The notes below the pieces were generated by a model that worked only from the letters and a program-made list of their open reading frames with translations, made no database searches and had not been told where the DNA came from. This document shows, piece by piece, positions 1-64,000 of a stretch of 64,000 bases of DNA. The position numbers were made by a program, and so were the translations under genes. This DNA is from Ignavibacteriota bacterium (GTDB lineage: Bacteria > Bacteroidota > Ignavibacteria > SZUA-365), in NCBI GenBank assembly GCA_016218045.1, contig JACRFB010000039.1:1-64000 (forward strand), given 5' to 3'. Within the stretch, counting starts at the first letter, position 1; every line of letters begins with the position of its first letter.

Positions 1-235
1 AATATGTTCGCAGAAGCCGCCCAGTCAATACTACCCTTCGGCGCGGCTGATATTGATGCGGTATTGACAGGACGGCTTCTGCTACCACCAACGCGTCTCG
101 ATGCCGGAAACGACCACTCCGAACCGATCACACGTGGAAAACCGATCACTGGAACATCCATAACGAAGCGATACACGAACGATTTTTCTGTCAACTTTTT
201 TTAGGACGAGACAAGGTGATTGGATTTGGTCAATA
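1..235. other. Left-edge stretch without a supported gene
   Basis: No recognisable gene. A plus-strand frame is open from base 1 to a stop at 202-204 and could be the tail of a gene from the left. A minus-strand frame starting at 161 is also open to the edge. Neither peptide resembles a family I know, and base composition is less GC-rich than in the neighbours. The main visible structure is a near-perfect inverted repeat (10-31 and 61-82), listed separately. Confidence 0.4.
10..82. repeat. 22-bp inverted repeat, 29-bp spacer
   Basis: Bases 10-31 and 61-82 are reverse complements at 20 of 22 positions. The arms share GTATTGAC and CGGCTTCTG, with mismatches at two inner positions. As RNA this would fold into a long hairpin; as DNA it could be a protein-binding site or a mobile-element remnant. 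No T-run follows, so a simple terminator is unlikely. Confidence 0.6.
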
Positions 236-263
236 AAAAAACCCGGCTTGCGCCGGGTTTTTT
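236..263. terminator. Bidirectional rho-independent terminator
   Basis: The stem ACCCGGC (241-247) / GCCGGGT (252-258) with a TTGC loop is flanked by an A-run on the left and a T-run on the right, so it would work on both strands. It sits 20 bp past the stop of the leftward S1-like gene and most likely ends that transcript. Confidence 0.85.
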
Positions 264-283
264 ATGAACAGTTTTTCTGAGAA

Positions 284-2128
284 TCAGACAGCGGGGTCCG
301 TTTTTTCGTCCGCAGCGGGTTCGTCGACGGCGGGGGCCGCATCTTCTGCCGGGGCTGCTTCCGCGACGGGCGCGTCTTCCACAACTGGAGCTGCTTCCGC
401 GACGGGCGCCTCTTCCACAACCGGGGCTGCTTCCGCGACGGGCGCTTCTTCCACAACCGGGGCTGCTTCTGCGACGGGCGCCTCTTCCACAACCGGGGCT
501 GCTTCGACGACGGGTGCTGCTTCGACGACGGGTGCGGCGGCGGCGGCTTCGGCTTCCTGATTCTTGAAAAGGTTCTGCAGGGCGGGGATATCACCGAGCG
601 AGAAACCGCGTTCACCGGTGGAGGTCTTCATGTTGAACGACTCACCGCCGTGATCCTCGCGCGAATCCTGCCCTTCCTCGCGCACGATGGCGCAGATGAA
701 AGACTTTTTGTCGATGTCCATCTCGAGCACTTTTACCTGCACGCTGTCGCCGGCCTTGATGGCGCTGGTTTCGGCGGGCTTGGGGGCGCGGGGACCGCGG
801 CGCTGCGCGCCCATCTTGCCGCGCGGCACAAAGCAGTCGATTTCGTACTCGAGCGCAACGATGGCGCCGGCGTCCATCACACGTTTCACCGTGCCCGTTG
901 CTTCGGCACCGACGTGATAGATGTTGGCGAGACGCGGCCACGGATCGGGCTGTGTGGCCTTGACGCTCAGGGAGATGCGTTTGTCGCTCGCGCGCACTTC
1001 CAGCACCTGCACGTCGAGATGCTGGCCGACACGCACAACCTCGGAGGGGTGCTGGAGGCGGCGCGTCCACGACAGGTCGGAGATGTGCACCATGCCGACA
1101 ATGCCGGGCTCGAGCTGCACGTACACGCCGAAGTCGGTGATGTTGCGCACCTGGCCCTTGTGCACGGTACCGGTGGTGTACTTGTCCGCCGCGGCCGTCC
1201 AGGGCGACTCGGTGAATTCCTTCATGCTGAGGGCGATGCGTTCCTTGTGCGGTTCCACATCCACCACGCGCACCTTCACTTTCTCGTGCAGCTTCACGAC
1301 ATCGGCCGGATTCGCGACACGCACCTTGCTCAGGCGCGAGATGTGCACGAGGCCGTCCACGCCGCCGAGATCCACGAACACGCCGTAATTGGTGATCGAG
1401 GTCACTTCGCCTTCGAGGATGTCGCCCTTCTTGACGACGAGGAATTTCTCGAGCTTCAGGGCCTTGCGGCGGCTGCACACGTATTTGCGCTTTTCGAAGT
1501 CCGAAAGTTCGACGATGAGCGCCGGCACATCCTGCCCCACAAAGGGCAGCATGTCGGTCTGCTCGGCGCGGCCTTCGAGCATGAACTGCGAGCGCGGAAC
1601 AAATCCCTCGAGTTCCTTGAAGCTCACGATCATGCCGCCGGGGATGGCGCGCAGGCAGCGCACCTGCAGCACGGTCTGCTCCTTGTTGGCGGCCGTGAGT
1701 TCATCCCACACAACCTGCGCTTCCTCGTCCGACAGGCGCGGGCGGCGCTTCGGCTTTTTCTTCGGCGCGCCCGTCTCATCCGTCTCCTCGCCTTCTTCCA
1801 GTCCTTCCACGTCAGCGGCAGTCTCGACAGCGGTCTCGCCCGATGCCTCTGCGGCGGGGGCGATTTCGGCTGCGGGAGCGGCATCCGCTGCAGGCGCGGC
1901 TTCGACGACGGCTGTTTCCTCCGCAGCGGGGGTCACCTCTGCGACGGGTTCAACAGCCGCGGGAGCGGCCTCGGGTTCAGCAGCAACTTCGGCCTGGGTT
2001 TCCGCGGCGGGCGCGTCGGAGACGGGCGCTTCGGCGGCAGGCGTGTCGCTCTGTGCGGGCATGTCGGTGGACTCGGGAATCGGTAATTCCTGGTCGCGGT
2101 TTTCGGGGGTTGTCGGGTCGATACTCAT
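284..2128 (-). CDS. rpsA: S1-like RNA-binding protein (30S ribosomal protein S1 family)
   Basis: A 614-residue protein that probably binds mRNA at the 30S subunit to help initiation. It has four S1/OB domains in the middle, the second and third most typical ([19 protein letters not shown], then [20 protein letters not shown]). E. coli S1 has six, so this is a shorter form. The ends are low-complexity: an Ala/Glu/Pro-rich N-terminus and an acidic C-terminus made of 12-residue [12 protein letters not shown]-like repeats. I chose the ATG at 2128 because the protein then opens [10 protein letters not shown]; the frame continues upstream to 2221 without looking like protein. A promoter lies at 2254-2284 and a terminator follows the stop. 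The family is secure; that it is the ribosomal S1 rather than a paralogue is inference. Confidence 0.85.
351..530. repeat. 36-bp coding tandem repeat in the S1-like gene
   Basis: Four 36-bp units start at 351, 387, 423 and 459. About two 18-bp half-units follow from 495. They encode the Glu/Ala/Pro/Val repeat at the C-terminus of the S1-like protein. Units differ at only a few positions, so copy number may vary between strains. Confidence 0.85.
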
Positions 2129-2253
2129 GGGTGTTCCGAAAAATAGTGGTTGGTTGCGCACAGCGCGCTGTTCTCGCATTTGACACCATTCGTGGGAGGA
2201 TGGACGCTTCCACGAAGACATGCGTGATTGTCCTTCTCACGGTGTACAGAAAC

Positions 2254-2284
2254 CTAATCTACCCAGAAAATCTGAACGGCGCAA
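2254..2284 (-). promoter_or_regulatory. Predicted promoter of the S1-like gene
   Basis: Read leftward: TTG (2284-2282), a 20-base spacer, then TAGATTAG (2261-2254). This fits the TTG-N20-TAnnTT pattern seen repeatedly in the window. Transcription would start near 2247, leaving a leader of about 120 bases. Confidence 0.5.
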
Positions 2285-2317
2285 GGTGATTTGTGAGCGC
2301 CGGACCATCCGGGAAGG

Positions 2318-2400
2318 CGTGAACGGGGTAAGGGGAAGGGGGAAACGGAGCGGCGCAAAGTCTCTTCGACGCTCCGTCACTCCGTTCCCCCGCCGCCCCG
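2318..2400. repeat. Degenerate 7/8-base tandem array behind dapD
   Basis: Bases 2318-2352 divide into heptamers CGTGAAC, GGGGTAA, GGGGAAG, GGGGAAA and CGGAGCG. Related GC-rich words run to about 2400, close to the dapD stop at 2412. CGGAGCG (2346-2352) pairs with CGCTCCG (2370-2376), so the transcript can fold and may help end dapD mRNA. Confidence 0.45.
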
Positions 2401-2409
2401 ATGTCCCGA

Positions 2410-3243
2410 CTACCGCAGCGCTTCCTCGAGGGCGGTGGCGGCATCGGTTTTTTCGTCCCGATATTTGATGATCACGGGTGTGTAGATATGGATCGCATGT
2501 GTCTCGGCGAACCGTCCGCGCGCGGGACGCGATCCCTGCACCACGACGGCGTTCTCGGGGATCTCGAGCGGATGTTCGGCGGTCTTGCGATACACGACCT
2601 CGCGCACGAGATCGTACACGGGGGTGGATCCGGTGAGTATGACACCCGTGCCGATGACCACGCCGCGGCGCACGATCGTGCCCTCGTAAATGCCGCTGTT
2701 GCCGCCCACCATCACGTCGTCTTCCACCACGACAGGCACGGCGTTGGCGGGTTCCAGCACACCGCCTATCTGCACGGCGGCGCTGAGGTGCACACGTTTG
2801 CCGATCTGCGCGCAGGAGCCGACCAGCGCGTGGCTGTCCACCAGCGTGCCCTCGTCCACAAAGGCGCCGATGTTGATGTACGACGGCGGCATGACAATGA
2901 CACCCGGCGCGATATAGCTCGCATCGCGGATGCTGCTCCCGCCGGGCACGATGCGCCGTCCGCTGGCGGCGTCGAAGGTCTGCACCGGAATGGTGTTTTT
3001 ATCGGTGAAGGCGAATACCGGATCGGATACTCCGGTATTTTCGAGAATACCGGCCCTGAAGGCCCAGAGGATCACCTGTTTTACCTCGGTGTTCACCGAC
3101 CAGACGCCGTCGCGTTTTTCCGCGGCGCGGAGTCTTCCCGCGCGGAGTTGTTCCCAGACGGGCGCGAGGAGAGCGCGATCCGCGTCGGTCGCGGCGCCGG
3201 GATCGATGGCGAGAATGCGGGCGATGTGGCTGTGCATGTCCAT
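2410..3243 (-). CDS. dapD: 2,3,4,5-tetrahydropyridine-2,6-dicarboxylate N-succinyltransferase
   Basis: A cytosolic enzyme of the succinylase route to meso-diaminopimelate and lysine: it transfers succinyl from succinyl-CoA to tetrahydrodipicolinate. The 277 residues match the usual length (about 274). An N-terminal helical part is followed by the hexapeptide-repeat left-handed beta-helix (for example [20 protein letters not shown] and [12 protein letters not shown]). The ATG at 3243 has GGAGG five bases upstream; the frame runs on to 3402 but that part is not protein-like. No lysine or peptidoglycan gene is adjacent. The predicted promoter at 3277-3307 contains an inverted repeat that could be an operator. 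Confidence 0.95.
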
Positions 3244-3276
3244 GGCGGCCTCCGGAATGTATGTGCTGGGTGAATC

Positions 3277-3307
3277 CAATAGTACTGAAGTGTCCGCTAT
3301 TGGACAA
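3277..3307 (-). promoter_or_regulatory. Predicted dapD promoter with internal operator-like repeat
   Basis: Leftward TTG (3307-3305), 20 bases, then TACTATTG (3284-3277), one mismatch from TAnnTTTG. The inverted repeat CCAATAG (3276-3282) / CTATTGG (3297-3303), arms perfect and 14 bases apart, lies inside the promoter, where a bound regulator could block RNA polymerase. Confidence 0.5.
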
Positions 3308-3390
3308 GGAGCGGCGCACGGCCGCGGCGGGGACGAATCCGCGCGGCCCACACAGCGCGCGTGTGGTGAACTTGGGGAAGGCCGCGTGCG

Positions 3391-3421
3391 TTGTACCTGC
3401 ATAGGTCGTTTTGTATGTTGT
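3391..3421 (+). promoter_or_regulatory. Possible promoter of the thioredoxin-like gene
   Basis: TTG (3391-3393), 20 bases, TATGTTGT (3414-3421), weaker than the other matches. It would start transcription just upstream of the ATG at 3444. Confidence 0.35.
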
Positions 3422-3443
3422 TTCCTTCATTATCCGGTGTCTC

Positions 3444-4235
3444 ATGCGAACAGTCGTCTCAATTCTATCCGCCATAACGCTGTCACTCTTGTGTATTTCC
3501 GCGCCCGCGCGCGCGCAGGCCGACGAGTGGGAGGAGGCCCCGCAGTTCGAAGCCGAGGTGAACGGCAAGCCCGACATCGGCGTACGCGCGTTCCAGCCCT
3601 CCGGCTCCAAACCCTGGCTGCTTCTGGTGCGGGACAAAGGACGCAGCGCTCTTTTTCTCGATCTCTCCGCCAAGAAGGTGACCGTCGTGGCCGCGGCCGA
3701 CGTGAGCGCCAGCGGCGACTACACGGTGAGCACGAAGGGCATGCCCGCGGGCAAATCCGCCGGATCGTACACCGTAAAATCCGGCGCGAGCAGCTTCACG
3801 TTTGAAGGGAAGAAGTACGCCGTGCGTATGCGCGAGACGCTTGTCGGCGAAGTGGGGCTGGGTGTGCTGCTGGCGCACAGCCCGATCTACGCCGCCTTGC
3901 GCGACGCCTACACCCCGCGCAAGGCCGCCGTCGAGGCGCTGTCGCGGCACACGAAGCCGGTGGACTTTGTGGTGATGCTCGCTACATGGTGCCCGACCTG
4001 CAAACGTGTGGTGCCGCGCTTCCTGAAAGTGATGCAGGACGCGAAGAATCCGCGCTTCACGATGCGTTTTGTGGGCATCGCGATGGGCGGCAGCGAGCCG
4101 CGCGCCGAGCTTGAAAAATACGGGCACGATTATCCGGCCATCATCGTGTATCAGGACGGCAAGGAGAAGGGCCGCATCGTGGGCGAACCCGTCTCGACGA
4201 TGGAACAGTCCATACTCAATCTTGTAAAGAAATGA
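3444..4235 (+). CDS. Exported thioredoxin-fold protein
   Basis: A 263-residue protein with a signal peptide (residues 1-24, ending ARA) and a C-terminal thioredoxin-like domain whose active site is TWCPTCKR (Cys183, Cys186). It probably acts as a thiol-disulfide oxidoreductase outside the cytoplasm. The middle (residues 30-150) is not a family I recognise. Its stop overlaps the start of the next gene by four bases (ATGA), so it is translationally coupled to the MauE-like membrane protein; thioredoxin-like/MauE pairs are known in cofactor or cytochrome maturation, but the substrate here is unknown. An upstream in-frame ATG at 3411 is possible; 3444 gives the cleaner signal peptide. Confidence 0.75.
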   Translation: MRTVVSILSAITLSLLCISAPARAQADEWEEAPQFEAEVNGKPDIGVRAFQPSGSKPWLLLVRDKGRSALFLDLSAKKVTVVAAADVSASGDYTVSTKGMPAGKSAGSYTVKSGASSFTFEGKKYAVRMRETLVGEVGLGVLLAHSPIYAALRDAYTPRKAAVEALSRHTKPVDFVVMLATWCPTCKRVVPRFLKVMQDAKNPRFTMRFVGIAMGGSEPRAELEKYGHDYPAIIVYQDGKEKGRIVGEPVSTMEQSILNLVKK

Positions 4236-5161
4236 CCGCACCTCTCTCATCAAATCCCGTTCTTCGTGTCACCGCGCGGGTGCTGCAGATCGCGGTCGGC
4301 GCGGTGATACTTCTGGCCGCCGTGCTGAAGGCCTTCGATCCGCCTGCGTTTGCGGAGCAGATCCGCGGCTACGACATTTTCCCTGCTCTCGCGGGGATAG
4401 CGGCCTGGTGTTTTATCATCGGCGAGGTGCTGCTTGCGGGCGCCCTATTTGTGAACCTGTTCCCGCGCCTGACGGGCGTGCTGACCATGATCCTCATGGC
4501 CTTCTTCATCGGTATCACCGCGTATGGCATCATGATCGGACTTGGAGGCAACTGCGGCTGTTTCGGCAGTCTTGTGCACAGGAGTCCCGAACAGGTGATA
4601 CTCGAGGACGCGCTCATGCTGTTCGCGGTGCTGTTCTCGACTCTTGTGCTGGCGTCGCCGAAACAGAAAACGGCGCTGTGGAAGGTGATCGTCGTGCTGA
4701 CACTCGGAGCCGCCTCGGCGGCGACCGCGGCGTTTGCCTACGCGCTTCCGGTGGACGAGTACGCGACGAGTCTGCGGCCCGGCGTGCGGCTCGATTCCTG
4801 GCCGGTGGAAGGCCTCAATCGCGATCTCACACGCGGCACACACATCATCTTCCTCTTCTCGTCCAAGGCCCGCGACGTGCAGGCCGACATCACGATGATG
4901 AACGCCGTGGCGCAGAGCGACGGCGTGCCGTCGGCCATCGGTCTCATGACCGAGGGCACCGCGGCGGTCACCGAAGTGATGTTCCAGTACGGCACCGCCT
5001 TTCCCGTGGGGGCGATCGAACCGCGCTTTGCGCGCTCGCTCTACCGCACGCTGCCTCGCGCCTTTGTGCTGCATGAGGGCACGGTCACCGACGTCTGGCC
5101 GCGCATCCCCGCGCCGGGCGACGCGCGCCGCGCCATCACGCGCGCCCTGCAGGGACGCTGA
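4232..5161 (+). CDS. MauE/DoxX-type membrane protein
   Basis: 309 residues with about four transmembrane helices in the first 170, containing the cysteine motif NCGCFGS (107-113) typical of MauE-like members of the DoxX family. The C-terminal half (about 175-309) looks like a soluble, poorly conserved thioredoxin-like region without a CxxC. MauE-type proteins pass reducing equivalents across the membrane or support disulfide formation; the tight coupling to the upstream thioredoxin-like gene suggests they work as a pair. The adenosyltransferase gene follows after 3 bp. Confidence 0.7.
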   Translation: MTAPLSSNPVLRVTARVLQIAVGAVILLAAVLKAFDPPAFAEQIRGYDIFPALAGIAAWCFIIGEVLLAGALFVNLFPRLTGVLTMILMAFFIGITAYGIMIGLGGNCGCFGSLVHRSPEQVILEDALMLFAVLFSTLVLASPKQKTALWKVIVVLTLGAASAATAAFAYALPVDEYATSLRPGVRLDSWPVEGLNRDLTRGTHIIFLFSSKARDVQADITMMNAVAQSDGVPSAIGLMTEGTAAVTEVMFQYGTAFPVGAIEPRFARSLYRTLPRAFVLHEGTVTDVWPRIPAPGDARRAITRALQGR

Positions 5162-5164
5162 GCC

Positions 5165-5710
5165 ATGGTCAAGATCTACACGAAGACGGGCGACGACGGA
5201 AACACATCGCTGTTCGGCGGAGAGCGCGTGCGGAAGGACGCCGCGCGCATCGAGGCCTACGGCACGGTGGACGAACTCAACAGCGTCGCGGGATTTGCCG
5301 CCGCGGCCTGCACACATGCCGATATCTCCGTCATGCTGCGCGATGTGCAGAACGCGCTCTTTGTGCTCGGCGCCGATCTTGCCACACCGCTCGCGGAAGA
5401 CAAGGTGCAGGTGCCGCGTATCGGCGAGCAGCAGGTGCAGGCGCTCGAGCGGGCCATCGACACGATGGAGGAGAAACTCGAACCGATTCGTTTCTTCATT
5501 CTGCCGGGAGGCAGCGAACTCGGCGCGCGTATTCATCTGTGCCGCGCAGTCTGCCGCCGCGCTGAACGCGCAACGGTCGAGCTGGCCGCACACGAAACAC
5601 TCAACGAGCACGACGTTCGGTATCTCAACCGGCTGTCGGACTTCTTCTTCGTGCTGGCCCGTTACGCGAACCTCGCCGACGGCGCGCCGGAAATCCGCTG
5701 GGAGCAATAA
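5165..5710 (+). CDS. Cob(I)alamin adenosyltransferase, PduO type
   Basis: 181 residues, full length for the PduO-type ATP:cob(I)alamin adenosyltransferase family, which makes adenosylcobalamin from ATP and cob(I)alamin in the cytosol. The N-terminal signature TKTGDDGNTSLFGGERVRKD binds ATP, and the helical bundle contains the expected conserved parts (YGTVDELNS; FILPGGSELGARIHLCRAVCRRAER). It lies between the membrane protein and the deoxynucleoside kinase in a five-gene rightward run (3444-8554) with gaps of at most 17 bp, consistent with one operon. The TonB receptor at the end might import cobalamin, but that is context only. Confidence 0.9.
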   Translation: MVKIYTKTGDDGNTSLFGGERVRKDAARIEAYGTVDELNSVAGFAAAACTHADISVMLRDVQNALFVLGADLATPLAEDKVQVPRIGEQQVQALERAIDTMEEKLEPIRFFILPGGSELGARIHLCRAVCRRAERATVELAAHETLNEHDVRYLNRLSDFFFVLARYANLADGAPEIRWEQ

Positions 5711-5727
5711 GGGAAAGGGGCACAGGC

Positions 5728-6345
5728 ATGTTTGTCGCCATCGCGGGCAATATCGGATCCGGTAAATCCTCCCTGACGCAGTTGCTGCACGAACGATTCG
5801 GCTGGCAGCCCTATTTCGAGTCGGTGGACGACAATCCCTACCTCGAGGACTTCTACGGCGACATGCGGCGCTGGTCCTTTCACCTGCAGGTGTATTTCCT
5901 GAGCCAGCGTTTTGTCACACACAAGCAGATCACCGAGAGCCGGCTCGACGTGGTGCAGGACCGCTCGATTTACGAGGACGCGGAAATCTTCGCGCACAAC
6001 CTGCACGAAATCGGCCGCATGGACGACCGCGACTACACCAATTACCGCGCGCTGTTCGACGCGATGAGCGCGTATCTGCAGCCGCCCGACCTGCTCATCT
6101 ACCTGCGCGCGTCGGTCGACACGCTGCTCGCGCAGATCCGCCGACGCGGGCGGTCGTTCGAGCAGGGCATCGAGCGGCGCTACCTCGAGCAGCTCAACAC
6201 GCTGTACGAATCCTGGATCGCCCACTACCACGGCGGCCCGCTGCTTGTCATCGACACCGACGAGAAGGACTTCGTGCACGACATGCAGCATCAGGAGGAA
6301 CTTCTCTACGCCATCCGCCATGCGGCGGCGCGGCATGGCCGCTGA
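5728..6345 (+). CDS. Deoxynucleoside kinase (dCK/dGK family)
   Basis: 205 residues. The P-loop GNIGSGKSS (residues 7-15), VQDRSIYEDAEIF and the C-terminal lid-type Arg-rich segment RRRGRSFEQGIERRYL identify the deoxyadenosine/deoxyguanosine/deoxycytidine kinase family, which phosphorylates salvaged deoxynucleosides. Substrate preference cannot be read from the sequence. It overlaps the start of the receptor gene by 11 bp. Confidence 0.88.
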   Translation: MFVAIAGNIGSGKSSLTQLLHERFGWQPYFESVDDNPYLEDFYGDMRRWSFHLQVYFLSQRFVTHKQITESRLDVVQDRSIYEDAEIFAHNLHEIGRMDDRDYTNYRALFDAMSAYLQPPDLLIYLRASVDTLLAQIRRRGRSFEQGIERRYLEQLNTLYESWIAHYHGGPLLVIDTDEKDFVHDMQHQEELLYAIRHAAARHGR

Positions 6346-8554
6346 CAGATCCGCGCGGCGTGCAGCGCTGGCGCTGTGTGCGGCGATGCTGCTCTGCACC
6401 GCGCCGATGCACGCGCAGCAAGGCGCCCTGCGCGGTACCGTGACCGACGCGGAGGGGCGGCCGCTCATCGGCGCAAACGTCGCGCTGCCGGGCACGATGC
6501 TCGGTGCGACCTCCAACGCCGAGGGCCGCTACTTCATCCGCCGCATCACTGCGGGCGTGCATTCCGTGTCGGCGACGATGCTCGGGTATGAACGCGCGAC
6601 GGCGAGTATCGTCATCGCGGCCGGCGACACGGCGGTGCTCGACCTGCGCCTTCGCGAGACACCCATCGTCACCGACGAGGTGGTGGTGACGGCCGGACGA
6701 CGCGCGCAAAGCTTTGAAGAGATTCCGGTCAGTATATCTCTTTTTTCCTCGCGCGATATCGAAGGCCGTGGATACACGTCGTTGGACCAGGCGATGCGCG
6801 CGATCCCGGGTGTGAACATGACCGAATCGCAGGTGAATGTGCGCGGCTCGAGCGGGTACAGCCGCGCGCTGGGAACACGCGTGCTGCTGCTGATCGACGG
6901 CGCGCCGATGCTGGCCGGCGACGCGAACGAGATCAAGTGGGACGCCGTGCCGATGTCGATGGTGGAGCGCATCGAGGTTGTGAAGGGCGCCGGATCGGCC
7001 CTGTACGGTTCGAGCGCGCTGGGCGGGGTCATCAACATCATCACGAAGGCGCCCGACAGGCCCGTGTACCGCGCGCGCCTCATGAGCGGCTTTTACGGTG
7101 ATCCGCACGACGCGGAATGGAAGTGGTGGGGCGCGGGTCCGCGCTACTACAACAATCTCGACGTCGAGCACGGAAGCGCTCTCGACGGCTTCTCGTATCT
7201 GGTCGCGGGAGGCGTGCGCCACAATCAGGGCTATCGCAAGCACGACGATTTTCTGAAGTGGAATCTGAACGGGAAGGCGCAGTACCGTCTCGATCCCGAA
7301 CACACGCTGAGTCTCTCCGCGCATTACGCATCCGACGACCGCGCGAACTGGATATACTGGAAGAATCTCGAGAACGCGCTGGTGCCGCCCGACGGCACGG
7401 ATCTCGGCGAACGCATCCATTCCACCAAACTACACGCCTCGGCGTTGTACCGCGCGACGAGCAGCGCCGACTTCGCGTGGCTGGCGCGCGCCTCGCTGTT
7501 CCGCACCGCCTACGACGCGTCCAGCGACACGGCCGACTACGTCACACATCCCAACGACAAGACGCAGTCCGACGCCCTTGTCGCCTCGTTCGAGTGGCAG
7601 GGCACATTAAACGCGGGGCGCGGGCATACGGTGACCGGCGGGATCGACGGCAACGTCACTACTGTGCGGTCCACCACCTATGGCGACCGCGGCGGCGCGG
7701 GTGCTGCCCTGTATCTGCAGGACGAGTGGCGGCCTGATCCGCGGTGGACCATTTCCGCCGGCGCACGTGTCGATCTCACGTCCGTCGACACGGCCGACAT
7801 CGACGGTCAGGCGAATCCGCGCCTGGGACTCGCGTACACACCGGTACACGGCACAATACTGCGCGCCTCATTCGGCCGCGGCTTCCGCGCGCCCTCCATC
7901 GCCGAGCGTTTTGCGAGCGCGAGCGGCGGCGGACTGCGGACCAAGCCCAATCCGTCGTTACTCTCCGAGCGCAGCACGTCGTACGAGGTGGGTGTGAAGC
8001 AGGAACTGCCGCTGCCGGCCTCGATCGACATCGCCCTGTTCTGGAACGAGTACAACAACCTTGTCGAACCCGCGCTCGATCCCGCCGACGGCATGATCGT
8101 GTTCCGCAACATCACGCGCGCGCGTATACAGGGATTCGAGATCGGCACGCAGGCGGCGTTTTTCGACGGCGCGCTGCGCGGCGCGATTTCGTACACGTAC
8201 ATGTATCCCCGTGATATCGGACGCGACGGCATATTAAAATACCGTCCCAGGCATCTATTCAATGCTTCGGGTGAAGTACGACTTTTCGAGGACGGCTTTG
8301 TTGCGGCGGACTTCCGTCACGTCGGCAGAATCGAGGAGATCGACCGCGAACTCGGCGTGCTCATCGCCAATGCCGACGTGCGTGTGGCGGCCTACGTGAC
8401 GGATGTGCGCGCGGGCTGGTCGTTCACGCGCGGCGGTATTCCCCTCACCGCCACCCTGCTCGTCAACAACCTGTTCCAGTACAACTACGCCGAAATTGTC
8501 GGCAACATCGCACCCATCAGGAATTACGCGCTCGTCCTGGCGCTGGAGTTATAA
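6335..8554 (+). CDS. TonB-dependent outer-membrane receptor
   Basis: 739 residues. Signal peptide to about residue 28, then a carboxypeptidase-regulatory-like domain (GTVTDAEGRPLIGANVALPG), then the plug (EVVVTAGRRAQSFEEIPVSI; VERIEVVKGAGSALYGSSAL) and a 22-strand-type barrel ending in an aromatic/hydrophobic strand. Such receptors import a chelate or nutrient using TonB energy. The start at 6335 overlaps the kinase gene; an ATG at 6320 is possible. Neighbouring adenosyltransferase hints at a corrinoid substrate, but nothing in the protein proves this. A repeat-rich spacer follows. Confidence 0.9.
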   Translation: MAADRSARRAALALCAAMLLCTAPMHAQQGALRGTVTDAEGRPLIGANVALPGTMLGATSNAEGRYFIRRITAGVHSVSATMLGYERATASIVIAAGDTAVLDLRLRETPIVTDEVVVTAGRRAQSFEEIPVSISLFSSRDIEGRGYTSLDQAMRAIPGVNMTESQVNVRGSSGYSRALGTRVLLLIDGAPMLAGDANEIKWDAVPMSMVERIEVVKGAGSALYGSSALGGVINIITKAPDRPVYRARLMSGFYGDPHDAEWKWWGAGPRYYNNLDVEHGSALDGFSYLVAGGVRHNQGYRKHDDFLKWNLNGKAQYRLDPEHTLSLSAHYASDDRANWIYWKNLENALVPPDGTDLGERIHSTKLHASALYRATSSADFAWLARASLFRTAYDASSDTADYVTHPNDKTQSDALVASFEWQGTLNAGRGHTVTGGIDGNVTTVRSTTYGDRGGAGAALYLQDEWRPDPRWTISAGARVDLTSVDTADIDGQANPRLGLAYTPVHGTILRASFGRGFRAPSIAERFASASGGGLRTKPNPSLLSERSTSYEVGVKQELPLPASIDIALFWNEYNNLVEPALDPADGMIVFRNITRARIQGFEIGTQAAFFDGALRGAISYTYMYPRDIGRDGILKYRPRHLFNASGEVRLFEDGFVAADFRHVGRIEEIDRELGVLIANADVRVAAYVTDVRAGWSFTRGGIPLTATLLVNNLFQYNYAEIVGNIAPIRNYALVLALEL

Positions 8555-8562
8555 CGGACCGA

Positions 8563-8880
8563 CGTTACACGTAACACGTATCCACGTTACACGTTGCATG
8601 TAGAATGTAGCAAAGTGGAAAGTAGCAAAGTGGAAAGTCGAACCGAGCGGTTCTTTTACTTCCGACCTTGCTACTTTGCTACCTTCTACGTTGAAAGTGA
8701 AAAGTAGCAAAGTGGAAAGTAGACCCGAGCGATTTTTCCACCTTGCTACTTTGCTACCTTTTACGTTGAAAGTGGAAAGTAGCAAAGTGGAAAGTCGAAC
8801 CGAGCGATTTTTCCTCCTTGCTACTTTGCTACCTTCAACGTTGAAACGTGTCACGTGGATACGTGTCACGTTTCACGTAT
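8563..8880. repeat. Composite palindromic repeat element between convergent genes
   Basis: This spacer is filled by one symmetrical element. Its ends are inverted copies built from ACACGT words (about 8563-8598 and 8840-8880). Between them are three tandem units of roughly 75-95 bp, each with GTAGCAAAGTGGAAA words, a CCGAGCG centre, then the reverse-complement CTTGCTACTTTGCTACC. Every unit can fold into a hairpin. It lies between the stops of the TonB receptor and the TPR gene, so it may end both transcripts. No gene is present. Confidence 0.8.
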
Positions 8881-9633
8881 TTACTTATTGAGGAGCGAGT
8901 CGATTTCGTGCTTCTGATACGCGGCGCTCTCGCGGAGGGTTGGCGACGCGGCCGCCTCGTCGAAGGCGGCGCGGGCGCCCGGGAGGTCGCCCTTCGCGCG
9001 GCGGGCGAGTCCCACCTCGTAGGCGACGGCGGGAGCGGATGCGGGCGAGAGGCGCAGCGCGGCGGCGGCCTCCTCGATGGCCTCGTCGTGCCGATCGAGA
9101 CGCAGCAGCGCGCGCGCGGCGACCAGGTGCGGCTGATACATGCCCTCGTCGTTTTTCATCGCCGCGCGGGCCGTGGCGAGGGCCTCGTCGAATTTCGAGG
9201 AATCGAGCAGCGCCTGCGCGAGTCCCGTCTGCGCCGAGGCCAGGCCCTTGCGCGCATGCGCGAGTTTGGGGTGCAGGGCCAGCGCGCGCTCGAAGGCGCT
9301 CACCGCCTCGCCATAACGCCGCAAGGCCGCGCAGGAATTGCCGAGGCCGTGATGCGCCGCGGCAAAGTCCGCGTTGAGCTTCAACGCCTCCGAAAAACAG
9401 ACGGCCGCGCGCTGCTCGTCACCGGCGCGTCGCAGAGCCAGACCCTTCTGGTAATAATAAAACTCGTGTTTCTCGAGCGCGAGCGCCGCATCGTACTTGG
9501 CGATCGCCTCGGCAGTACGGCCCATCGTCAGCTTGCGGTTGCCCTCGAGATACAGCTTGCGCGCCTCGGCATTATCCTGTCCCGCGGCCCGGACAGAGAG
9601 TAACAGGAGCAGCAACAACAGGGTCGATCGCAT
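8881..9633 (-). CDS. Exported TPR-repeat protein
   Basis: 250 residues. A Leu-rich signal peptide (residues 1-19, MRSTLLLLLLLLS...) is followed by about six tetratricopeptide repeats (for example GRTAEAIAKYDAALALEKHE and RRYGEAVSAFERALALHPK). It is probably a periplasmic scaffold; partners are unknown. The ATG at 9633 has GAGG upstream. The open frame upstream to 9744 lies on a tRNA gene and is not coding. It follows the tRNA terminator, and I see no separate promoter, so it may be expressed by read-through. Confidence 0.8.
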   Translation of the reverse strand: MRSTLLLLLLLLSVRAAGQDNAEARKLYLEGNRKLTMGRTAEAIAKYDAALALEKHEFYYYQKGLALRRAGDEQRAAVCFSEALKLNADFAAAHHGLGNSCAALRRYGEAVSAFERALALHPKLAHARKGLASAQTGLAQALLDSSKFDEALATARAAMKNDEGMYQPHLVAARALLRLDRHDEAIEEAAAALRLSPASAPAVAYEVGLARRAKGDLPGARAAFDEAAASPTLRESAAYQKHEIDSLLNK

Positions 9634-9663
9634 GGTTCGCCTCTCGAATCGGTACAAAGGGAA

Positions 9664-9687
9664 AATGCCGATGCGAACATCGGCATT
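9664..9687 (-). terminator. Terminator of the tRNA-Lys/tRNA-Leu unit
   Basis: A perfect 10-bp stem AATGCCGATG / CATCGGCATT with a TTCG loop (leftward reading), followed by TTTTC. It begins two bases past the tRNA-Leu 3' end. Confidence 0.75.
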
Positions 9688-9689
9688 TC

Positions 9690-9776
9690 TGGTGCGGAAG
9701 GCGGGACTTGAACCCGCATGCCCTTTCGAGCGCCACCCCCTCAAGATGGTGTGTCTGCCAATTTCACCACTTCCGC
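9690..9776 (-). tRNA. tRNA-Leu (GAG anticodon)
   Basis: Leftward strand: acceptor GCGGAAG / CTTCCGC, T-arm GCGGG-TTCAAGT-CCCGC, anticodon stem CCATC / GGTGG around the loop TTGAGGG (anticodon GAG, reading CUC/CUU). A long variable arm marks a class II leucine tRNA. The 3' CCA is encoded. The gene is on the same transcript as tRNA-Lys, 11 bases away. Confidence 0.93.
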
Positions 9777-9787
9777 GGGACCTGCTG

Positions 9788-9859
9788 TGAGGCTGGATGG
9801 GCTCGAACCATCGACCCTCTGCTTAAAAGGCAGATGCTCTACCTCTGAGCTACAGCCCC
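9788..9859 (-). tRNA. tRNA-Lys (TTT anticodon)
   Basis: Leftward strand: acceptor GGGGCTG / CAGCCTC (one G-U pair), anticodon stem TCTGC / GCAGA around CTTTTAA (anticodon TTT), T-arm GATGG-TTCGAGC-CCATC. CCA is not encoded (ACAG follows), so it must be added enzymatically, unlike the neighbouring tRNA-Leu. Confidence 0.93.
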
Positions 9860-9877
9860 ATCCGCCACAGCGGAATA

Positions 9878-9909
9878 CAAATGTACGAAACGGGAAATGC
9901 TTTTGCAAA
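9878..9909 (-). promoter_or_regulatory. Promoter of the tRNA pair
   Basis: Leftward TTTG (9909-9906), 20 bases, then TACATTTG (9885-9878), a perfect match to the Bacteroidota consensus TTTG...TAnnTTTG. Transcription would start about 10 bases before tRNA-Lys. This is the best anchor for the promoter pattern in the window. Confidence 0.75.
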
Positions 9910-10047
9910 TTCGCAGAGGCGGGCAGGGGACGGAGATCCGGGAGCCGCATGCCGGACGAGGAAGATTTTTCAGCAGGACGGTTCACGATTCCTTTTCTCG
10001 CGCCATATTGCACGGAGATATTTCTTCAGCATGTGAATTCAGGATCC

Positions 10048-10692
10048 ATGATTCGACTCCTCCTCTTCGACCTCGACGGCACACTCGCCGACACACGCAA
10101 CGACATCGCCGCGGCCGTGAACCGCACACTCGCGCGGGCGGACCTTCCCGCGCTGCACAACGACATCGTGCTGCCGTTTGTCGGACGGGGTGTCACACAT
10201 CTGCTGCGGGACTGTTTTTCGGCGGCGGGCGGTGACGCGCTGGCGGGTGAGGCCGCGGTGCCCATTTTCCGCGAGGAATACGACACCGGACTCGTCCGCG
10301 AGACCGTGTTGTATCCCGACGTCCGCGATACACTCGAGAAATTATCGCGCTACGACATGGCAGTCGTGTCGAACAAACCCGTATCGATGAGCAGGCGCCT
10401 GCTCGCGGAACTCGGTGTCGCGCAGTTTTTCCCTCTTATCCTTGGCGGCGATTCGCTCCCGGAAATGAAACCCTCGGCGCTGCCCCTTCAACACGCCATG
10501 CGCGAGATGGGCGCGGAGCCCGGAGAGACGGTGATGATCGGCGACTCCGTCTACGACCTTGAAGCGGCGAGAGCCGCGAACACCATGGCGATCGCGGCTC
10601 TCTACGGCTTTCAGGACGAAGCGGCGCTGCGCGCGCTGCGTCCGGATTACGCGGTGCGGGGTTTCGGCGAACTCGCCTCGCTTCTCAGTTGA
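10048..10692 (+). CDS. gph: HAD-family phosphatase, phosphoglycolate phosphatase-like
   Basis: 214 residues of a class IA HAD hydrolase: nucleophile motif LFDLDGTLADT near the N-terminus, motif II VVSNKP, motif III Lys in MKPSALP, and motif IV GDSVYDLEAARAA. The closest functional name is phosphoglycolate phosphatase, but this family is broad and other sugar phosphates are possible. The ATG at 10048 has AGGA before it; upstream in-frame sequence overlaps tRNA genes. Its last 8 bases overlap the stop of the opposing outer-membrane gene. Confidence 0.8.
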   Translation: MIRLLLFDLDGTLADTRNDIAAAVNRTLARADLPALHNDIVLPFVGRGVTHLLRDCFSAAGGDALAGEAAVPIFREEYDTGLVRETVLYPDVRDTLEKLSRYDMAVVSNKPVSMSRRLLAELGVAQFFPLILGGDSLPEMKPSALPLQHAMREMGAEPGETVMIGDSVYDLEAARAANTMAIAALYGFQDEAALRALRPDYAVRGFGELASLLS

Positions 10693-11194
10693 AGTAGTAG
10701 AACAGGCCTATCTGCGGCATCGGATACACGCTGCCGTCGCTGAAATAGGTGATGGCGCCGTTGGCGCAGAAGATGAGCTTCTTCGAGACTTCCCATTCGT
10801 AGGCGAGGCCGATGCCCGCGCGCCATTCCCCGTCGAGCTTCTCCGTGCCGTTGTCCTTCCAGGAATACAAGCCGGTGCCGAGATAGCCATAAAAACGCGA
10901 GCGGCCCACGTTGTCGAAATCGAACTGACCCTCGAGTCCGAACGAATAGGTCGAGACCTTGCCCGACTTGAAGCCGCCCCCCGTCAGTTGCACGGCAAAA
11001 CGGCCCTGCGGGTGAAAGCGGGCCGAGAGCCCCATGCCGGAAAGAAAGCCCGCGTGTACTCCCGCGGCCCAAAGGTCCTTCGTGGCGAAGGGGTTGGCGT
11101 CGGCGGTGCCGGGATCGCTTGTCTGGGCGGAAACAAACGGCGCCAACATAAGGAAGGCCACAATGGCCGCAAGCGCGCGCTGTGTCGTTTTCAT
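10685..11194 (-). CDS. Small outer-membrane beta-barrel protein
   Basis: 169 residues with a signal peptide (residues 1-23, FVSA-QT) and alternating strands ending in aromatic residues (IGLFYYFN), typical of an eight-stranded OmpA-like/OmpW-like barrel. Function is unknown. The start at 11194 has GGAG eight bases upstream; an open frame continues upstream to 11830 but covers the opposing msrC gene and is not coding. Confidence 0.7.
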   Translation of the reverse strand: MKTTQRALAAIVAFLMLAPFVSAQTSDPGTADANPFATKDLWAAGVHAGFLSGMGLSARFHPQGRFAVQLTGGGFKSGKVSTYSFGLEGQFDFDNVGRSRFYGYLGTGLYSWKDNGTEKLDGEWRAGIGLAYEWEVSKKLIFCANGAITYFSDGSVYPMPQIGLFYYFN

Positions 11195-11211
11195 GGTCAA
11201 AGCTCCGTGTC

Positions 11212-11242
11212 TTGTGATTCGGGATCGAACATAGTAAGTTTT
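11212..11242 (+). promoter_or_regulatory. Predicted promoter of the GAF-type reductase gene
   Basis: TTG (11212-11214), 20 bases, TAAGTTTT (11235-11242), one mismatch from TAnnTTTG. Transcription would begin near 11250, about 55 bases before the start codon. Confidence 0.5.
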
Positions 11243-11305
11243 TTCATTGCCAGAACAAAATACCGCTTTGCCCGATAGCGCGCAGCAGCGCAGGAAACGC
11301 CCCGT

Positions 11306-11827
11306 ATGGACAACATCGCAGCAGAAAAAGGACTCACGTATCCGGAATTGCTCGTCCGCCTCGACGCCCTCTGCGAGGGATGGAACGGCGACGTGTCGCT
11401 GCTTGCAAACGCCGCGGCGCTGATCTACTGGTCGGTGAACGATCTCAACTGGGCGGGATTCTACCTCATGGACGGGACACGCCTTGTGCTCGGCCCCTTT
11501 CACGGGCAGCCCGCCTGCGTCTTCATCGACGAAGGGAAGGGCGTCTGCGGCGCAGCCGCCTCGTCGCGCGCGACGGTTGTGGTCGACGATGTCGATCTTT
11601 TTCCAGGACACATCGCCTGCGACAGCGCCTCGCGTTCCGAGATCGTTGTGCCCCTGTGTGTGAACGGGGATCTGTTTGGCGTGCTCGATGTCGACAGTCC
11701 GATCCGCGCACGTTTCGGCGATGAGGAAAAGGCCTTCTTCGAGGCGGCCGCGGCCACACTCGGGGCGGCAATTTCCTCGAGCAGGCGCCTGCTGGATGTG
11801 CCCCGGGGGCGGCCGCTTTCTCCTTGA
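11306..11827 (+). CDS. msrC: Free methionine-(R)-sulfoxide reductase (GAF type)
   Basis: 173 residues, a single GAF domain. It reduces free L-methionine-(R)-sulfoxide in the cytosol. The family core is plain (NWAGFYL, LVLGPFHGQPAC, GKGVCG, FPGHIACDSAS, GVLDVDSP). The three cysteines Cys71, Cys81 and Cys105 have exactly the spacing of the E. coli catalytic set 84/94/118. It stands alone with its own predicted promoter. Confidence 0.93.
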   Translation: MDNIAAEKGLTYPELLVRLDALCEGWNGDVSLLANAAALIYWSVNDLNWAGFYLMDGTRLVLGPFHGQPACVFIDEGKGVCGAAASSRATVVVDDVDLFPGHIACDSASRSEIVVPLCVNGDLFGVLDVDSPIRARFGDEEKAFFEAAAATLGAAISSSRRLLDVPRGRPLSP

Positions 11828-11854
11828 CATGCCATGAACCCCCTCGTATATTTG
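11824..11854 (+). promoter_or_regulatory. Predicted promoter of the flippase-porU unit
   Basis: TTGACA (11824-11829), 17 bases, TATATT (11847-11852), which also reads TTG-N20-TATATTTG and matches TAnnTTTG perfectly. The -33 element overlaps the end of msrC. The leader to the flippase start is about 200 bases; I see no riboswitch in it. Confidence 0.65.
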
Positions 11855-12059
11855 TCCTTCGGCGTCTTTCCCACCAAACAGCAGGCCCTATCGACAGACT
11901 CGTTACCGGTTCTCCTTTGCAATCACCCTTCTCGAGTAACGATTGTCGTCACCTGTCACCCACCGCCGGGGAGTCCATCTCCCGAACTTCTCCGTTGTCG
12001 CCGCAGTTGCGACAGGGGAGCCGTATGTCCGGCGTGAAGCGTACGCGGGCCGGGTTGCC

Positions 12060-13370
12060 ATGATACGCGGCCTCGCACGGTCGCCGCTCGCGCGGCAGAC
12101 GCTCTGGTATTTTTTTGCTCAAATCGCCAACGGCGCCCTCGGCCTTGCGGTGATGACCGTCCTGACACGCGGGCTTGCAGTCGGAGATTTCGGGGCGTAT
12201 TCCCTCGTCGTGACCGTGCTCACATTCACCGCGCTCTTTTTCGACTTCGGTGTTGCTGCATCGGCGGGCCGCCTGCTCGCAACCGCCACCGGTGAACAGG
12301 CACAGCGCGCCCGCGCCGGCGCGATGCTGACGGGTGCGATGGGCTTGGGACTCTTGTTCGGTGCGGCGCTTGCGCTCGCTTCAGCAATGGCGGATCCGTT
12401 ACTCGGATCCGGCATTGGCTCCCTGCTGTTGTTTGCCGCGCCGTTTGCCGTCGTTCTGCCGATCCAGGAAATGATACTCATGATCTGCCAGGGAGCGGGC
12501 CGCATCGGACTTCTTTCGATGATGACCGTGCTGCCGCGCCTGCTGCTGCTGCCCGCTCTCGCGGGACTCGCCTATTGGAGCGGTCTGACACCATTCTCGG
12601 CGCTGCTGGTGACCATGCTCACCACGGTGTTCGCCGCGGCGGTCATCACCGCCGTGCTGCGCCCGTCGCTGCACGGCCTGCGCGCACAGCTCGGCGAGCT
12701 GCGCAGGGAAGTGCGCGAGTTCGGCCGCAAGACCTACGCGGGACGCGTGGTCGACAGTTTGACCACCGGAGTGGACCGCATGCTGATTGCGCGCTGGCAC
12801 GGTCTGGAACCCGTGGGATACTATTCGGTGGCCTATACGATGGCGCAGCCCATCGCGATGATGAGCAGGGCGGTGGCCGGCAGCAGTTACCGCCGCTTTG
12901 CGGGCGAGGATTTTATTCCCCGGCGCGTGCTCGTGTTGAACGCGATATGGTGTGCCGCCGCCGCGGCCCTGCTGGCCGGACTCGGCATGCTTCTCGTCCC
13001 GCTGCTCTTTACCGGACGATACCTGCCCGCGCTCCCGGTGCTGCCACTGCTTGCCGCGGCCACGGCTCTGGCCGGCATCAACGCCGTGTTCCACTCGTTT
13101 TTCAACGCGCAGAGGCAGGGCCGTACCATGCGGTTCCTCTCGATCAGCACCTCGGGTCTCAACGTGCTGGCGAATCTGGCCCTCGTGCCCTTCCTTTCGA
13201 TGACGGGCGCAGGACTCGCGCTTTGTGCATCCACAGGATTGAATCTCGTGCTCAATCTGTACTTTTACCGTCGATTCCGCCGCGGCCGCCGAGAGGAAAA
13301 TACGGGCGCGGGTTCCGCCGCGTTCGACACGCCGGGCGCCGAGAACTATTCACGAACTTTCGATTGTTGA
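12060..13370 (+). CDS. Polysaccharide flippase (MATE/Wzx-like, MOP superfamily)
   Basis: 436 residues with about 12-14 hydrophobic helices and the N-terminal pattern of Wzx/polysaccharide-biosynthesis flippases (TLWYFFAQIANGALGLAVMT; FGAYSLVVTVLTF). Such proteins move lipid-linked sugar units across the inner membrane. Only 7 bp separate its stop from porU, so the two are probably co-transcribed. PorU-type sortases attach cargo to a special lipopolysaccharide, so the pairing suggests the flippase supplies that anchor; this is inference. The start is uncertain: no clear ribosome-binding site precedes 12060, and the frame is open from 11943. Confidence 0.8.
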   Translation: MIRGLARSPLARQTLWYFFAQIANGALGLAVMTVLTRGLAVGDFGAYSLVVTVLTFTALFFDFGVAASAGRLLATATGEQAQRARAGAMLTGAMGLGLLFGAALALASAMADPLLGSGIGSLLLFAAPFAVVLPIQEMILMICQGAGRIGLLSMMTVLPRLLLLPALAGLAYWSGLTPFSALLVTMLTTVFAAAVITAVLRPSLHGLRAQLGELRREVREFGRKTYAGRVVDSLTTGVDRMLIARWHGLEPVGYYSVAYTMAQPIAMMSRAVAGSSYRRFAGEDFIPRRVLVLNAIWCAAAAALLAGLGMLLVPLLFTGRYLPALPVLPLLAAATALAGINAVFHSFFNAQRQGRTMRFLSISTSGLNVLANLALVPFLSMTGAGLALCASTGLNLVLNLYFYRRFRRGRREENTGAGSAAFDTPGAENYSRTFDC

Positions 13371-13377
13371 CACCGCT

Positions 13378-16300
13378 ATGACGAGATCCTTTGCTTCGAT
13401 ACCGCCCGTCCGTAACAGCGGCCTTCCGCGTTTGGCCCTCCTTGTGGCCATGCTCGCTGCGCCGCTTGGAAGCGCCGTGTTTGCGCAGGAACTGCGCGTG
13501 CTTGCATCCGGAGCGGACGGAATCACCATCGAATACAGGCCCGTCGTGCGACTGCGGTCGTTCAGCGACGCGGGGGTCGCCTATGTGCGCCCCGAATTCG
13601 CGGAGGCCGCGTCCGTCGCTCCGTTAAGTCCCGGCATTCCCGATCTCCAATTCCGCGGCGTGCTGCTCGCATTGCCAGGTCTCGAGGGGCACAGCGTGAC
13701 AGTACTGGCCGCGGACTATGAGGACACACACAACACCGTGCTCGCTCCCGTGCCGCGGCGCTTCCGCGGAGACGATGGCCTCGTCACCTCGTACACGCGC
13801 GGCGCCGAGTATACGCGCCGCGGGCTGCTGCCGGAGTCGGTCGCGGAGCTTGCGGACGCGGGTATCGCGCGCGATCGTTTTCTCGCCACACTCCGAGTGT
13901 ATCCCTACGCCTTCGATGCGGCCGCGGGCCAGCTTCGGCACTACACGCGGCTCGTTGTGCGTGTGCAGTTCGGGCCGGCCGATCCACGTCTGACCTCGGC
14001 GGGCCGCGCGGGCGAGTCCTTCGGCGGGACAGTGGTGAACGAACAGAGCGCACGTGGCTGGCGCATCGCGGCGCAGGCGCCGCTGCGCAAGACACAGACG
14101 GCCTCGCTCGCCAGCGGCGACTGGTACCGCATCGAAATACCGCAGGACGGCGTGTACCGGCTGACGAAGGCATGGTTCACCTCGGCCGGCATCCCGATCT
14201 CGTCTGTCGATCCGCGCAGCATCCGCATATTCGGACAAGGTGGTCGGGAATTGCCCTTACGCCTCTCATCGCCGCGTCCCGACGACCTGCAGGAAATCGC
14301 CATCGAGGTAAGCGGCGAAAGCGACGGGCGTTTCGACGACAACGACGCGGTGACCTTCTACGGACGAGGGAACAGCGGCTTTGTGTGGGACACCGTGGCC
14401 GGACGATACACACACACGATCCATCGTTTCGACGCGGCCAACGCGTATCTGTTGACCTTCGGCGGCGCCGCGGGACGGCGGGTCGAGGCGCAGCCGTCGC
14501 TCAACGAGGCGAATCCCTACACGCCGCAGTGGTTCACGGGCAGGGAATTTCACGAGGAGGAGGCCGTCAACCTGATCTCCTCCGGAAAGATGTGGGTGGG
14601 CAAACGTATACCGCCCTCGAGCGGAATCAACACGCAGGTGGTGATGAAGAAGCTGGAGGGCCTCGTGCGCGAGCAGCCCGTCACCTACCGCGTGAAGTTG
14701 TATGCGCAGTCGGAAGTGGCGCACTCGTTTTTGCTGTCCGACGGACAGACGCTCGGCAGCATTCCGATGACCACTGTCGCGTTCTCGACCGACCAGGACG
14801 ACATCGCATCCGGCTCGGGCGTGCTGACCTTTTCACGTCCGGGCGATCTGCCCGAGGACCGCAGTTCGCTGAAGATCGAATACAATGTGTCCGATCCCGA
14901 CCGCAGCCGCGGCGCATTCGTCGATTGGATCGAATGGTATTACGCGCGCCGTTTCACCGCGTCGGGTGACGTGCTCGACTTCGGCGCGCCCGACACCAGC
15001 ACCGTCTGCGCGTTCGAGATACAGGGCTTCAGCAACAGCGACGTGGCGGTGTACGACGTGAGCATCCCCTGGCGTGTGCGGCGCATCGCCGATCCGGCGG
15101 TCAGCGGAGGCACCGTGCGTTTCCAGGCCTCGTCGCGCCGGGGCGCGCCGCCGCAGTATTACGCCGTCGCGGCGAACGCCGTGCGTCAGCCCGCGACGCC
15201 CACGCGTCTGTCGAATTCCGATCTCGCCGTGACGCAGGGTGCGCAGTATGTGATCATCACGTCGCAGGATCTGGCTCCGGCCGCGGAACGCTTGAAACGG
15301 CATCGCGAACGTCCGGGCGAGGATGCGATCACAAGCAAGGTTGTGACCCTGCCCGAGATATACAACGAATTCAGCAGCAGTGTGAAGGATCCGGTTGCGA
15401 TCAGGAATTTCCTCTCGTACGCCCTGCGCTCCTGGACCGTGAAACCGAAGTACGTGCTGTTCTTCGGCGACGGGCATTATGATTACCGCAATTACGGGAC
15501 GGATGAAAAGATCGTCGTGCCCGTGTGGGAGTCCGAAAACTCGATCAACCTCATGGCCTCGTACGTGACCGACGATTTTTACGCGCAGATATCGGGCGAC
15601 GACGCGCTGGTGGACATCGCAACGGGCCGCCTGCCCGTGCTCGACACCGCCGAGGCGATGTCGATCGTGGACAAGATCATCCGCTATGAGAGTGATCCCG
15701 ATTTTGCGCCGTGGAAAAACCGCGTGACCTTCGTGGCCGACGACGGACTCACGACACGCATCGATGACGGACCGACACACACGGCGCAATCCGAGGACAT
15801 CGCGCGCTCGCTGCCCACCGGCATCGAGCAGGAGAAGGTGTACATCGTGTCGTACCGCACCGAGATCACGGCCGAAGGCCGTCGCAAGCCCGACGCAAAT
15901 CAGGCCATCATCGACCGCATCAACGAGGGCACGGTGGTGATAAACTACACCGGCCACGGCAGCGAAGCGGTATGGGCGCATGAACACGTGTTTGTCACCG
16001 ACGTGACCGTGCCCATGCTGGCCAATGTGACACGCCCCACTTTCCTCGCGGCGGCCACGTGTACGTTCGGACTCTACGACAGGCCCAAGCTGCGCAGCGG
16101 CACCGAGGCCATGGTCACAAAGCCCGAAGGCGGGGCCATCGGCGGACTCTCCTCGCCGCGTGTCGTGTATTCCGGACCCAACTCGAATTTCAACCAGACC
16201 TTTTTCGACAACCTGTTCGCAAACGGGCGCGAAACCGACGGCCGCGCGAAGCGCCTGGGCGACGCGATCTTTTCGACCAAACAGCGCTGGTACAACGATG

Positions 16301-17430
16301 CCGGCTACGAAAAATTCCATCTCTTCGCCGATCCGGGTCTGCGCCTCGCGTTTCCGCGCTACAGGTGTTCCATCGATTCGATACTCGTGAACGGCCAGGC
16401 CGCAGGATCGGGGCAGGTGCAGCTCAAGGCGCTCTCGCGTGTAACGCTGAAGGGATCCGTGCTGCGTCCCGACAGCACACGGTGGCCCGATTACAACGGC
16501 GTCGCGACCGTCAGTCTCTATGATGCAAAACGCAGCATCCCCGTGCCGCTCGAGGGCTGGGGCGGCTTCTCGTACGGCGTGCAGGGCGGCTTGCTCTTCC
16601 GCGGTGAAGCCACGGTGGCCGACGGCGGCTTCACCGTCACGTTCCCGATTCCGAAGGACATCTCCTACGAGAACAACAGCGGACGGCTTGCCGTGTATTT
16701 CGACAACGACGCCGTGGACGGTGCGGGGTTTGCGACGAACTTCACCGTGGGTGGATCCGACACCAGCGCAGTGACCGACCGCGTCGGTCCGGAGATCCGC
16801 CTGTTCATGGATCAGCGGAGCTTCCTGCCCGGCGATGTTGTAAACGAATCGCCCCTGCTCATCGCCGATCTGCGTGATGAAAGCGGCATCAATACGACGG
16901 GACTCGGCATCGGACACAACATCGAGGCCTGGCTCGACGGCAGCGAGGCGAGTCTGGTGTTGAACGCGTTTTACACCGGCGACCGCGACTCGTATCAGCA
17001 GGGAACCGTCCAATACCAGTACCGGCGGCTCACGGAAGGCACACACACCCTGCGCCTGCGCGCGTGGGACATTCACAACAACTCGTCCATCGCCGAGACA
17101 CATTTCTCCGTCGCCAACAGCGCCGGACTTTCGGTGCAGGACGCGTATCCATATCCGAATCCGATGCAGAACACAACCACGTTCACGTTCACGCACAATC
17201 AGAGCGCGGCGGTGAAGGTGGAGATCAAGATATACACCGTGGCCGGGCGTCTTATCCGCAGCATCGACGCGGGGGAGACCGCCGAACGATTCGTGCGTGT
17301 GCCCTGGGACGGGCGTGACGAGGAGGGCGACACGCCGGCGAACGGGACCTATTTCTACAAGATCGTCTGCCGTACAGCCGACGGGCGGCTCGGATCCGAG
17401 CGTATCGGCACGCTGGCGATACTACGCTGA
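13378..17430 (+). CDS. porU: Type IX secretion sortase PorU-like (peptidase family C25)
   Basis: 1350 residues. Signal peptide to about residue 36 (VFAQ). The central gingipain-like C25 domain carries the catalytic pair His860 (in NYTGHGSEAV) and Cys895 (in AAATCTFGLYD). The C-terminus has a Por-type sorting/CTD region (YPYPNPMQNTT; NGTYFYKIV). PorU removes the C-terminal signal from type IX cargo at the cell surface and joins the cargo to lipopolysaccharide, working with PorV. The length exceeds a plain gingipain and fits PorU. It lies between a flippase and porV, supporting the call; a C25 effector protease is the alternative. Confidence 0.88.
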   Translation: MTRSFASIPPVRNSGLPRLALLVAMLAAPLGSAVFAQELRVLASGADGITIEYRPVVRLRSFSDAGVAYVRPEFAEAASVAPLSPGIPDLQFRGVLLALPGLEGHSVTVLAADYEDTHNTVLAPVPRRFRGDDGLVTSYTRGAEYTRRGLLPESVAELADAGIARDRFLATLRVYPYAFDAAAGQLRHYTRLVVRVQFGPADPRLTSAGRAGESFGGTVVNEQSARGWRIAAQAPLRKTQTASLASGDWYRIEIPQDGVYRLTKAWFTSAGIPISSVDPRSIRIFGQGGRELPLRLSSPRPDDLQEIAIEVSGESDGRFDDNDAVTFYGRGNSGFVWDTVAGRYTHTIHRFDAANAYLLTFGGAAGRRVEAQPSLNEANPYTPQWFTGREFHEEEAVNLISSGKMWVGKRIPPSSGINTQVVMKKLEGLVREQPVTYRVKLYAQSEVAHSFLLSDGQTLGSIPMTTVAFSTDQDDIASGSGVLTFSRPGDLPEDRSSLKIEYNVSDPDRSRGAFVDWIEWYYARRFTASGDVLDFGAPDTSTVCAFEIQGFSNSDVAVYDVSIPWRVRRIADPAVSGGTVRFQASSRRGAPPQYYAVAANAVRQPATPTRLSNSDLAVTQGAQYVIITSQDLAPAAERLKRHRERPGEDAITSKVVTLPEIYNEFSSSVKDPVAIRNFLSYALRSWTVKPKYVLFFGDGHYDYRNYGTDEKIVVPVWESENSINLMASYVTDDFYAQISGDDALVDIATGRLPVLDTAEAMSIVDKIIRYESDPDFAPWKNRVTFVADDGLTTRIDDGPTHTAQSEDIARSLPTGIEQEKVYIVSYRTEITAEGRRKPDANQAIIDRINEGTVVINYTGHGSEAVWAHEHVFVTDVTVPMLANVTRPTFLAAATCTFGLYDRPKLRSGTEAMVTKPEGGAIGGLSSPRVVYSGPNSNFNQTFFDNLFANGRETDGRAKRLGDAIFSTKQRWYNDAGYEKFHLFADPGLRLAFPRYRCSIDSILVNGQAAGSGQVQLKALSRVTLKGSVLRPDSTRWPDYNGVATVSLYDAKRSIPVPLEGWGGFSYGVQGGLLFRGEATVADGGFTVTFPIPKDISYENNSGRLAVYFDNDAVDGAGFATNFTVGGSDTSAVTDRVGPEIRLFMDQRSFLPGDVVNESPLLIADLRDESGINTTGLGIGHNIEAWLDGSEASLVLNAFYTGDRDSYQQGTVQYQYRRLTEGTHTLRLRAWDIHNNSSIAETHFSVANSAGLSVQDAYPYPNPMQNTTTFTFTHNQSAAVKVEIKIYTVAGRLIRSIDAGETAERFVRVPWDGRDEEGDTPANGTYFYKIVCRTADGRLGSERIGTLAILR

Positions 17431-17447
17431 GTGCATGAACGACTGCC

Positions 17448-17478
17448 TTGCGCGATCAGGAATTTTCACGTAACTTTT
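17448..17478 (+). promoter_or_regulatory. Predicted porV promoter
   Basis: TTG (17448-17450), 20 bases, TAACTTTT (17471-17478), one mismatch from TAnnTTTG. It would let porV be expressed separately from porU. AGGAG precedes the porV ATG. Confidence 0.55.
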
Positions 17479-17512
17479 AAATTCGTCACAAATCAGCTTC
17501 ACGAGGAGAAGA

Positions 17513-18676
17513 ATGACCATCCACACAACACGCCTGACCGCCGCCGCCGCCCTTGTCCTGCTCGTCATGAGCTGCGGCGCGTCGCTGCTGCACGCGCAGG
17601 GGGCGGCCAGCACTGCCGTGCCCTTCCTGCTCATTTCGCCGGGAGCGCGCGCGAGCGCGACGGGCGAGAGCGGTGTCGCCGTTGCCGACGATGCATCGGC
17701 CATTTTCTGGAATCCGGCCGGACTCGGCTTTCAGAGCGGCATGGAACTGAGTCTGAGCCATTCGAACTGGCTGCCGCAGTTCCAGCAGAGCGACCTGTTC
17801 TACGAATACGCGAACTTTAAAATGGGCGTTCCCTCCATCGACGGCACCATCGGCGCGGCGCTCACCTTTCTGAATCTTGGCGAGTTCGAACGGCGCGACG
17901 AGGCGAACAACATGCTCGGGCGCTTCAAGAGCTTCGAGGTGGCGTTCACCGGCTCGTACGGCACACGCATCGACGAGGACCTGTCGCTAGGTATCGGACT
18001 GCGCATCATTCACAGCAGTCTCTCGCAGGTCGCGACCGCCAACGAGCAGGGCTCGGGCACGGCGACCGCCGTGGCGGGTGATCTCGGCGTGCTGTACCGT
18101 CCGTCGAAGTTCACATTGCCGTTCACCGACGTGGATCTGGGTGATCATTTCTCGGTGGGTCTGGCCTTTTCGAACATCGGTCCGTCGATCACCTACATCG
18201 ACGAGCAGCAGTCCGATCCGCTGCCGACCACGCTGCGTCTCGGGCTGGCCTTCGATCTGGTGAAGGAAGAGTACAACCGGCTGACGTGGACCACCGACAT
18301 CACGAAGCTGATCATTCACCGCACCGGCGACAAGGCCGACAACTTCATTTCGGCGCTCTCGAAATCGCAGCTCGGCGACTGGAACAGCTACACGCTGGGC
18401 ACGGGTATCGAGTACTGGTACTCCGATTTTGTGGCGCTGCGTTTCGGCTTCTTCCACGAGGATCCGAACTGGGGCAACCGCCGCTTCCTCACCTTTGGCG
18501 CGGGCGTGCGGTACGAGATTTACGGCTTCGATTTCAGCTACATCTCGACCGACATTTCGAGCGAGAGGAGTCCGCTGGCCGACACACTCCGGTTCACACT
18601 CTCGATTCTCTGGGATCGTGACACGACTCCGCCGGACGACGGCACCACCATTCCCGCGGACGATTCGCGGAACTGA
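17513..18676 (+). CDS. porV: Type IX secretion outer-membrane protein PorV-like
   Basis: 387 residues, a FadL-like outer-membrane barrel of the PorV/LptO family. Signal peptide to about residue 29, then the family-typical opening (VPFLLISPGARASATGESG; ASAIFWNPAGL). PorV shuttles cargo from the translocon to the PorU sortase on the cell surface. Length agrees with the family. Its place directly after porU makes the assignment strong. A long hairpin follows the stop. Confidence 0.9.
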   Translation: MTIHTTRLTAAAALVLLVMSCGASLLHAQGAASTAVPFLLISPGARASATGESGVAVADDASAIFWNPAGLGFQSGMELSLSHSNWLPQFQQSDLFYEYANFKMGVPSIDGTIGAALTFLNLGEFERRDEANNMLGRFKSFEVAFTGSYGTRIDEDLSLGIGLRIIHSSLSQVATANEQGSGTATAVAGDLGVLYRPSKFTLPFTDVDLGDHFSVGLAFSNIGPSITYIDEQQSDPLPTTLRLGLAFDLVKEEYNRLTWTTDITKLIIHRTGDKADNFISALSKSQLGDWNSYTLGTGIEYWYSDFVALRFGFFHEDPNWGNRRFLTFGAGVRYEIYGFDFSYISTDISSERSPLADTLRFTLSILWDRDTTPPDDGTTIPADDSRN

Positions 18677-18713
18677 TTCCGAAGCAACCGACCGTCAAAC
18701 CATTCGAGCGTCG

Positions 18714-18761
18714 CGGGGCTGTCCGAACGTGTCGTGACACGACACCCCCCGGACAGCCCCG
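18714..18761 (+). terminator. Long hairpin between porV and the M6-like gene
   Basis: A perfect 12-bp outer stem (18714-18725 with 18750-18761, GGGGCTGTCCG / CGGACAGCCCC) encloses a perfect 6-bp stem GTGTCG / CGACAC with a TGACA loop. Only a weak T-rich tract follows, so it could be an attenuator or mRNA 3' stabiliser rather than a full terminator. Confidence 0.5.
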
Positions 18762-18835
18762 TCCTTATTCCGCGCGCGCAGGCGCCGCGCGCGGACGGTT
18801 CACAGATTCGAGAGCAACACGGGGCACAGACCGGC

Positions 18836-21800
18836 ATGGCACGCACAGCAATCGCGATTCTCCTCCTCGGACTCGCGCTCACCGCACACGCGGCGGCGCA
18901 GGCGCCGGCGCCTCGTCTCGCGCATCGACTCGCGGCTCCCGGCGCGGCGGGTCCCGCCCCGCGCGCGGCGCTGCCCGACACCGTGCGCGTCCTCGCCCTC
19001 ATGGCGGAATTCCAGCCCGACGACGATGCGCGCACCAGCGGCACCGGGCGTTTCAACACCGTCTTTCCCTACGATTACGGCGCGGACATCATCGACGCGT
19101 TTCCGCACGACCGCGCATACTTCCTCGCGCATTTGCGCTTCCTCGAGAACTACATCGCGAAGTCGTCGGGGGGCCGCACACGCGCCGTGTCGCGGCTGCT
19201 CGATTCCGTCGTGACACTGCCGAAGAACATCCGCGGTTATTCCTATCGCAAGGGCGAGACCGAAAAGCCCGTCGCGGATCTGGCCGTGGACGCCTGGACG
19301 GCGGCCGACCGCGTGCAGCCCGCGGTGGACTTCTCGGCCTACGACATGTTTGTCATCTTCCACGCGGGGCGCGGCCGCGACGTGGATCTCGCGAGTTTAC
19401 AAGGTTCCGATCCAACACCGTACGACATCCCCTCGCTCTCGTTCACGCTGGGCGCCTTCCGCAAGCAGCTCGGCGCGGATTTTCAGGGCATCCCCGTCAA
19501 CGGCGGAAAATATCGGATCACGAACTCCTCTATTCTTCCCTCCACCGATTCCCGCGAAATCCCCTTGCTGACGGGGCAGACCGCGCTGCTCGAGCTTTCG
19601 ATCAACGGACTGCTCGCGGCAAGTTTCGGCACCTACGCGGGGCTGCCCGACCTCTTCGACACCAGGACGGGGCGCACGGGCATCGGGCGTTTCGGCCTGA
19701 TGGACGCCGAGTCGATTTTTGCATTCGGCGGCATCTGTCCCCCCGCGCCGTCGGCGTGGGAGAAGCAGTATCTGGGATGGACCACGCCGCGTTCGGCCGT
19801 TCCGGGCAAACGCGAATACCTGCTCTCCGCGTACCGGACCGACCAGCCCTCCACCGCCGACATCCTGCGTGTGCCGGTGACCGATGCCGAGTACTGGCTG
19901 CTGGAAAACCGCCAGCGCGATCCCGGCAACAACGGGCAGCGCGTGACCTACGTGTCGGGCGGGCAGGAAGTGACCGTGTCGTTCCCGAAGGACACGACAG
20001 GTTTTACGAACGACAATATTTCGGCGCTAAAAGGCGTGGTGGTTGACGTCGAGGATCTCGACTGGAGCCTGCCCGGCGGCACCGTGATCAGCGACACACG
20101 CGAGGCGCGCGTGATGGGCGGCTTGCTGATCTGGCACATCGACGAATCCGTCATCAATGCAGGTCTGGCCGACAACACCGTGAATGCGGCGCCGAAACAC
20201 CGGGGCGTGGACCTCGAGCAGGCGGGCGGGCCGCAGGACATCGGCGAGACGATACAGTCGGTGCTCGGCTCGAGTGTCGGCACAGGCGGACCGCTCGACT
20301 ACTGGCATCGCGATAATCTCTCGCCGCTGTACAAGAACAGTTTCGGCGCGGGCACCACTCCCGACACACGTTCGGCGGACGGATACTTCACACACGTGAC
20401 GATGGACAACATCAGCACGGCAGGACCCTTGATGTCGCTCGACGTTGCGGTGGGTGACAACGTGATCACACCCATGAGCGGGTGGCCCGTCGATCCGCGC
20501 GATCCGGTCGACGGCCGGCGCGTCAGTTTTGTGCAGACCGCCGATATCGACGGCGACGGCGCGCACGAGATCGTGGTTGCGACACACGCGGCCGACAGCA
20601 CCTCAGCCGATCCCGCCAACATCTACGTGTTTGAACAGGACGGCAGCAATTACCGTGGTGGCGGCATGCCGCGAGTTGCGGCCACACTCACGCAGGTGTC
20701 GCGTATTCTTGAAGCGCCCGCGATCGGTGATGCCAACGGCGACGGCGTTCTCGACATCGTCGTACACGCGAGCGCCGATCCGGCGGGAAAGATGCGCATG
20801 CTGGTGGTCGTTTCGACACGTGACGCCGACAACAACGGCGCGCTCGACGAAGTGACGCGGCACATGTACGCCTACGCATCCGAACAATACCAGTCCGATC
20901 TGAGCGGCTGGATGGTGCGGGACGGATCGATATTGTACCGTGTGTTCCACCTGCCGGCGCCACTCTCATCGATGATCCATCCCGACACGCTGTTTATCGT
21001 GGGAAAAGAGAACCGCGTTTTTCCCATGACGCAGGGCACGGTTCCCGGATCCGGCATTGCCGCGACCGGTGATGCGGACGTCATCTACAGCGGTGAGTTC
21101 CTACGGCGCAGCGACGGAACAGTTGTGGCGTCTTCCGCAAGTCCCGCGCTATCGGCGCGGCGCTCGCTTCCGGGTGTGTGCAGCGTAGCCGACTTCGACG
21201 GGAACGGCGCGTCTGACGGCGCCAGCGCGGCACACGGCCTGTCGATTGACTTCCGGAATCCTCGCTGGAGCAGCACGGATTTTTCGCGGCAGATGCCGGG
21301 CGGTACTTCGCCCGAGATCGCCGATCTCGCCGCCGCGGATGCCGACGGCGACGGACGCAACGATCTGCTTGTGAGCGACGGCAGCGGTGTCACGGCCATG
21401 AACTTCGCTCTCTCGACACTGGACTATTATCCCGCGAGCGGCGGGACGCGCTACACACTCGCGGCGCGCCTTGCGGGCGACACACGCGACGCGCTGCTGC
21501 GCGTGGGTGCGGACGCTCTGACGCAGCTCGGCACACGCGCAAAAGCGGCCGAAGGATTCCCGGTGCCGCTGCCGGGGCACACGAGCGTGTTACTCTTTCC
21601 CGTCGGCAGCACAAATCCCACACTCGGCGTGGCCGTGGGCGGTACCGACGGACTCGTATATCTCTACAACACCGCGGGCCGGCTGGCACCGAACGGTCTT
21701 GTATGGCGCAGCAAAGACGGCGACGAGACCCGCGCGCGGTACGCCGCTCCGTCGCCGTACACACAGACGACACGCTCCGAATTTTTCCCCGCCGAGAGGT

Positions 21801-22063
21801 GTTACAACTGGCCGAATCCCGTGTACGATCCCGTGACGAAGGTCCGTTTTTACGTCAGTGAAAACGCCGATGTGACCGTGAAGATCTACGACCTGGCGGG
21901 CGCGAAAGTGGGCGAGCTGCATTCCAAAGCCGCGGGAGGTGTCGACAACGAGATCGACTGGAACGTGTCGGACGTGCAGACCGGCGTGTATCTCGCGCAT
22001 GTCAAGGCCGAGGGCGCGGGGCGGAGCGGCGAGAAAATCATCAAGATCGCGGTGGTGAAATGA
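18836..22063 (+). CDS. M6-like protein lacking the zinc motif, type IX sorted
   Basis: 1075 residues. Signal peptide, then a region resembling peptidase M6 (immune inhibitor A family): the usual HExGH...GLPDLYDT segment is recognisable but reads AASFGTYAGLPDLFDT, so His, Glu and His are replaced by Ala262, Ser263 and Thr266. The LMD that follows is kept. Next come three FG-GAP-like calcium-type repeats (DIDGDGAHEIVV, DANGDGVLDIVV, DADGDGRNDLLV) and a Por-type C-terminal sorting domain (WPNPVYDPVTKVRF). It should be secreted and attached to the surface but cannot bind zinc in the normal way, suggesting a binding role. It ends with ATGA overlap into the next gene. Confidence 0.8.
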   Translation: MARTAIAILLLGLALTAHAAAQAPAPRLAHRLAAPGAAGPAPRAALPDTVRVLALMAEFQPDDDARTSGTGRFNTVFPYDYGADIIDAFPHDRAYFLAHLRFLENYIAKSSGGRTRAVSRLLDSVVTLPKNIRGYSYRKGETEKPVADLAVDAWTAADRVQPAVDFSAYDMFVIFHAGRGRDVDLASLQGSDPTPYDIPSLSFTLGAFRKQLGADFQGIPVNGGKYRITNSSILPSTDSREIPLLTGQTALLELSINGLLAASFGTYAGLPDLFDTRTGRTGIGRFGLMDAESIFAFGGICPPAPSAWEKQYLGWTTPRSAVPGKREYLLSAYRTDQPSTADILRVPVTDAEYWLLENRQRDPGNNGQRVTYVSGGQEVTVSFPKDTTGFTNDNISALKGVVVDVEDLDWSLPGGTVISDTREARVMGGLLIWHIDESVINAGLADNTVNAAPKHRGVDLEQAGGPQDIGETIQSVLGSSVGTGGPLDYWHRDNLSPLYKNSFGAGTTPDTRSADGYFTHVTMDNISTAGPLMSLDVAVGDNVITPMSGWPVDPRDPVDGRRVSFVQTADIDGDGAHEIVVATHAADSTSADPANIYVFEQDGSNYRGGGMPRVAATLTQVSRILEAPAIGDANGDGVLDIVVHASADPAGKMRMLVVVSTRDADNNGALDEVTRHMYAYASEQYQSDLSGWMVRDGSILYRVFHLPAPLSSMIHPDTLFIVGKENRVFPMTQGTVPGSGIAATGDADVIYSGEFLRRSDGTVVASSASPALSARRSLPGVCSVADFDGNGASDGASAAHGLSIDFRNPRWSSTDFSRQMPGGTSPEIADLAAADADGDGRNDLLVSDGSGVTAMNFALSTLDYYPASGGTRYTLAARLAGDTRDALLRVGADALTQLGTRAKAAEGFPVPLPGHTSVLLFPVGSTNPTLGVAVGGTDGLVYLYNTAGRLAPNGLVWRSKDGDETRARYAAPSPYTQTTRSEFFPAERCYNWPNPVYDPVTKVRFYVSENADVTVKIYDLAGAKVGELHSKAAGGVDNEIDWNVSDVQTGVYLAHVKAEGAGRSGEKIIKIAVVK

Positions 22064-25000
22064 TTCGAGAATCCAGAATTCAGAATTCAGAATTCAGAAT
22101 CCGGAATTCCGAATTTTGGATGAAGTGTGGTTGCACCGGCACGTGGGCGGGTTCGGCAACGGCGGTCACCGGGGGGCTGTTACCTGTCTCCCGTCTCCTG
22201 ACACCGATCTTCGTCATCCTCGCACTTCTAGCGCCCACTGTCGCGCAGGGCCAGCCCGACGAATACAGCGCACCGGAGAAGGATTGGTTCACAATCGAGG
22301 CCAAACATTTCCGCGTAGTGTATCACGAAGGATCGGAGCGCACGGCGCGCGCGGCGGCAAAGGTGGCCGACGAGATTTACGGCCCCATCACATCGCTGTA
22401 CGGGCACGAGCCCGACGAGCGGGTGAGTCTGATCATCAAGGACATCTCCGACTATTCGAACGGCGCGGCGTACTTCTTCAACAACAAGATCGAGATCTGG
22501 GCATCGCCGCTGGACTTTGAACTGCGCGGCACGCACAACTGGCTGCGCAACGTGCTCGCGCACGAATTTACACACATCGTGCAGATGCAGGCGGCCATGA
22601 AATGGGGCCGGCGTCTGCCCGCGCTCACCCTGCAGTGGTTCGGCTACGAGAAGGAGCGCCGCAGCGACGTGTTGTACGGGTATCCGAACGTGCTCATCTC
22701 CTATCCTCTGCCCGGCATCATCGTGCCGCCCTGGATGGCCGAAGGCACGGCGCAGTACATGCGGCATCAATTCGGCTACGAGCACTGGGATTCGCATCGC
22801 GACATGATCCTCCGCAGTTACGTCCTGTCGGATTCGATGTTGAGCTGGCCCGAGATGGGCGCCTTCGGCAAGACGAGTCTCGGCAACGAGAGTGTGTACA
22901 ACGCGGGGTACAATCTCACGCGCTACATCGCGCGCAAATACGGCGAGAAGGCCGTGGTCGACATCACGCGCGCGATGGGCAAGACCTTCGTCTTCACCAT
23001 CGACGCAGCGATCAAGAAGGCGATCGGCATTGATGGGGCGGATCTGTACCGCGAGTGGGCTACCGATCTCCGTGCCGACTACGCCCGGCGCATCGCGCCG
23101 GTGCTCGCGCGCCGCGCAGAGGGCGAGATCATCGCCGCGACGGGATTCGGCAACTTCCATCCCGCGTATTCGCCCGACGGGAAAAAGATCGCGTACGTGT
23201 CGAACAAGACGTCGGACTACTTCGGGCAGTCAGCAGTCTATCTCTACGATGTGGAAAAGGGCAGCGAGGAACTGCTCGTTGCGGGTGTGCGTTCGGCTCT
23301 CACCTGGTCGCCCGACGGTGCGCGGATAGTGTACTCCAAGTACAATCCCCCGAGCGTGTACGGCCATCTGTACTACGATGTGTATGAATATACCCTCGCG
23401 ACCAAGGAGGAGAAGCGCATCACCGAAGGGAAGCGCGCATTTAATCCCGCACTCTCGCCTGACGGCACGCGGCTGGCCTATGTGGCGGCGAAGGACGGAT
23501 CGGTGAACCTGTGGATCGCGGATGCCGACGGCGGCAACGCGCGGCAGGCGACCACCTTCACCGACGGCGAGCAGGTCTTTACCCCTGCGTGGGCGCCGGA
23601 CGGCTCGCATCTGGTCTTCGGATATTCCGCGCGCGCGCAGCGCGGCGTCGCGCGGGTGAACAGCGACGGCAGTGGTTTTGCGCTGCTTGTCGACGGTGGC
23701 GAGTCTGACGCGCGTGATCCGAAATACAGCGCGGATGGGCGGCACCTCATCTACGCGTCCGACCGCACGGGCATCTTCAACATCTACCGCCGCGAGCTGG
23801 CGAGCGGCCGCGACGAACAGCTTACGAACGTGGTGGGCGGGGCCTTCATGCCGGCGGTGGACGCGCGCGGGAACGTCGCGTACGCGGCCTACACCGCGTC
23901 GGGCTACAAACTTGCGCTGCTGCGCGTCCCCGCGCCGCTCGCGCTCGCATCGAACGACTACATTGCCGCGGGCGAATTTGCTCCGGCGATCGCAAGCGCC
24001 GACCAGGACGCGTGGGAGTGGAATCGTTTGAGCGCGTACAACGACCGCGGCCTGCCCGCTCCGGCCGCGAAGCCCTACAAGACGATTTTCCAGAGCATGA
24101 TGCTGTTCCCGGTGCTGCGCTTCGACACGTACAATCCCGACAACACCGGCCTCGCACTGCTGAAACCCGGCCTCATGTTCTACTCCAGCGACATCCTCGG
24201 GCGGCTCGAGATGCTCGGCAGCGGCGCCATCAACATCAAGGGCGAACGCGACCTGTTCGCGAGCTTCACATACAAGGACCGCCTTCCGCTGCTCGCGTCG
24301 CTGGGCGTGTTTCCCGCCGTCTCGCTCGACGTCGTGAATGTGACACGCAAAACCTCGTCGAGTATACAGCTCCCAATCGACACCGTCGGAGTGGACGTCT
24401 CGTTCAACCTCCTCGAATTCGGCGTGCGTGTGCAGCACAATCTTTTCTCGAGCCACACGCAGCTCGATCTCGGATACAGGCACAGCCGCTACACCAGCAC
24501 CGTGGGCAGCTTCCGCAATCCCGATACCGACGGACTCGTGCCCGCCCGCGACAACTTGTACCTCATCGGCAACGACCTCAGCGCGGCGGTGCGGCATCAT
24601 GCGATGGAACCCACGCGCGACGGCGAGATCAATCCCGTCGGCCTGCGCCTCGGCCTGTATTACGACTTCGAATTCAACCGTTTCAATCCCAACGGCGACT
24701 TCGACTACGACGCCTCGACGGGCATGATCGTGCCGCGCTACACCAATTTCGATTTCCACCGCCTCGAGACCGTGCTTTCGCTTGCGGCGCGCCTGCCCGG
24801 CTGGCAGCACACGCTCGCGGTGCGCCTGCGCGCGGGAAGCATACTCGGCGCTCCCGTCGACGACTTTTTCAATTTTTACGCGGGCGGCATCACCGGCATG
24901 CAGGGATACAGCTACTACGCCCTCGGCGGGAACGAGGTGTATCACGCGAACGTGACGTACCGCTTCCCGATCATCGCGAGCATGGATTTCAGACTCGGAC

Positions 25001-25281
25001 ATCTTTTATTCGACAAGCTGTACGGCGGACTGTTCTTCGACGCGGGCGACGCCGTCGCCGATCCGTCGCAGTTCACGGCCGGAACGATGAAGACCGACGC
25101 GGGTTTCGAACTGCGTCTCGAGACCTACTCGTTCTCGATGTATCCGACACGCATCTTTTTCAGCGGGGCGTACGGACTGACGGACTTCACGCGCACGTTC
25201 AACTTCCGCGACGTGCGGTACGGGCGGGAATGGCGCTGGTACGTGGGCGTGCTGTTCGGATTCGACCTGTCCGACAAGTAG
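22060..25281 (+). CDS. Gluzincin-like peptidase with PD40 propeller and outer-membrane barrel
   Basis: 1073 residues. A peptidase-MA-type zinc site, HEFTH (168-172), is followed by PPWMAEGTAQY with Glu228 as the likely third ligand. A TolB-like propeller of about five PD40 repeats follows (YSPDGKKIAYVS, LSPDGTRLAYVA and others, about 360-600). The last 430 residues are beta-rich, like a BamA/D15-type barrel. It is likely a periplasm-facing or surface envelope protein. The start is unclear: the ATG at 22060 overlaps the previous stop (ATGA), but the first 20 codons lie in a heptanucleotide array; the next ATG is at 22120. The hydrophobic signal region itself includes a second array (22177-22204). 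Confidence 0.75.
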   Translation: MIRESRIQNSEFRIRNSEFWMKCGCTGTWAGSATAVTGGLLPVSRLLTPIFVILALLAPTVAQGQPDEYSAPEKDWFTIEAKHFRVVYHEGSERTARAAAKVADEIYGPITSLYGHEPDERVSLIIKDISDYSNGAAYFFNNKIEIWASPLDFELRGTHNWLRNVLAHEFTHIVQMQAAMKWGRRLPALTLQWFGYEKERRSDVLYGYPNVLISYPLPGIIVPPWMAEGTAQYMRHQFGYEHWDSHRDMILRSYVLSDSMLSWPEMGAFGKTSLGNESVYNAGYNLTRYIARKYGEKAVVDITRAMGKTFVFTIDAAIKKAIGIDGADLYREWATDLRADYARRIAPVLARRAEGEIIAATGFGNFHPAYSPDGKKIAYVSNKTSDYFGQSAVYLYDVEKGSEELLVAGVRSALTWSPDGARIVYSKYNPPSVYGHLYYDVYEYTLATKEEKRITEGKRAFNPALSPDGTRLAYVAAKDGSVNLWIADADGGNARQATTFTDGEQVFTPAWAPDGSHLVFGYSARAQRGVARVNSDGSGFALLVDGGESDARDPKYSADGRHLIYASDRTGIFNIYRRELASGRDEQLTNVVGGAFMPAVDARGNVAYAAYTASGYKLALLRVPAPLALASNDYIAAGEFAPAIASADQDAWEWNRLSAYNDRGLPAPAAKPYKTIFQSMMLFPVLRFDTYNPDNTGLALLKPGLMFYSSDILGRLEMLGSGAINIKGERDLFASFTYKDRLPLLASLGVFPAVSLDVVNVTRKTSSSIQLPIDTVGVDVSFNLLEFGVRVQHNLFSSHTQLDLGYRHSRYTSTVGSFRNPDTDGLVPARDNLYLIGNDLSAAVRHHAMEPTRDGEINPVGLRLGLYYDFEFNRFNPNGDFDYDASTGMIVPRYTNFDFHRLETVLSLAARLPGWQHTLAVRLRAGSILGAPVDDFFNFYAGGITGMQGYSYYALGGNEVYHANVTYRFPIIASMDFRLGHLLFDKLYGGLFFDAGDAVADPSQFTAGTMKTDAGFELRLETYSFSMYPTRIFFSGAYGLTDFTRTFNFRDVRYGREWRWYVGVLFGFDLSDK
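22068..22116. repeat. AGAATTC heptanucleotide array, 7 units
   Basis: Seven adjoining 7-base units (AGAATCC, AGAATTC x3, AGAATCC, GGAATTC, CGAATTT) begin 5 bases after the stop of the M6-like gene. Read in the frame opened at 22060 they encode a 7-residue periodic peptide (RIQNSEF, RIRNSEF). A matching 7-unit array lies at 49419-49467. Confidence 0.9.
22177..22204. repeat. CTGTCTC heptanucleotide array, 4 units
   Basis: Four 7-base units CTGTTAC, CTGTCTC, CCGTCTC, CTGACAC. They lie inside the signal-peptide-coding part of the gluzincin-like gene and encode LLPVSRLLTP. Confidence 0.5.
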
Positions 25282-25295
25282 CCGGCGGGGCCGCG

Positions 25296-25326
25296 TTGTT
25301 TTCTCGCGGCGAATCGGTTAGTTTCA
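25296..25326 (+). promoter_or_regulatory. Predicted promoter of the CHASE2-FecR pair
   Basis: TTG (25296-25298), 20 bases, TAGTTTCA (25319-25326), matching TAnnTT. It lies about 30 bases upstream of the CHASE2 start. Confidence 0.45.
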
Positions 25327-25356
25327 CGCGCACACCGTCCCAGTCTTTCGCAGCGG

Positions 25357-27420
25357 ATGAAAAAACACTTCCTCCGGTCCTTTTTCCACGTCGAGTTTGC
25401 CGTCGCGTCCGCGATCGTGCTCATACTCGCACGCCTGTTCAGTTCGTTGTCGGACTGGCTTCCCGAGACCGACGACACCTCGTTTCTGAATCCGATATTC
25501 GGGCGCATCGATTTTCTGAACATCGAGGATGTGAGTCTCGACGCCATCTTTGCGATCCGCGACATGGAGTGGGCGGATCCGCGCATCGTGGTGGTGAACG
25601 TCGGCGCGGTGGCTCCGGTGCCCGACGGAAAAATCGCGAAGCTGCTGTACAAGCTGCAGGTTTACGAGGCGCGCGCGGTGGGCATTGACGTGATATTCGA
25701 CACGTATCATTTCGAACGCTTCCCCGAGGAGCGCCGCGGCGAGATCGACCTGATCAAGCAGGCGTTTCTCGACAATCCGGGCACCGTGCTGGTGAACGGC
25801 TACGATCCGGAGACGCTGCAGCCCGCGCTCGAGCTCGATCCCGACGTTTCGGCCGCCGTATCACGCTACGGTTTTGCGAATCTGCAGAAGGACGATGACG
25901 AAGTGGTGCGTCGTTTCTGGCCCGTGCGCACCGTGGGCGGACGGCTGCAGCAGGCCTTTCCGATCGCGGTGTTATCCGCGTACGATTCGGCTCTGGTGGC
26001 CCCGTTGCTGGCGCTCGGCGAGAGGCAGCACATCATTGCGTACGCGGGCACCTACGACCAATTCCAGACCATTCCCATCGACGATGTGATCGACAGCGAC
26101 GTGTACCGCAGAATGCTGCGCGGGGCCATCGTGCTGGTCGGTTACGTGAACGAGGGCGGATTTGTGTATCTGAACGATACACATCGCACACCCATGGGCC
26201 GGAAGATCGGATACGAGGGTCCCGACATGGCGGGCATCCTGGTCCATGCCAACATCATCAACATGCTGCTCGCCGGGCGTTTCATTACACCATTGCCAGT
26301 GACCGCCGACTGGGCCCTGGCGTTTGTGTTCGCCTACGTGAGCATCGCGCTGTACCGCGTGCTACGTACAAAAACCACCACACGTGGCGGCCTGGCGGCC
26401 CTCATATCCGTGACACTGATCATCGAAACCGTCATTGCGTTTTTCCTGCCGATCATCGCGTTCTTCTTCTTCCAGACAAAAATCTCGTACGACACCCTCG
26501 CGGCGGCCGTGCTGTTGTTCATCCCCGCGGGCGCGCTCACCAACAAGGCGCGTTTCATGCTGCTGAAGCTGCGCGTGAAGCGACGTTTCCGCGGGGCCAC
26601 GTCGCCCGCGCCCGCGCTGCTCATGGCGTCGTTCGACGACGTCGAGGCCTTTCCCGCGCACGCGCGCCTGCTGCACGCGGCAGAGTACCTGCTGCATTTC
26701 GCCTTTGCGCTGCGTTGCGCCGCGCGCGCGCGGAGAGGGGAGGCCCTCCCGGCCGGATGGAGGCATCCCGATGCGCGCGTATGGGCGGCCGCCCTGCCCG
26801 AAATCGCCGCATGTATCGACGGCGACGCACCACATGCGCTCGAGAGGCAGTACTTCCTGAAATTCCTCGACGGACGCAAGGAGCAATTCCTGCGCGAGAG
26901 CGCCGTGCGCGACCTCTTCCTCACCGCGCAGCTCGAAAATTTCAACGAGTTCTTCTTTTTCGAGGAGTGGGAGGTTCTGCTGCCCCATGTGCTGCGCCTC
27001 TACGGCGAGACCCTGGCGGACACGCACAGCGTGCGCCTGTACACGGCAGAATCCGATGCAGACGGACGTGTCGTGCCGCACCCCTTTCCTTCCCCGAAGA
27101 AAAAGACCGATGAATCCGAAATACCGGCGGTTGACGGACTCGCGCCCGGACTCTATTTTACATCGGTCGAAGATCCCGAAGTGTTTGTGCCGCTTTCGCC
27201 GTTCTGCGTTGTCGCGGAATGCAAGCTCCATCGCACGCGCGAACTCTTCGTGTTCAAGGCGCTGATACAGCGGCAGTTCGACCTGCCGCTGCAGCCCGTG
27301 TACGCAGGCGAAACGCTCGCCTGCGACCCCGTCCTGCCGCGGGGCATCGTTGCGCAGCTCACGCGGAGTGCCGCGGGAGAGACGCAGGCAGAAGCACCAG
27401 TCGCACAGGAGGACCAATGA
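25357..27420 (+). CDS. CHASE2-domain membrane sensor protein
   Basis: 687 residues. One N-terminal helix (about 12-30), an extracytoplasmic CHASE2 domain (about 50-305, with IVVVNVGAVAPVPDGKIAKL, ARAVGIDVIFDT and a DMAGILVHANIINMLL exit), then about three membrane helices (about 310-395). The cytoplasmic tail of about 290 residues is not a kinase, cyclase or other output domain I recognise. CHASE2 domains sense extracellular cues. Its stop overlaps the FecR gene by four bases; CHASE2 and FecR genes are often paired, suggesting one system. Confidence 0.8.
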   Translation: MKKHFLRSFFHVEFAVASAIVLILARLFSSLSDWLPETDDTSFLNPIFGRIDFLNIEDVSLDAIFAIRDMEWADPRIVVVNVGAVAPVPDGKIAKLLYKLQVYEARAVGIDVIFDTYHFERFPEERRGEIDLIKQAFLDNPGTVLVNGYDPETLQPALELDPDVSAAVSRYGFANLQKDDDEVVRRFWPVRTVGGRLQQAFPIAVLSAYDSALVAPLLALGERQHIIAYAGTYDQFQTIPIDDVIDSDVYRRMLRGAIVLVGYVNEGGFVYLNDTHRTPMGRKIGYEGPDMAGILVHANIINMLLAGRFITPLPVTADWALAFVFAYVSIALYRVLRTKTTTRGGLAALISVTLIIETVIAFFLPIIAFFFFQTKISYDTLAAAVLLFIPAGALTNKARFMLLKLRVKRRFRGATSPAPALLMASFDDVEAFPAHARLLHAAEYLLHFAFALRCAARARRGEALPAGWRHPDARVWAAALPEIAACIDGDAPHALERQYFLKFLDGRKEQFLRESAVRDLFLTAQLENFNEFFFFEEWEVLLPHVLRLYGETLADTHSVRLYTAESDADGRVVPHPFPSPKKKTDESEIPAVDGLAPGLYFTSVEDPEVFVPLSPFCVVAECKLHRTRELFVFKALIQRQFDLPLQPVYAGETLACDPVLPRGIVAQLTRSAAGETQAEAPVAQEDQ

Positions 27421-28328
27421 AAACTCTCGCATACGTCGTGGCACTGCTGCTGACCGTCGCCGTTTCGGCGCGGGCGCAGGATTCATTCATGGTGATGAGT
27501 GTGAAGGGCAAGGCCGAAGTGTCGGCCAAGGGCAAGACCTGGAAAAAGGTGGAGGTGGGACAGGTGTTCGGGAAGCGCGATGTGATCCGCACCTCGTTCG
27601 CCAGTTATGTGAAGCTGATGATGAACGAGGACCGGCTCGTCAGCATCGACGAAAACACCACCAAACCTCTTGCCGAATTTATCCGCGCGAAGTCGTCGCG
27701 TGGCGAGGGCTCCGCGGGCAAGATTCTTCAATACGCCGCGGCACAGATGACAAAGACGAGGCAGAAACAGGGCGGAAACGACTTCGGCGCCGTGCGCGGC
27801 GGCATGGAGGTTTTTGCCGCGGTGTTTCCGATGCACGCCGTGCTGTCGCCCGAACCGCGCTTTGAATGGATCGACAGCGATTCGACCGGCAACTACGAGC
27901 TGCTGATCCTCGACGATCAGCTCGCGGCGATCAGCCGCAAGCAGGTGCAGAACGTCCAATTCGCGCTCGATGTGGAGCCCGGCCTGTTGAAACCGGGCGC
28001 GACATATCATTGGCAATTGGCGCGTGTGAACGATCCGCAGAGCGCGCAGTGGCAGACCTTCACCGTGCTGCCGCAGGACACGATCAATTTTGTGCAGCGC
28101 GAACTGGAGTCGCTCGACCGCGAACTCACCTCCATGAAGGCCGACGACGTGACCCGCCATCTCATCCGCGCCATTTACTTCGAACGCCGCGGACTCTTCG
28201 GCGATGCCTTCCGCGAATACAAAACGACGGTGCGCCTCGCGCCCGAAATCCAGGAATACCGCGATATGCTGCGCGGCCTGCTTGTTTCGATGCGCCTGAT
28301 GAACGAAGAGGAGTATCTGCTGCGGTAG
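27417..28328 (+). CDS. FecR-domain protein paired with CHASE2
   Basis: 303 residues with a signal peptide (1-20, SARAQ) and an N-terminal FecR-like domain (VMSVKGKAEVSAKGKTWKKV; GDVIRT-type motif as KRDVIRTSFASYVKL). The C-terminal part (about 220-303) is helical and may be a TPR-like unit. It starts with ATGA overlap on the CHASE2 gene and is probably an exported partner. Ligand and signal are unknown. Confidence 0.7.
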   Translation: MKTLAYVVALLLTVAVSARAQDSFMVMSVKGKAEVSAKGKTWKKVEVGQVFGKRDVIRTSFASYVKLMMNEDRLVSIDENTTKPLAEFIRAKSSRGEGSAGKILQYAAAQMTKTRQKQGGNDFGAVRGGMEVFAAVFPMHAVLSPEPRFEWIDSDSTGNYELLILDDQLAAISRKQVQNVQFALDVEPGLLKPGATYHWQLARVNDPQSAQWQTFTVLPQDTINFVQRELESLDRELTSMKADDVTRHLIRAIYFERRGLFGDAFREYKTTVRLAPEIQEYRDMLRGLLVSMRLMNEEEYLLR

Positions 28329-28339
28329 GGCGCGTGTGA

Positions 28340-28504
28340 TCTTTTTACACGTTTCACGTGGCCACGTGGAAAGTAGCAAGGTAGCAAAGTGCAAAGCTGT
28401 TGCTCAGTGCGCCGAGCGTGCCACTGGAGGCGTTCGAAACGAAACACCGCCACTCTGTCCCAACTCCTACTCCTAGATCCCAGATCCTAGCTCCTAGCTC
28501 CTCC
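28340..28504. repeat. Mixed short tandem arrays after the FecR gene
   Basis: Words of the same families as elsewhere are combined: ACACGTTTCACGT and GTGGAAAGTAGCAAGGTAGCAAAG (about 28347-28397), then 7-base CTCCTA-type units (28461-28504: CAACTCC, TAGATCC, CAGATCC, TAGCTCC x2). The first part matches pieces of the 8563-8880 element. The 255-bp spacer holds no gene. Confidence 0.75.
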
Positions 28505-28583
28505 GGGAACATTCCCCGACGTTGCCGCGTATAACGGAGAGCGCGGGGAGCGCGCGGTGGAATGAACGAGGGAGGATGCGGGC

Positions 28584-30137
28584 ATGTTCTCAAAAATCAT
28601 CAGTGCGTCGACATACGGAATCAGCGCGCACCTGGTCACGGTGGAATCACACATCGAAAACCAACTGCCGGGTTTTGTGATCGTGGGTTTGCCCGACAAC
28701 GCGGTGAAGGAGAGCCGCGAGCGCGTGTCGGCCGCGATAAAAAATTCGCAATGTGTGTTTCCGCTGAAACGGATCGTGGTAAACCTGGCGCCCGCTGATG
28801 TGCGCAAGGAGGGCTCGGCCTTCGATCTTCCGATGGCAATAGGCATCCTCCAGTGTACGGGTACTTTCGGCGACGCCGATTTTTCACGCACCCTGTTTCT
28901 GGGCGAGCTGGCGTTGGACGGCGCGCTGCGTCCCGTGCACGGAGCCCTGTCGATAGCGCTCGAGGCGCGGCGCGCGGGATGCACACGCATTGTGCTGCCA
29001 CGCGACAACGCGCGCGAGGCCGCGATGGTGCAGGGTGTGGACGTGTATCCCTGCACCACCCTGCGCGAGGTGGTGGATTTTCTCTGCGGGTCGCATCCGC
29101 ATCTGCCGCCGTTTCGTGTGGACATCGACGCGGTGCTACGTGAGACACAGCAGGGCGTACATGTGGATTTTGCGGATGTGAAAGGACAGGAGGGCGTGAA
29201 ACGCGCCCTCGAAGTTGCGGCGGCGGGCGGGCACAACATTCTGCTGATCGGGCCTCCGGGATCGGGCAAGACCATGCTCGCCCGCCGCATCCCTACCATA
29301 CTTCCGCCGCTGACTTTCGACGAGGCGCTCGAGACCACCAAGATACACTCCGTCGCCGGCCTGTTGCCCGTGGGTGCCGCCATCGTGGCCACACGTCCGT
29401 ACCGCGCGCCGCATCATACCATCAGCGACGCCGCGCTGGTGGGCGGAGGCATCGGCTTCGCGCGGCCGGGCGAGATCAGTCTTTCACACAACGGCGTGCT
29501 GTTCCTGGACGAATTGCCCGAGTTCGCGCGCAACGTGCTCGAGGTGCTGCGGCAGCCGCTGGAGGACGGTGCGGTGACCATCGCCCGCTCGAAGATGTCG
29601 ATCGAATATCCCGCGAATTTTATGCTGGTCGCGGCGATGAATCCGTGTCCGTGTGGCAATCACGGCAATCTGATGCAGCAGTGCCAGTGCGGACCCATAA
29701 ACATACAGCGCTACATGGCGAAGATATCGGGTCCGCTGCTCGACCGTATCGACATACACGTCGAATGTCCGCAAGTGCGGTATCAGGAACTGATGGCCGA
29801 CCGTGTGGGCGAGCGTTCGGAGCAGCTTCGCGCGCGTGTGATCGCGGCACGCGCGCGGCAGACCTCGCGTTTCAATGGGCGACGCGGTTTGCACAGCAAT
29901 GCCGCGATGCAGAGCCGCGATATTAAAAAACACTGCGTCATCGACGAGACGGGGCAGGCCATCCTGAAGCAGGCCATCGAACGGCTTGGCCTCAGCGCGC
30001 GCGCCTACGACCGCATTCTCAAAGTGAGCCGCACCATCGCCGATCTCGGCGCGAGCGATACCATTCGATCGGAACACGTATCCGAGGCGGTGCAGTACCG
30101 CACCCTCGACAGGCAGATATTCGGCGGGGAAACCTGA
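28584..30137 (+). CDS. comM: YifB/ComM-family Mg-chelatase-like AAA+ ATPase
   Basis: 517 residues, full length. An N-terminal Lon-protease-like domain (GFVIVGLPDNAVKESRERV; VNLAPADVRKEGSAFDLPMA) is followed by an AAA+ module with Walker A GPPGSGKT (223-230), Walker B LFLDELPEF and a C-terminal Mg-chelatase domain with the cysteine cluster NPCPCGNHG. In Proteobacteria ComM is a hexameric helicase that extends branch migration in natural transformation; here the role may be the same, but that is by family. GGAGG precedes the ATG. It is not in an operon with competence genes. Confidence 0.92.
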   Translation: MFSKIISASTYGISAHLVTVESHIENQLPGFVIVGLPDNAVKESRERVSAAIKNSQCVFPLKRIVVNLAPADVRKEGSAFDLPMAIGILQCTGTFGDADFSRTLFLGELALDGALRPVHGALSIALEARRAGCTRIVLPRDNAREAAMVQGVDVYPCTTLREVVDFLCGSHPHLPPFRVDIDAVLRETQQGVHVDFADVKGQEGVKRALEVAAAGGHNILLIGPPGSGKTMLARRIPTILPPLTFDEALETTKIHSVAGLLPVGAAIVATRPYRAPHHTISDAALVGGGIGFARPGEISLSHNGVLFLDELPEFARNVLEVLRQPLEDGAVTIARSKMSIEYPANFMLVAAMNPCPCGNHGNLMQQCQCGPINIQRYMAKISGPLLDRIDIHVECPQVRYQELMADRVGERSEQLRARVIAARARQTSRFNGRRGLHSNAAMQSRDIKKHCVIDETGQAILKQAIERLGLSARAYDRILKVSRTIADLGASDTIRSEHVSEAVQYRTLDRQIFGGET

Positions 30138-30253
30138 TATCGAAGGCCGGCCCTCCGCTTCGCTCCGGGCTGATGTTGAACGTAGCACGGTGAAATGTCG
30201 ATGGGAACACAGGCGAGGATTTATTTGAGGCGCGGCGGTGTTGTGTGTCGTGT

Positions 30254-31708
30254 ATGGAGACAAAACGCACACTTCTCGTCACCGGTGTCTCGGGCTATGT
30301 CGGAGGCCGGCTGGCCGCGGCACTCGCCGCACGCGGCGAAACACTGCGCTGCATGGCGCGCACACCGGAATACCTCGGCGGACGTGTGCCGGATGGCGCG
30401 GAGCTGGTGAAGGGCGATGTCCTCGATCCCGCGTCGCTCGCCGCCGCGTTCACCGGTGTGGACACGGTGTATTACATGGTCCATTCGATGGGCGACGATC
30501 GCGACTTCGAGTCGCTGGACCGGCTCGCCGCGGCCAATGCAGCCCGCGCCGCACGGAACGCGGGTGTGCGGCGCATCGTGTATCTGGGCGGACTCGGTGG
30601 CGCGGATGCTGCTCTCTCGGCACATCTGCGCAGCAGGCAGGAGGTGGGCCGTGTGCTCGCGTCCACGGGCGTGGAGGTGGTGGAACTGCGGGCCTCGATC
30701 GTGATCGGGTCGGGTAGTCTTTCCTTCGAAATGATTCGCGCGCTGGTCGAGCGGCTCCCCGTTATGATCACGCCGCGCTGGGTGTCGGTGACGGCGCAGC
30801 CGATCGCCATCACGGATCTGCTCGCGTACCTCGTCGAAGCGCCCGACGTGCCGGCACGTGGGCACACGGTATACGAGATCGGGAGTCCCGACCGCACCTC
30901 GTACGGCGACCTCATGCGCGAGTACGCGCGTCAGCGCGGTCTGCGCCGCGTAATGATCCCCGTGCCCGTGCTCACGCCGCGGCTCTCGAGCCTTTGGCTC
31001 GGTCTTGTCACTCCGCTGTACGCCCGCATCGGCCGCAAGCTCGCCGAGAGTCTTCGCCACCCGACTGTTGTGACCGACGAGAAGGCGCTTGGCGCCTTTT
31101 CCGTACGGCCGCGCCCCGTGCGCGAGGCCATTAGCGAAGCCCTGCGCAACGAGGACGAGGAGTTCGCGCGGACGCGCTGGAGCGACGCGGTCTCGTCCTC
31201 GGGTGCCATGCGCGGCATCGGCGGCGCGCGGGTGGGGCGGCGGTTGGTCGATGCGCGCAGCAAACATGTGCAAGCCACCGCGGCCGAGGCCTTCGCGCCG
31301 ATACGGCGCATCGGCGGGACAACGGGCTGGTACTATGCAAACATCCTGTGGCGATTGCGCGGCTTTATGGATCTGCTCGTCGGAGGCATCGGCATGCGGC
31401 GCGGGCGGCCGCGGCCGGATACGCTGTCGGTGGGGGACACACTCGACTGGTGGCGCGTGGAGGCGTACGAGGAGGGCCGTCTGCTGCGCCTTGCGGCCGA
31501 GTTCCGATTGCCCGGCCGCGCGTGGCTCGAGTTCCGTGTTGAACCTGACGGTGCCGCGAGTGTGATTCATCAGACGGCCGTCTTTGATCCCGCAGGACTT
31601 TCGGGACTGCTCTACTGGTACGCCGTGTATCCGCTGCACGCATTGGTGTTCCGTGGTATGCTTGCAGGTATCGCGGCGAGAGTTACTCCGCTTCCACAAA
31701 CGGATTGA
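30254..31708 (+). CDS. NAD(P)-binding SDR-like protein with DUF2867-type C-terminus
   Basis: 484 residues. An atypical/extended short-chain dehydrogenase Rossmann fold opens with TGVSGYVGGRLAAAL, and the C-terminal about 140 residues resemble DUF2867 (FWRIE-type region as DWWRVEAYEEGRLLRLAAEF). Similar fusions are annotated as NAD(P)-dependent epimerases of unknown substrate. ATG at 30254 was preferred over GTG at 30245. The spacer upstream has a degenerate GTAGCA/GGTGAAA word similar to the repeats elsewhere. Confidence 0.78.
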   Translation: METKRTLLVTGVSGYVGGRLAAALAARGETLRCMARTPEYLGGRVPDGAELVKGDVLDPASLAAAFTGVDTVYYMVHSMGDDRDFESLDRLAAANAARAARNAGVRRIVYLGGLGGADAALSAHLRSRQEVGRVLASTGVEVVELRASIVIGSGSLSFEMIRALVERLPVMITPRWVSVTAQPIAITDLLAYLVEAPDVPARGHTVYEIGSPDRTSYGDLMREYARQRGLRRVMIPVPVLTPRLSSLWLGLVTPLYARIGRKLAESLRHPTVVTDEKALGAFSVRPRPVREAISEALRNEDEEFARTRWSDAVSSSGAMRGIGGARVGRRLVDARSKHVQATAAEAFAPIRRIGGTTGWYYANILWRLRGFMDLLVGGIGMRRGRPRPDTLSVGDTLDWWRVEAYEEGRLLRLAAEFRLPGRAWLEFRVEPDGAASVIHQTAVFDPAGLSGLLYWYAVYPLHALVFRGMLAGIAARVTPLPQTD

Positions 31709-31762
31709 GGGTGTCGTCTGCTTCAGGCGGCTGGTGATGCCGCTGATCACACGTCAGATGAA

Positions 31763-31822
31763 CTCTCGCTGTCCCGCTGTCCCGCTGTCTGCTGTCCCGC
31801 TCTCTCGCTGTCCCGCTCTCAG
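31763..31822. repeat. TGTCCCGC octanucleotide array at the thioredoxin gene stop
   Basis: About seven 8-base units (TGTCCCGC with variants TCTCTCGC and TGTCTGC). The array covers the stop codon of the leftward thioredoxin gene (31819-31821), so the first unit in transcript order contains the TGA. Confidence 0.85.
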
Positions 31823-32625
31823 TACAGCGATCCGTTGAAGTCCCGACGATGCCGGAGTGTGATCTCGTGTTCTTCGCCGAGGATTTTGAAGATGGCGATG
31901 CAGGCTTTGCGGGCGCCGTCGTCGTCGTAGTAGCGGTTGCGGCGGATCACATCGATGAAGTGTTCGAGGGCGGAGTCGAAATCCGCGTCGTTCAGCGCGG
32001 TGATGGCGGAGATATACAGGTCGCGTACGGGATGCTCCGGGAGTGACGCTGTGTCGAACAAACGGTAACGCGCGAAGGTGCGTATCGCGTCCGCGATGTC
32101 GTCGTACTTGCTTCCCGCTTCGACAGGCGCGACAAGCGACGCGGCCTTCGTTGGATCGTCGTCAAGAAACATCTGCGCATACAGCACACGCGCCCTGTCG
32201 TTGGCGGCGTCGCTCTCGAGTATGTGTTCGAGAAGGACCGCCGCCTCGCTGCTGCGGCCTTCCAACAGCAGGGCCTCGGCCTCGTCCACCTCGTTCGATC
32301 CCGCCGCGGGGAGGTGCTGTGCGAGGAATTGTCTGACGGACTGCTCGGGAAGGGCGCCGGTGAATTCCGCAACCGGAGCACCGTCGATGAACAGTTTTAC
32401 GTTGGGTATGCTGCGAATGCCGTAGCGTGAGGCCACGTCGGGCAATGCCTCGGTGTCGAGCTTGGCGAGCTGCCAGGCGCCTCCGCTTTCGGACTCGAGT
32501 TTTTCGAGCACAGGTCCGAGCATACGGCAGGGCCCGCACCACTCGGCCCAGAAGTCCACAAGTACCGGCACGTGGCTGCTGCGCGCAAGTACATCCTGCT
32601 CAAAATTCCGTACGTCGAACGACAT
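31819..32625 (-). CDS. cnoX: Thioredoxin/TPR chaperone, CnoX (YbbN) family
   Basis: 268 residues. A thioredoxin domain (1-108) with a full WCGPC active site (Cys30, Cys33) and cis-proline region SIPNVKLF is fused to a C-terminal tetratricopeptide-like region (about 115-268). In E. coli CnoX protects unfolded proteins and cooperates with GroEL; there the active site differs, while here WCGPC suggests true redox activity. GGAGG lies just before the ATG at 32625. A promoter is predicted upstream, and the gene is single. Confidence 0.85.
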   Translation of the reverse strand: MSFDVRNFEQDVLARSSHVPVLVDFWAEWCGPCRMLGPVLEKLESESGGAWQLAKLDTEALPDVASRYGIRSIPNVKLFIDGAPVAEFTGALPEQSVRQFLAQHLPAAGSNEVDEAEALLLEGRSSEAAVLLEHILESDAANDRARVLYAQMFLDDDPTKAASLVAPVEAGSKYDDIADAIRTFARYRLFDTASLPEHPVRDLYISAITALNDADFDSALEHFIDVIRRNRYYDDDGARKACIAIFKILGEEHEITLRHRRDFNGSLY

Positions 32626-32653
32626 GCTTCCTCCGTGTTGTACTCTGGTGTTC

Positions 32654-32684
32654 CAAAGTTAGATGATCGAAGGGACATTTTCGA
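32654..32684 (-). promoter_or_regulatory. Predicted cnoX promoter
   Basis: Leftward TAACTTTG (32661-32654) is a perfect TAnnTTTG. The element 20 bases upstream is TCG rather than TTG, so the -33 part is weak. Confidence 0.45.
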
Positions 32685-32772
32685 TGCAGATCATCCACAC
32701 GAATTCAGCGGTGCTTCCGGATGTCCTCCTTTCGTCGGGGAAGGGGAGTGTTTCCTGATGCCTGAAGGGTCT

Positions 32773-35700
32773 CTAACGGATTTTTACCAGTCGGGTCGTC
32801 TTCGATTGAGCCAATCCACGTTCATCGATGGCATCGAAGCGGCACACATAGGTGCCGGGCGGCAGCAGCGCATCGGGCAGCAATACCTGATGCGCGCCCA
32901 TCGACGACGGCAGGGACGGGACGGTCAGCATCTGCTTCGCGTCGAGCGTGAACACGGTCAACGACAGCTCGCGCAGCATTCCGGGCAGCGTGTAGGAGAA
33001 ACGAATGGCGCCCCGGGCGGGATTGGGGTAGTGCTCGAGCGCGAGCATCCAGTCGGGACCGCGCAGGGGCAGCCGCATGGAGTGTGTGTTGTTGGACTCG
33101 CAGATCTCGCCGAATGAGGCGGCATCGTCGGCCGCCGCAAAAAACTCGACGGACAGGGCGCTGTCGGGAATGAGATACATCATCGAGACCGATCCGCGCG
33201 ACCGCGCGTCGATACGGTCCACCATCACTGTTCCGACGCGTGTCGTGTCGAGTCCGTTCACCACGGCGTCGATCGACAGCGCGCAACGATCCATCATCGC
33301 GACGCCGTTGCTGTACGACACGTCCACGCGTACGAGATGGCCCTGACAGCCGCTGCGCGGTGTGGACGTCACCTCATCGATGGTCACGTCGTAGGCGGGC
33401 AGGTCGAGCTGCGTGGGATCGGGCACGGTGAATACGCGCTTCTGCATCTTGCCCGCGACGGGATACGCGCCGTTGTACAATACCTGCATCGATCGAATCA
33501 CGGCGCTGCTGTCGTACACGCCGCCGCAGGTTTCGGGACGCAGCTCATACAACACACGAAGCTGCCGCGTCTCGCCTGGAAGCAGCGGCGCGAGCCGCGC
33601 GGTCAACTCGTCGTTGTTGCTGCTGCACTGTGCGGGAAGCGCCGACGACTGGGGACGGAACAACGGACCGTGCCCGGCGACAAGATTCACGTTTTCGGCG
33701 ATGGCGGATCCCTGATTGGTCACTTCGAATAGCACCTGCACCTCGCGTGTTTCCTCCGGCCGGAACTGCGGCACAACGCCGTCGCGCAGCGCGCGGCCAT
33801 GCACGTCGGTGATGGTCTTGTACACGGTCAGTTTCGGTCCGACAATGCTGACGGACAGCGGCCGCTGCGTGAGCGAGGCGAGCACCGCGGGTTCGGGTGT
33901 GTGCCGCAGCATCTCGCCCTTGGTGACGGGAAGCAGGTCGGCGGTGGACGTGCTTGTGACCCGCGCCTGCTCGAGCACGGTGAGACGTGTCAGGCCGAGC
34001 GTCGGGAACGGGCCGAGGCCCGACAGCGACACGGTCTCGATACCCTGCGCCGCGTCGAAGCTCGCAGGGAGCCGTGTTGCGAGTGTGTCGAACTCGAGGT
34101 ACTGCGCGTCGCGCGGCGCGTACCGCGCGTTCTCGAGGCCCTCCAGCGCGCCCGGAACGGTGTTCGTGCGGATGTCCTCGAGACGTCCCTGCCCGATCAC
34201 CAGCTTCTGATACTCGCTGACGTTGCCGCGCACATCGCGCCTGCCGATGCTGAACATCAGCGGCGCAACGGCGTACGAGGCCTGTTCGATGAAGGATCCG
34301 TCGTACTTCCGCACCGCGCCGTTCAGCGAGAAGGGGATCGAGTACACGCCCCGCTTCAGACCCTCGTCCAGTTTGAACAGGAACACAAAGTATGCGCGCC
34401 GTGTGGGCTGAAGGAGATTGAGTTCATTGCCCATTTTCACCAGCACTTCTCCTTCCGGCTGATTGAAGCGCCATCCGGTGCGGAACACGGTCGGATCGTC
34501 GCCGCCGCGCAGTACCGCGCCCGTGACAGGATCCACCATGGCGGGCACGAGTGGACGCGGATACGAGACGTACACCATCTCGACCGAGGTCGCCCCGAGC
34601 TCGGGCGGTATCATCGGTGTGACGGTGGTTCCGATCCAGTTGTAGTCCGTCCCGTTCGAGATCTCGATGCGCGCCTCGATGAAGGTGCCGCTCAGGGTTT
34701 TGGGATATCCCGCCATGTCGGGATTTTTCGGATCGGCCTGCGGCAGCAAGGTGAGCGTCTGTTTGTTCCGGATCGGATCGATGATCGTCGATAGATTTGC
34801 CGCCGGTGTGATGAGCCCGCATGGATCCTTCCCGCCCGCGTACGTGGTGATGGAGGTCTTCCCATACCCGCGCGCTACGATGAAAGGATCGAAGTTGACG
34901 TCGAACAGATGCGGTTCGGCCTTGTCCTCGATCAAGTGTTTGACATAGACGGTGTCGACGCCGAAACGTGCGACCGACGGCGTGACACTCGATGTCATCG
35001 TGATGTTGACACCCTCGGCGTAGGCCGAGAGCGCGTGCGAGAAGAGCACCCACGGCGAGCCGCCGAAAATTTCCTCCACCACGAGCCAGCCGCCCTTGCT
35101 GATGTCGACGGGACCCTCGCGTCCCAGCCCCTCGTACTGCGCGCTGATCCTGATGTGCCGCTTGCCCAGATTCTCGAAGAAGTCGTCGCCGTATGTGCCG
35201 TCGGCGCCGGAGGACCAGCCGGATGTGACCCAGCCGTAGATGTCGTCCTTGAACGGCACGGCGGGTTCGTTCGGATACGCTTCGCCGTTGCCCGTCATGA
35301 ACGCGTCGTGCAGGAAGCCGGTCCGCGATTGGAAACGGTCGCCGCGGTCGTCGATCCAGTCGTCGACGCCGTCGTTGTTGTCGTCGTCGAGAGCGGGTGG
35401 AATCAGCAACTGGGGAATAAAGACGTGGTAGGCGAAGGCGTCCTCGAGTATGGACACGGAATCCTGCGTGCGCGCGTTCACGATCCACGGCTGATATTTC
35501 CCGCCGTCGATGGACACGATGCGGTCGATGTCGTAGCCGCCGTCGGGCCGGCGCGGCAAGGTGATTTTGTAGCCGCCCACGCCTTTCGGGATGTCGTAGA
35601 GGAAGTAGCCGAACACGCCGTCACCCAGTGCCTCGTTGCCCTCGATGGCGAGCGAGGGATCGTTGAAATCCACATCGTGCCCCGCGTTGCGGATCCAGTA

Positions 35701-38376
35701 GTACGTGTATTCCGTCGAGGCGTCGATGTCGAAGGTGAGCTGCGCCTTGCCGTACGCGGGCAGGGTCGGGAGCACGCGCGTGTTGGTCGAATCGGTGATG
35801 GTGAAATTGTTCGTGATGTATTCGAACTGCAGGGGATTCGGCAGCGGCGCGTAATACGTGTACGTGGTGCGTATCGGCGTGTGCCGTGTTTCGCCGAAGA
35901 TGGTCGTGTACTCGAGATTCGAGTACAGCGAACGGCTCGGCGTGTACGTGTTCATGTCGATCTCCTCGCCGCCGAGCGAGAGTACGGCGATGAACTCGCG
36001 GTGCGGCTGCGGAACCGTGCCCGCGCAGCGGTCGGTGGGCCGCAGCGTGTAGCGGCTCTTCGCCGTGTCGATGAAGGTGAAACCCTCGTAGTTGTGTATC
36101 GATTGATACACGAGTTGTTTCCAGGGGATGAGACCCGCCGCGTCGCGCTCCATCCAATGTGTCCACGACGTGTCCTGCAGATTTGGTGACTGCCCTGGCC
36201 TGGAATACGGATAAAACATGCCCGGAACATCCTCATCGAGCGATCCGCGCGCCTTCGCGATGCCCGCGGCCATCGGCACCAGGTCGGGTGGATCGATCCA
36301 CAATTCGTACGCGCAGTACGGATCGTGGAACTGATACCCTGCGACGGTGCCCACGGGCCAGGTCACCTTCCAGACGCGGATCTTGTCGCCCGGCTCCTCC
36401 ACGTCCACCACACCGTCGCCATCGGTGTCCTGCGCGCGCAGTCCGTCGTGATCGATGTCCTCGTACAACGCCGTGTTCCCGCTGCGTAAATGTTCCCAGG
36501 GATTGAGCCAATAAACCGCGGTTTCCTCAATGGTGTAGTTCTTCGGGAAAATCGAGGCGGTGTCGAGCCAGGCGTCGGGATGGCCGTCGGAATCCATGTC
36601 GAACTCCGGAGCGGATTCGCTGTTGCTGCCGCGCAGCACGTCCACAAACTTTCCGCCCGGTGTTTTAAGTATCGGGATGTCGAGTGTGCCGTCGGTCCAG
36701 TAGAAGGGCACGTCCTTCGGAATGTACTGCACGTAGCGCGTGCCCATGGCCGCGGTGCGCTCCTTGTTCTCCATGATCATGAAGACCTTGAAGGGCTGGT
36801 AGTACAGTCCCAGGAAGTTCTTCCAGTTGCAGTCGGTGTCGGCCGCGAGGCGTGCGGAGAACAGCATGTCGACGTAGTTGCGGTACTTCACGTACGACAC
36901 CGCGCCCTCGTCGTCGGAGTAGGACACCTGCGCGAGCGAGGCGTAAATGTAGTTCGCCCACGAGATGTATTTGTCCACGCTGCCGTGTATCGCATCCGCG
37001 GGGTCGGGGGTGGTGATGCGATAGACGATCACCTTCTCCCCGTGTGCGGGCAGTGATATGCCGCTGAAGGTGACCGCGGGTTTGCTGTACTGCGACACGA
37101 TTCCCGGAGTGACCACGTCCACAAACCGGAAGTAGTCGCGAATCGATTCGCGCACGGTGATGCCCGAGACGGGATTCGCGCCGAGATTGCGCAGTGTCAC
37201 GCGTATTTCGAGCGTGTCGGCCCTGTCGAAGGACGCGGCGTTGTGCCCGCAACTCAACGAGTCGGGCACGTCGTTGTACACCGAGCGTGTCACGTCCACC
37301 GATGTCGCGAACGCGTACATGATGGAGTTGAGCGCCCACTGCATTTCGCGAAGCGCGGAGCCGGTCGCGCCCTGCTGCAGGGCGTTGGATGCGCCGACGG
37401 TGGGCAGCGCGGTGTTGCACACCACGCGTCCGCCGCGCGCCGTGCTGCCGGTGAGCGCAAACACCACGGGTGTGCCCGTGCCCGCGAGCCGCGCGAGCAC
37501 GCGCGCGCCGGGCGCGTCGACGAGCGGGATGTCGCCGGCGTACATGTCGGTGTTCCCCGCGGTGAAACTCGTGCCCACGGGATGGGAGGCGTCGACGATA
37601 TCTATCGCAACACGCCCGCTCGCGGGATCGGGCTGCACACTGCGCGAGTAATCGATGGAACCGGGCGGCAGCAGGCCGAGTTTCTCGATCATGTACACGG
37701 CATTTCCCTCGGTGTAAATGGTGCCGCCGCGCGCGAGAAAGGCGTGCAGGGCGGAACTGAGCCGCGGGTAGCGGACGCAGACGCTGTCCATGTGTGCGCG
37801 CCAGTCGAGTCCGTCGGAGGCAAACGCGGGAATGATGAGGAGCTGTGTCGGCCAGCCCAGGCCGGCCGAATCGATTTCCTTCTCGTTGATGTCGCACGAG
37901 ATGCCGCTGACGAGAAACGACTCGATAAGATTCCGGAAATACACGGCCTCCCACGAGATGCTGCTGTTGTTGCGCCGCAGCCCGCTTTTCCATACCGCGA
38001 TGCTCCGGGCGTTCGCCTTGAACGTCACCGCGTAATGCGTCTCGTTCTTCCATGCATAGGCGGGCGCGGGCTGCGAGGTCAGCCCTGCGTACTGCGACGT
38101 CACCACGTCGGGGTACACAAAACTCCCGCGCTCGGGACCGGAGGTGATCCAGTACACGGACCGTTCGCCCCAGCGCGGAAACAGCGCCGTGTCGAGCGTC
38201 GACGGGGCGAAGTGATAATCGGCGCTCGCCTGCGCGAGCGCAAACTTGTAGGCCTTGAGAAGATCCGCCTGGCGGGCGTCGGTCGGAATCAGCACTGCCT
38301 GCGCAAGCAGTGCGACCGGCGCGACGAATGACACACAGAATACAACGGCGATCCGGAATGCGCGAAGATGCTGCAT
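32773..38376 (-). CDS. Giant secreted protein with Por-type sorting domain
   Basis: 1867 residues of unknown function. Signal peptide (1-26, VALLAQ). Residues about 180-235 (LLIIPAFASDGLDW...HAFLARGGTIYTEGNAVYMI) resemble a glutamine-amidotransferase-like fold. Three calcium-type acidic repeats follow: DSDGHPDAWLD (about 590-605), DIDHDGLRAQDTDGDGVVDV (about 640-660) and DDDNNDGVDDWIDDRGDRF (about 995-1015). CARDB-like beta domains follow, and a Por-type CTD starting YPNPARGAIRF (about 1780-1867). It is probably secreted by the PorU/PorV system encoded in the window and displayed on the surface. Promoter at 38455-38485. Confidence 0.75.
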   Translation of the reverse strand: MQHLRAFRIAVVFCVSFVAPVALLAQAVLIPTDARQADLLKAYKFALAQASADYHFAPSTLDTALFPRWGERSVYWITSGPERGSFVYPDVVTSQYAGLTSQPAPAYAWKNETHYAVTFKANARSIAVWKSGLRRNNSSISWEAVYFRNLIESFLVSGISCDINEKEIDSAGLGWPTQLLIIPAFASDGLDWRAHMDSVCVRYPRLSSALHAFLARGGTIYTEGNAVYMIEKLGLLPPGSIDYSRSVQPDPASGRVAIDIVDASHPVGTSFTAGNTDMYAGDIPLVDAPGARVLARLAGTGTPVVFALTGSTARGGRVVCNTALPTVGASNALQQGATGSALREMQWALNSIMYAFATSVDVTRSVYNDVPDSLSCGHNAASFDRADTLEIRVTLRNLGANPVSGITVRESIRDYFRFVDVVTPGIVSQYSKPAVTFSGISLPAHGEKVIVYRITTPDPADAIHGSVDKYISWANYIYASLAQVSYSDDEGAVSYVKYRNYVDMLFSARLAADTDCNWKNFLGLYYQPFKVFMIMENKERTAAMGTRYVQYIPKDVPFYWTDGTLDIPILKTPGGKFVDVLRGSNSESAPEFDMDSDGHPDAWLDTASIFPKNYTIEETAVYWLNPWEHLRSGNTALYEDIDHDGLRAQDTDGDGVVDVEEPGDKIRVWKVTWPVGTVAGYQFHDPYCAYELWIDPPDLVPMAAGIAKARGSLDEDVPGMFYPYSRPGQSPNLQDTSWTHWMERDAAGLIPWKQLVYQSIHNYEGFTFIDTAKSRYTLRPTDRCAGTVPQPHREFIAVLSLGGEEIDMNTYTPSRSLYSNLEYTTIFGETRHTPIRTTYTYYAPLPNPLQFEYITNNFTITDSTNTRVLPTLPAYGKAQLTFDIDASTEYTYYWIRNAGHDVDFNDPSLAIEGNEALGDGVFGYFLYDIPKGVGGYKITLPRRPDGGYDIDRIVSIDGGKYQPWIVNARTQDSVSILEDAFAYHVFIPQLLIPPALDDDNNDGVDDWIDDRGDRFQSRTGFLHDAFMTGNGEAYPNEPAVPFKDDIYGWVTSGWSSGADGTYGDDFFENLGKRHIRISAQYEGLGREGPVDISKGGWLVVEEIFGGSPWVLFSHALSAYAEGVNITMTSSVTPSVARFGVDTVYVKHLIEDKAEPHLFDVNFDPFIVARGYGKTSITTYAGGKDPCGLITPAANLSTIIDPIRNKQTLTLLPQADPKNPDMAGYPKTLSGTFIEARIEISNGTDYNWIGTTVTPMIPPELGATSVEMVYVSYPRPLVPAMVDPVTGAVLRGGDDPTVFRTGWRFNQPEGEVLVKMGNELNLLQPTRRAYFVFLFKLDEGLKRGVYSIPFSLNGAVRKYDGSFIEQASYAVAPLMFSIGRRDVRGNVSEYQKLVIGQGRLEDIRTNTVPGALEGLENARYAPRDAQYLEFDTLATRLPASFDAAQGIETVSLSGLGPFPTLGLTRLTVLEQARVTSTSTADLLPVTKGEMLRHTPEPAVLASLTQRPLSVSIVGPKLTVYKTITDVHGRALRDGVVPQFRPEETREVQVLFEVTNQGSAIAENVNLVAGHGPLFRPQSSALPAQCSSNNDELTARLAPLLPGETRQLRVLYELRPETCGGVYDSSAVIRSMQVLYNGAYPVAGKMQKRVFTVPDPTQLDLPAYDVTIDEVTSTPRSGCQGHLVRVDVSYSNGVAMMDRCALSIDAVVNGLDTTRVGTVMVDRIDARSRGSVSMMYLIPDSALSVEFFAAADDAASFGEICESNNTHSMRLPLRGPDWMLALEHYPNPARGAIRFSYTLPGMLRELSLTVFTLDAKQMLTVPSLPSSMGAHQVLLPDALLPPGTYVCRFDAIDERGLAQSKTTRLVKIR

Positions 38377-38423
38377 GACAACTCCTGCATCATGGATGGG
38401 AGACGGGAAACGGAGATTCGGAG

Positions 38424-38443
38424 CCGTATATATTATATAACGG
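38424..38443. promoter_or_regulatory. AT-rich imperfect palindrome in the giant-gene leader
   Basis: A 20-base near-palindrome, GC-capped (CCG...CGG) around an all A/T core, lies just downstream of the predicted start point (about +5 to +24). It stands out in GC-rich surroundings and may be an operator. Confidence 0.35.
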
Positions 38444-38454
38444 ATCTCGTTGTC

Positions 38455-38485
38455 TGATACTACGGTATTCTTCGGAGAAAGTCAA
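38455..38485 (-). promoter_or_regulatory. Predicted promoter of the giant secreted protein
   Basis: Leftward TTGACT (38485-38480), 17 bases, TAGTAT (38462-38457); equally TTG-N20-TAGTATCA. Confidence 0.55.
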
Positions 38486-38585
38486 TTCCCGCAGCACCGT
38501 GCTGTGCAGACTTTTCCCCGGGATGACGCGTAGGCGGGTAAAGGAGGATGGAAGTCGTGAGAACGCGGCCGGGACCGCAGGAGTG

Positions 38586-40088
38586 TCAGTCCGCGCGCTC
38601 CACAACATGGACCGGAATGCGCAGGCGGAATTCGGTTCCCTCGCCAAAGACGCTGTGCACCGTGACGTTGCCGTGATAGGATTCAACGATCTGTTTCACG
38701 ATCGAGAGGCCGAGGCCCGTGCCGGGAATCGCACGCGTGAGTTCGTTCTTGGCGCGGTAGAATTGGCGGAATAGATTCTCGACCTCGGCGGGCCGCATGC
38801 CGATGCCCGTGTCGCGCACGGTGAGAAGCACCGAGCCGTCTGACGCCGTCGCGCCGATCACGATGTCGCCGCCCTCGCGGTTGTACTTGATCGCGTTGCT
38901 GAGCAGGTTGGTGAGCACGCGGGCGAATTCCTCGCGGTCGACCTCGATGGGCGGGAGGCCGTCGTCGAAACGGGTTTCGAAGCGGAGCCCGCGCGCCTGC
39001 ATCTGCTGGCGCAGGAGTTCCTCGACCTGCGCCGTCAGGTCGGGGATGCTGACAGCGGCGATTTCGCGCCGCGCCGTGCCCAGTTCCATGCGGCTGATGT
39101 TGAGCAGATCGTTGATCAATTCCACCAGCGCCTTCAGGCGTTCCGACGAGCGGTGCACCATCGTGTCGTAGGTCCCGAGGTCCGGCCCGAGCAGCTTGTC
39201 CTTCATTGTGTCGAGGTAGCCGCTGATGGCGGCGAGCGGGGCCTTGAGTTCGTGCGCCACCATCGAGACGAACTGCGACTTCTGCATCTCGAGACGTTTC
39301 GGCTCGGTGACGTCCTGCACCGTGGTCACATACCCGATTATGGACTGGCCCGCGTCGCGCAGCGGCACGGTTTTCATCGAGAGCACCAGCTCGAGCCCCG
39401 GTTTCATCTCCCATTCGCGCGACACGAGTTCGACGCCCTCGGGCGCCTTTGACGCCGCGTCACGGATCAACTCCACCACCGGCTCGGGGAAGATGTCGGC
39501 GATGCGAGCGCCCGCCTTCACGCGCGAGGAAAGTTCGAACAGCGCGCGGGCGCGCGGGTTCGCGAGCACGATCTCGTCCTGCAGATTCGTCACAAACACC
39601 GCGTCGCTGATCGCATTGATGATGGTGCGCAGGCGGCTCTGCTCCAGATGTATCTCGAGGAGGCGGCGCTCCTGCTCCGCGCGCAGTTCGCGCGCCTCGA
39701 GCGTCAGGCGGCGCTTCTCGAGAGCGCGGCGCACCTCGAAGACGATCTGGTCGGGCGTGAAGGGTTTGGGGATGTACGTGTACGCGCCCGTGCGTGTTGC
39801 CTCGACGGCGGAGTCGATGCCGGCGAAGGCCGTCATCATGAGATATTCGGTGTCGGGCCGCTGTTCACGCAGAGTGCGGAGCACCGCGAGTCCGTCGATG
39901 TCGGGCATCTTCAGGTCGAGCAGCACGATGTCGAAGTCGCGCGCCAAGCCGCGCTCGATGCCCTCTGTGCCGTTCTCGGCCACGGCGACATCGAATCCTT
40001 CCATGGCGAAGATCCGCGAGATACCCTCGCGCATGCCGAACTCGTCGTCCACGACAAGAAGCTGCGGCCGTGCGCCGGGCGCGGTCAT
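38586..40088 (-). CDS. Hybrid receiver-PAS-histidine kinase
   Basis: 500 residues, cytoplasmic with no membrane helices. Receiver domain (8-125) with phospho-acceptor Asp58 and Lys108; PAS domain (about 150-265); HisKA with His279 (VAHELKAPL); HATPase with DTGIGM and GTGLGLSIV. The receiver comes first, so it likely takes phosphate from another kinase and modulates its own kinase. It lies 22 bp downstream of the sensory hydrogenase-kinase gene on the same strand and is probably its partner. The ATG at 40088 has GGGAG upstream. Confidence 0.88.
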   Translation of the reverse strand: MTAPGARPQLLVVDDEFGMREGISRIFAMEGFDVAVAENGTEGIERGLARDFDIVLLDLKMPDIDGLAVLRTLREQRPDTEYLMMTAFAGIDSAVEATRTGAYTYIPKPFTPDQIVFEVRRALEKRRLTLEARELRAEQERRLLEIHLEQSRLRTIINAISDAVFVTNLQDEIVLANPRARALFELSSRVKAGARIADIFPEPVVELIRDAASKAPEGVELVSREWEMKPGLELVLSMKTVPLRDAGQSIIGYVTTVQDVTEPKRLEMQKSQFVSMVAHELKAPLAAISGYLDTMKDKLLGPDLGTYDTMVHRSSERLKALVELINDLLNISRMELGTARREIAAVSIPDLTAQVEELLRQQMQARGLRFETRFDDGLPPIEVDREEFARVLTNLLSNAIKYNREGGDIVIGATASDGSVLLTVRDTGIGMRPAEVENLFRQFYRAKNELTRAIPGTGLGLSIVKQIVESYHGNVTVHSVFGEGTEFRLRIPVHVVERAD

Positions 40089-40110
40089 GCGGGCACTCCC
40101 GCGATGTGTG

Positions 40111-42159
40111 TCATGAGGCGGATTCCGCGCGGGTGACGGACGAGGCGGAGAGCGCCGAGGCGAGTTCAGCGGGCGTGCTCGGACCCGAATGCATGCCACG
40201 CACGTCCACCGGTATTGTGACCGTGAACGTGGTGCCCGCATCGGGCGTGCTGCGCACGCCGATGTGTCCGTGATGCATCTTCACAATGCCGTAGGCGATG
40301 GGGAGGCCCAGGCCCGTCCCCTTGCCGATCTGTTTCGTGGTGAAAAACGGCGTGAAGAGCCGCGGCATGTTTTCCTTCGGTATGCCGATGCCGGTGTCGC
40401 TGATCGTGAAGACGATTTCGCCCGGCTGCGCGCCCTGTGCGGCGGCGAGGGTCAGCACGCCGCCCGAGGGCATCGCTTCGCAGCCGTTCAGCGCGATGTT
40501 GAGGAGCACCTGTTTCATCTGGTCGGCGTCGATGTACAGGCGCGGCAGCGCGTCCGTGACGGTGACGACAAAACGCACCTTCGCGGCATCCTCGCGCCGC
40601 TCGAGCATGGCGACAATGGAGGAGAGCAGATCGTCGGCGCTTGTGTCGACCACCGAGAGTTTACCCTGCCGCGCGAAGTTGAGCAGGCTCGACACGATGG
40701 TCTTGCAGCGGTTGGCTTCCTCGATCACAAACGCGACATCCTTGGCGGCGGGATCGGAGTCCTTGAGCTGCCGCAGCAGCAGATGCGCGTACAGCAGGAT
40801 GGTGCCGAGCGGATTGTTGATCTCGTGCGCGACGCCCGCAGCGAGCTGTCCGACCGAGGCGAGTTTTTCGGAATGGATGAGTTGCTCCTGCGCCTGCGCG
40901 AGCTCGCGATGCGCGCGCTCGAGCGTGTCGATGGTGTAGGGCAGGCACATCTCGGGTTCAGCGATGCCGCACGCGACGGCGGTGGCCAGATCGCGGCAGG
41001 TCGTGTAGCCGCAGGCGCCGCAGTTGAGGCGATCTTCCACGCGCTGTTTTCCCGACGCGGAAAGGATCGCCTCGATCTCGGCGGCGCCGACCTCGCGGTC
41101 GTGCACGGGCTTCGCCGTGAAGCCGCGGTCGAGATCGGTGCGCGCGTACGTCGCGATCGAGTTTTTCCAGATCGCGACGTTCAGATCGCTGGTGCGCTCG
41201 CGCACGTATTGAATGATGCGCTCGCGCTTCTCGAAGTGGCTGAGCGGCGAATGCATACCCGGCCCGTTGATGCAGCCCTCGCAGAAAAGGATGTCGACGA
41301 GTTTTGCTCCGACCCTGCCGGCGGCGATTTCGTCGATGATGTTCAGGCAGCGGTCGCGTCCCTCCACCACGATCACCTGCTCGTCCATCGCGTCGGAACT
41401 CATGCCGGCGCTTTTGAGCAGTCCGCCCGCCACGGGATAGATCTGTCCGAGATTCCCGCGCGGCTGGTCGAACTCGCGCTCCATCGAGACCGACGGATCG
41501 ACCTCGGCGACATCGAACAGTTTGATGATCTCGTCGAAGGTGAGCGCCTCGTCCACAACATCGGCGACCGCGGGATCGAGGATCTCGAGTTTTTTTGCGA
41601 TGCAGGGTCCGAGAAACACCACGTACGCGTCTCGGCCGTACCGTTCGCGGGCAACCTTGCCGGCCGCGATCATGGGCGACACGATGGGCGCAAGTGTCGG
41701 GAGGAGTTCGGGATGAAATTTTTCGACCAGCTCGACCACGGCGGGGCAGGGGGTGGTGATTGTCACACCCTGCGCATGTTCGAGACGGTGGCGGTATTCC
41801 ATGCTGACGAGATCGGCGCCGAAACCGACCTCGAGCACCTTCGTGAAGCCCAGTTCCCGCAGTGCCCCCACAACCTGCAGCGGGCGCACCATCGGGAAGG
41901 CCGCCGGGAACGAGGGTGCGAGCAGGGCGATTCGCTCGTGTGTGGACACGCGGCGGAGGGAGTCGAGCACATCCTCGATGCCGTTGCGCACGGCCTTGGC
42001 GTTCTGCGAACAGACCTTCACGCAGTTCCCGCAGCCGATGCAGCGATCCGCGATGACAACCGCCTGTCCCCGGTTGATCTGTATCGCCTTTGCAGGACAC
42101 TCCCGTACGCAGCAGTAGCAGCGTTTGCAGCGTTCGGGTATCGTTGAAACAACGGACAT
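40111..42159 (-). CDS. Sensory [FeFe]-hydrogenase fused to histidine kinase (group C1 type)
   Basis: 682 residues. Two 4Fe-4S ferredoxin motifs (Cys11/14/17/21 and Cys40/43/46/50), then an H-cluster domain with divergent motifs: P1 TTPCPA (Cys138), P2 GPCIAKK (Cys186), P3 FCEGCINGPG (Cys293, Cys296). A 4Fe-4S FeS domain (Cys380/383/388/405), a coiled linker, HisKA (His445, VAHEINNPL) and HATPase (DTGIGIP, GTGLGL) follow. Such proteins are classed as putative H2 sensors that pass the signal by phosphorylation. It diverges from the structural hydrogenase operon, so it likely controls it. Catalytic turnover is probably low, but that is from the family. Confidence 0.9.
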   Translation of the reverse strand: MSVVSTIPERCKRCYCCVRECPAKAIQINRGQAVVIADRCIGCGNCVKVCSQNAKAVRNGIEDVLDSLRRVSTHERIALLAPSFPAAFPMVRPLQVVGALRELGFTKVLEVGFGADLVSMEYRHRLEHAQGVTITTPCPAVVELVEKFHPELLPTLAPIVSPMIAAGKVARERYGRDAYVVFLGPCIAKKLEILDPAVADVVDEALTFDEIIKLFDVAEVDPSVSMEREFDQPRGNLGQIYPVAGGLLKSAGMSSDAMDEQVIVVEGRDRCLNIIDEIAAGRVGAKLVDILFCEGCINGPGMHSPLSHFEKRERIIQYVRERTSDLNVAIWKNSIATYARTDLDRGFTAKPVHDREVGAAEIEAILSASGKQRVEDRLNCGACGYTTCRDLATAVACGIAEPEMCLPYTIDTLERAHRELAQAQEQLIHSEKLASVGQLAAGVAHEINNPLGTILLYAHLLLRQLKDSDPAAKDVAFVIEEANRCKTIVSSLLNFARQGKLSVVDTSADDLLSSIVAMLERREDAAKVRFVVTVTDALPRLYIDADQMKQVLLNIALNGCEAMPSGGVLTLAAAQGAQPGEIVFTISDTGIGIPKENMPRLFTPFFTTKQIGKGTGLGLPIAYGIVKMHHGHIGVRSTPDAGTTFTVTIPVDVRGMHSGPSTPAELASALSASSVTRAESAS

Positions 42160-42208
42160 AGACCTAGGTGCGTGTGTGTGAATCGACGGATAACGGATAC
42201 CGTGGATT

Positions 42209-42239
42209 CAAAAGTCCGAAATACATCCGTCCAAAACAA
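42209..42239 (-). promoter_or_regulatory. Predicted promoter of the sensory hydrogenase gene
   Basis: Leftward TTG (42239-42237), 20 bases, GACTTTTG (42216-42209), one mismatch from TAnnTTTG. The leader is about 45 bases. Confidence 0.45.
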
Positions 42240-42259
42240 GTCTGAATTTATCCCGATTG

Positions 42260-42273
42260 GTGAATTTCTTCAC
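42260..42273. promoter_or_regulatory. Rex-like or Crp/Fnr-like operator
   Basis: GTGAATTTCTTCAC is a perfect inverted repeat. It equals the core GTGAA-N4-TTCAC of the Rex operator (TTGTGAA-N4-TTCACAA), though the outer bases differ; it also fits the Crp core GTGA-N6-TCAC. Rex senses NADH/NAD+ and controls hydrogenase genes in other bacteria, so the position in the divergent spacer is suggestive. Confidence 0.45.
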
Positions 42274-42347
42274 GGACGCGGGCGGTACAAGACATGTGTA
42301 TTCGGACACAATCCCGCCTTTTTACACGAATTACCCAATTTTTCGTT

Positions 42348-42377
42348 TTGACGGGTTCGGACTAGTGAGTATTTTAG
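42348..42377 (+). promoter_or_regulatory. Possible promoter of the hydrogenase operon
   Basis: TTGACG (42348-42353), 16 bases, TATTTT (42370-42375); as TTG-N19-TATTTTAG it is one base short of the usual spacing here. Confidence 0.35.
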
Positions 42378-42494
42378 CGATTGAACTTTTTCTACCCGCT
42401 GCACACGCGTCACCCGTCAGCCCACATTTTCCACCCTCGCGGCACCCCCCTTCGTCCTCGGCAACGCACCTCTCATACACCAAGTGGAGTTCCC

Positions 42495-42890
42495 ATGCAC
42501 AAAATCGCAATCATCGACGATGATCCGGATATCGTCGAAGCGAATTCGATCCTTCTCGAGGCCAACGGCTTCAGCGTCGTCACGGCGGGAGCGGTCGACG
42601 AGGCCATCGCGCTCGTGTCGCGCGAACATCCCGACCTGATCATCCTCGACGTGATGATGCAGGAGCCGGATGACGGCTTCTACCTTGCGAACAAGTTCCG
42701 CAAGATGGGCGTCGACGCGCCGATCATCATGCTCACATCGGTGTCGAAGGCCATCGGTTTTAATTTCGGCGCCAGCGAAATGGTGCCGATCGAGGAGTTT
42801 CTCGAGAAGCCCGTGCCCCCTTCCACGCTGCTCGACAGGGTCAAGTTCCACCTCGCACAAGCCAAGCGGAGCAACCATGCTAGTCACTGA
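42495..42890 (+). CDS. Single-domain response regulator of the hydrogenase operon
   Basis: 131 residues, a receiver domain only: acidic pocket IIDDDPD, phospho-acceptor Asp52 (LDVMMQEPDDGF, with a short insertion after the Asp loop) and Lys105 (FLEKP). No DNA-binding domain, so it may act by protein contact or as a phosphate relay. Its end overlaps the NuoE-like gene by 14 bp, tying it to hydrogenase expression. GGAG precedes the ATG at 42495. It could receive phosphate from the sensory hydrogenase-kinase or from the downstream membrane kinase. Confidence 0.88.
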   Translation: MHKIAIIDDDPDIVEANSILLEANGFSVVTAGAVDEAIALVSREHPDLIILDVMMQEPDDGFYLANKFRKMGVDAPIIMLTSVSKAIGFNFGASEMVPIEEFLEKPVPPSTLLDRVKFHLAQAKRSNHASH

Positions 42891-43350
42891 GAAAAACGCA
42901 CTCACCGAACAGATCGAACGGCTGGTCGAAGCACACGGCACCGGACGCGAGGCGCTGCTCCCGATTCTTCAGCAGATCCAGATAAAGTACGGTCATATAT
43001 CCGAATTTGCGCAGCAGGAAATCGCGCGCTTGCTCGACATTCATCCTGTGGAAGTGTACAGCGTCATCAGCTTCTACTCGTTCCTGAGCACCGCGCCGAA
43101 GGGCCGCACGATCGTGCGCCTGTGCCGCACCATTTCCTGCGACATGGCGGGCAAGGATTCCGTCGTGCGCGCGATCGAGCGCGAAGTGGGCGTGTCGTTC
43201 GGCGAGACGACGAAGGACCGCAAATTCTCGCTCGAATTCATCAATTGCATGGGCATGTGCGACCAGGGTCCGGCGATGCTCGTGAACGACGAAGTGCACA
43301 CGCGGCTCACGCCGCAGTCGGTCGTCACCATTCTTAAAAGCCGCATGTAG
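42877..43350 (+). CDS. hydC: NuoE-like [2Fe-2S] hydrogenase subunit
   Basis: 157 residues, the thioredoxin-like 24-kDa NuoE/HydC family. The [2Fe-2S] cluster ligands are Cys83, Cys88, Cys124 and Cys128 (CRTISC and CMGMC). It passes electrons between the flavin subunit and the catalytic subunit in NAD(P)-linked or electron-bifurcating hydrogenases. The ATG at 42877 overlaps the response regulator gene. Confidence 0.92.
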   Translation: MLVTEKNALTEQIERLVEAHGTGREALLPILQQIQIKYGHISEFAQQEIARLLDIHPVEVYSVISFYSFLSTAPKGRTIVRLCRTISCDMAGKDSVVRAIEREVGVSFGETTKDRKFSLEFINCMGMCDQGPAMLVNDEVHTRLTPQSVVTILKSRM

Positions 43351-43362
43351 GAGGCCGCCATC

Positions 43363-44532
43363 ATGGAACGAAAAGGCATAGTGTTGTTTGACGCGGCCAA
43401 TCACGGCAAGAGTCTCGCCGAGGCGCTGAAACGCACGCGGCAGGACATCATCATGGAAGTGCGCGAGTCGGGCCTCAAGGGCCGCGGCGGCGCAGGCTTC
43501 CCGACGGGCACCAAGTGGATGATCGCGGCAGCGGCGCAGGCAGACCAGAAGTACGTGGTCTGCAACGCCGACGAAGGCGAGCCCGGAACCTTCAAGGACC
43601 GCGTCCTCCTCGACGAATATGCGGAACTCGTGTTCGAGGGCATGGCGATCGCCGGCTACACGATCGGCGCGAGCAAGGGTTTCCTGTATCTGCGCGGCGA
43701 GTACCGCTATCTGCTTCCGAAACTCGAAGGTGTGCTCGCGGCGATGCGCGCCGACGGCCGCCTCGGCGAGAAGATTCTCGGCAGCGAGCTGAACTTCGAC
43801 ATTCAGATCCGTCTCGGATCGGGCGCGTACGTGTGCGGTGAAGAGACCGCGCTCATCGAATCGCTCGAGGGACATCGCGGCGAGGCGCGCAACCGTCCGC
43901 CGTTCCCGGTCAACACCGGTTATCTCGGCAAACCGACAACGGTAAACAACGTCGAGACCTTCGCGAGTGTCGCGGTGATCCTGTCGAAGGGCGCCGAATG
44001 GTACAAGGGCATCGGGACCGACAAGTCCACCGGCTCGAAACTCGTGTCGGTATCGGGCGATTGTGACAAGCCAGGCGTGTACGAGATTCCGTTCGGCATG
44101 ACCATCGCGGAGCTTCTCGCGCTCGTCGAGGCACGCGACACCAAGGCGGTGCAGGTGGGCGGCGCGTCCGGCATGTGCATCCCGAAACACGAGTTCCACC
44201 GCACGGTCGCGTACGAGGACGTTGCGACGGGCGGATCGGTGATCGTGTTCAACGAGAGCCGCGACATGCTGCATGTGCTCAAGAACTTCATGGAATTCTT
44301 CACCGAGGAATCTTGCGGTCAGTGCACGCCGTGCCGCATCGGCAACGCGAAGCTGCTGGAAGGTGTGGAGAAAATCGAGAAGGGAACCTGCTCGATCAGC
44401 TACCTCAACGAGCTGGTCGAACTCGGCAAGTCGATGCAGATCGCATCGAAGTGCGGTCTCGGACAGTCGAGTCCGAATCCCTTCATCTCGATCATGACCC
44501 ATTTCCAGCACGAAATTTTCTCGCACCGCTAA
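43363..44532 (+). CDS. hydB: Short NuoF-like flavoprotein hydrogenase subunit
   Basis: 389 residues. FMN/NADH-binding region with GRGGAGFPTG (40-49), CNADEGEPGTFKDR and GAYVCGEETALIESLEG, then an SLBB region and the 4Fe-4S motif ESCGQCTPC (Cys318, 321, 324) with Cys364. It oxidises or reduces NAD(P) for the hydrogenase. It is much shorter than typical HydB/HndC proteins: there is no N-terminal [2Fe-2S] domain and no C-terminal double [4Fe-4S] ferredoxin domain. This leaves open whether it can bifurcate electrons with ferredoxin. Confidence 0.9.
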   Translation: MERKGIVLFDAANHGKSLAEALKRTRQDIIMEVRESGLKGRGGAGFPTGTKWMIAAAAQADQKYVVCNADEGEPGTFKDRVLLDEYAELVFEGMAIAGYTIGASKGFLYLRGEYRYLLPKLEGVLAAMRADGRLGEKILGSELNFDIQIRLGSGAYVCGEETALIESLEGHRGEARNRPPFPVNTGYLGKPTTVNNVETFASVAVILSKGAEWYKGIGTDKSTGSKLVSVSGDCDKPGVYEIPFGMTIAELLALVEARDTKAVQVGGASGMCIPKHEFHRTVAYEDVATGGSVIVFNESRDMLHVLKNFMEFFTEESCGQCTPCRIGNAKLLEGVEKIEKGTCSISYLNELVELGKSMQIASKCGLGQSSPNPFISIMTHFQHEIFSHR

Positions 44533-44544
44533 TCGGACACAGCC

Positions 44545-46419
44545 ATGAATACAACTGAATCAAACCGCGCTCCCGTCAGCCATCAGCCGCATGTCGTCAA
44601 ACCGGTCGCGGCCGGCGATATCGGTTCCGAGGTGCATGTCGAGATCAACGGCACGCCGTTTCACGTGCCGCTCGGCATGACGATCCTCGACGCGTGCAAG
44701 AGCAAGGGCATACACATCCCGACCCTCTGTTACCATTCCGACCTGTGCCTCGCGGGCGTGTGCCGCATCTGCGTCGTCGAGGTCGAGGGCATGCGCACGC
44801 TTCAGGCCGCCTGCACCTATCCCATCACCAATCCCGTGAAAATCGTGACCTCGTCGGAGAAGGTCCGCAAGTCGCGCCGGCACATCCTCGACCTGCTCCT
44901 CAGCGAGCACTACGGCGAGTGTTACTCGTGCCACCGCAACGGCAACTGCGAACTCCAGACCCTGTCGAAGGAATACGGCGTCGACGAATACCGTTTCGGG
45001 CACGTGACCGAACGCAAGCACGAGATCGACAAGTCGTCGTACTCCGTCGTGCGCGACATGGACAAGTGCGTGCTGTGCCGCCGCTGCGTCCGCACCTGCA
45101 TCGACCTGCAGGAAGTGGGTGTGCTCGAGGCGACGGGCCGCGGCGACCAGACGTCGATCTCGACGTTTATGGACAAGCCGCTGCTCGACGTCGTCTGCAT
45201 CAACTGCGGCCAGTGCATCAACCGCTGCCCGACCGCGGCGCTCAAGGCCAACGATCCGTCCGACGAGATCTGGGCCGCCATCGACGATCCGAAAAAACAC
45301 GTCGTGATCCAAACCGCCCCGTCGCCGCGCGCCGCGATCGGCGAGGAATTCGGCCTGCCCGCCGGACGTTCGCTCACGCGCGAACTCAACACCGCGCTGC
45401 GCATGATGGGCTACGACAAGGTGTTCGACACCAACTTCACCGCCGATCTCACGATCATGGAGGAAGGCACCGAACTGCTGCTGCGTCTCAAGGCGGCGCT
45501 GGTCGACAAGGATCCGAAGGTGAAGCTGCCGCAGTTCACCTCCTGCTCCCCCGGTTGGGTGAAATACATCGAACATTTCTATCCCGAGTACCTCGACCAT
45601 CTGTCGTCGGCGAAATCGCCGCAGCAGATGTTCGGCGCGGTGATCAAGACCTTCTACGCGCAGGAAGCGGGCGTGGATCCGGCCGACATCGTGACCGTGG
45701 CCGTCATGCCGTGTTCGGCGAAGAAGTTCGAGTGCAACCGTCCCGAGATGGCCGACTCCGGCTTCAAGGACGTGGACTACGGCCTGACGACGCGCGAACT
45801 TGCGCAGATGATCAAGGAAGCCGGTCTGAAGCTCCCCGAACTGCCGCCGTCGGACTTCGACGATCCGTTCGGTGAAGCATCGGGCGCGGGCCTCATTTTC
45901 GGCGCCACGGGCGGCGTGATGGAAGCGGCCCTGCGCACGGCGTACGAGCTGGTCACCGGTCGCGAGGTGCCCTTCAAGAATCTCGACATCATGCCGTGCC
46001 GCGGTTTCGAAGGCGTGCGCCAGGCGTCGGTGAAACTCGAGAACGTGAAGCCCGAATGGAGCTTCCTCGAGGGTGTGGAACTCAAGTTCATGATCGCGCA
46101 CGGCACCGCCAATGCGAAGCAGGTGATGGACGCCATGAAGCGCGGCGAACTCACCGACGTGCATTTCATCGAGGTGATGGGCTGCCCCGGCGGCTGTATC
46201 GGCGGCGGCGGTCAGCCGATCCCGACCTCGCTCGAGATCCGCAAGAAACGCGCCGAGGCGATTTACGCCGAGGACGCGGCGCTCCCGTTGCGCAAGTCGC
46301 ACGAGAACACCCACGTGAAATATCTGTACGAGAAGTTCCTGACCGACGGTCCCTGCGGTCATCTCTCGCACAAACTGCTGCATACGCATTATACGGAGCG
46401 GGGCAAGTATATTGCCTGA
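44545..46419 (+). CDS. hydA: Catalytic [FeFe]-hydrogenase subunit, NAD(P)-linked type
   Basis: 624 residues. An N-terminal [2Fe-2S] domain (Cys62, 73, 76, 90), a His/Cys [4Fe-4S] motif (YSCHRNGNC), two 4Fe-4S motifs (CVLCRRC, CINCGQC) and the H-cluster domain: P1 TSCSPGW (Cys334, Ser335), P2 MPCSAKKFE (Cys390), P3 EVMGCPGGCIGGGGQP (Cys547, Cys551). A small-subunit-like tail (RKSHENTHVKYLYEKFL) completes it. It evolves or oxidises H2, with electrons from the two upstream subunits. P1 has Ser where the textbook motif is TSCCPGW; I recall this variant from other trimeric enzymes but cannot check. A strong terminator follows. Confidence 0.94.
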   Translation: MNTTESNRAPVSHQPHVVKPVAAGDIGSEVHVEINGTPFHVPLGMTILDACKSKGIHIPTLCYHSDLCLAGVCRICVVEVEGMRTLQAACTYPITNPVKIVTSSEKVRKSRRHILDLLLSEHYGECYSCHRNGNCELQTLSKEYGVDEYRFGHVTERKHEIDKSSYSVVRDMDKCVLCRRCVRTCIDLQEVGVLEATGRGDQTSISTFMDKPLLDVVCINCGQCINRCPTAALKANDPSDEIWAAIDDPKKHVVIQTAPSPRAAIGEEFGLPAGRSLTRELNTALRMMGYDKVFDTNFTADLTIMEEGTELLLRLKAALVDKDPKVKLPQFTSCSPGWVKYIEHFYPEYLDHLSSAKSPQQMFGAVIKTFYAQEAGVDPADIVTVAVMPCSAKKFECNRPEMADSGFKDVDYGLTTRELAQMIKEAGLKLPELPPSDFDDPFGEASGAGLIFGATGGVMEAALRTAYELVTGREVPFKNLDIMPCRGFEGVRQASVKLENVKPEWSFLEGVELKFMIAHGTANAKQVMDAMKRGELTDVHFIEVMGCPGGCIGGGGQPIPTSLEIRKKRAEAIYAEDAALPLRKSHENTHVKYLYEKFLTDGPCGHLSHKLLHTHYTERGKYIA

Positions 46420-46432
46420 TCCGCGCCGCATC

Positions 46433-46470
46433 GGGCACATGCCGCCGCGCGCGGCATGTGCCCTTTTTTT
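46433..46470 (+). terminator. Strong terminator of the hydrogenase operon
   Basis: A perfect 13-bp stem (46433-46445 with 46451-46463, GGGCACATGCCGC / GCGGCATGTGCCC), 5-base loop and seven T. It closes the response regulator-hydCBA unit, so the kinase and hydG genes behind it need their own promoter or read-through. Confidence 0.92.
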
Positions 46471-46530
46471 ATACGGCTTGCGGGTAAAACTCCACCGTAA
46501 TGTCCTGAATACACCTCACGGATCTCAGAC

Positions 46531-47934
46531 ATGAACGCCAGGACCTTCGCGCTCACCCCCCGCTGGATCATGTTCGACCAGTTCTGGATCGCGCTCAAGA
46601 GCCGGAACCGCCGCCTCATCATTCTGCGCTACGGCGCCATCATCATGCTGGCCCTGTTTCTGGCGGGCGCCGTGCTGCTGCCGGAACTCGGCATCCCCGT
46701 GATCCCGGTGGCGCTTGTCACTCTCGCGATCCTTCTCTACAACGTGCTCCTGCATCAGGCGCTGAAAACACTGCCCGCGGAGTTCGCGCCCTTCCACGGC
46801 CTGCACTTCGCCCTGATACAGATCAGCGCCGACCTTGTGGCTCTGCTCGTGCTCACATACTACACGGGCGGAGTCGAATCACCGTTCCTGCTGTTCTATC
46901 TTTTTCACATCATCATCGCGAGTCTCATCCTGCCGTCGGCCATCGTGGCGCTGATCATCGCCGCGGTGCTGGGCATGATGTTCGGCGGCGCCCTGCTTGA
47001 ACTCAGCGGCGTGATTGCGCATCATCCGATACACGGGCTGTTCCCCGCGGCGCAATACACCAACGGCACATACATTGCGGTGCAGTTCGCCGCCTTCGCC
47101 TTCACGTTTTTTGTTATCAACTATCTCGCGAACTCGATCTCGAAGGAACTGTATCTGCGTGAACGCTCGCTCACGCGCGCCTACAAACAGCTCGAGGAGG
47201 CCGAGAAGACCAAGTCGCGGTACGTGATGTCGGTGGTGCACGATCTCAAGACGCCCATCGCGGCGGCGATCACCTACCTCAACATGCTGCTCGACAAATC
47301 CTTCGGCGAACTGTCCGACGAAATGGAGCGGCCCATCGAACGATCACGCGTACGCCTGCAGGGGGCCATCACGCTGATCAACGACATCCTGCAGTTGTCG
47401 CAGGTGAAACTCGCCTCGGATGTCGAGGTGCAGGATGTGAATCTGTCGGCCCTCATCTCCGAGATATACGAGGAGATGCGCATCCTGTTCATGGCAAAAA
47501 AGATCCGTTTCTCGACCTGGACCAACGCCGAGAACGACGTGCATGTCGAGGCCGAACCGAAACTGCTCAAACTTGCCATCGCAAATATCATCTCGAACGC
47601 GCACAAGTACAGCGAGAACGACAGCACGGTGGAGGTACACCTGAAGGAAATCGACGGCCTGGCGAGCATCGAGGTCGCCGACAGCGGCATCGGCATCCCC
47701 GAGGGTGAGATCGATAAAATATTCCAGGACTTCTACCGCACCGGCATCTCGAAGAAAAAATCCGAGGGCACAGGCCTCGGACTTTCCATCGTGAAACAGA
47801 TCATTCATCAATTCAACGGCACGGTGCACGTCGAGTCGCCCTCGCGGCTGCAGACGCCCGACCGGCCCGGCACGGCGTTTTTTATCATGATGCCGCGCAC
47901 CTTCAAAAAGGCGGATGTCGAGGACGAGGAATAA
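46531..47934 (+). CDS. Membrane sensor histidine kinase
   Basis: 467 residues. About six hydrophobic helices in residues 28-200 with little periplasmic loop, then HisKA with His237 (SVVHDLKTPIAA) and HATPase (ISNAHKYSEND, DSGIGIP, GTGLGLSIV). Such membrane-embedded sensors often detect a membrane or redox signal. It has no partner regulator next to it other than the lone receiver at 42495, so a phosphorelay to that protein is possible. No good ribosome-binding site is seen before 46531. Confidence 0.85.
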   Translation: MNARTFALTPRWIMFDQFWIALKSRNRRLIILRYGAIIMLALFLAGAVLLPELGIPVIPVALVTLAILLYNVLLHQALKTLPAEFAPFHGLHFALIQISADLVALLVLTYYTGGVESPFLLFYLFHIIIASLILPSAIVALIIAAVLGMMFGGALLELSGVIAHHPIHGLFPAAQYTNGTYIAVQFAAFAFTFFVINYLANSISKELYLRERSLTRAYKQLEEAEKTKSRYVMSVVHDLKTPIAAAITYLNMLLDKSFGELSDEMERPIERSRVRLQGAITLINDILQLSQVKLASDVEVQDVNLSALISEIYEEMRILFMAKKIRFSTWTNAENDVHVEAEPKLLKLAIANIISNAHKYSENDSTVEVHLKEIDGLASIEVADSGIGIPEGEIDKIFQDFYRTGISKKKSEGTGLGLSIVKQIIHQFNGTVHVESPSRLQTPDRPGTAFFIMMPRTFKKADVEDEE

Positions 47935-48033
47935 TCCCGCCCGGCTCCGCCCTCCCGTCCCCGCATGGAACAAACCTCGCGGCTCCTTCGTTGTGGAGAG
48001 TGACGGTCTTCCCACAGTACCTTTCGGATAATC

Positions 48034-49419
48034 ATGACCTTTATTGACGAAACAACCATAGCCGCGCTGATCGACAGCCCCGCGGTGCACGATGAACGGC
48101 GTCAGCGCGAGGCGGTGGACGCGGCCCTGGCGGGCGCGCGGCTCAGCATGGAAGACGCCGCGGCGCTGCTGCACACAAATACTCCCGAACTGCGCGACGC
48201 GACGCATCTCGCGGCACGCACCATCAAGCAGCGCATCTACGGCAACCGGCTCGTGTTTTTTGCGCCGCTGTACCTGACCAACCGCTGCGTCAACAACTGT
48301 CTGTACTGTTCCTTCCGCCGCGAGAACGACGAACTCGTGCGCGCCACGCTGACGCAGGACGAGATACGGCGCGAGGTCGACTTCCTTCTGCGCCAGGGTC
48401 ACAAACGTCTGTTGCTCGTCGCGGGCGAACATCCGAAGGAGGCCCCGCTCTCGTATGTGGGCGAGGCGATCGCCACCGTGTACGACGGCGAATGGAACGG
48501 CAACCGGATACGGCGCGTGAACATCAATGCCGCGCCCATGAGTGTCGAAGATTTCCGCACGTTGAAGTCCTTCGGCATCGGCACGTACCAGTGTTTTCAG
48601 GAGACCTACCACCACGAGACCTACGCGCACGTGCATCCCTCGGGGATGAAACGCGACTACGACTGGCGTGTGACCGCGATGGATCGCGCGATGGAAGCGG
48701 GTATCGACGACGTGGGCATCGGCGTGTTGTTCGGTCTGTACGATTTCCGCTTCGAAGTGCTCGCGATGCTGCAGCACATACAGCATCTCGAGCAGAACTT
48801 CGAGGGTGTCGGACCGCACACCATCTCGATTCCGCGCCTCGAACCCGCGCTGCACGCGCCGCTCGACAGCACCAATTCCCCGCACACCGTCAGCGACGAC
48901 GACTTTAAACACGTGGTCGCCGTGCTGCGGCTCATGGTGCCCTACACGGGCATGATCCTCTCCACGCGCGAGAGCGCCGACATGCGCCGCGAGTTGTTCG
49001 ACTTCGGCATCTCGCAGATCTCGGCGGGATCGCGCACCGATCCGGGCGGCTACCTGCACGACGCCGACGCCCACGCCGAACAGTTCCAGCTCGGCGATCA
49101 TCGCACGATGGACGAGGTTGTGCGCGACGTGGTATCACTCGGCTACATGCCCAGCTTCTGCACCGCCTGTTATCGCAGCGGACGCACGGGCGACCGCTTC
49201 ATGGATCTGGCGAAGTCCGGCAACATCGGCAAGATTTGCACGCCCAACGCGCTCACGACTTTCGAGGAGTATGCCAATCAGTTCGCCGACGACGAGACCC
49301 GCACGCTGGCCCGCCGGATGATCGAGGAGGAACTCGCGCAGATGCCGGAGAAGCTCCGCGAAAAAACCCGCGACATGATCGATAGGACGGATAAGGGCGA
49401 AAAAGATCTGTATCTTTGA
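48034..49419 (+). CDS. hydG: [FeFe]-hydrogenase H-cluster maturase HydG
   Basis: 461 residues. A radical SAM enzyme that cleaves tyrosine to make CO and cyanide for the H-cluster. The SAM cluster motif CVNNCLYC gives Cys85, Cys89 and Cys92. The C-terminal second-cluster motif, C-x2-C-x22-C (Cys376, Cys379, Cys402), separates HydG from the thiamine enzyme ThiH, which lacks it. Length fits. HydE and HydF are not in this window, so they must lie elsewhere. The stop codon is the first base-pair neighbour of a heptanucleotide array. Confidence 0.95.
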   Translation: MTFIDETTIAALIDSPAVHDERRQREAVDAALAGARLSMEDAAALLHTNTPELRDATHLAARTIKQRIYGNRLVFFAPLYLTNRCVNNCLYCSFRRENDELVRATLTQDEIRREVDFLLRQGHKRLLLVAGEHPKEAPLSYVGEAIATVYDGEWNGNRIRRVNINAAPMSVEDFRTLKSFGIGTYQCFQETYHHETYAHVHPSGMKRDYDWRVTAMDRAMEAGIDDVGIGVLFGLYDFRFEVLAMLQHIQHLEQNFEGVGPHTISIPRLEPALHAPLDSTNSPHTVSDDDFKHVVAVLRLMVPYTGMILSTRESADMRRELFDFGISQISAGSRTDPGGYLHDADAHAEQFQLGDHRTMDEVVRDVVSLGYMPSFCTACYRSGRTGDRFMDLAKSGNIGKICTPNALTTFEEYANQFADDETRTLARRMIEEELAQMPEKLREKTRDMIDRTDKGEKDLYL

Positions 49420-49467
49420 GAATCCAGAATCCAGAATTCAGAATCCAGAATTTAGGATTCAGAATTT
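49419..49467. repeat. AGAATCC heptanucleotide array, 7 units, at the hydG stop
   Basis: Seven 7-base units (AGAATCC x2, AGAATTC, AGAATCC, AGAATTT, AGGATTC, AGAATTT). The first base is the last base of the hydG TGA. It matches the 22068-22116 array in unit, unit number and placement. Confidence 0.9.
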
Positions 49468-49471
49468 GGTA

Positions 49472-49486
49472 GTTCGAATATCGAAC
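49472..49486. promoter_or_regulatory. Perfect short palindrome upstream of the propeller gene
   Basis: GTTCGAATATCGAAC: 6-bp arms with an ATA centre, 27 bp before the start codon of the next gene. Possible operator. Confidence 0.35.
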
Positions 49487-49512
49487 TGATTTCTCGTACG
49501 GAGGTGATCATG

Positions 49513-50769
49513 ATGCGTGCGTGGATGGCCCTGCTGCTGTTCGCCGTGTTGTGTGCGGGAAATTCCCTGTCGCAGCCAACGACGCTTCAGGCATTGGATG
49601 CCGGATGCAGAAATCGGGAACCACTGACTCCGTGGGACTCGCTCGTCGGGCCGTACCCCGAGATTGGTATCGCCGCGCGAAGCGCCTTCTTATCACCGGA
49701 TGATTCAAAAATCGCATTTTTCTATGAGCGAAGCCGGGTGCCTTTTTTTCAAGGGGTGGTGGTGTACGATCTTGTGCGGAAGACTACACTGGCCATGATA
49801 CCCGAAGGCGAATGGCTTCGTTGGTCGCCGGATGGCCGGAAGCTCCTGACCAGTTACCATCTCTATGATGCGGAGTCCAACAGCACCTCGCCTCTGCCCG
49901 TGCAGATCACGTACCAGCGTCCATATTGGTCCTTTGATGGGAAGCATATTTACTATCAAACTCCCGGCGAATGGTACCGGGGCAACAGTGATGGGGCGGA
50001 CACCGTGGCGTTCGGCCGCTTCATTGGTGATGACGGGCAGGTCGATGCGAAGACGTTTGTGACGTTTTATATCGGGGGTATCCATATCCCTCCAGGCACA
50101 TATCTCCGACACGATGTTCAAAGTGGAAAGGATTCACTCGTTTCCGTACCGGAATTCCTTGGCCTCGATGAAATAATGTATCCCACGATCTCGCCTGATG
50201 GCAGATTCATGGCGGCAGATTTCTACGAGCGCGGTCGCAACCTGCTCAATGGGAAACAGTTCCTCGGCGTGTTCGACATGCTGACAAACCGCCTGCATCG
50301 CATCCTCCCTTCACAGGCCCTCGGGAATCTCTATTACCCTTCCGTCACGAATCGGGGCACTCTGGTGGTGTCATTCGTCTGCCGTGCAGACTCGACATAC
50401 ACCGTCTGGGAGATCGATACGAATGGTCTCTTCCTGCGCCGGTTGATTGGAGGCAGGGAATTGGAAGATGCTGTGACCTCCGTCGCAGGGCCACCGCTCA
50501 CGCTTGAGCACGGAATCATCGCGCTCTTTCCCTCGCCTGGGCGTGGCTCCTTAAACGTGACAGTCCTTCCGGTGGTACAGGACGATATCAGGATCGACGT
50601 ACTCGATCTTTCCGGGGCGATCGTGCAGAGTATCCACGCCGGACCGGTGGAAGCCAACATCCCACGTTCGCTTGTACTACCCATCTGGGATCTGCCGACC
50701 GGTTCCTATTTGATGACGGTGTATGGACGACGGACGAGACCAGCGTATAGGTCATTTTTGGTTGAGTGA
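49513..50769 (+). CDS. PD40 propeller protein with Por-type sorting domain
   Basis: 418 residues. Signal peptide (1-22), PD40/TolB-like repeats (LSPDDSKIAFFYE, WSPDGRKLLTSYH, ISPDGRFMAADFY), then a Por-type CTD starting FPSPGRGSLNVTV (about residue 335 to the end). Probably a surface-attached binding protein. The start is fixed by an ideal Shine-Dalgarno, GGAGGTGATC at 49500-49509, which favours the ATG at 49513 over 49510. Base composition looks less GC-rich than its neighbours, hinting at recent transfer or weaker selection. Confidence 0.75.
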   Translation: MRAWMALLLFAVLCAGNSLSQPTTLQALDAGCRNREPLTPWDSLVGPYPEIGIAARSAFLSPDDSKIAFFYERSRVPFFQGVVVYDLVRKTTLAMIPEGEWLRWSPDGRKLLTSYHLYDAESNSTSPLPVQITYQRPYWSFDGKHIYYQTPGEWYRGNSDGADTVAFGRFIGDDGQVDAKTFVTFYIGGIHIPPGTYLRHDVQSGKDSLVSVPEFLGLDEIMYPTISPDGRFMAADFYERGRNLLNGKQFLGVFDMLTNRLHRILPSQALGNLYYPSVTNRGTLVVSFVCRADSTYTVWEIDTNGLFLRRLIGGRELEDAVTSVAGPPLTLEHGIIALFPSPGRGSLNVTVLPVVQDDIRIDVLDLSGAIVQSIHAGPVEANIPRSLVLPIWDLPTGSYLMTVYGRRTRPAYRSFLVE

Positions 50770-50831
50770 CCGTACTTGTAGTCGCCCAGGCGAACAGCAG
50801 TATTCCACTCCGCCAATCCTATACTTTCGTT

Positions 50832-50894
50832 CCCAGCTCCTAGCTCCTAATTCCTACATCCTAGCTCCTAATTCCTACCTCCTAGCTCCTACTT
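50832..50894. repeat. CCTAGCT heptanucleotide array, 9 units
   Basis: Nine 7-base units (CCCAGCT, CCTAGCT, CCTAATT, CCTACAT, CCTAGCT, CCTAATT, CCTACCT, CCTAGCT, CCTACTT). It starts within 5 bases of the stop of the leftward gene at 50899. Same unit family as 28461-28504. Confidence 0.9.
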
Positions 50895-50898
50895 CCTG

Positions 50899-53724
50899 TT
50901 ACTGGACGATGAAGTCGAAAGTGGCCGAGGATCCCGCGTAGGGGAATGAGCCCGTGCCGCCTGAGCCGCTGGCGCTGCCGGAGAAGGAGATTGTGTACGT
51001 GCCGGCATTGTCGGGAGCGAGAATGCAGGTGAGTGTCGCGGTGTAGGAGCCGGGCGGGAGATTGATGGAGTAGATACGCTGGCCGCCCGCGGGTGTGGAT
51101 CCGAGATTGCCGTAACCCGTGACGGAAAGAGAGAACGAATCGTCGGCAAGCGAGCCGCTGTCCCACACGGTGATGACCACCGTGCCGCCGCCGGAGCAGT
51201 CTTCGTCGATGAGGCCGTTGCCGTTGTTGTCGCGGCCGTCGCCGCAGATTTCGCGGAGTCCGTCGTTCACCGTCGTCGGATCCACGCCGTTCTGCGCGAT
51301 GTCCTCGCCGAGTTTCTCGACATCGTTGAGATCACATCCGTGCGCGCGAAGCTGTTCGGTGCACGCCATGACCTGCTCACCGAGCGATGACGTGCGCTCG
51401 ATTTTTTCCGAGAGCGCGGCCACGATCTGCGGGAGCTGCACGGTTTCGATGTTGTCGATCGCCGCCTTGCGCGCGGCCGCCTGTTTGTCGCTCTCATCCG
51501 GCGGCAGCTCGGGAAACGTGATGCGTGTGCCCCCGATGATTTCGGCCTTGTAACCGAGACCTTCGAGAGAGGCGTCCTTCGGTCCGTAGGGATGCATCAT
51601 CAGCAGGCATTCGATGTTGTGCGGTCCCGCCTCCACTTCCTCGATGTCCACGGATTCGAGTCCCGTCGTCGACAATTCGTTTCCATCGAGGTACCAAAGG
51701 ACACGGACGAAGGTGTAGCCGCCCTCGCCGCATACCATACGCGCGTAGCCGTCGAGCTGCGGTTTGGCCGACTGGAACGAATTGCCGCTGTACACGACCG
51801 ACGCGCGCACGGTCTTGCCCGGCGCGGGTGGTTCGATCGGATCCTTCGGCGCTTTCACACCCTGACGCAGGGCGGTCATACGGATCTGCATGCGGTACTC
51901 GAGTTCCGCCATGCGGCTCACCGCGCGGCTGTAATCCTCAAAGCTGTTTTTCGCCATACGATAGAAATACGCGACCGAAGGATTCTTGCACGGCGGAGCA
52001 TCCTTTGCTCCGATGGCATTTTGAAACGCGGCGACATACTGGCTCACATCGCCCGCGGCACGATCGGCCTCGCCCGCCCGCTGCATGAATTCATCACGCA
52101 GATTCTGAAAGATGGTCAGGTCGTCGGCACCCTCGTTCGGCTTCCTCTCTTCGACCACCTTCGCCGCGACGGATATCCCGATCGCCGAGGCAAGGGACTT
52201 GAACTGTTCACCGTTCTGCGCGCGTGCTTCCTGCCAGGCGGGAATAATCGAATTCAGACATTTCGCCTCGTTGATGGCGACCACGTTCGGTTTGTCGGAC
52301 GATTCCTTCGCGTGTTCGCGGATCTTTGCGGCGAGTTTGTCCTCCTCACAGGCAGCGTAACGCAGGAGCAGCACACCCATGTTTATATCGTCGCCACCCT
52401 TGGTGTCGGCCTTGACCGGATTATCGGGATAGATGCCCGAGAGCATGTCCATACATTCCTGCCGTCCCGCCACAAGGTTGAAGCCCAGCTCCTTCGCGGC
52501 CTCGAGCATCTCGTTGGTCAGAGTGCCGAGAATGGCGATGGCAGCAGGCGACACCGCGAGTCCGAGATTGACGAGCGCCTTTGCGTAATCGCCCTTGCTA
52601 AGGTCGGCGCCCATCTGTATGGCCTGGAAGGTGATGAAGAGGCCGTTCACCACGGTCACGATCTTGTCCACGGGCACCTTCGACAGCGCGTCCATGAGCT
52701 TGGCCGAGGCCTTGCCGCCCTTCTCGAGCATCTCCTCGAGGATCGAGAGTTTGCCGCCCCCCTGGCGTATCATCTCGCAACGCAGCTTGGCGCCCGCGAG
52801 AATGTCCTTCGCCTTGCCGATGTCGCCGGCCTTCAAGGCATCGTCGATGTCGGAGATGTCGATGTTCACGCCCGATTTGTTCTTGAGGATTTGCAATTCC
52901 TTCTTCAGGCGGTCGAGCTGCTTTGTGGCCTTCCGCGGATCACCCGAGCGCAAATCGTCGAAGATTTTGTCGATGAACTGGCTGGAGACGTTTGCCGATC
53001 CTTTCGCCGTGAATTTCACCCCGTTGCCGTCCAGTGATCCGGGATCGACGAAACGGCTGCTCATGGCGCGGCCGGTTTTCGGATCCTTGTAGAACACCCT
53101 GCCGTTTTCCGGACTGAGATTGTCCTGATGAATCCAGCGTGAGGCATCCGGACCGTAGAGTCCTTCCGTCACGTTCTTGAGCCGGTTCGGATCGATGGCG
53201 TCCACTCCGTTTACCGCGCCCGTGGCGATGTCGTCGACTGCCGCGAGATTCGGCACGGAGTTCATCTTCTTAAAACGATCGAGCGCTTCCGCACCGTCCT
53301 TCACATCGTCGATCAGCTCGCGCGGGGGATAGACGTTCATCTTCTCGAGCATCTGGCGCGCCTTGTCGGGCGGGTATTGCGATTTGATCCTGGTGACGAG
53401 ATCCCGCTGCGCTTCCTTCCACTTCTCGAGTACCTGCCGCTCCCATTTTTTTGCGGCGGCAGGATCCGTCGGTTTCGGAGTATCAGGGATGTAATCCAGA
53501 TCCAGATCCGAGGAGCCCGGCTTGAAGGTTTTATGTGTTTCATTGATCCAGGATCCCTTCCCGACAAAGGTGTGCCCCTTCTCCTGCACGACGTTCGAGA
53601 CTATCGCCTCCGCGTGCAGGGGAATGGTGCGGTCTTTCTGGGCTTGCGCGAAGGGGACGATGCACACACTCGCGAAGACGAGAAACGCGGGAAGGGTGAG
53701 TCGAATCGCTGCGCGTGGTGTCAT
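50899..53724 (-). CDS. Large exported protein of unknown function
   Basis: 941 residues. Signal peptide (1-29, PFAQAQ). The middle is alpha-helical with several Lys/Asp-rich stretches and a hydrophobic segment near the centre (about 355-430: VNGLFITFQAIQMGADL; AVSPAAIAILGTL). Near the C-terminus is CGDGRDNNGNGLIDEDC, the metal-binding-type DGxDNNGNGxIDE motif found in secreted proteins, then a beta-rich tail with SGSASGSGGTGSF. No Por-type CTD is evident. GGAG precedes the ATG at 53724; the open frame upstream to 54270 belongs to another gene. It is in a leftward run with the lipoprotein and SH3/barrel genes. Confidence 0.65.
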   Translation of the reverse strand: MTPRAAIRLTLPAFLVFASVCIVPFAQAQKDRTIPLHAEAIVSNVVQEKGHTFVGKGSWINETHKTFKPGSSDLDLDYIPDTPKPTDPAAAKKWERQVLEKWKEAQRDLVTRIKSQYPPDKARQMLEKMNVYPPRELIDDVKDGAEALDRFKKMNSVPNLAAVDDIATGAVNGVDAIDPNRLKNVTEGLYGPDASRWIHQDNLSPENGRVFYKDPKTGRAMSSRFVDPGSLDGNGVKFTAKGSANVSSQFIDKIFDDLRSGDPRKATKQLDRLKKELQILKNKSGVNIDISDIDDALKAGDIGKAKDILAGAKLRCEMIRQGGGKLSILEEMLEKGGKASAKLMDALSKVPVDKIVTVVNGLFITFQAIQMGADLSKGDYAKALVNLGLAVSPAAIAILGTLTNEMLEAAKELGFNLVAGRQECMDMLSGIYPDNPVKADTKGGDDINMGVLLLRYAACEEDKLAAKIREHAKESSDKPNVVAINEAKCLNSIIPAWQEARAQNGEQFKSLASAIGISVAAKVVEERKPNEGADDLTIFQNLRDEFMQRAGEADRAAGDVSQYVAAFQNAIGAKDAPPCKNPSVAYFYRMAKNSFEDYSRAVSRMAELEYRMQIRMTALRQGVKAPKDPIEPPAPGKTVRASVVYSGNSFQSAKPQLDGYARMVCGEGGYTFVRVLWYLDGNELSTTGLESVDIEEVEAGPHNIECLLMMHPYGPKDASLEGLGYKAEIIGGTRITFPELPPDESDKQAAARKAAIDNIETVQLPQIVAALSEKIERTSSLGEQVMACTEQLRAHGCDLNDVEKLGEDIAQNGVDPTTVNDGLREICGDGRDNNGNGLIDEDCSGGGTVVITVWDSGSLADDSFSLSVTGYGNLGSTPAGGQRIYSINLPPGSYTATLTCILAPDNAGTYTISFSGSASGSGGTGSFPYAGSSATFDFIVQ

Positions 53725-53765
53725 GGGATGCTCCGACAAGGTGCCGCGTGGTAGGATGTGCATGT

Positions 53766-54329
53766 TTACTGGTCTGACAGGCGTGTCAGCGAGAACGCGC
53801 CGTTCGATATCGTGATGATGCTGCCGTCGGAGGACGAGCGGAGCAGGCCCGAGAATGTACCCACGACCTGGCCGCCCTTGTCGGCCACCTGCGTGATCAC
53901 ACTGCTGCCCTCGACGGCGGTGTAACTGCGCGCGCTCTGGCCCTGATCGTAGACGTCCAGAAACACGCCCGATGCCGAGAGCACCGCACCCTTCGGATCG
54001 ATCCATGTGTGTGTGCCCGGAGTCGACACAGGCAGGACGACGGTGAACACCACACGTTTCGACGATGTTGCGCCGAAAGTGCCCAGGCAGTCGAGCACCC
54101 CGAGCAGGCGCCCGTTTGCACTGATGCGCCAGATGCCGTGTGTGTTGTCGCGCAGTTCGACTGCGGTGTTCGAGTACGTACCGCCGTTGAGGATAAACGA
54201 CGCGGTGGATTGTGTGCTCGTGCCCGGTGATGTCGCGTCGTCGGAATTGCATGCGCTCGCCACGATACACGCAAAGAGCATGCAGATCATCACCCGTGTG
54301 CGCGGGCCGGCTGCGGAGTTACATGGCAT
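53766..54329 (-). CDS. Probable lipoprotein, unknown function
   Basis: 187 residues. Signal segment MICMLFACIVASAC with a likely lipid-modified Cys, then a Ser/Thr-rich linker and a beta-rich domain. The ATG at 54329 overlaps the end of the upstream gene by 11 bp, indicating co-expression; a second ATG at 54290 is possible but lacks the basic n-region. No family is recognised. Confidence 0.6.
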   Translation of the reverse strand: MPCNSAAGPRTRVMICMLFACIVASACNSDDATSPGTSTQSTASFILNGGTYSNTAVELRDNTHGIWRISANGRLLGVLDCLGTFGATSSKRVVFTVVLPVSTPGTHTWIDPKGAVLSASGVFLDVYDQGQSARSYTAVEGSSVITQVADKGGQVVGTFSGLLRSSSDGSIITISNGAFSLTRLSDQ

Positions 54330-56706
54330 ATCGGAGTCCCACAAGAAGCAGCGTGTCGTCGATCTTGTCGCGGTCGCGCGTGCCGCCCGGCAACTGTATC
54401 TGTATGCGTGTGTCGTTGTCGAGACTGTAGTACTGCGCGCGCCCGAACACGCTCAGCGAGCCGACCACCACCACGTTCGCCTCCGCGCCGAGACGCAGCC
54501 GCATGGGCGAACGTTTGCGCCCGGCGTAGGGATCCTCGATAAAGTGGAAGGCGCGTTCGTACTCGGCCCAGGCGCGGACGTTCACCCGCGACTCGAAACT
54601 CGCCAGAGCGTGCAGACTTACCCCCGTGCGGGCGCTGTTGTTGAGATTGTCCTTGATCGACCGCGTCTTGTTGTTGAGAAACAGCGTCGTGCCGATAAAG
54701 GGACCCGCCTCGATCCGAACCGTGGCAATGGTGATGATGACGCCGGGATTCAGGTACAGGTCGGTGAAATGCTGCGAGAGCGAATCGGCACTCTCGGCCA
54801 GCACATAGCGTGCAACGCCATTGAGCCCGAGGAAGAATGTGCCGGCGGTGTGCCGCGCGTCGGCATTGGCCTGCATGTAGCTGGGATTCAGCGTGCCGTT
54901 GTTCTGTTGGAACAGCAGCAGGGCATCCCACTGCGTGCCGGTTAATTCCCGTGTGTGATGGCCTGCAAACAGCGATGCCTGGCCGTAGGTAAGATTGCTT
55001 GCATCGGGGTGGTAGCGGTAATCGATGCGCGCGCCGTAGTCCGTGATGCCCGTGGCTTTGGACCAACGAAGCTCGAGTCCGGGACGGTGGTAGTTGAGGA
55101 ACGCGCCGTTCGAATCGGCGAGGGTCATGTATCCCTCGTAGGCGGGCCGGATCGAAAAACCGGATTCACTGCGCCAGAGAGCGAAGGCCGTGACCATGTT
55201 GAAATTCAGACCCATGTCCTCGCTGCTCTGATAGCGGTTGAGCATATTCAGCTCGAAGGCCTGTCCATACGGGGCCATGGTGCGCAGACCCGCGTTGAGA
55301 CTCACGGCCGAGAAGTCCTGCGGCTGTGTTTCGGAGAAAGATTTGCCCTGGTACATCGCGCGTGCAAACCAGGCCGGACCCTGTTGCCGCAACTGTTCCC
55401 AGCCCGCTTGGAGATCGATCAGGCCGTAGGTGTTGACGGGAATCTGGTCGTCGTAGCGGAAGAAGTTCACGCGCGCGTTCCACTGATGCGTGCCTTGCGG
55501 CAGCCGCCAGTCGAGTCCCGTATTCAGGCGTGTGAACCGTGTGGTCACGACGTCGTCGGTCCAGTCGAGCCGTCCGCGAAAGTTGCCATACTGCGGTGTA
55601 TTCATCCATGCGGACGCCTGCACCGTCGGTACCGATGATTTGTACTCGTACACGGCCGTTCGTGTGTGGGATCCGATGGCCGCGGAAATATTTCCCCCGT
55701 ACAGCAGTGTTGTGCTGGGAGGCGCCGACTGCGCGCGCGCCACACTCTGGCGGTAATTCTCGAGCGTCCGGCGTCCCGCGTCGGCGATGAAGCGCGCGGC
55801 GTTGCGGTCGGACTCGCTGGGCGCGTGTTCCGCGAGCGCCTCCAGGTCGGCGCAGGCGGTGCCGAGCCGTGACGCATCGGTCTGCAGCCCGCGCAGGAAG
55901 TGTTCACCCGAGGCCGACAATCCGGCCACGTCGCTTCCGTCGTCTCGCTGTGAACGTGTATCGAGTGCCGCCAGACTTGCGCGCAGACGCCGTTCGTCCT
56001 CGACCGCCGCCGCGGAGGCCTTCTTCAATCCCTCGTCATCCAGACGTTCTACCGTCGTGTGCAATTCATCATCGATGCGAGCGGATCTGGCTGCGGAAGC
56101 GGACGCGGATGCGGTCGGGCGTGTGCCGCGCAGCGTCAGCTTCTCGCGTTCCACCCAGCCGGTGAGTCCTTCATACTCGCATTTGATCCAGCGGTCGCTG
56201 CGCTCCACAACAAGCACAACGCCACGTTCCGGCAAGGCCTGCAACACGGGCGCCTGCGAGCCGGGGTACGAACGCATCTGCGCTCCGCTCTGTGTCACCA
56301 GGGCCTCGAGCAGCAGCGCGCCGTCTAGTCCGGTGTTCATGGCCACGGGCTGCACCTCCGCGAGATCAGGAACCGGCTGATCCACGTACGGATCGAATCT
56401 AGCCCTGCCTGCCTCTGCAGCGGGTGTGCTGCCCGGCACTTCGCCGGAGGCGGACATGTCGAGGCGCGACGATTCGAGCCAGCCGGTGTTTTTCCCCGCG
56501 CGGACCCGGCTCCATTCGGCTTTTTGTTCCAGCACCGAGACTTCGCCGCCTTTTTTCAACGTGGCGACAATCCGTGCCTTGGCCGATGGCTGAGCCCGCA
56601 GTTTGACATTCTCGGCATTCACCTTCGCCGGTCTTTCCGCATCCTGTGCCAGGAGTGTCGGAATGAAGGTGCAGAGACAGACTGCAAGGAGAAGATAGGT
56701 GCGCAT
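54319..56706 (-). CDS. SH3-domain and outer-membrane-barrel protein
   Basis: 795 residues. Signal peptide (1-21), two bacterial SH3 domains (about 30-85, VKLRAQPSAKARIVATLKKG; about 140-190, QMRSYPGSQAPVLQALPERG), a helical linker (about 205-315) and a beta-barrel-like C-terminus of about 460 residues ending YAM. SH3 domains may bind peptidoglycan, so the protein could link the wall to the outer membrane. The first gene of the leftward trio; promoter at 56799-56829, GAGG before the ATG. Confidence 0.65.
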   Translation of the reverse strand: MRTYLLLAVCLCTFIPTLLAQDAERPAKVNAENVKLRAQPSAKARIVATLKKGGEVSVLEQKAEWSRVRAGKNTGWLESSRLDMSASGEVPGSTPAAEAGRARFDPYVDQPVPDLAEVQPVAMNTGLDGALLLEALVTQSGAQMRSYPGSQAPVLQALPERGVVLVVERSDRWIKCEYEGLTGWVEREKLTLRGTRPTASASASAARSARIDDELHTTVERLDDEGLKKASAAAVEDERRLRASLAALDTRSQRDDGSDVAGLSASGEHFLRGLQTDASRLGTACADLEALAEHAPSESDRNAARFIADAGRRTLENYRQSVARAQSAPPSTTLLYGGNISAAIGSHTRTAVYEYKSSVPTVQASAWMNTPQYGNFRGRLDWTDDVVTTRFTRLNTGLDWRLPQGTHQWNARVNFFRYDDQIPVNTYGLIDLQAGWEQLRQQGPAWFARAMYQGKSFSETQPQDFSAVSLNAGLRTMAPYGQAFELNMLNRYQSSEDMGLNFNMVTAFALWRSESGFSIRPAYEGYMTLADSNGAFLNYHRPGLELRWSKATGITDYGARIDYRYHPDASNLTYGQASLFAGHHTRELTGTQWDALLLFQQNNGTLNPSYMQANADARHTAGTFFLGLNGVARYVLAESADSLSQHFTDLYLNPGVIITIATVRIEAGPFIGTTLFLNNKTRSIKDNLNNSARTGVSLHALASFESRVNVRAWAEYERAFHFIEDPYAGRKRSPMRLRLGAEANVVVVGSLSVFGRAQYYSLDNDTRIQIQLPGGTRDRDKIDDTLLLVGLRYAM

Positions 56707-56798
56707 ACGAACCTCGTGGCAGGTGCAACGCAAACGATACTCGCGCCCCGGCGGGGCATGAGGCCGAATAGATAAACCCGTAAGAGAAATGCCAAAGA

Positions 56799-56829
56799 TG
56801 AAGATAAGAGTATCTTAATATGATGTCAA
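56799..56829 (-). promoter_or_regulatory. Predicted promoter of the SH3/barrel trio
   Basis: Leftward TTGACA (56829-56824), 17 bases, TATCTT (56806-56801); equally TTG-N20-TATCTTCA. Good match to both consensus forms. The leader is about 90 bases. Confidence 0.6.
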
Positions 56830-56973
56830 GAGCGTCCGCCGCTTTCGCAGTGGACTTGCCGGCATTATTCTTATGTGCCCTAAGGGGACGTGACGGCGAT
56901 CGGCGGCCGAATCGGAAATGGGCGCGATTTTCGTATCTTCCATGATTGTTTGATGTTCAATTCGAGGAAAATC

Positions 56974-57495
56974 ATGAGCACCCCCGAGACAGAGATCATC
57001 CGCCACCCCGCCAACGCCGTGTTCGCACTGATGGAAGACCGCGAGTTCCGCTACTCCATCATCCGCCCCGCGCTGGAGAAGGATAAAGACGCGCTCTGCC
57101 GCATGTCGACCGGCAAACACCAGTTGAAGGGCTTCCGCTACCTCAACCGGGCGCCGAATGTTATGATCGTGCCCGTGTTGTCGGACGAAGCCAATCTTTC
57201 GGCCGATCTCGCGCGCGCACTCCTGGAACGTTGGTTCGAGGATCAGGACGTGCTCAAGGGACTCGTCGCCGCAAAACTGCAATTGCTCGGATACGAGCCG
57301 GTGGAAAAACCTTTCGACGAGCGCGGCGAGATCGGCTGGAACACGATGTCGGAAGAACACGCGGAGGAGCAGTTCGAAGGCACCTTCCTACCGGATCAGG
57401 ACAAGAATCATGTGATGCTCATGTCGCTGCTGCTCGGCTGGTTCGGTCATGAGCAGGGCGAAGAGACCGACGCGGACGACGAAACCGCCGACTAA
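56974..57495 (+). CDS. Conserved-looking cytosolic protein, unknown function
   Basis: 173 residues, soluble and acidic, ending in an Asp/Glu-rich tail (EETDADDETAD). No signal peptide, helix or motif I know. GAGG lies seven bases before the ATG at 56974, and codon use matches the neighbours, so it is very likely real. It precedes the glycosyltransferase gene by about 70 bp. Confidence 0.65.
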   Translation: MSTPETEIIRHPANAVFALMEDREFRYSIIRPALEKDKDALCRMSTGKHQLKGFRYLNRAPNVMIVPVLSDEANLSADLARALLERWFEDQDVLKGLVAAKLQLLGYEPVEKPFDERGEIGWNTMSEEHAEEQFEGTFLPDQDKNHVMLMSLLLGWFGHEQGEETDADDETAD

Positions 57496-57568
57496 ACGCA
57501 CACGTATTTCGGCCGGTCTGTGTACCGCCGAACGCCCCCGTCTTTCCCCCCCATCCGCACGAGGCGCG

Positions 57569-58357
57569 ATGAACTCCCGGGATGTGGACCCCTCGCCGGC
57601 CGCGGCGCATCTGTGCGGCGTCCGGCTCGACCTGCTTGAGCAGGCCGCAATTCTCGAGCGCGTGGCAGCGGCGATCGCGACACGGACGCGTTGTGTTATC
57701 GCGGGTCCGCATTTTTCCATCCTGCTGCAGGCACAGGACGATGACGCGCTCCGCGTGACACTCAATAGCTGCGACATCGTGCATCCCGACGGGATAGGCA
57801 GTGTGCTCGGGCTCAGGATCGGGGCGGGTGTCGCCGCCCGCCGGGTCAACGGTACGGATCTCTATGTCGCGATGCTGCGGTCTTTCCCACCCACGGATGT
57901 GCGGTATTATTTCCTGGGAGGCGACGACGAGACGCAGCGCCGTCTTCGCGCATCATTGAGGGAAAAATGGAGCCAATTATCCTCTGAACGCATACACGGC
58001 GCCGCGGGTCTTCTGCGCCTCGACGATGCAGGTCCGGCAGACGCCGTGAATGCAGCCTCTCCCGACGTGCTGTTTGTCGGACTCGGCTCGCCGCTGCAAT
58101 TTCAATGGATAGAGCGTTGGCGCGATGTGCTGCATGTGCCGGTGATTGTGGCGGTGGGAGCGGGACTCGAATTCCTGTCCGGTCGCAGAGCCCGTGCCCC
58201 GCGTCTCATGCGCGCGCTTGGCCTCGAGTGGCTGCACCGCCTCCTGCTCGAACCACGCAGACTGTGGCGCCGTTATCTGCTCGGCATTCCGCGTTTTCTC
58301 GTCCGCATTCTGCGTGAACGGGCGCGCCGGAAAAACCGACGCGCCCGCTACGAGTAA
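57569..58357 (+). CDS. WecG/TagA/CpsF-family glycosyltransferase
   Basis: 262 residues. Family motifs are clear: HPDGIGSVLGLRIGAG with RVNGTDLY, the sugar-nucleotide segment LFVGLGSPLQFQWIERWRD, and the C-terminal GLEFLSGRRARAPRLMRALG and LEWLHRLLLEPRRLWRRYL. Such enzymes add a UDP-linked N-acetylmannosamine-type sugar to a lipid-linked acceptor, building surface polymers. It fits the flippase elsewhere in the window as part of surface glycan assembly. The ATG at 57569 has GAGG upstream. Confidence 0.88.
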   Translation: MNSRDVDPSPAAAHLCGVRLDLLEQAAILERVAAAIATRTRCVIAGPHFSILLQAQDDDALRVTLNSCDIVHPDGIGSVLGLRIGAGVAARRVNGTDLYVAMLRSFPPTDVRYYFLGGDDETQRRLRASLREKWSQLSSERIHGAAGLLRLDDAGPADAVNAASPDVLFVGLGSPLQFQWIERWRDVLHVPVIVAVGAGLEFLSGRRARAPRLMRALGLEWLHRLLLEPRRLWRRYLLGIPRFLVRILRERARRKNRRARYE

Positions 58358-58372
58358 GTTCCGCGATACGTC

Positions 58373-61300
58373 TTAGCGCGCGAGTACCATCACGCGTGAG
58401 AGTACGAGGTCGCGTGTGCGCAGACGGCACGCGTATACGCCCGAGGGGAGACCTTCGGCCTTCCACTCCACCAGATACCTGCCCGGAGCCCTCTCGCCGC
58501 TGACGAGCGTGCGTAACACGGCGCCTGAGACGTCCACAATCTCGAGACGCAGATCGGTCGTGCGCTCGATGCCGTAGACGATGGTGGTGCTGCCCGTGAA
58601 CGGGTTCGGGTAATTCTGGTCGAGCGTTGCGCGCAGCGGCAGCGCGGCGGGCAGCCGCGCTTCGACCGTGCCCGTACACGCGAGCAGCAGCGAATCCGCG
58701 CCGGTCGTGTGTATCGCGTCGCGGCTTTCCCAGCCGATGCGGAAATCGGCGTGTGCAATCGCCGTGTTGTCGAAACAGACTGCGCAACTGTCGAGCTGCG
58801 CGCCCGGCGCCAGGCCCGCTCCGCTTGCCGTCCATGAAACGACAAGCGGCGTTGAGGCGGGCAGCCAGCCGGCGGGTGTGCCTGTGTGTGACGTCATGAT
58901 ACGCACGCCCGCCGTAAGTGTGCGCACCTCGAGGGCGGTGACGGCCGAGAGGGGTGTATGCCTGTTGAGCAGCATCAGTCGTCCGCAGCACGGCCGTGCC
59001 GTGTCGGGTACAAACACGAGAGTATCGGATAGTTCGATCTTTTTCTCGCACTCCACGACCATCGAATCGCAGCAGGGATCACCTCCCGCGGAGGTGGTAC
59101 ACCATTGGAGGGCGATGCGTGTTGCGCCGGGTGGCGGCGCCAGCGTGAGCGCGAATCCGGTTTGCCCCGTGTTGCCAGTAATGCCGCCGCGGTTGTGCCG
59201 GAACACGACATGCGAGCCGTCCTGCGCCGTGATCGTCCAATCCCCCGGTGCCGACGCCTGCACGAGCGTGGCGCCCGGTGTGGTGATGCGCGCCACGGCG
59301 CCGTCGACGAGTGCGGCGGGCTGCCTCAGGTTCATGAAACTCGTCACGAATCTGCAGGCGGTGGCTGTGGGCAACACGCCGAGTGAATCACAGCGCCGTT
59401 CGATGCGTGTACAGAAAAGGATTGAATCGGCGCAGTCGAGAACGGTGTTTCCGAACATTGTGCACCAGCGGAAGGACACGCGGTCGTCCGCACCGGGCAG
59501 GAACGATACGGCGAGATTGCCGGCGCCCTGTCCGTTCGGTATCCCACCGCCGGTGTGGCGGAAGATGACGCGTGTGGGCAGGAGGGAATCGACCACCCAT
59601 CCGAAGACGGGAGACGCGGCGAGTATCGTATCGCCCGCCGATAGAACTGTGACGCTGAGCCGGTCGACACGCGAGACGGGTGTATGCCGGTTTTCGAAAC
59701 CGAACCGTGTTTCACATGCCGAGGCGTCGACAAGACAGTTCAGGCGGTCGTGCAGTTTCACGAATGGCGCACATTGCAGGGTGACGGTGTCGGGACACAC
59801 GTCCGTGGTCCCCAACCGGGTGCAGCGCTCGAGACGTACGGGACTGTTCGCCGCGGGAGGTGTGAGCGTAAAGCGGAAATCGCCGGCGCTGCCACCATTC
59901 GCGATCGCTGAAGCGGCATGAAACTCGACCGTGGTCGAAGTGCTTGAGGTCACGGTCCACCCCGCGGGAGGCGTGATGCCCGCGAACGAGGCGCCGGCCG
60001 TGAGCAGACGGAGGCGGTAGCCGTCTACATCGGAGACGGGTGTGTGCGCGTTATTGAATCCCGTCGTGTAGTCGCAATCGATCAGCTTGGAGTCAAAGTA
60101 CTCGTCACACGTCGGTTTCGGCGGCGGCAGGCAGGCAAGATCGAATTGGCCGCTGCAGAGTACCGCGCCTCCGGCGTAACTTTCCCAGGCCATACGCACC
60201 GGACCCGTCGCCGCGGCGGCGTCGACCACGCAGGGGAAGCTTCGTGTTGCGCCCGAGGCCAGCGGGCTGGCGGTGAGATCGAACACGTTTGTGTCGGCGC
60301 GTGTTGATCCCCCTCCGAGAAGAAACACGGCTCCGGGGGTGAGCAGCCGCAGGCGCAGCGCGTGCAGCGGACCCGACGGCGTATGCAGATTGTCGAGACG
60401 GAAATCGAAGGTACAGCGCGCAGCGGTCTGAGACTCGTTCACCAGCGAAGCGCTGTCGCACATGGGCGCCTCGCGGCTGCAGATCAGCCTGAGTGTGTCG
60501 CGTGTCACGAGTGTACCGCCGTCCCAACTGCTCCATTCCACCGCGACGGGACTCGCCCCCGAAGGCGGCCGCAGCCGCGTGATGAAGGGCTCCAGCAATC
60601 CGGCCGTGGCGAGTTCCATGCCCGCCGTGGCAGCGTATCGCGCACGTGTGGCCGAGAGCAGCGTACCGTTCCATCCCGCGATCGTCGGACATGTGACTTC
60701 GGCCCATTCATATCCCGGCGTAAGGATCGACAGCTCGAAACCCGAGAGAGGACGTTTTGCACCATTGCGGTTCTTTAATGTCCATTCATAGGTGCAGGTT
60801 TTTCGGTCGCTGATCCCCGTGTTAACGGAGACCGAGTCGGGTCCGATACACGCGGTGGTGAGCGGCCACGATCCGCTCGCCAGAACGGTGCCGCTGTTCT
60901 GCGTTTTCCACGTGGCGTCCACCGCCCCTGTCTCGCCGTCGAAACACAGACCGAAGCCTCCGAGTGTTGCGCCCGGATTCACCCCTCCCGGTGAGCTGTA
61001 TTTCAGCAGGCGCGGATTGAGAAGCGTGGCCGTCCATCCGGGGGGCGCGGTCGCGCCGCTCTGTATTGTCGCGCCGGGTGCGACCTCGATGAGCAATTCG
61101 TTGATCACTTTCCCCGCGATGTTCCCGTTCTTCACCGACATGGTGTAACAGCACGGTGTGTTTTGCTGGATGGTGACCTCGTCGCGCATGGCCGAGAGTC
61201 CCGGATAATCTACACCATAGCGTAGCGACCGGGCGATTTCCTGAGGGTGCTGGTATTGCCAGACCACGTTCCCAGCCGCGCTGACTTCGAACAGATACCC

Positions 61301-62464
61301 CGACGTCGCTTCGGTGATGAGTGTATTGCCGTTGGGCAGGCGTTGATTGCCTCCGAGATGCGCGGAGAAAAAGGTCGAGCCGTTCGAATATGTCCACGAG
61401 GGCGCGGTCGGTCCGTAGGCCGTGCCCGGCGCTAGCGTGAAGTTGCCGCTTCCGTCCATAGGCAGCGTCAGCTCGACGATCGTTGATGCGCGCGCGGTAT
61501 TGCGGTTGTTAAAGGCGAGCATATGTCCTGCGCCAGGCAGGCCCGAGGGTATCCACCACGCGCAATGCACCACGTCGAACACTGTGCTGCCCGGCGCTCC
61601 GTAATTCGAGGGTTTGCCCCAGCGGTACAGGATGTCGCCGCCTTTTCCCCGTTTGCCGCCGCTGTGGCCTGCGGCTTCCGCGGTGGTGGTACCGTGGTCG
61701 ATAACGTACACTTCGTTGAAGTAATGCGAGGAAATGGCAATCAGGTCGAGGTCGGGATTGTAGCTCACGGCGTTGGCGTGCATCCAGTCGCCCCCGAAAC
61801 TCACCGTCCCGAGATTGATGTTGATCAGTTCCGGATGCTGTGCCACCACGCCGTAATTCGCGCGTGTCGGGAATTTGTCCTGCACGAGATGATCCCATAC
61901 ATGCCACTCCCATACGATGTTTCCTCCGTTCGAACCGATGGGCTGCACTTCGACGATATGTTCGGGCCACATTGTGACACCGGTCTGCCTCCCGGCCGCG
62001 GATGCCTCGGAGGCGGTCTTCACTTCGTAGGCAAGCAGCAGCACGTTGCCGTTGGGCAACGGCTCCACATCGTGATGCATCAGGTATTTCGAACTCGAGT
62101 ACGTGTACTCCCACACCACATTGCTGTTCCAGTCGATCTTCTGTATGCGCCCCGAACCGGCCGGCACGTTGAGCTGATTGCCCGGATTCAGCGCGGGCCG
62201 AAGCAGCAGTCCGTTCTCGAGGAGATACGTGGCATATCCACCCGAGAGCGCGTTCGTCCAGGTATGCACCGGTGAACCCTGCATGTCGATGAGGTAGGTC
62301 GTCTTGCTGTTTGTTGCATTGAACAGCGTGTAACCTGGATACGCCTGCGCGCGGACGGACTGCGATGCGCAGGCCGCGAGCAGCAGCACGAGAACAGCCG
62401 TGGGCCAAACACGGGCGTGATGGATGTCTGCACGAATAGCAGACACGTGTGTCCGTCGCTGCAT
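58373..62464 (-). CDS. Arylsulfotransferase-like repeat protein with Por-type sorting domain
   Basis: 1363 residues. N-terminal about 420 residues form an arylsulfotransferase-family propeller (HHDVEPLPNGNVLLLAYEV; WMHANAVSYNPDLDLIAISS; LPNGNTLITEATSGYLFEV). Then about seven repeats of 110-120 residues, each with a CxxxF.N.HTPVS-type start and a GW(T)V core, and a Por-type CTD (QNYPNPFTGSTTIVY). Likely a secreted surface protein; whether it acts on sulfate esters is unproven. The signal region holds LAAC, a lipobox look-alike, as well as a later SVRA-Q cut site, so lipid attachment is an alternative. The start has no clear ribosome-binding site. Confidence 0.8.
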   Translation of the reverse strand: MQRRTHVSAIRADIHHARVWPTAVLVLLLAACASQSVRAQAYPGYTLFNATNSKTTYLIDMQGSPVHTWTNALSGGYATYLLENGLLLRPALNPGNQLNVPAGSGRIQKIDWNSNVVWEYTYSSSKYLMHHDVEPLPNGNVLLLAYEVKTASEASAAGRQTGVTMWPEHIVEVQPIGSNGGNIVWEWHVWDHLVQDKFPTRANYGVVAQHPELININLGTVSFGGDWMHANAVSYNPDLDLIAISSHYFNEVYVIDHGTTTAEAAGHSGGKRGKGGDILYRWGKPSNYGAPGSTVFDVVHCAWWIPSGLPGAGHMLAFNNRNTARASTIVELTLPMDGSGNFTLAPGTAYGPTAPSWTYSNGSTFFSAHLGGNQRLPNGNTLITEATSGYLFEVSAAGNVVWQYQHPQEIARSLRYGVDYPGLSAMRDEVTIQQNTPCCYTMSVKNGNIAGKVINELLIEVAPGATIQSGATAPPGWTATLLNPRLLKYSSPGGVNPGATLGGFGLCFDGETGAVDATWKTQNSGTVLASGSWPLTTACIGPDSVSVNTGISDRKTCTYEWTLKNRNGAKRPLSGFELSILTPGYEWAEVTCPTIAGWNGTLLSATRARYAATAGMELATAGLLEPFITRLRPPSGASPVAVEWSSWDGGTLVTRDTLRLICSREAPMCDSASLVNESQTAARCTFDFRLDNLHTPSGPLHALRLRLLTPGAVFLLGGGSTRADTNVFDLTASPLASGATRSFPCVVDAAAATGPVRMAWESYAGGAVLCSGQFDLACLPPPKPTCDEYFDSKLIDCDYTTGFNNAHTPVSDVDGYRLRLLTAGASFAGITPPAGWTVTSSTSTTVEFHAASAIANGGSAGDFRFTLTPPAANSPVRLERCTRLGTTDVCPDTVTLQCAPFVKLHDRLNCLVDASACETRFGFENRHTPVSRVDRLSVTVLSAGDTILAASPVFGWVVDSLLPTRVIFRHTGGGIPNGQGAGNLAVSFLPGADDRVSFRWCTMFGNTVLDCADSILFCTRIERRCDSLGVLPTATACRFVTSFMNLRQPAALVDGAVARITTPGATLVQASAPGDWTITAQDGSHVVFRHNRGGITGNTGQTGFALTLAPPPGATRIALQWCTTSAGGDPCCDSMVVECEKKIELSDTLVFVPDTARPCCGRLMLLNRHTPLSAVTALEVRTLTAGVRIMTSHTGTPAGWLPASTPLVVSWTASGAGLAPGAQLDSCAVCFDNTAIAHADFRIGWESRDAIHTTGADSLLLACTGTVEARLPAALPLRATLDQNYPNPFTGSTTIVYGIERTTDLRLEIVDVSGAVLRTLVSGERAPGRYLVEWKAEGLPSGVYACRLRTRDLVLSRVMVLAR

Positions 62465-62525
62465 AGAGAGGTTCCGAGACTCGAGTGGAAGGAAATTGCC
62501 CCAACACGGAGGCGGGAAGGATCAG

Positions 62526-62534
62526 ATTATAGCA
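62526..62534 (-). promoter_or_regulatory. Possible extended -10 promoter of the sulfotransferase-like gene
   Basis: Leftward TGCTATAAT (62534-62526) is an extended -10 element, but the -35 region is poor. The leader is about 55 bases. Confidence 0.35.
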
Positions 62535-62602
62535 ATGACAAACAGGGAACACTGTAAGTTACCGCGGGCCCCGGAATCACGGGCGGCGCAGCACGCGCCG
62601 GC

Positions 62603-64000
62603 CTACAGGTAGTACAGGTATTTGAGCTTGAGCACGGCCGCCCTATCGCGCACAGTGAGCGGACTGAGTGCGAACTCCCCGCGCTGCTGCACTTCATTGA
62701 TCGCGAGGTAGAGCCAGCTTTTTGGAAGAAACTGCCAGGCGAAGCGGAGCCCCGCGAGTATTTGTTCCACCCGGTCCGTCATCATCGACGAGTGGTAATC
62801 GATGTACGAGATGTCGACGTACGCGTAAATGCTCAAGTCGTTTACGGGTATGAACGAGAGGAAGGGCCTCGTGTTCCATGTGATATCTTCGATATGCCGG
62901 TCAGGATCCCATTCCACAAATCCCTGGAACGATGATCCAACCTGAAGCATGTCCCATGGCCGCCAACTCGCTTCAAGTTCACCTCGAAAGAAATCGCCCT
63001 CATAGCCGCGCCGGAAGTTGTAGGTGTGGGCGAACTCGCTCCAGAAAGCCGCGCTCCATTTTGGCGATATCGAGAACCAGGTCGCGAGACTTGCCGCCGA
63101 GGATGTGTATTCGAACACACTATCTCGGGATCTGCCTGCCTCGAAGTTGAATTCGCCACCCCAATTCGAACGGAACTGCATGTTGAATCCGGCGAGCAGT
63201 TTCCGATCCGTGTATAAATCCGCGTGTTCATACGTAGCGGAGCCCCCCCCGTATGTGCTCAATTCGCGAAGTGATCCTTCCTCGAAGTACCAGCGCGGAC
63301 CAATGAGCGCGACGATGTCGCTCAGGCCACGCCAGGGCACGAAGCCGACGTCATCGATGTCGAAGCGATTGCCGATCGCTCGCGCCTTGACCGCCGCCGC
63401 CCAGTGTTCCTTCGTGAGTGTAAATCCCGCCGATGCGGCGTAGTCGCCCTTGTTCTCTCGCTGCGAGCGCGCGAGCTGCCAGGCGAGCTGCCAGTCGGCA
63501 TCACGCACCACCCCGTCGATGTCGAGAACTGCATTGGTTTTGTCGCCAGTCATTGCACCCACGGCGAGCGCGCCGATGCTGAATTTTTCGGAGCCGCTGG
63601 ATTTCACCCGGCCCGCCGCATAGGTCGTGCCGGGCACCACGTTCACGGCCGTGTCGGCACCGTATTCCTGCTCCGCCGCGCGCGCGACAAAACCGCCGTA
63701 CTCGACATCGCCCCAGCGCCCGAAGGCCTTTGCACCGACACTCAATGGAATCATGCTGCCGTCGGGAAGAATGCGGCCTATGCGGCGCGAGTAGAAGAGT
63801 TCGAGCGGCGAATAAAATCCGCTGTTCCGTTGTTTGCCCGAGGCCATGAACACCTCGTTGCCCTCGGTAAAGAAGGGCCGGCGCTCGCTGTAATAAGTTT
63901 CGTACCGCGAGATGTTGAACTCGAAGGGATCGGCTTCGATCTGTGCAAAATCGGGATTGGCTGTAAGCTGGAAGGTGAGCGTCTTCGAGGGATTGTAGAA
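62603..64000 (-). CDS. DUF5916-type outer-membrane protein (partial)
   Basis: The last 465 residues of a gene that enters from the right edge. The segment near the edge reads TANPDFAQIEADPFEF and ERRPFFTEGNE, the signature of the DUF5916 C-terminal barrel found behind a carbohydrate-binding family 9 domain in Bacteroidota. The rest alternates beta strands and ends with ...KLKYLYYL, an aromatic last strand typical of outer-membrane barrels. Function is unknown. The frame is open through base 64000, so the true start is outside the window. Confidence 0.75.
   Translation of the reverse strand, partial: FYNPSKTLTFQLTANPDFAQIEADPFEFNISRYETYYSERRPFFTEGNEVFMASGKQRNSGFYSPLELFYSRRIGRILPDGSMIPLSVGAKAFGRWGDVEYGGFVARAAEQEYGADTAVNVVPGTTYAAGRVKSSGSEKFSIGALAVGAMTGDKTNAVLDIDGVVRDADWQLAWQLARSQRENKGDYAASAGFTLTKEHWAAAVKARAIGNRFDIDDVGFVPWRGLSDIVALIGPRWYFEEGSLRELSTYGGGSATYEHADLYTDRKLLAGFNMQFRSNWGGEFNFEAGRSRDSVFEYTSSAASLATWFSISPKWSAAFWSEFAHTYNFRRGYEGDFFRGELEASWRPWDMLQVGSSFQGFVEWDPDRHIEDITWNTRPFLSFIPVNDLSIYAYVDISYIDYHSSMMTDRVEQILAGLRFAWQFLPKSWLYLAINEVQQRGEFALSPLTVRDRAAVLKLKYLYYL

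Follow-up and report, generated by a model that had tools for sequence, protein, structure and literature searches.

The locus described here raises the question of what a surface-sorted protein of the peptidase M6 type does once its zinc site has been lost. The window, which is the whole stretch of DNA that was analyzed (64,000 nucleotides, positions 1 to 64,000 of contig JACRFB010000039.1 from an Ignavibacteriota bacterium), encodes four genes of interest, all on the forward strand, as are the gene parts given below. In order, these are porU (13378–17430; NF033707, 975.9 bits, cut-off 420), the sortase gene of the type IX secretion system (T9SS); porV (17513–18676; PF19572, 1.3e-32; NF033709, 304 bits, cut-off 90; NF033710, 244.5 bits, slightly under the cut-off of 250), the gene of its outer-membrane shuttle; a pseudo-M6 gene, M6i (18836–22063); and a peptidase gene with an intact HEFTH motif. 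At a probability of about one half, M6i is a non-catalytic protein with an M6 fold that has been inherited vertically, uses the T9SS for export, is associated with PorV and forms one unit with the HEFTH peptidase.

Gene and Domain Architecture of M6i

M6i has 1075 amino acids and matches the NCBIfam model NF052323 with 735.6 bits (cut-off 600). The gene is enclosed in a longer open reading frame (18734–22063) with a GTG start at 18734; the likely start is ATG at 18836, with MARTAIAILLLGLALTAHAAAQA as the signal peptide. The signal peptide is followed by an M6-like domain (18902–20470, the region used as domain model), a β-propeller with FG-GAP repeats (20471–21790), which is the least conserved part, and a T9SS type A C-terminal sorting domain, or CTD (Por_Secre_tail, 21809–22042; PF18962, 2.1e-8; TIGR04183, 2.9e-7). 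A preliminary description of this DNA had proposed calcium-type repeats and a sorting domain, and domain searches found both; the surface sorting proposed with them is made probable by the PF18962 and TIGR04183 matches.

Many further CTD proteins are encoded in the genome of the window, which, together with the type A CTD and FG-GAP propeller of M6i, would fit an ordinary T9SS cargo, for example an adhesin or a binding protein at the surface, lying in the por operon by chance. This explanation is quite improbable, because M6i is a single-copy gene with a fixed position and a distribution identical to that of one peptidase, and because no part of the protein is more conserved than its dead site.

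Loss of the Zinc Site and its Conservation

Active M6 peptidases carry the motif HExxHxxGxxD, the Asp of which we take to be the third zinc ligand. The corresponding stretch of M6i (19607–19660, GLLAASFGTYAGLPDLFD, in the frame of the open reading frame 18734–22063) contains ASFGTYAGLPD, in which only the Gly and the Asp of the motif are kept. The dead site, ASFGT (19619–19633), stands at the aligned columns where active M6 has HEFGH, and four active M6 proteins from genomes of relatives have HEFGH or HEMGH there. It is flanked downstream by GLPD (19640–19651), with the Asp at the third-ligand position, and by GRFGLMD (19685–19705), a Met-turn-like segment found in the alignment. Both parts of the preliminary description of this site, namely loss of the zinc motif and retention of its flanks, are therefore borne out.

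The alignment of related M6-like proteins proposed there was carried out with 57 M6i members from more than 30 taxonomic families, and the loss is common to all 57, which rules out a recent or local event. The position of the first His is occupied by Ala (50 members), Ser (4) or Gly (3), that of the Glu by Ser, Asn, Met, Thr, Gln or Ile, and that of the second His by Ser, Asn or Thr, whereas the Asp of GLPD (57/57) and His176 of HAGxGRD are invariant. A conserved HExxH elsewhere in the protein as the true site is also ruled out, as no HE..H was found along the whole length of the M6i of the window or of the other 56 members. The two invariant residues could be taken to mean that M6i is still an enzyme, acting through another metal site or another chemistry; with small or uncharged residues at both His positions and at that of the catalytic Glu in all 57 members, and with no other HExxH, this is highly improbable.

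In the 57-member alignment, the site block (residues 255–300) has 3.36 bits per column and is the most conserved part of M6i; the stretches upstream and downstream of it have 2.38 and 2.34, and the propeller 1.26. The dead site is thus under constraint and not decaying. Neither chance nor an artefact of sequencing can account for it, since this block is inactive and strongly conserved throughout the phylum. The CTD of M6i has about 2.5 bits (2.48–2.50), the M6 domain 2.45 and the CTD of PorU 2.54; the value for M6i is as would be expected if its CTD were kept rather than discarded, which is suggestive only. In a tree, the M6i members form one clade with a long stem, apart from the active M6 proteins. 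Judging from these sequences, the loss of HExxH is ancestral, at the base of the M6i family, and the site reflects an old shift in function rather than decay. M6i is thus of interest as a pseudoenzyme in which an anciently inactivated site is more conserved than the remainder of the protein.

Predicted Fold and Family Membership

The preliminary description supposed that the fold is kept, and suggested structure prediction as a check. An AlphaFold2 model of the whole M6i, built from the alignment, has a pLDDT of 89.3 and a pTM of 0.88, and the dead-site segment is still a helix in the model. For the M6-like domain folded alone (pLDDT 92.8, pTM 0.93), an M6 fold is predicted, and the top Foldseek match is Bacillus immune inhibitor A2 (InhA2; 4yu6, TMq 0.53), with E-values from 2.5e-15, that of 4yu6, to 1.8e-14 for 4yu6 and 4yu5. 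With the whole model, propeller matches dominate, the top one being PorZ (5m11), and the M6 domain does not appear. A PDB sequence search with the M6i of the window alone gave no match.

The family is already named, NF052323 (T9SSA_dep_M6i) being an equivalog model for a "T9SS-dependent M6-like inactivated metalloprotease." M6i has the same architecture and inactivation, scoring above the cut-off, lacking HExxH at the M6 site and carrying a type A domain; nothing that defines the family differs, and the protein of the window sits in a divergent Ignavibacteria branch. With peptidase family M6 (immune inhibitor A; TIGR03296, PF05547), M6i shares the predicted fold, the third-ligand Asp and the Met-turn-like segment, but it lacks HExxH and falls below both family cut-offs: TIGR03296 gives 45.4 bits (cut-off 110.8), and Pfam Peptidase_M6 (PF05547) matches weakly in 16 of the 57 members and is absent in the M6i of the window. 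The PorZ model NF052228 gives 12.3 bits, far below its cut-off of 260. In the literature collection that was searched, no paper cites NF052323 or describes the M6i family, which is curated but apparently unstudied, and the name of the model is silent on the link to porV and on the peptidase partner.

Linkage to porV

In all 56 loci with a visible upstream side, porV lies immediately upstream of M6i on the same strand, with a median gap of 23 bp. This adjacency persists when porU has the opposite orientation (locus L094), is not found beside porV (L101, L102) or is missing (L100). In comparison, porU and porV adjoin in 50 of 51 loci, the order porU-porV-M6i is found in most loci, and M6i adjoins the HEFTH gene in 47 of 48. 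The tightest physical link of M6i is therefore that to porV.

In P. gingivalis, binding to PorV keeps PorU at the cell surface, and PorV also carries cargo to the attachment complex (PMC5562754). Type B cargos of the T9SS are often encoded next to their own shuttle, which is of the PorP/SprF kind (PMC12618676). M6i resembles such cargo in being a CTD protein whose gene adjoins that of a PorV/PorP-class shuttle, but its shuttle is PorV itself and its CTD is of type A. The case for M6i being a component of the T9SS rather than a cargo is built on gene order and co-occurrence.

The HEFTH Peptidase and its Co-occurrence with M6i

The next gene (22060–25281) encodes a gluzincin-type peptidase with a TolB/PD40 propeller and an Omp85-like barrel. 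In an alignment of 26 homologues spanning the phylum sample, H168, E169 and H172 of the HEFTH motif (22561–22575) are invariant (26/26), as is E228, the Glu of AEGTAQ (22741–22743), which stands 56 residues past the second His and is likely to be the third zinc ligand. The protein thus has the HExxH and downstream Glu of gluzincins, and the HEFTH motif that had been read as intact is so. Pfam Peptidase_MA_2 gives 26.2 bits, below its gathering score of 32.4, and the protein is no relative of M6. The peptidase domain precedes the Omp85-like barrel and may therefore face the periplasm, which would put it across the membrane from a secreted M6i and counts against joint action of the two. Arrays of a 7-base unit (CAGAATT/C) occur at 22067–22118 and 49425–49460, and the window contains 12 matches to it where 0.06 would be expected by chance. 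The first array stands at the start of the HEFTH reading frame, where it is translated as NSEFRIRNSEF, and the annotated start of the gene is therefore probably wrong, ATG at 22120 being the likely one. The order of the two genes that follow the HEFTH gene (25357–28328) is conserved within the same taxonomic family and in one sister family, and no further.

The preliminary description also suggested that M6i and its neighbor act together. The two proteins occur in an identical set of 115 of 297 Bacteroidota genomes, each being present in all 115, which agrees with a functional pair. Among 61 near relatives, both are found in the same 45, excluding one marginal, propeller-only HEFTH match. These calls are subject to the score thresholds and to the assemblies, of which many are metagenome bins, although most genomes of the sample are more than 95% complete, and related genomes are not independent. 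On a PorU gene tree of 80 genomes, an approximate proxy for the species tree from which one row (G084, an extraction artefact) was pruned, joint presence or absence of the pair changes about six times. Distance-matrix correlations are high for every gene pair (0.84–0.93) and are therefore uninformative. The co-occurrence could come in part from shared operon ancestry, which is insufficient alone because the two genes lie on different contigs in several lineages. The pairing of M6i with the HEFTH peptidase looks unreported.

This strict one-to-one co-occurrence with an invariantly intact peptidase, which persists where the genes are unlinked, would also be expected if M6i were a regulator or chaperone of the HEFTH peptidase that either keeps it inactive or brings substrate to it, PorV being no more than the export route. 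Peptidase paralogues that have lost activity commonly serve as regulators. The HEFTH protein, however, is unrelated to M6; by gene order, the link of M6i to porV is no weaker than that to the HEFTH gene, and it is the HEFTH gene, not porV, that separates from M6i. A regulatory role of this kind is accordingly doubtful.

Independence from PorU and PorZ

PorU is present without the pair in 91 of the 297 genomes, and the pair is therefore not a core part of the T9SS everywhere. Conversely, nine genomes have the pair without PorU (G108, G127, G152, G163, G213, G244, G275, G306 and G313). PorU, PorZ and PorU2 were sought in these nine genomes and none was found, the PorU model matching only CTD-like fragments, while the SprA translocon is kept in all nine and PorV is also kept where it was looked at (L100). 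By their gene content, these genomes (e.g., that of L100) are candidates for a sortase-less type IX system, and since SprA and the pair persist in them although PorU, PorZ and PorU2 are all missing, the pair is independent of the sortase step. An obligate link of M6i to PorU is ruled out by the same nine genomes.

PorZ (NF052228; PDB 5m11), which belongs to the T9SS attachment complex and is the top match of the whole-model search, is like M6i a surface propeller protein with a T9SS CTD and a functional link to Por proteins; PorZ, however, has two propellers and no M6 domain. In the genome of the window, PorZ is encoded elsewhere (G000:C63), and it is present in 58 of the 61 relatives with or without M6i, which rules out M6i as a substitute for it. 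The likeness to PorZ and the prevailing order porU-porV-M6i might suggest that M6i is a subunit of the attachment complex that works with PorU, taking a role like that of PorZ in the cleavage and anchoring of cargo. This is unlikely, since M6i does not replace PorZ, is kept in the nine genomes after loss of both PorU and PorZ, and is missing from 91 of the genomes that have PorU.

Possible Function of the Pair

The reading of M6i as a non-catalytic, PorV-associated partner of the HEFTH peptidase can be extended to a model of its action. M6i would be exported by the T9SS and very likely remains beside PorV at the outer membrane, where its propeller and CTD may hold it. The dead cleft may then bind polypeptide without cutting it, whether emerging cargo, a CTD linker or the partner itself, and the HEFTH protein may cut or perform quality control. 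The pair is probably a unit that works with PorV and the secretion channel, in which M6i would bind or act as a scaffold and its neighbor would cut. Inactivation, fold, constraint, adjacency to porV, co-occurrence and independence from PorU and PorZ were computed, and the binding, docking and cutting are what we infer from them.

A bolder version of this model, in which the pair is an unrecognised part of the T9SS in those Bacteroidota lineages that have it, with a PorV-docked pseudo-peptidase and an active outer-membrane gluzincin that receive or process cargo and are able to replace a lost PorU/PorZ branch, is tentative and would need to overcome considerable doubt. Most knowledge of the T9SS comes from Porphyromonas and Flavobacterium; if the bolder version were true, the accepted list of its parts would be incomplete for a large part of the Bacteroidota. 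The PorU-less genomes that have the pair offer natural systems for separating the roles.

Several relatives of these proteins were observed elsewhere. Active M6 paralogs with HEFGH or HEMGH lie at L090:1512–4196, L091, L092 and L093:786–3632, and the two that were scanned (L090 and L093) also carry T9SS CTDs. The genome of the window encodes three large PorU2-like proteins (1716–1821 amino acids; G000:C15:14115–22002 and G000:C45:41285–43825), which score below the cut-off of NF052324, and genome G055 has a tandem duplicate of porU (L072:10282–18606).
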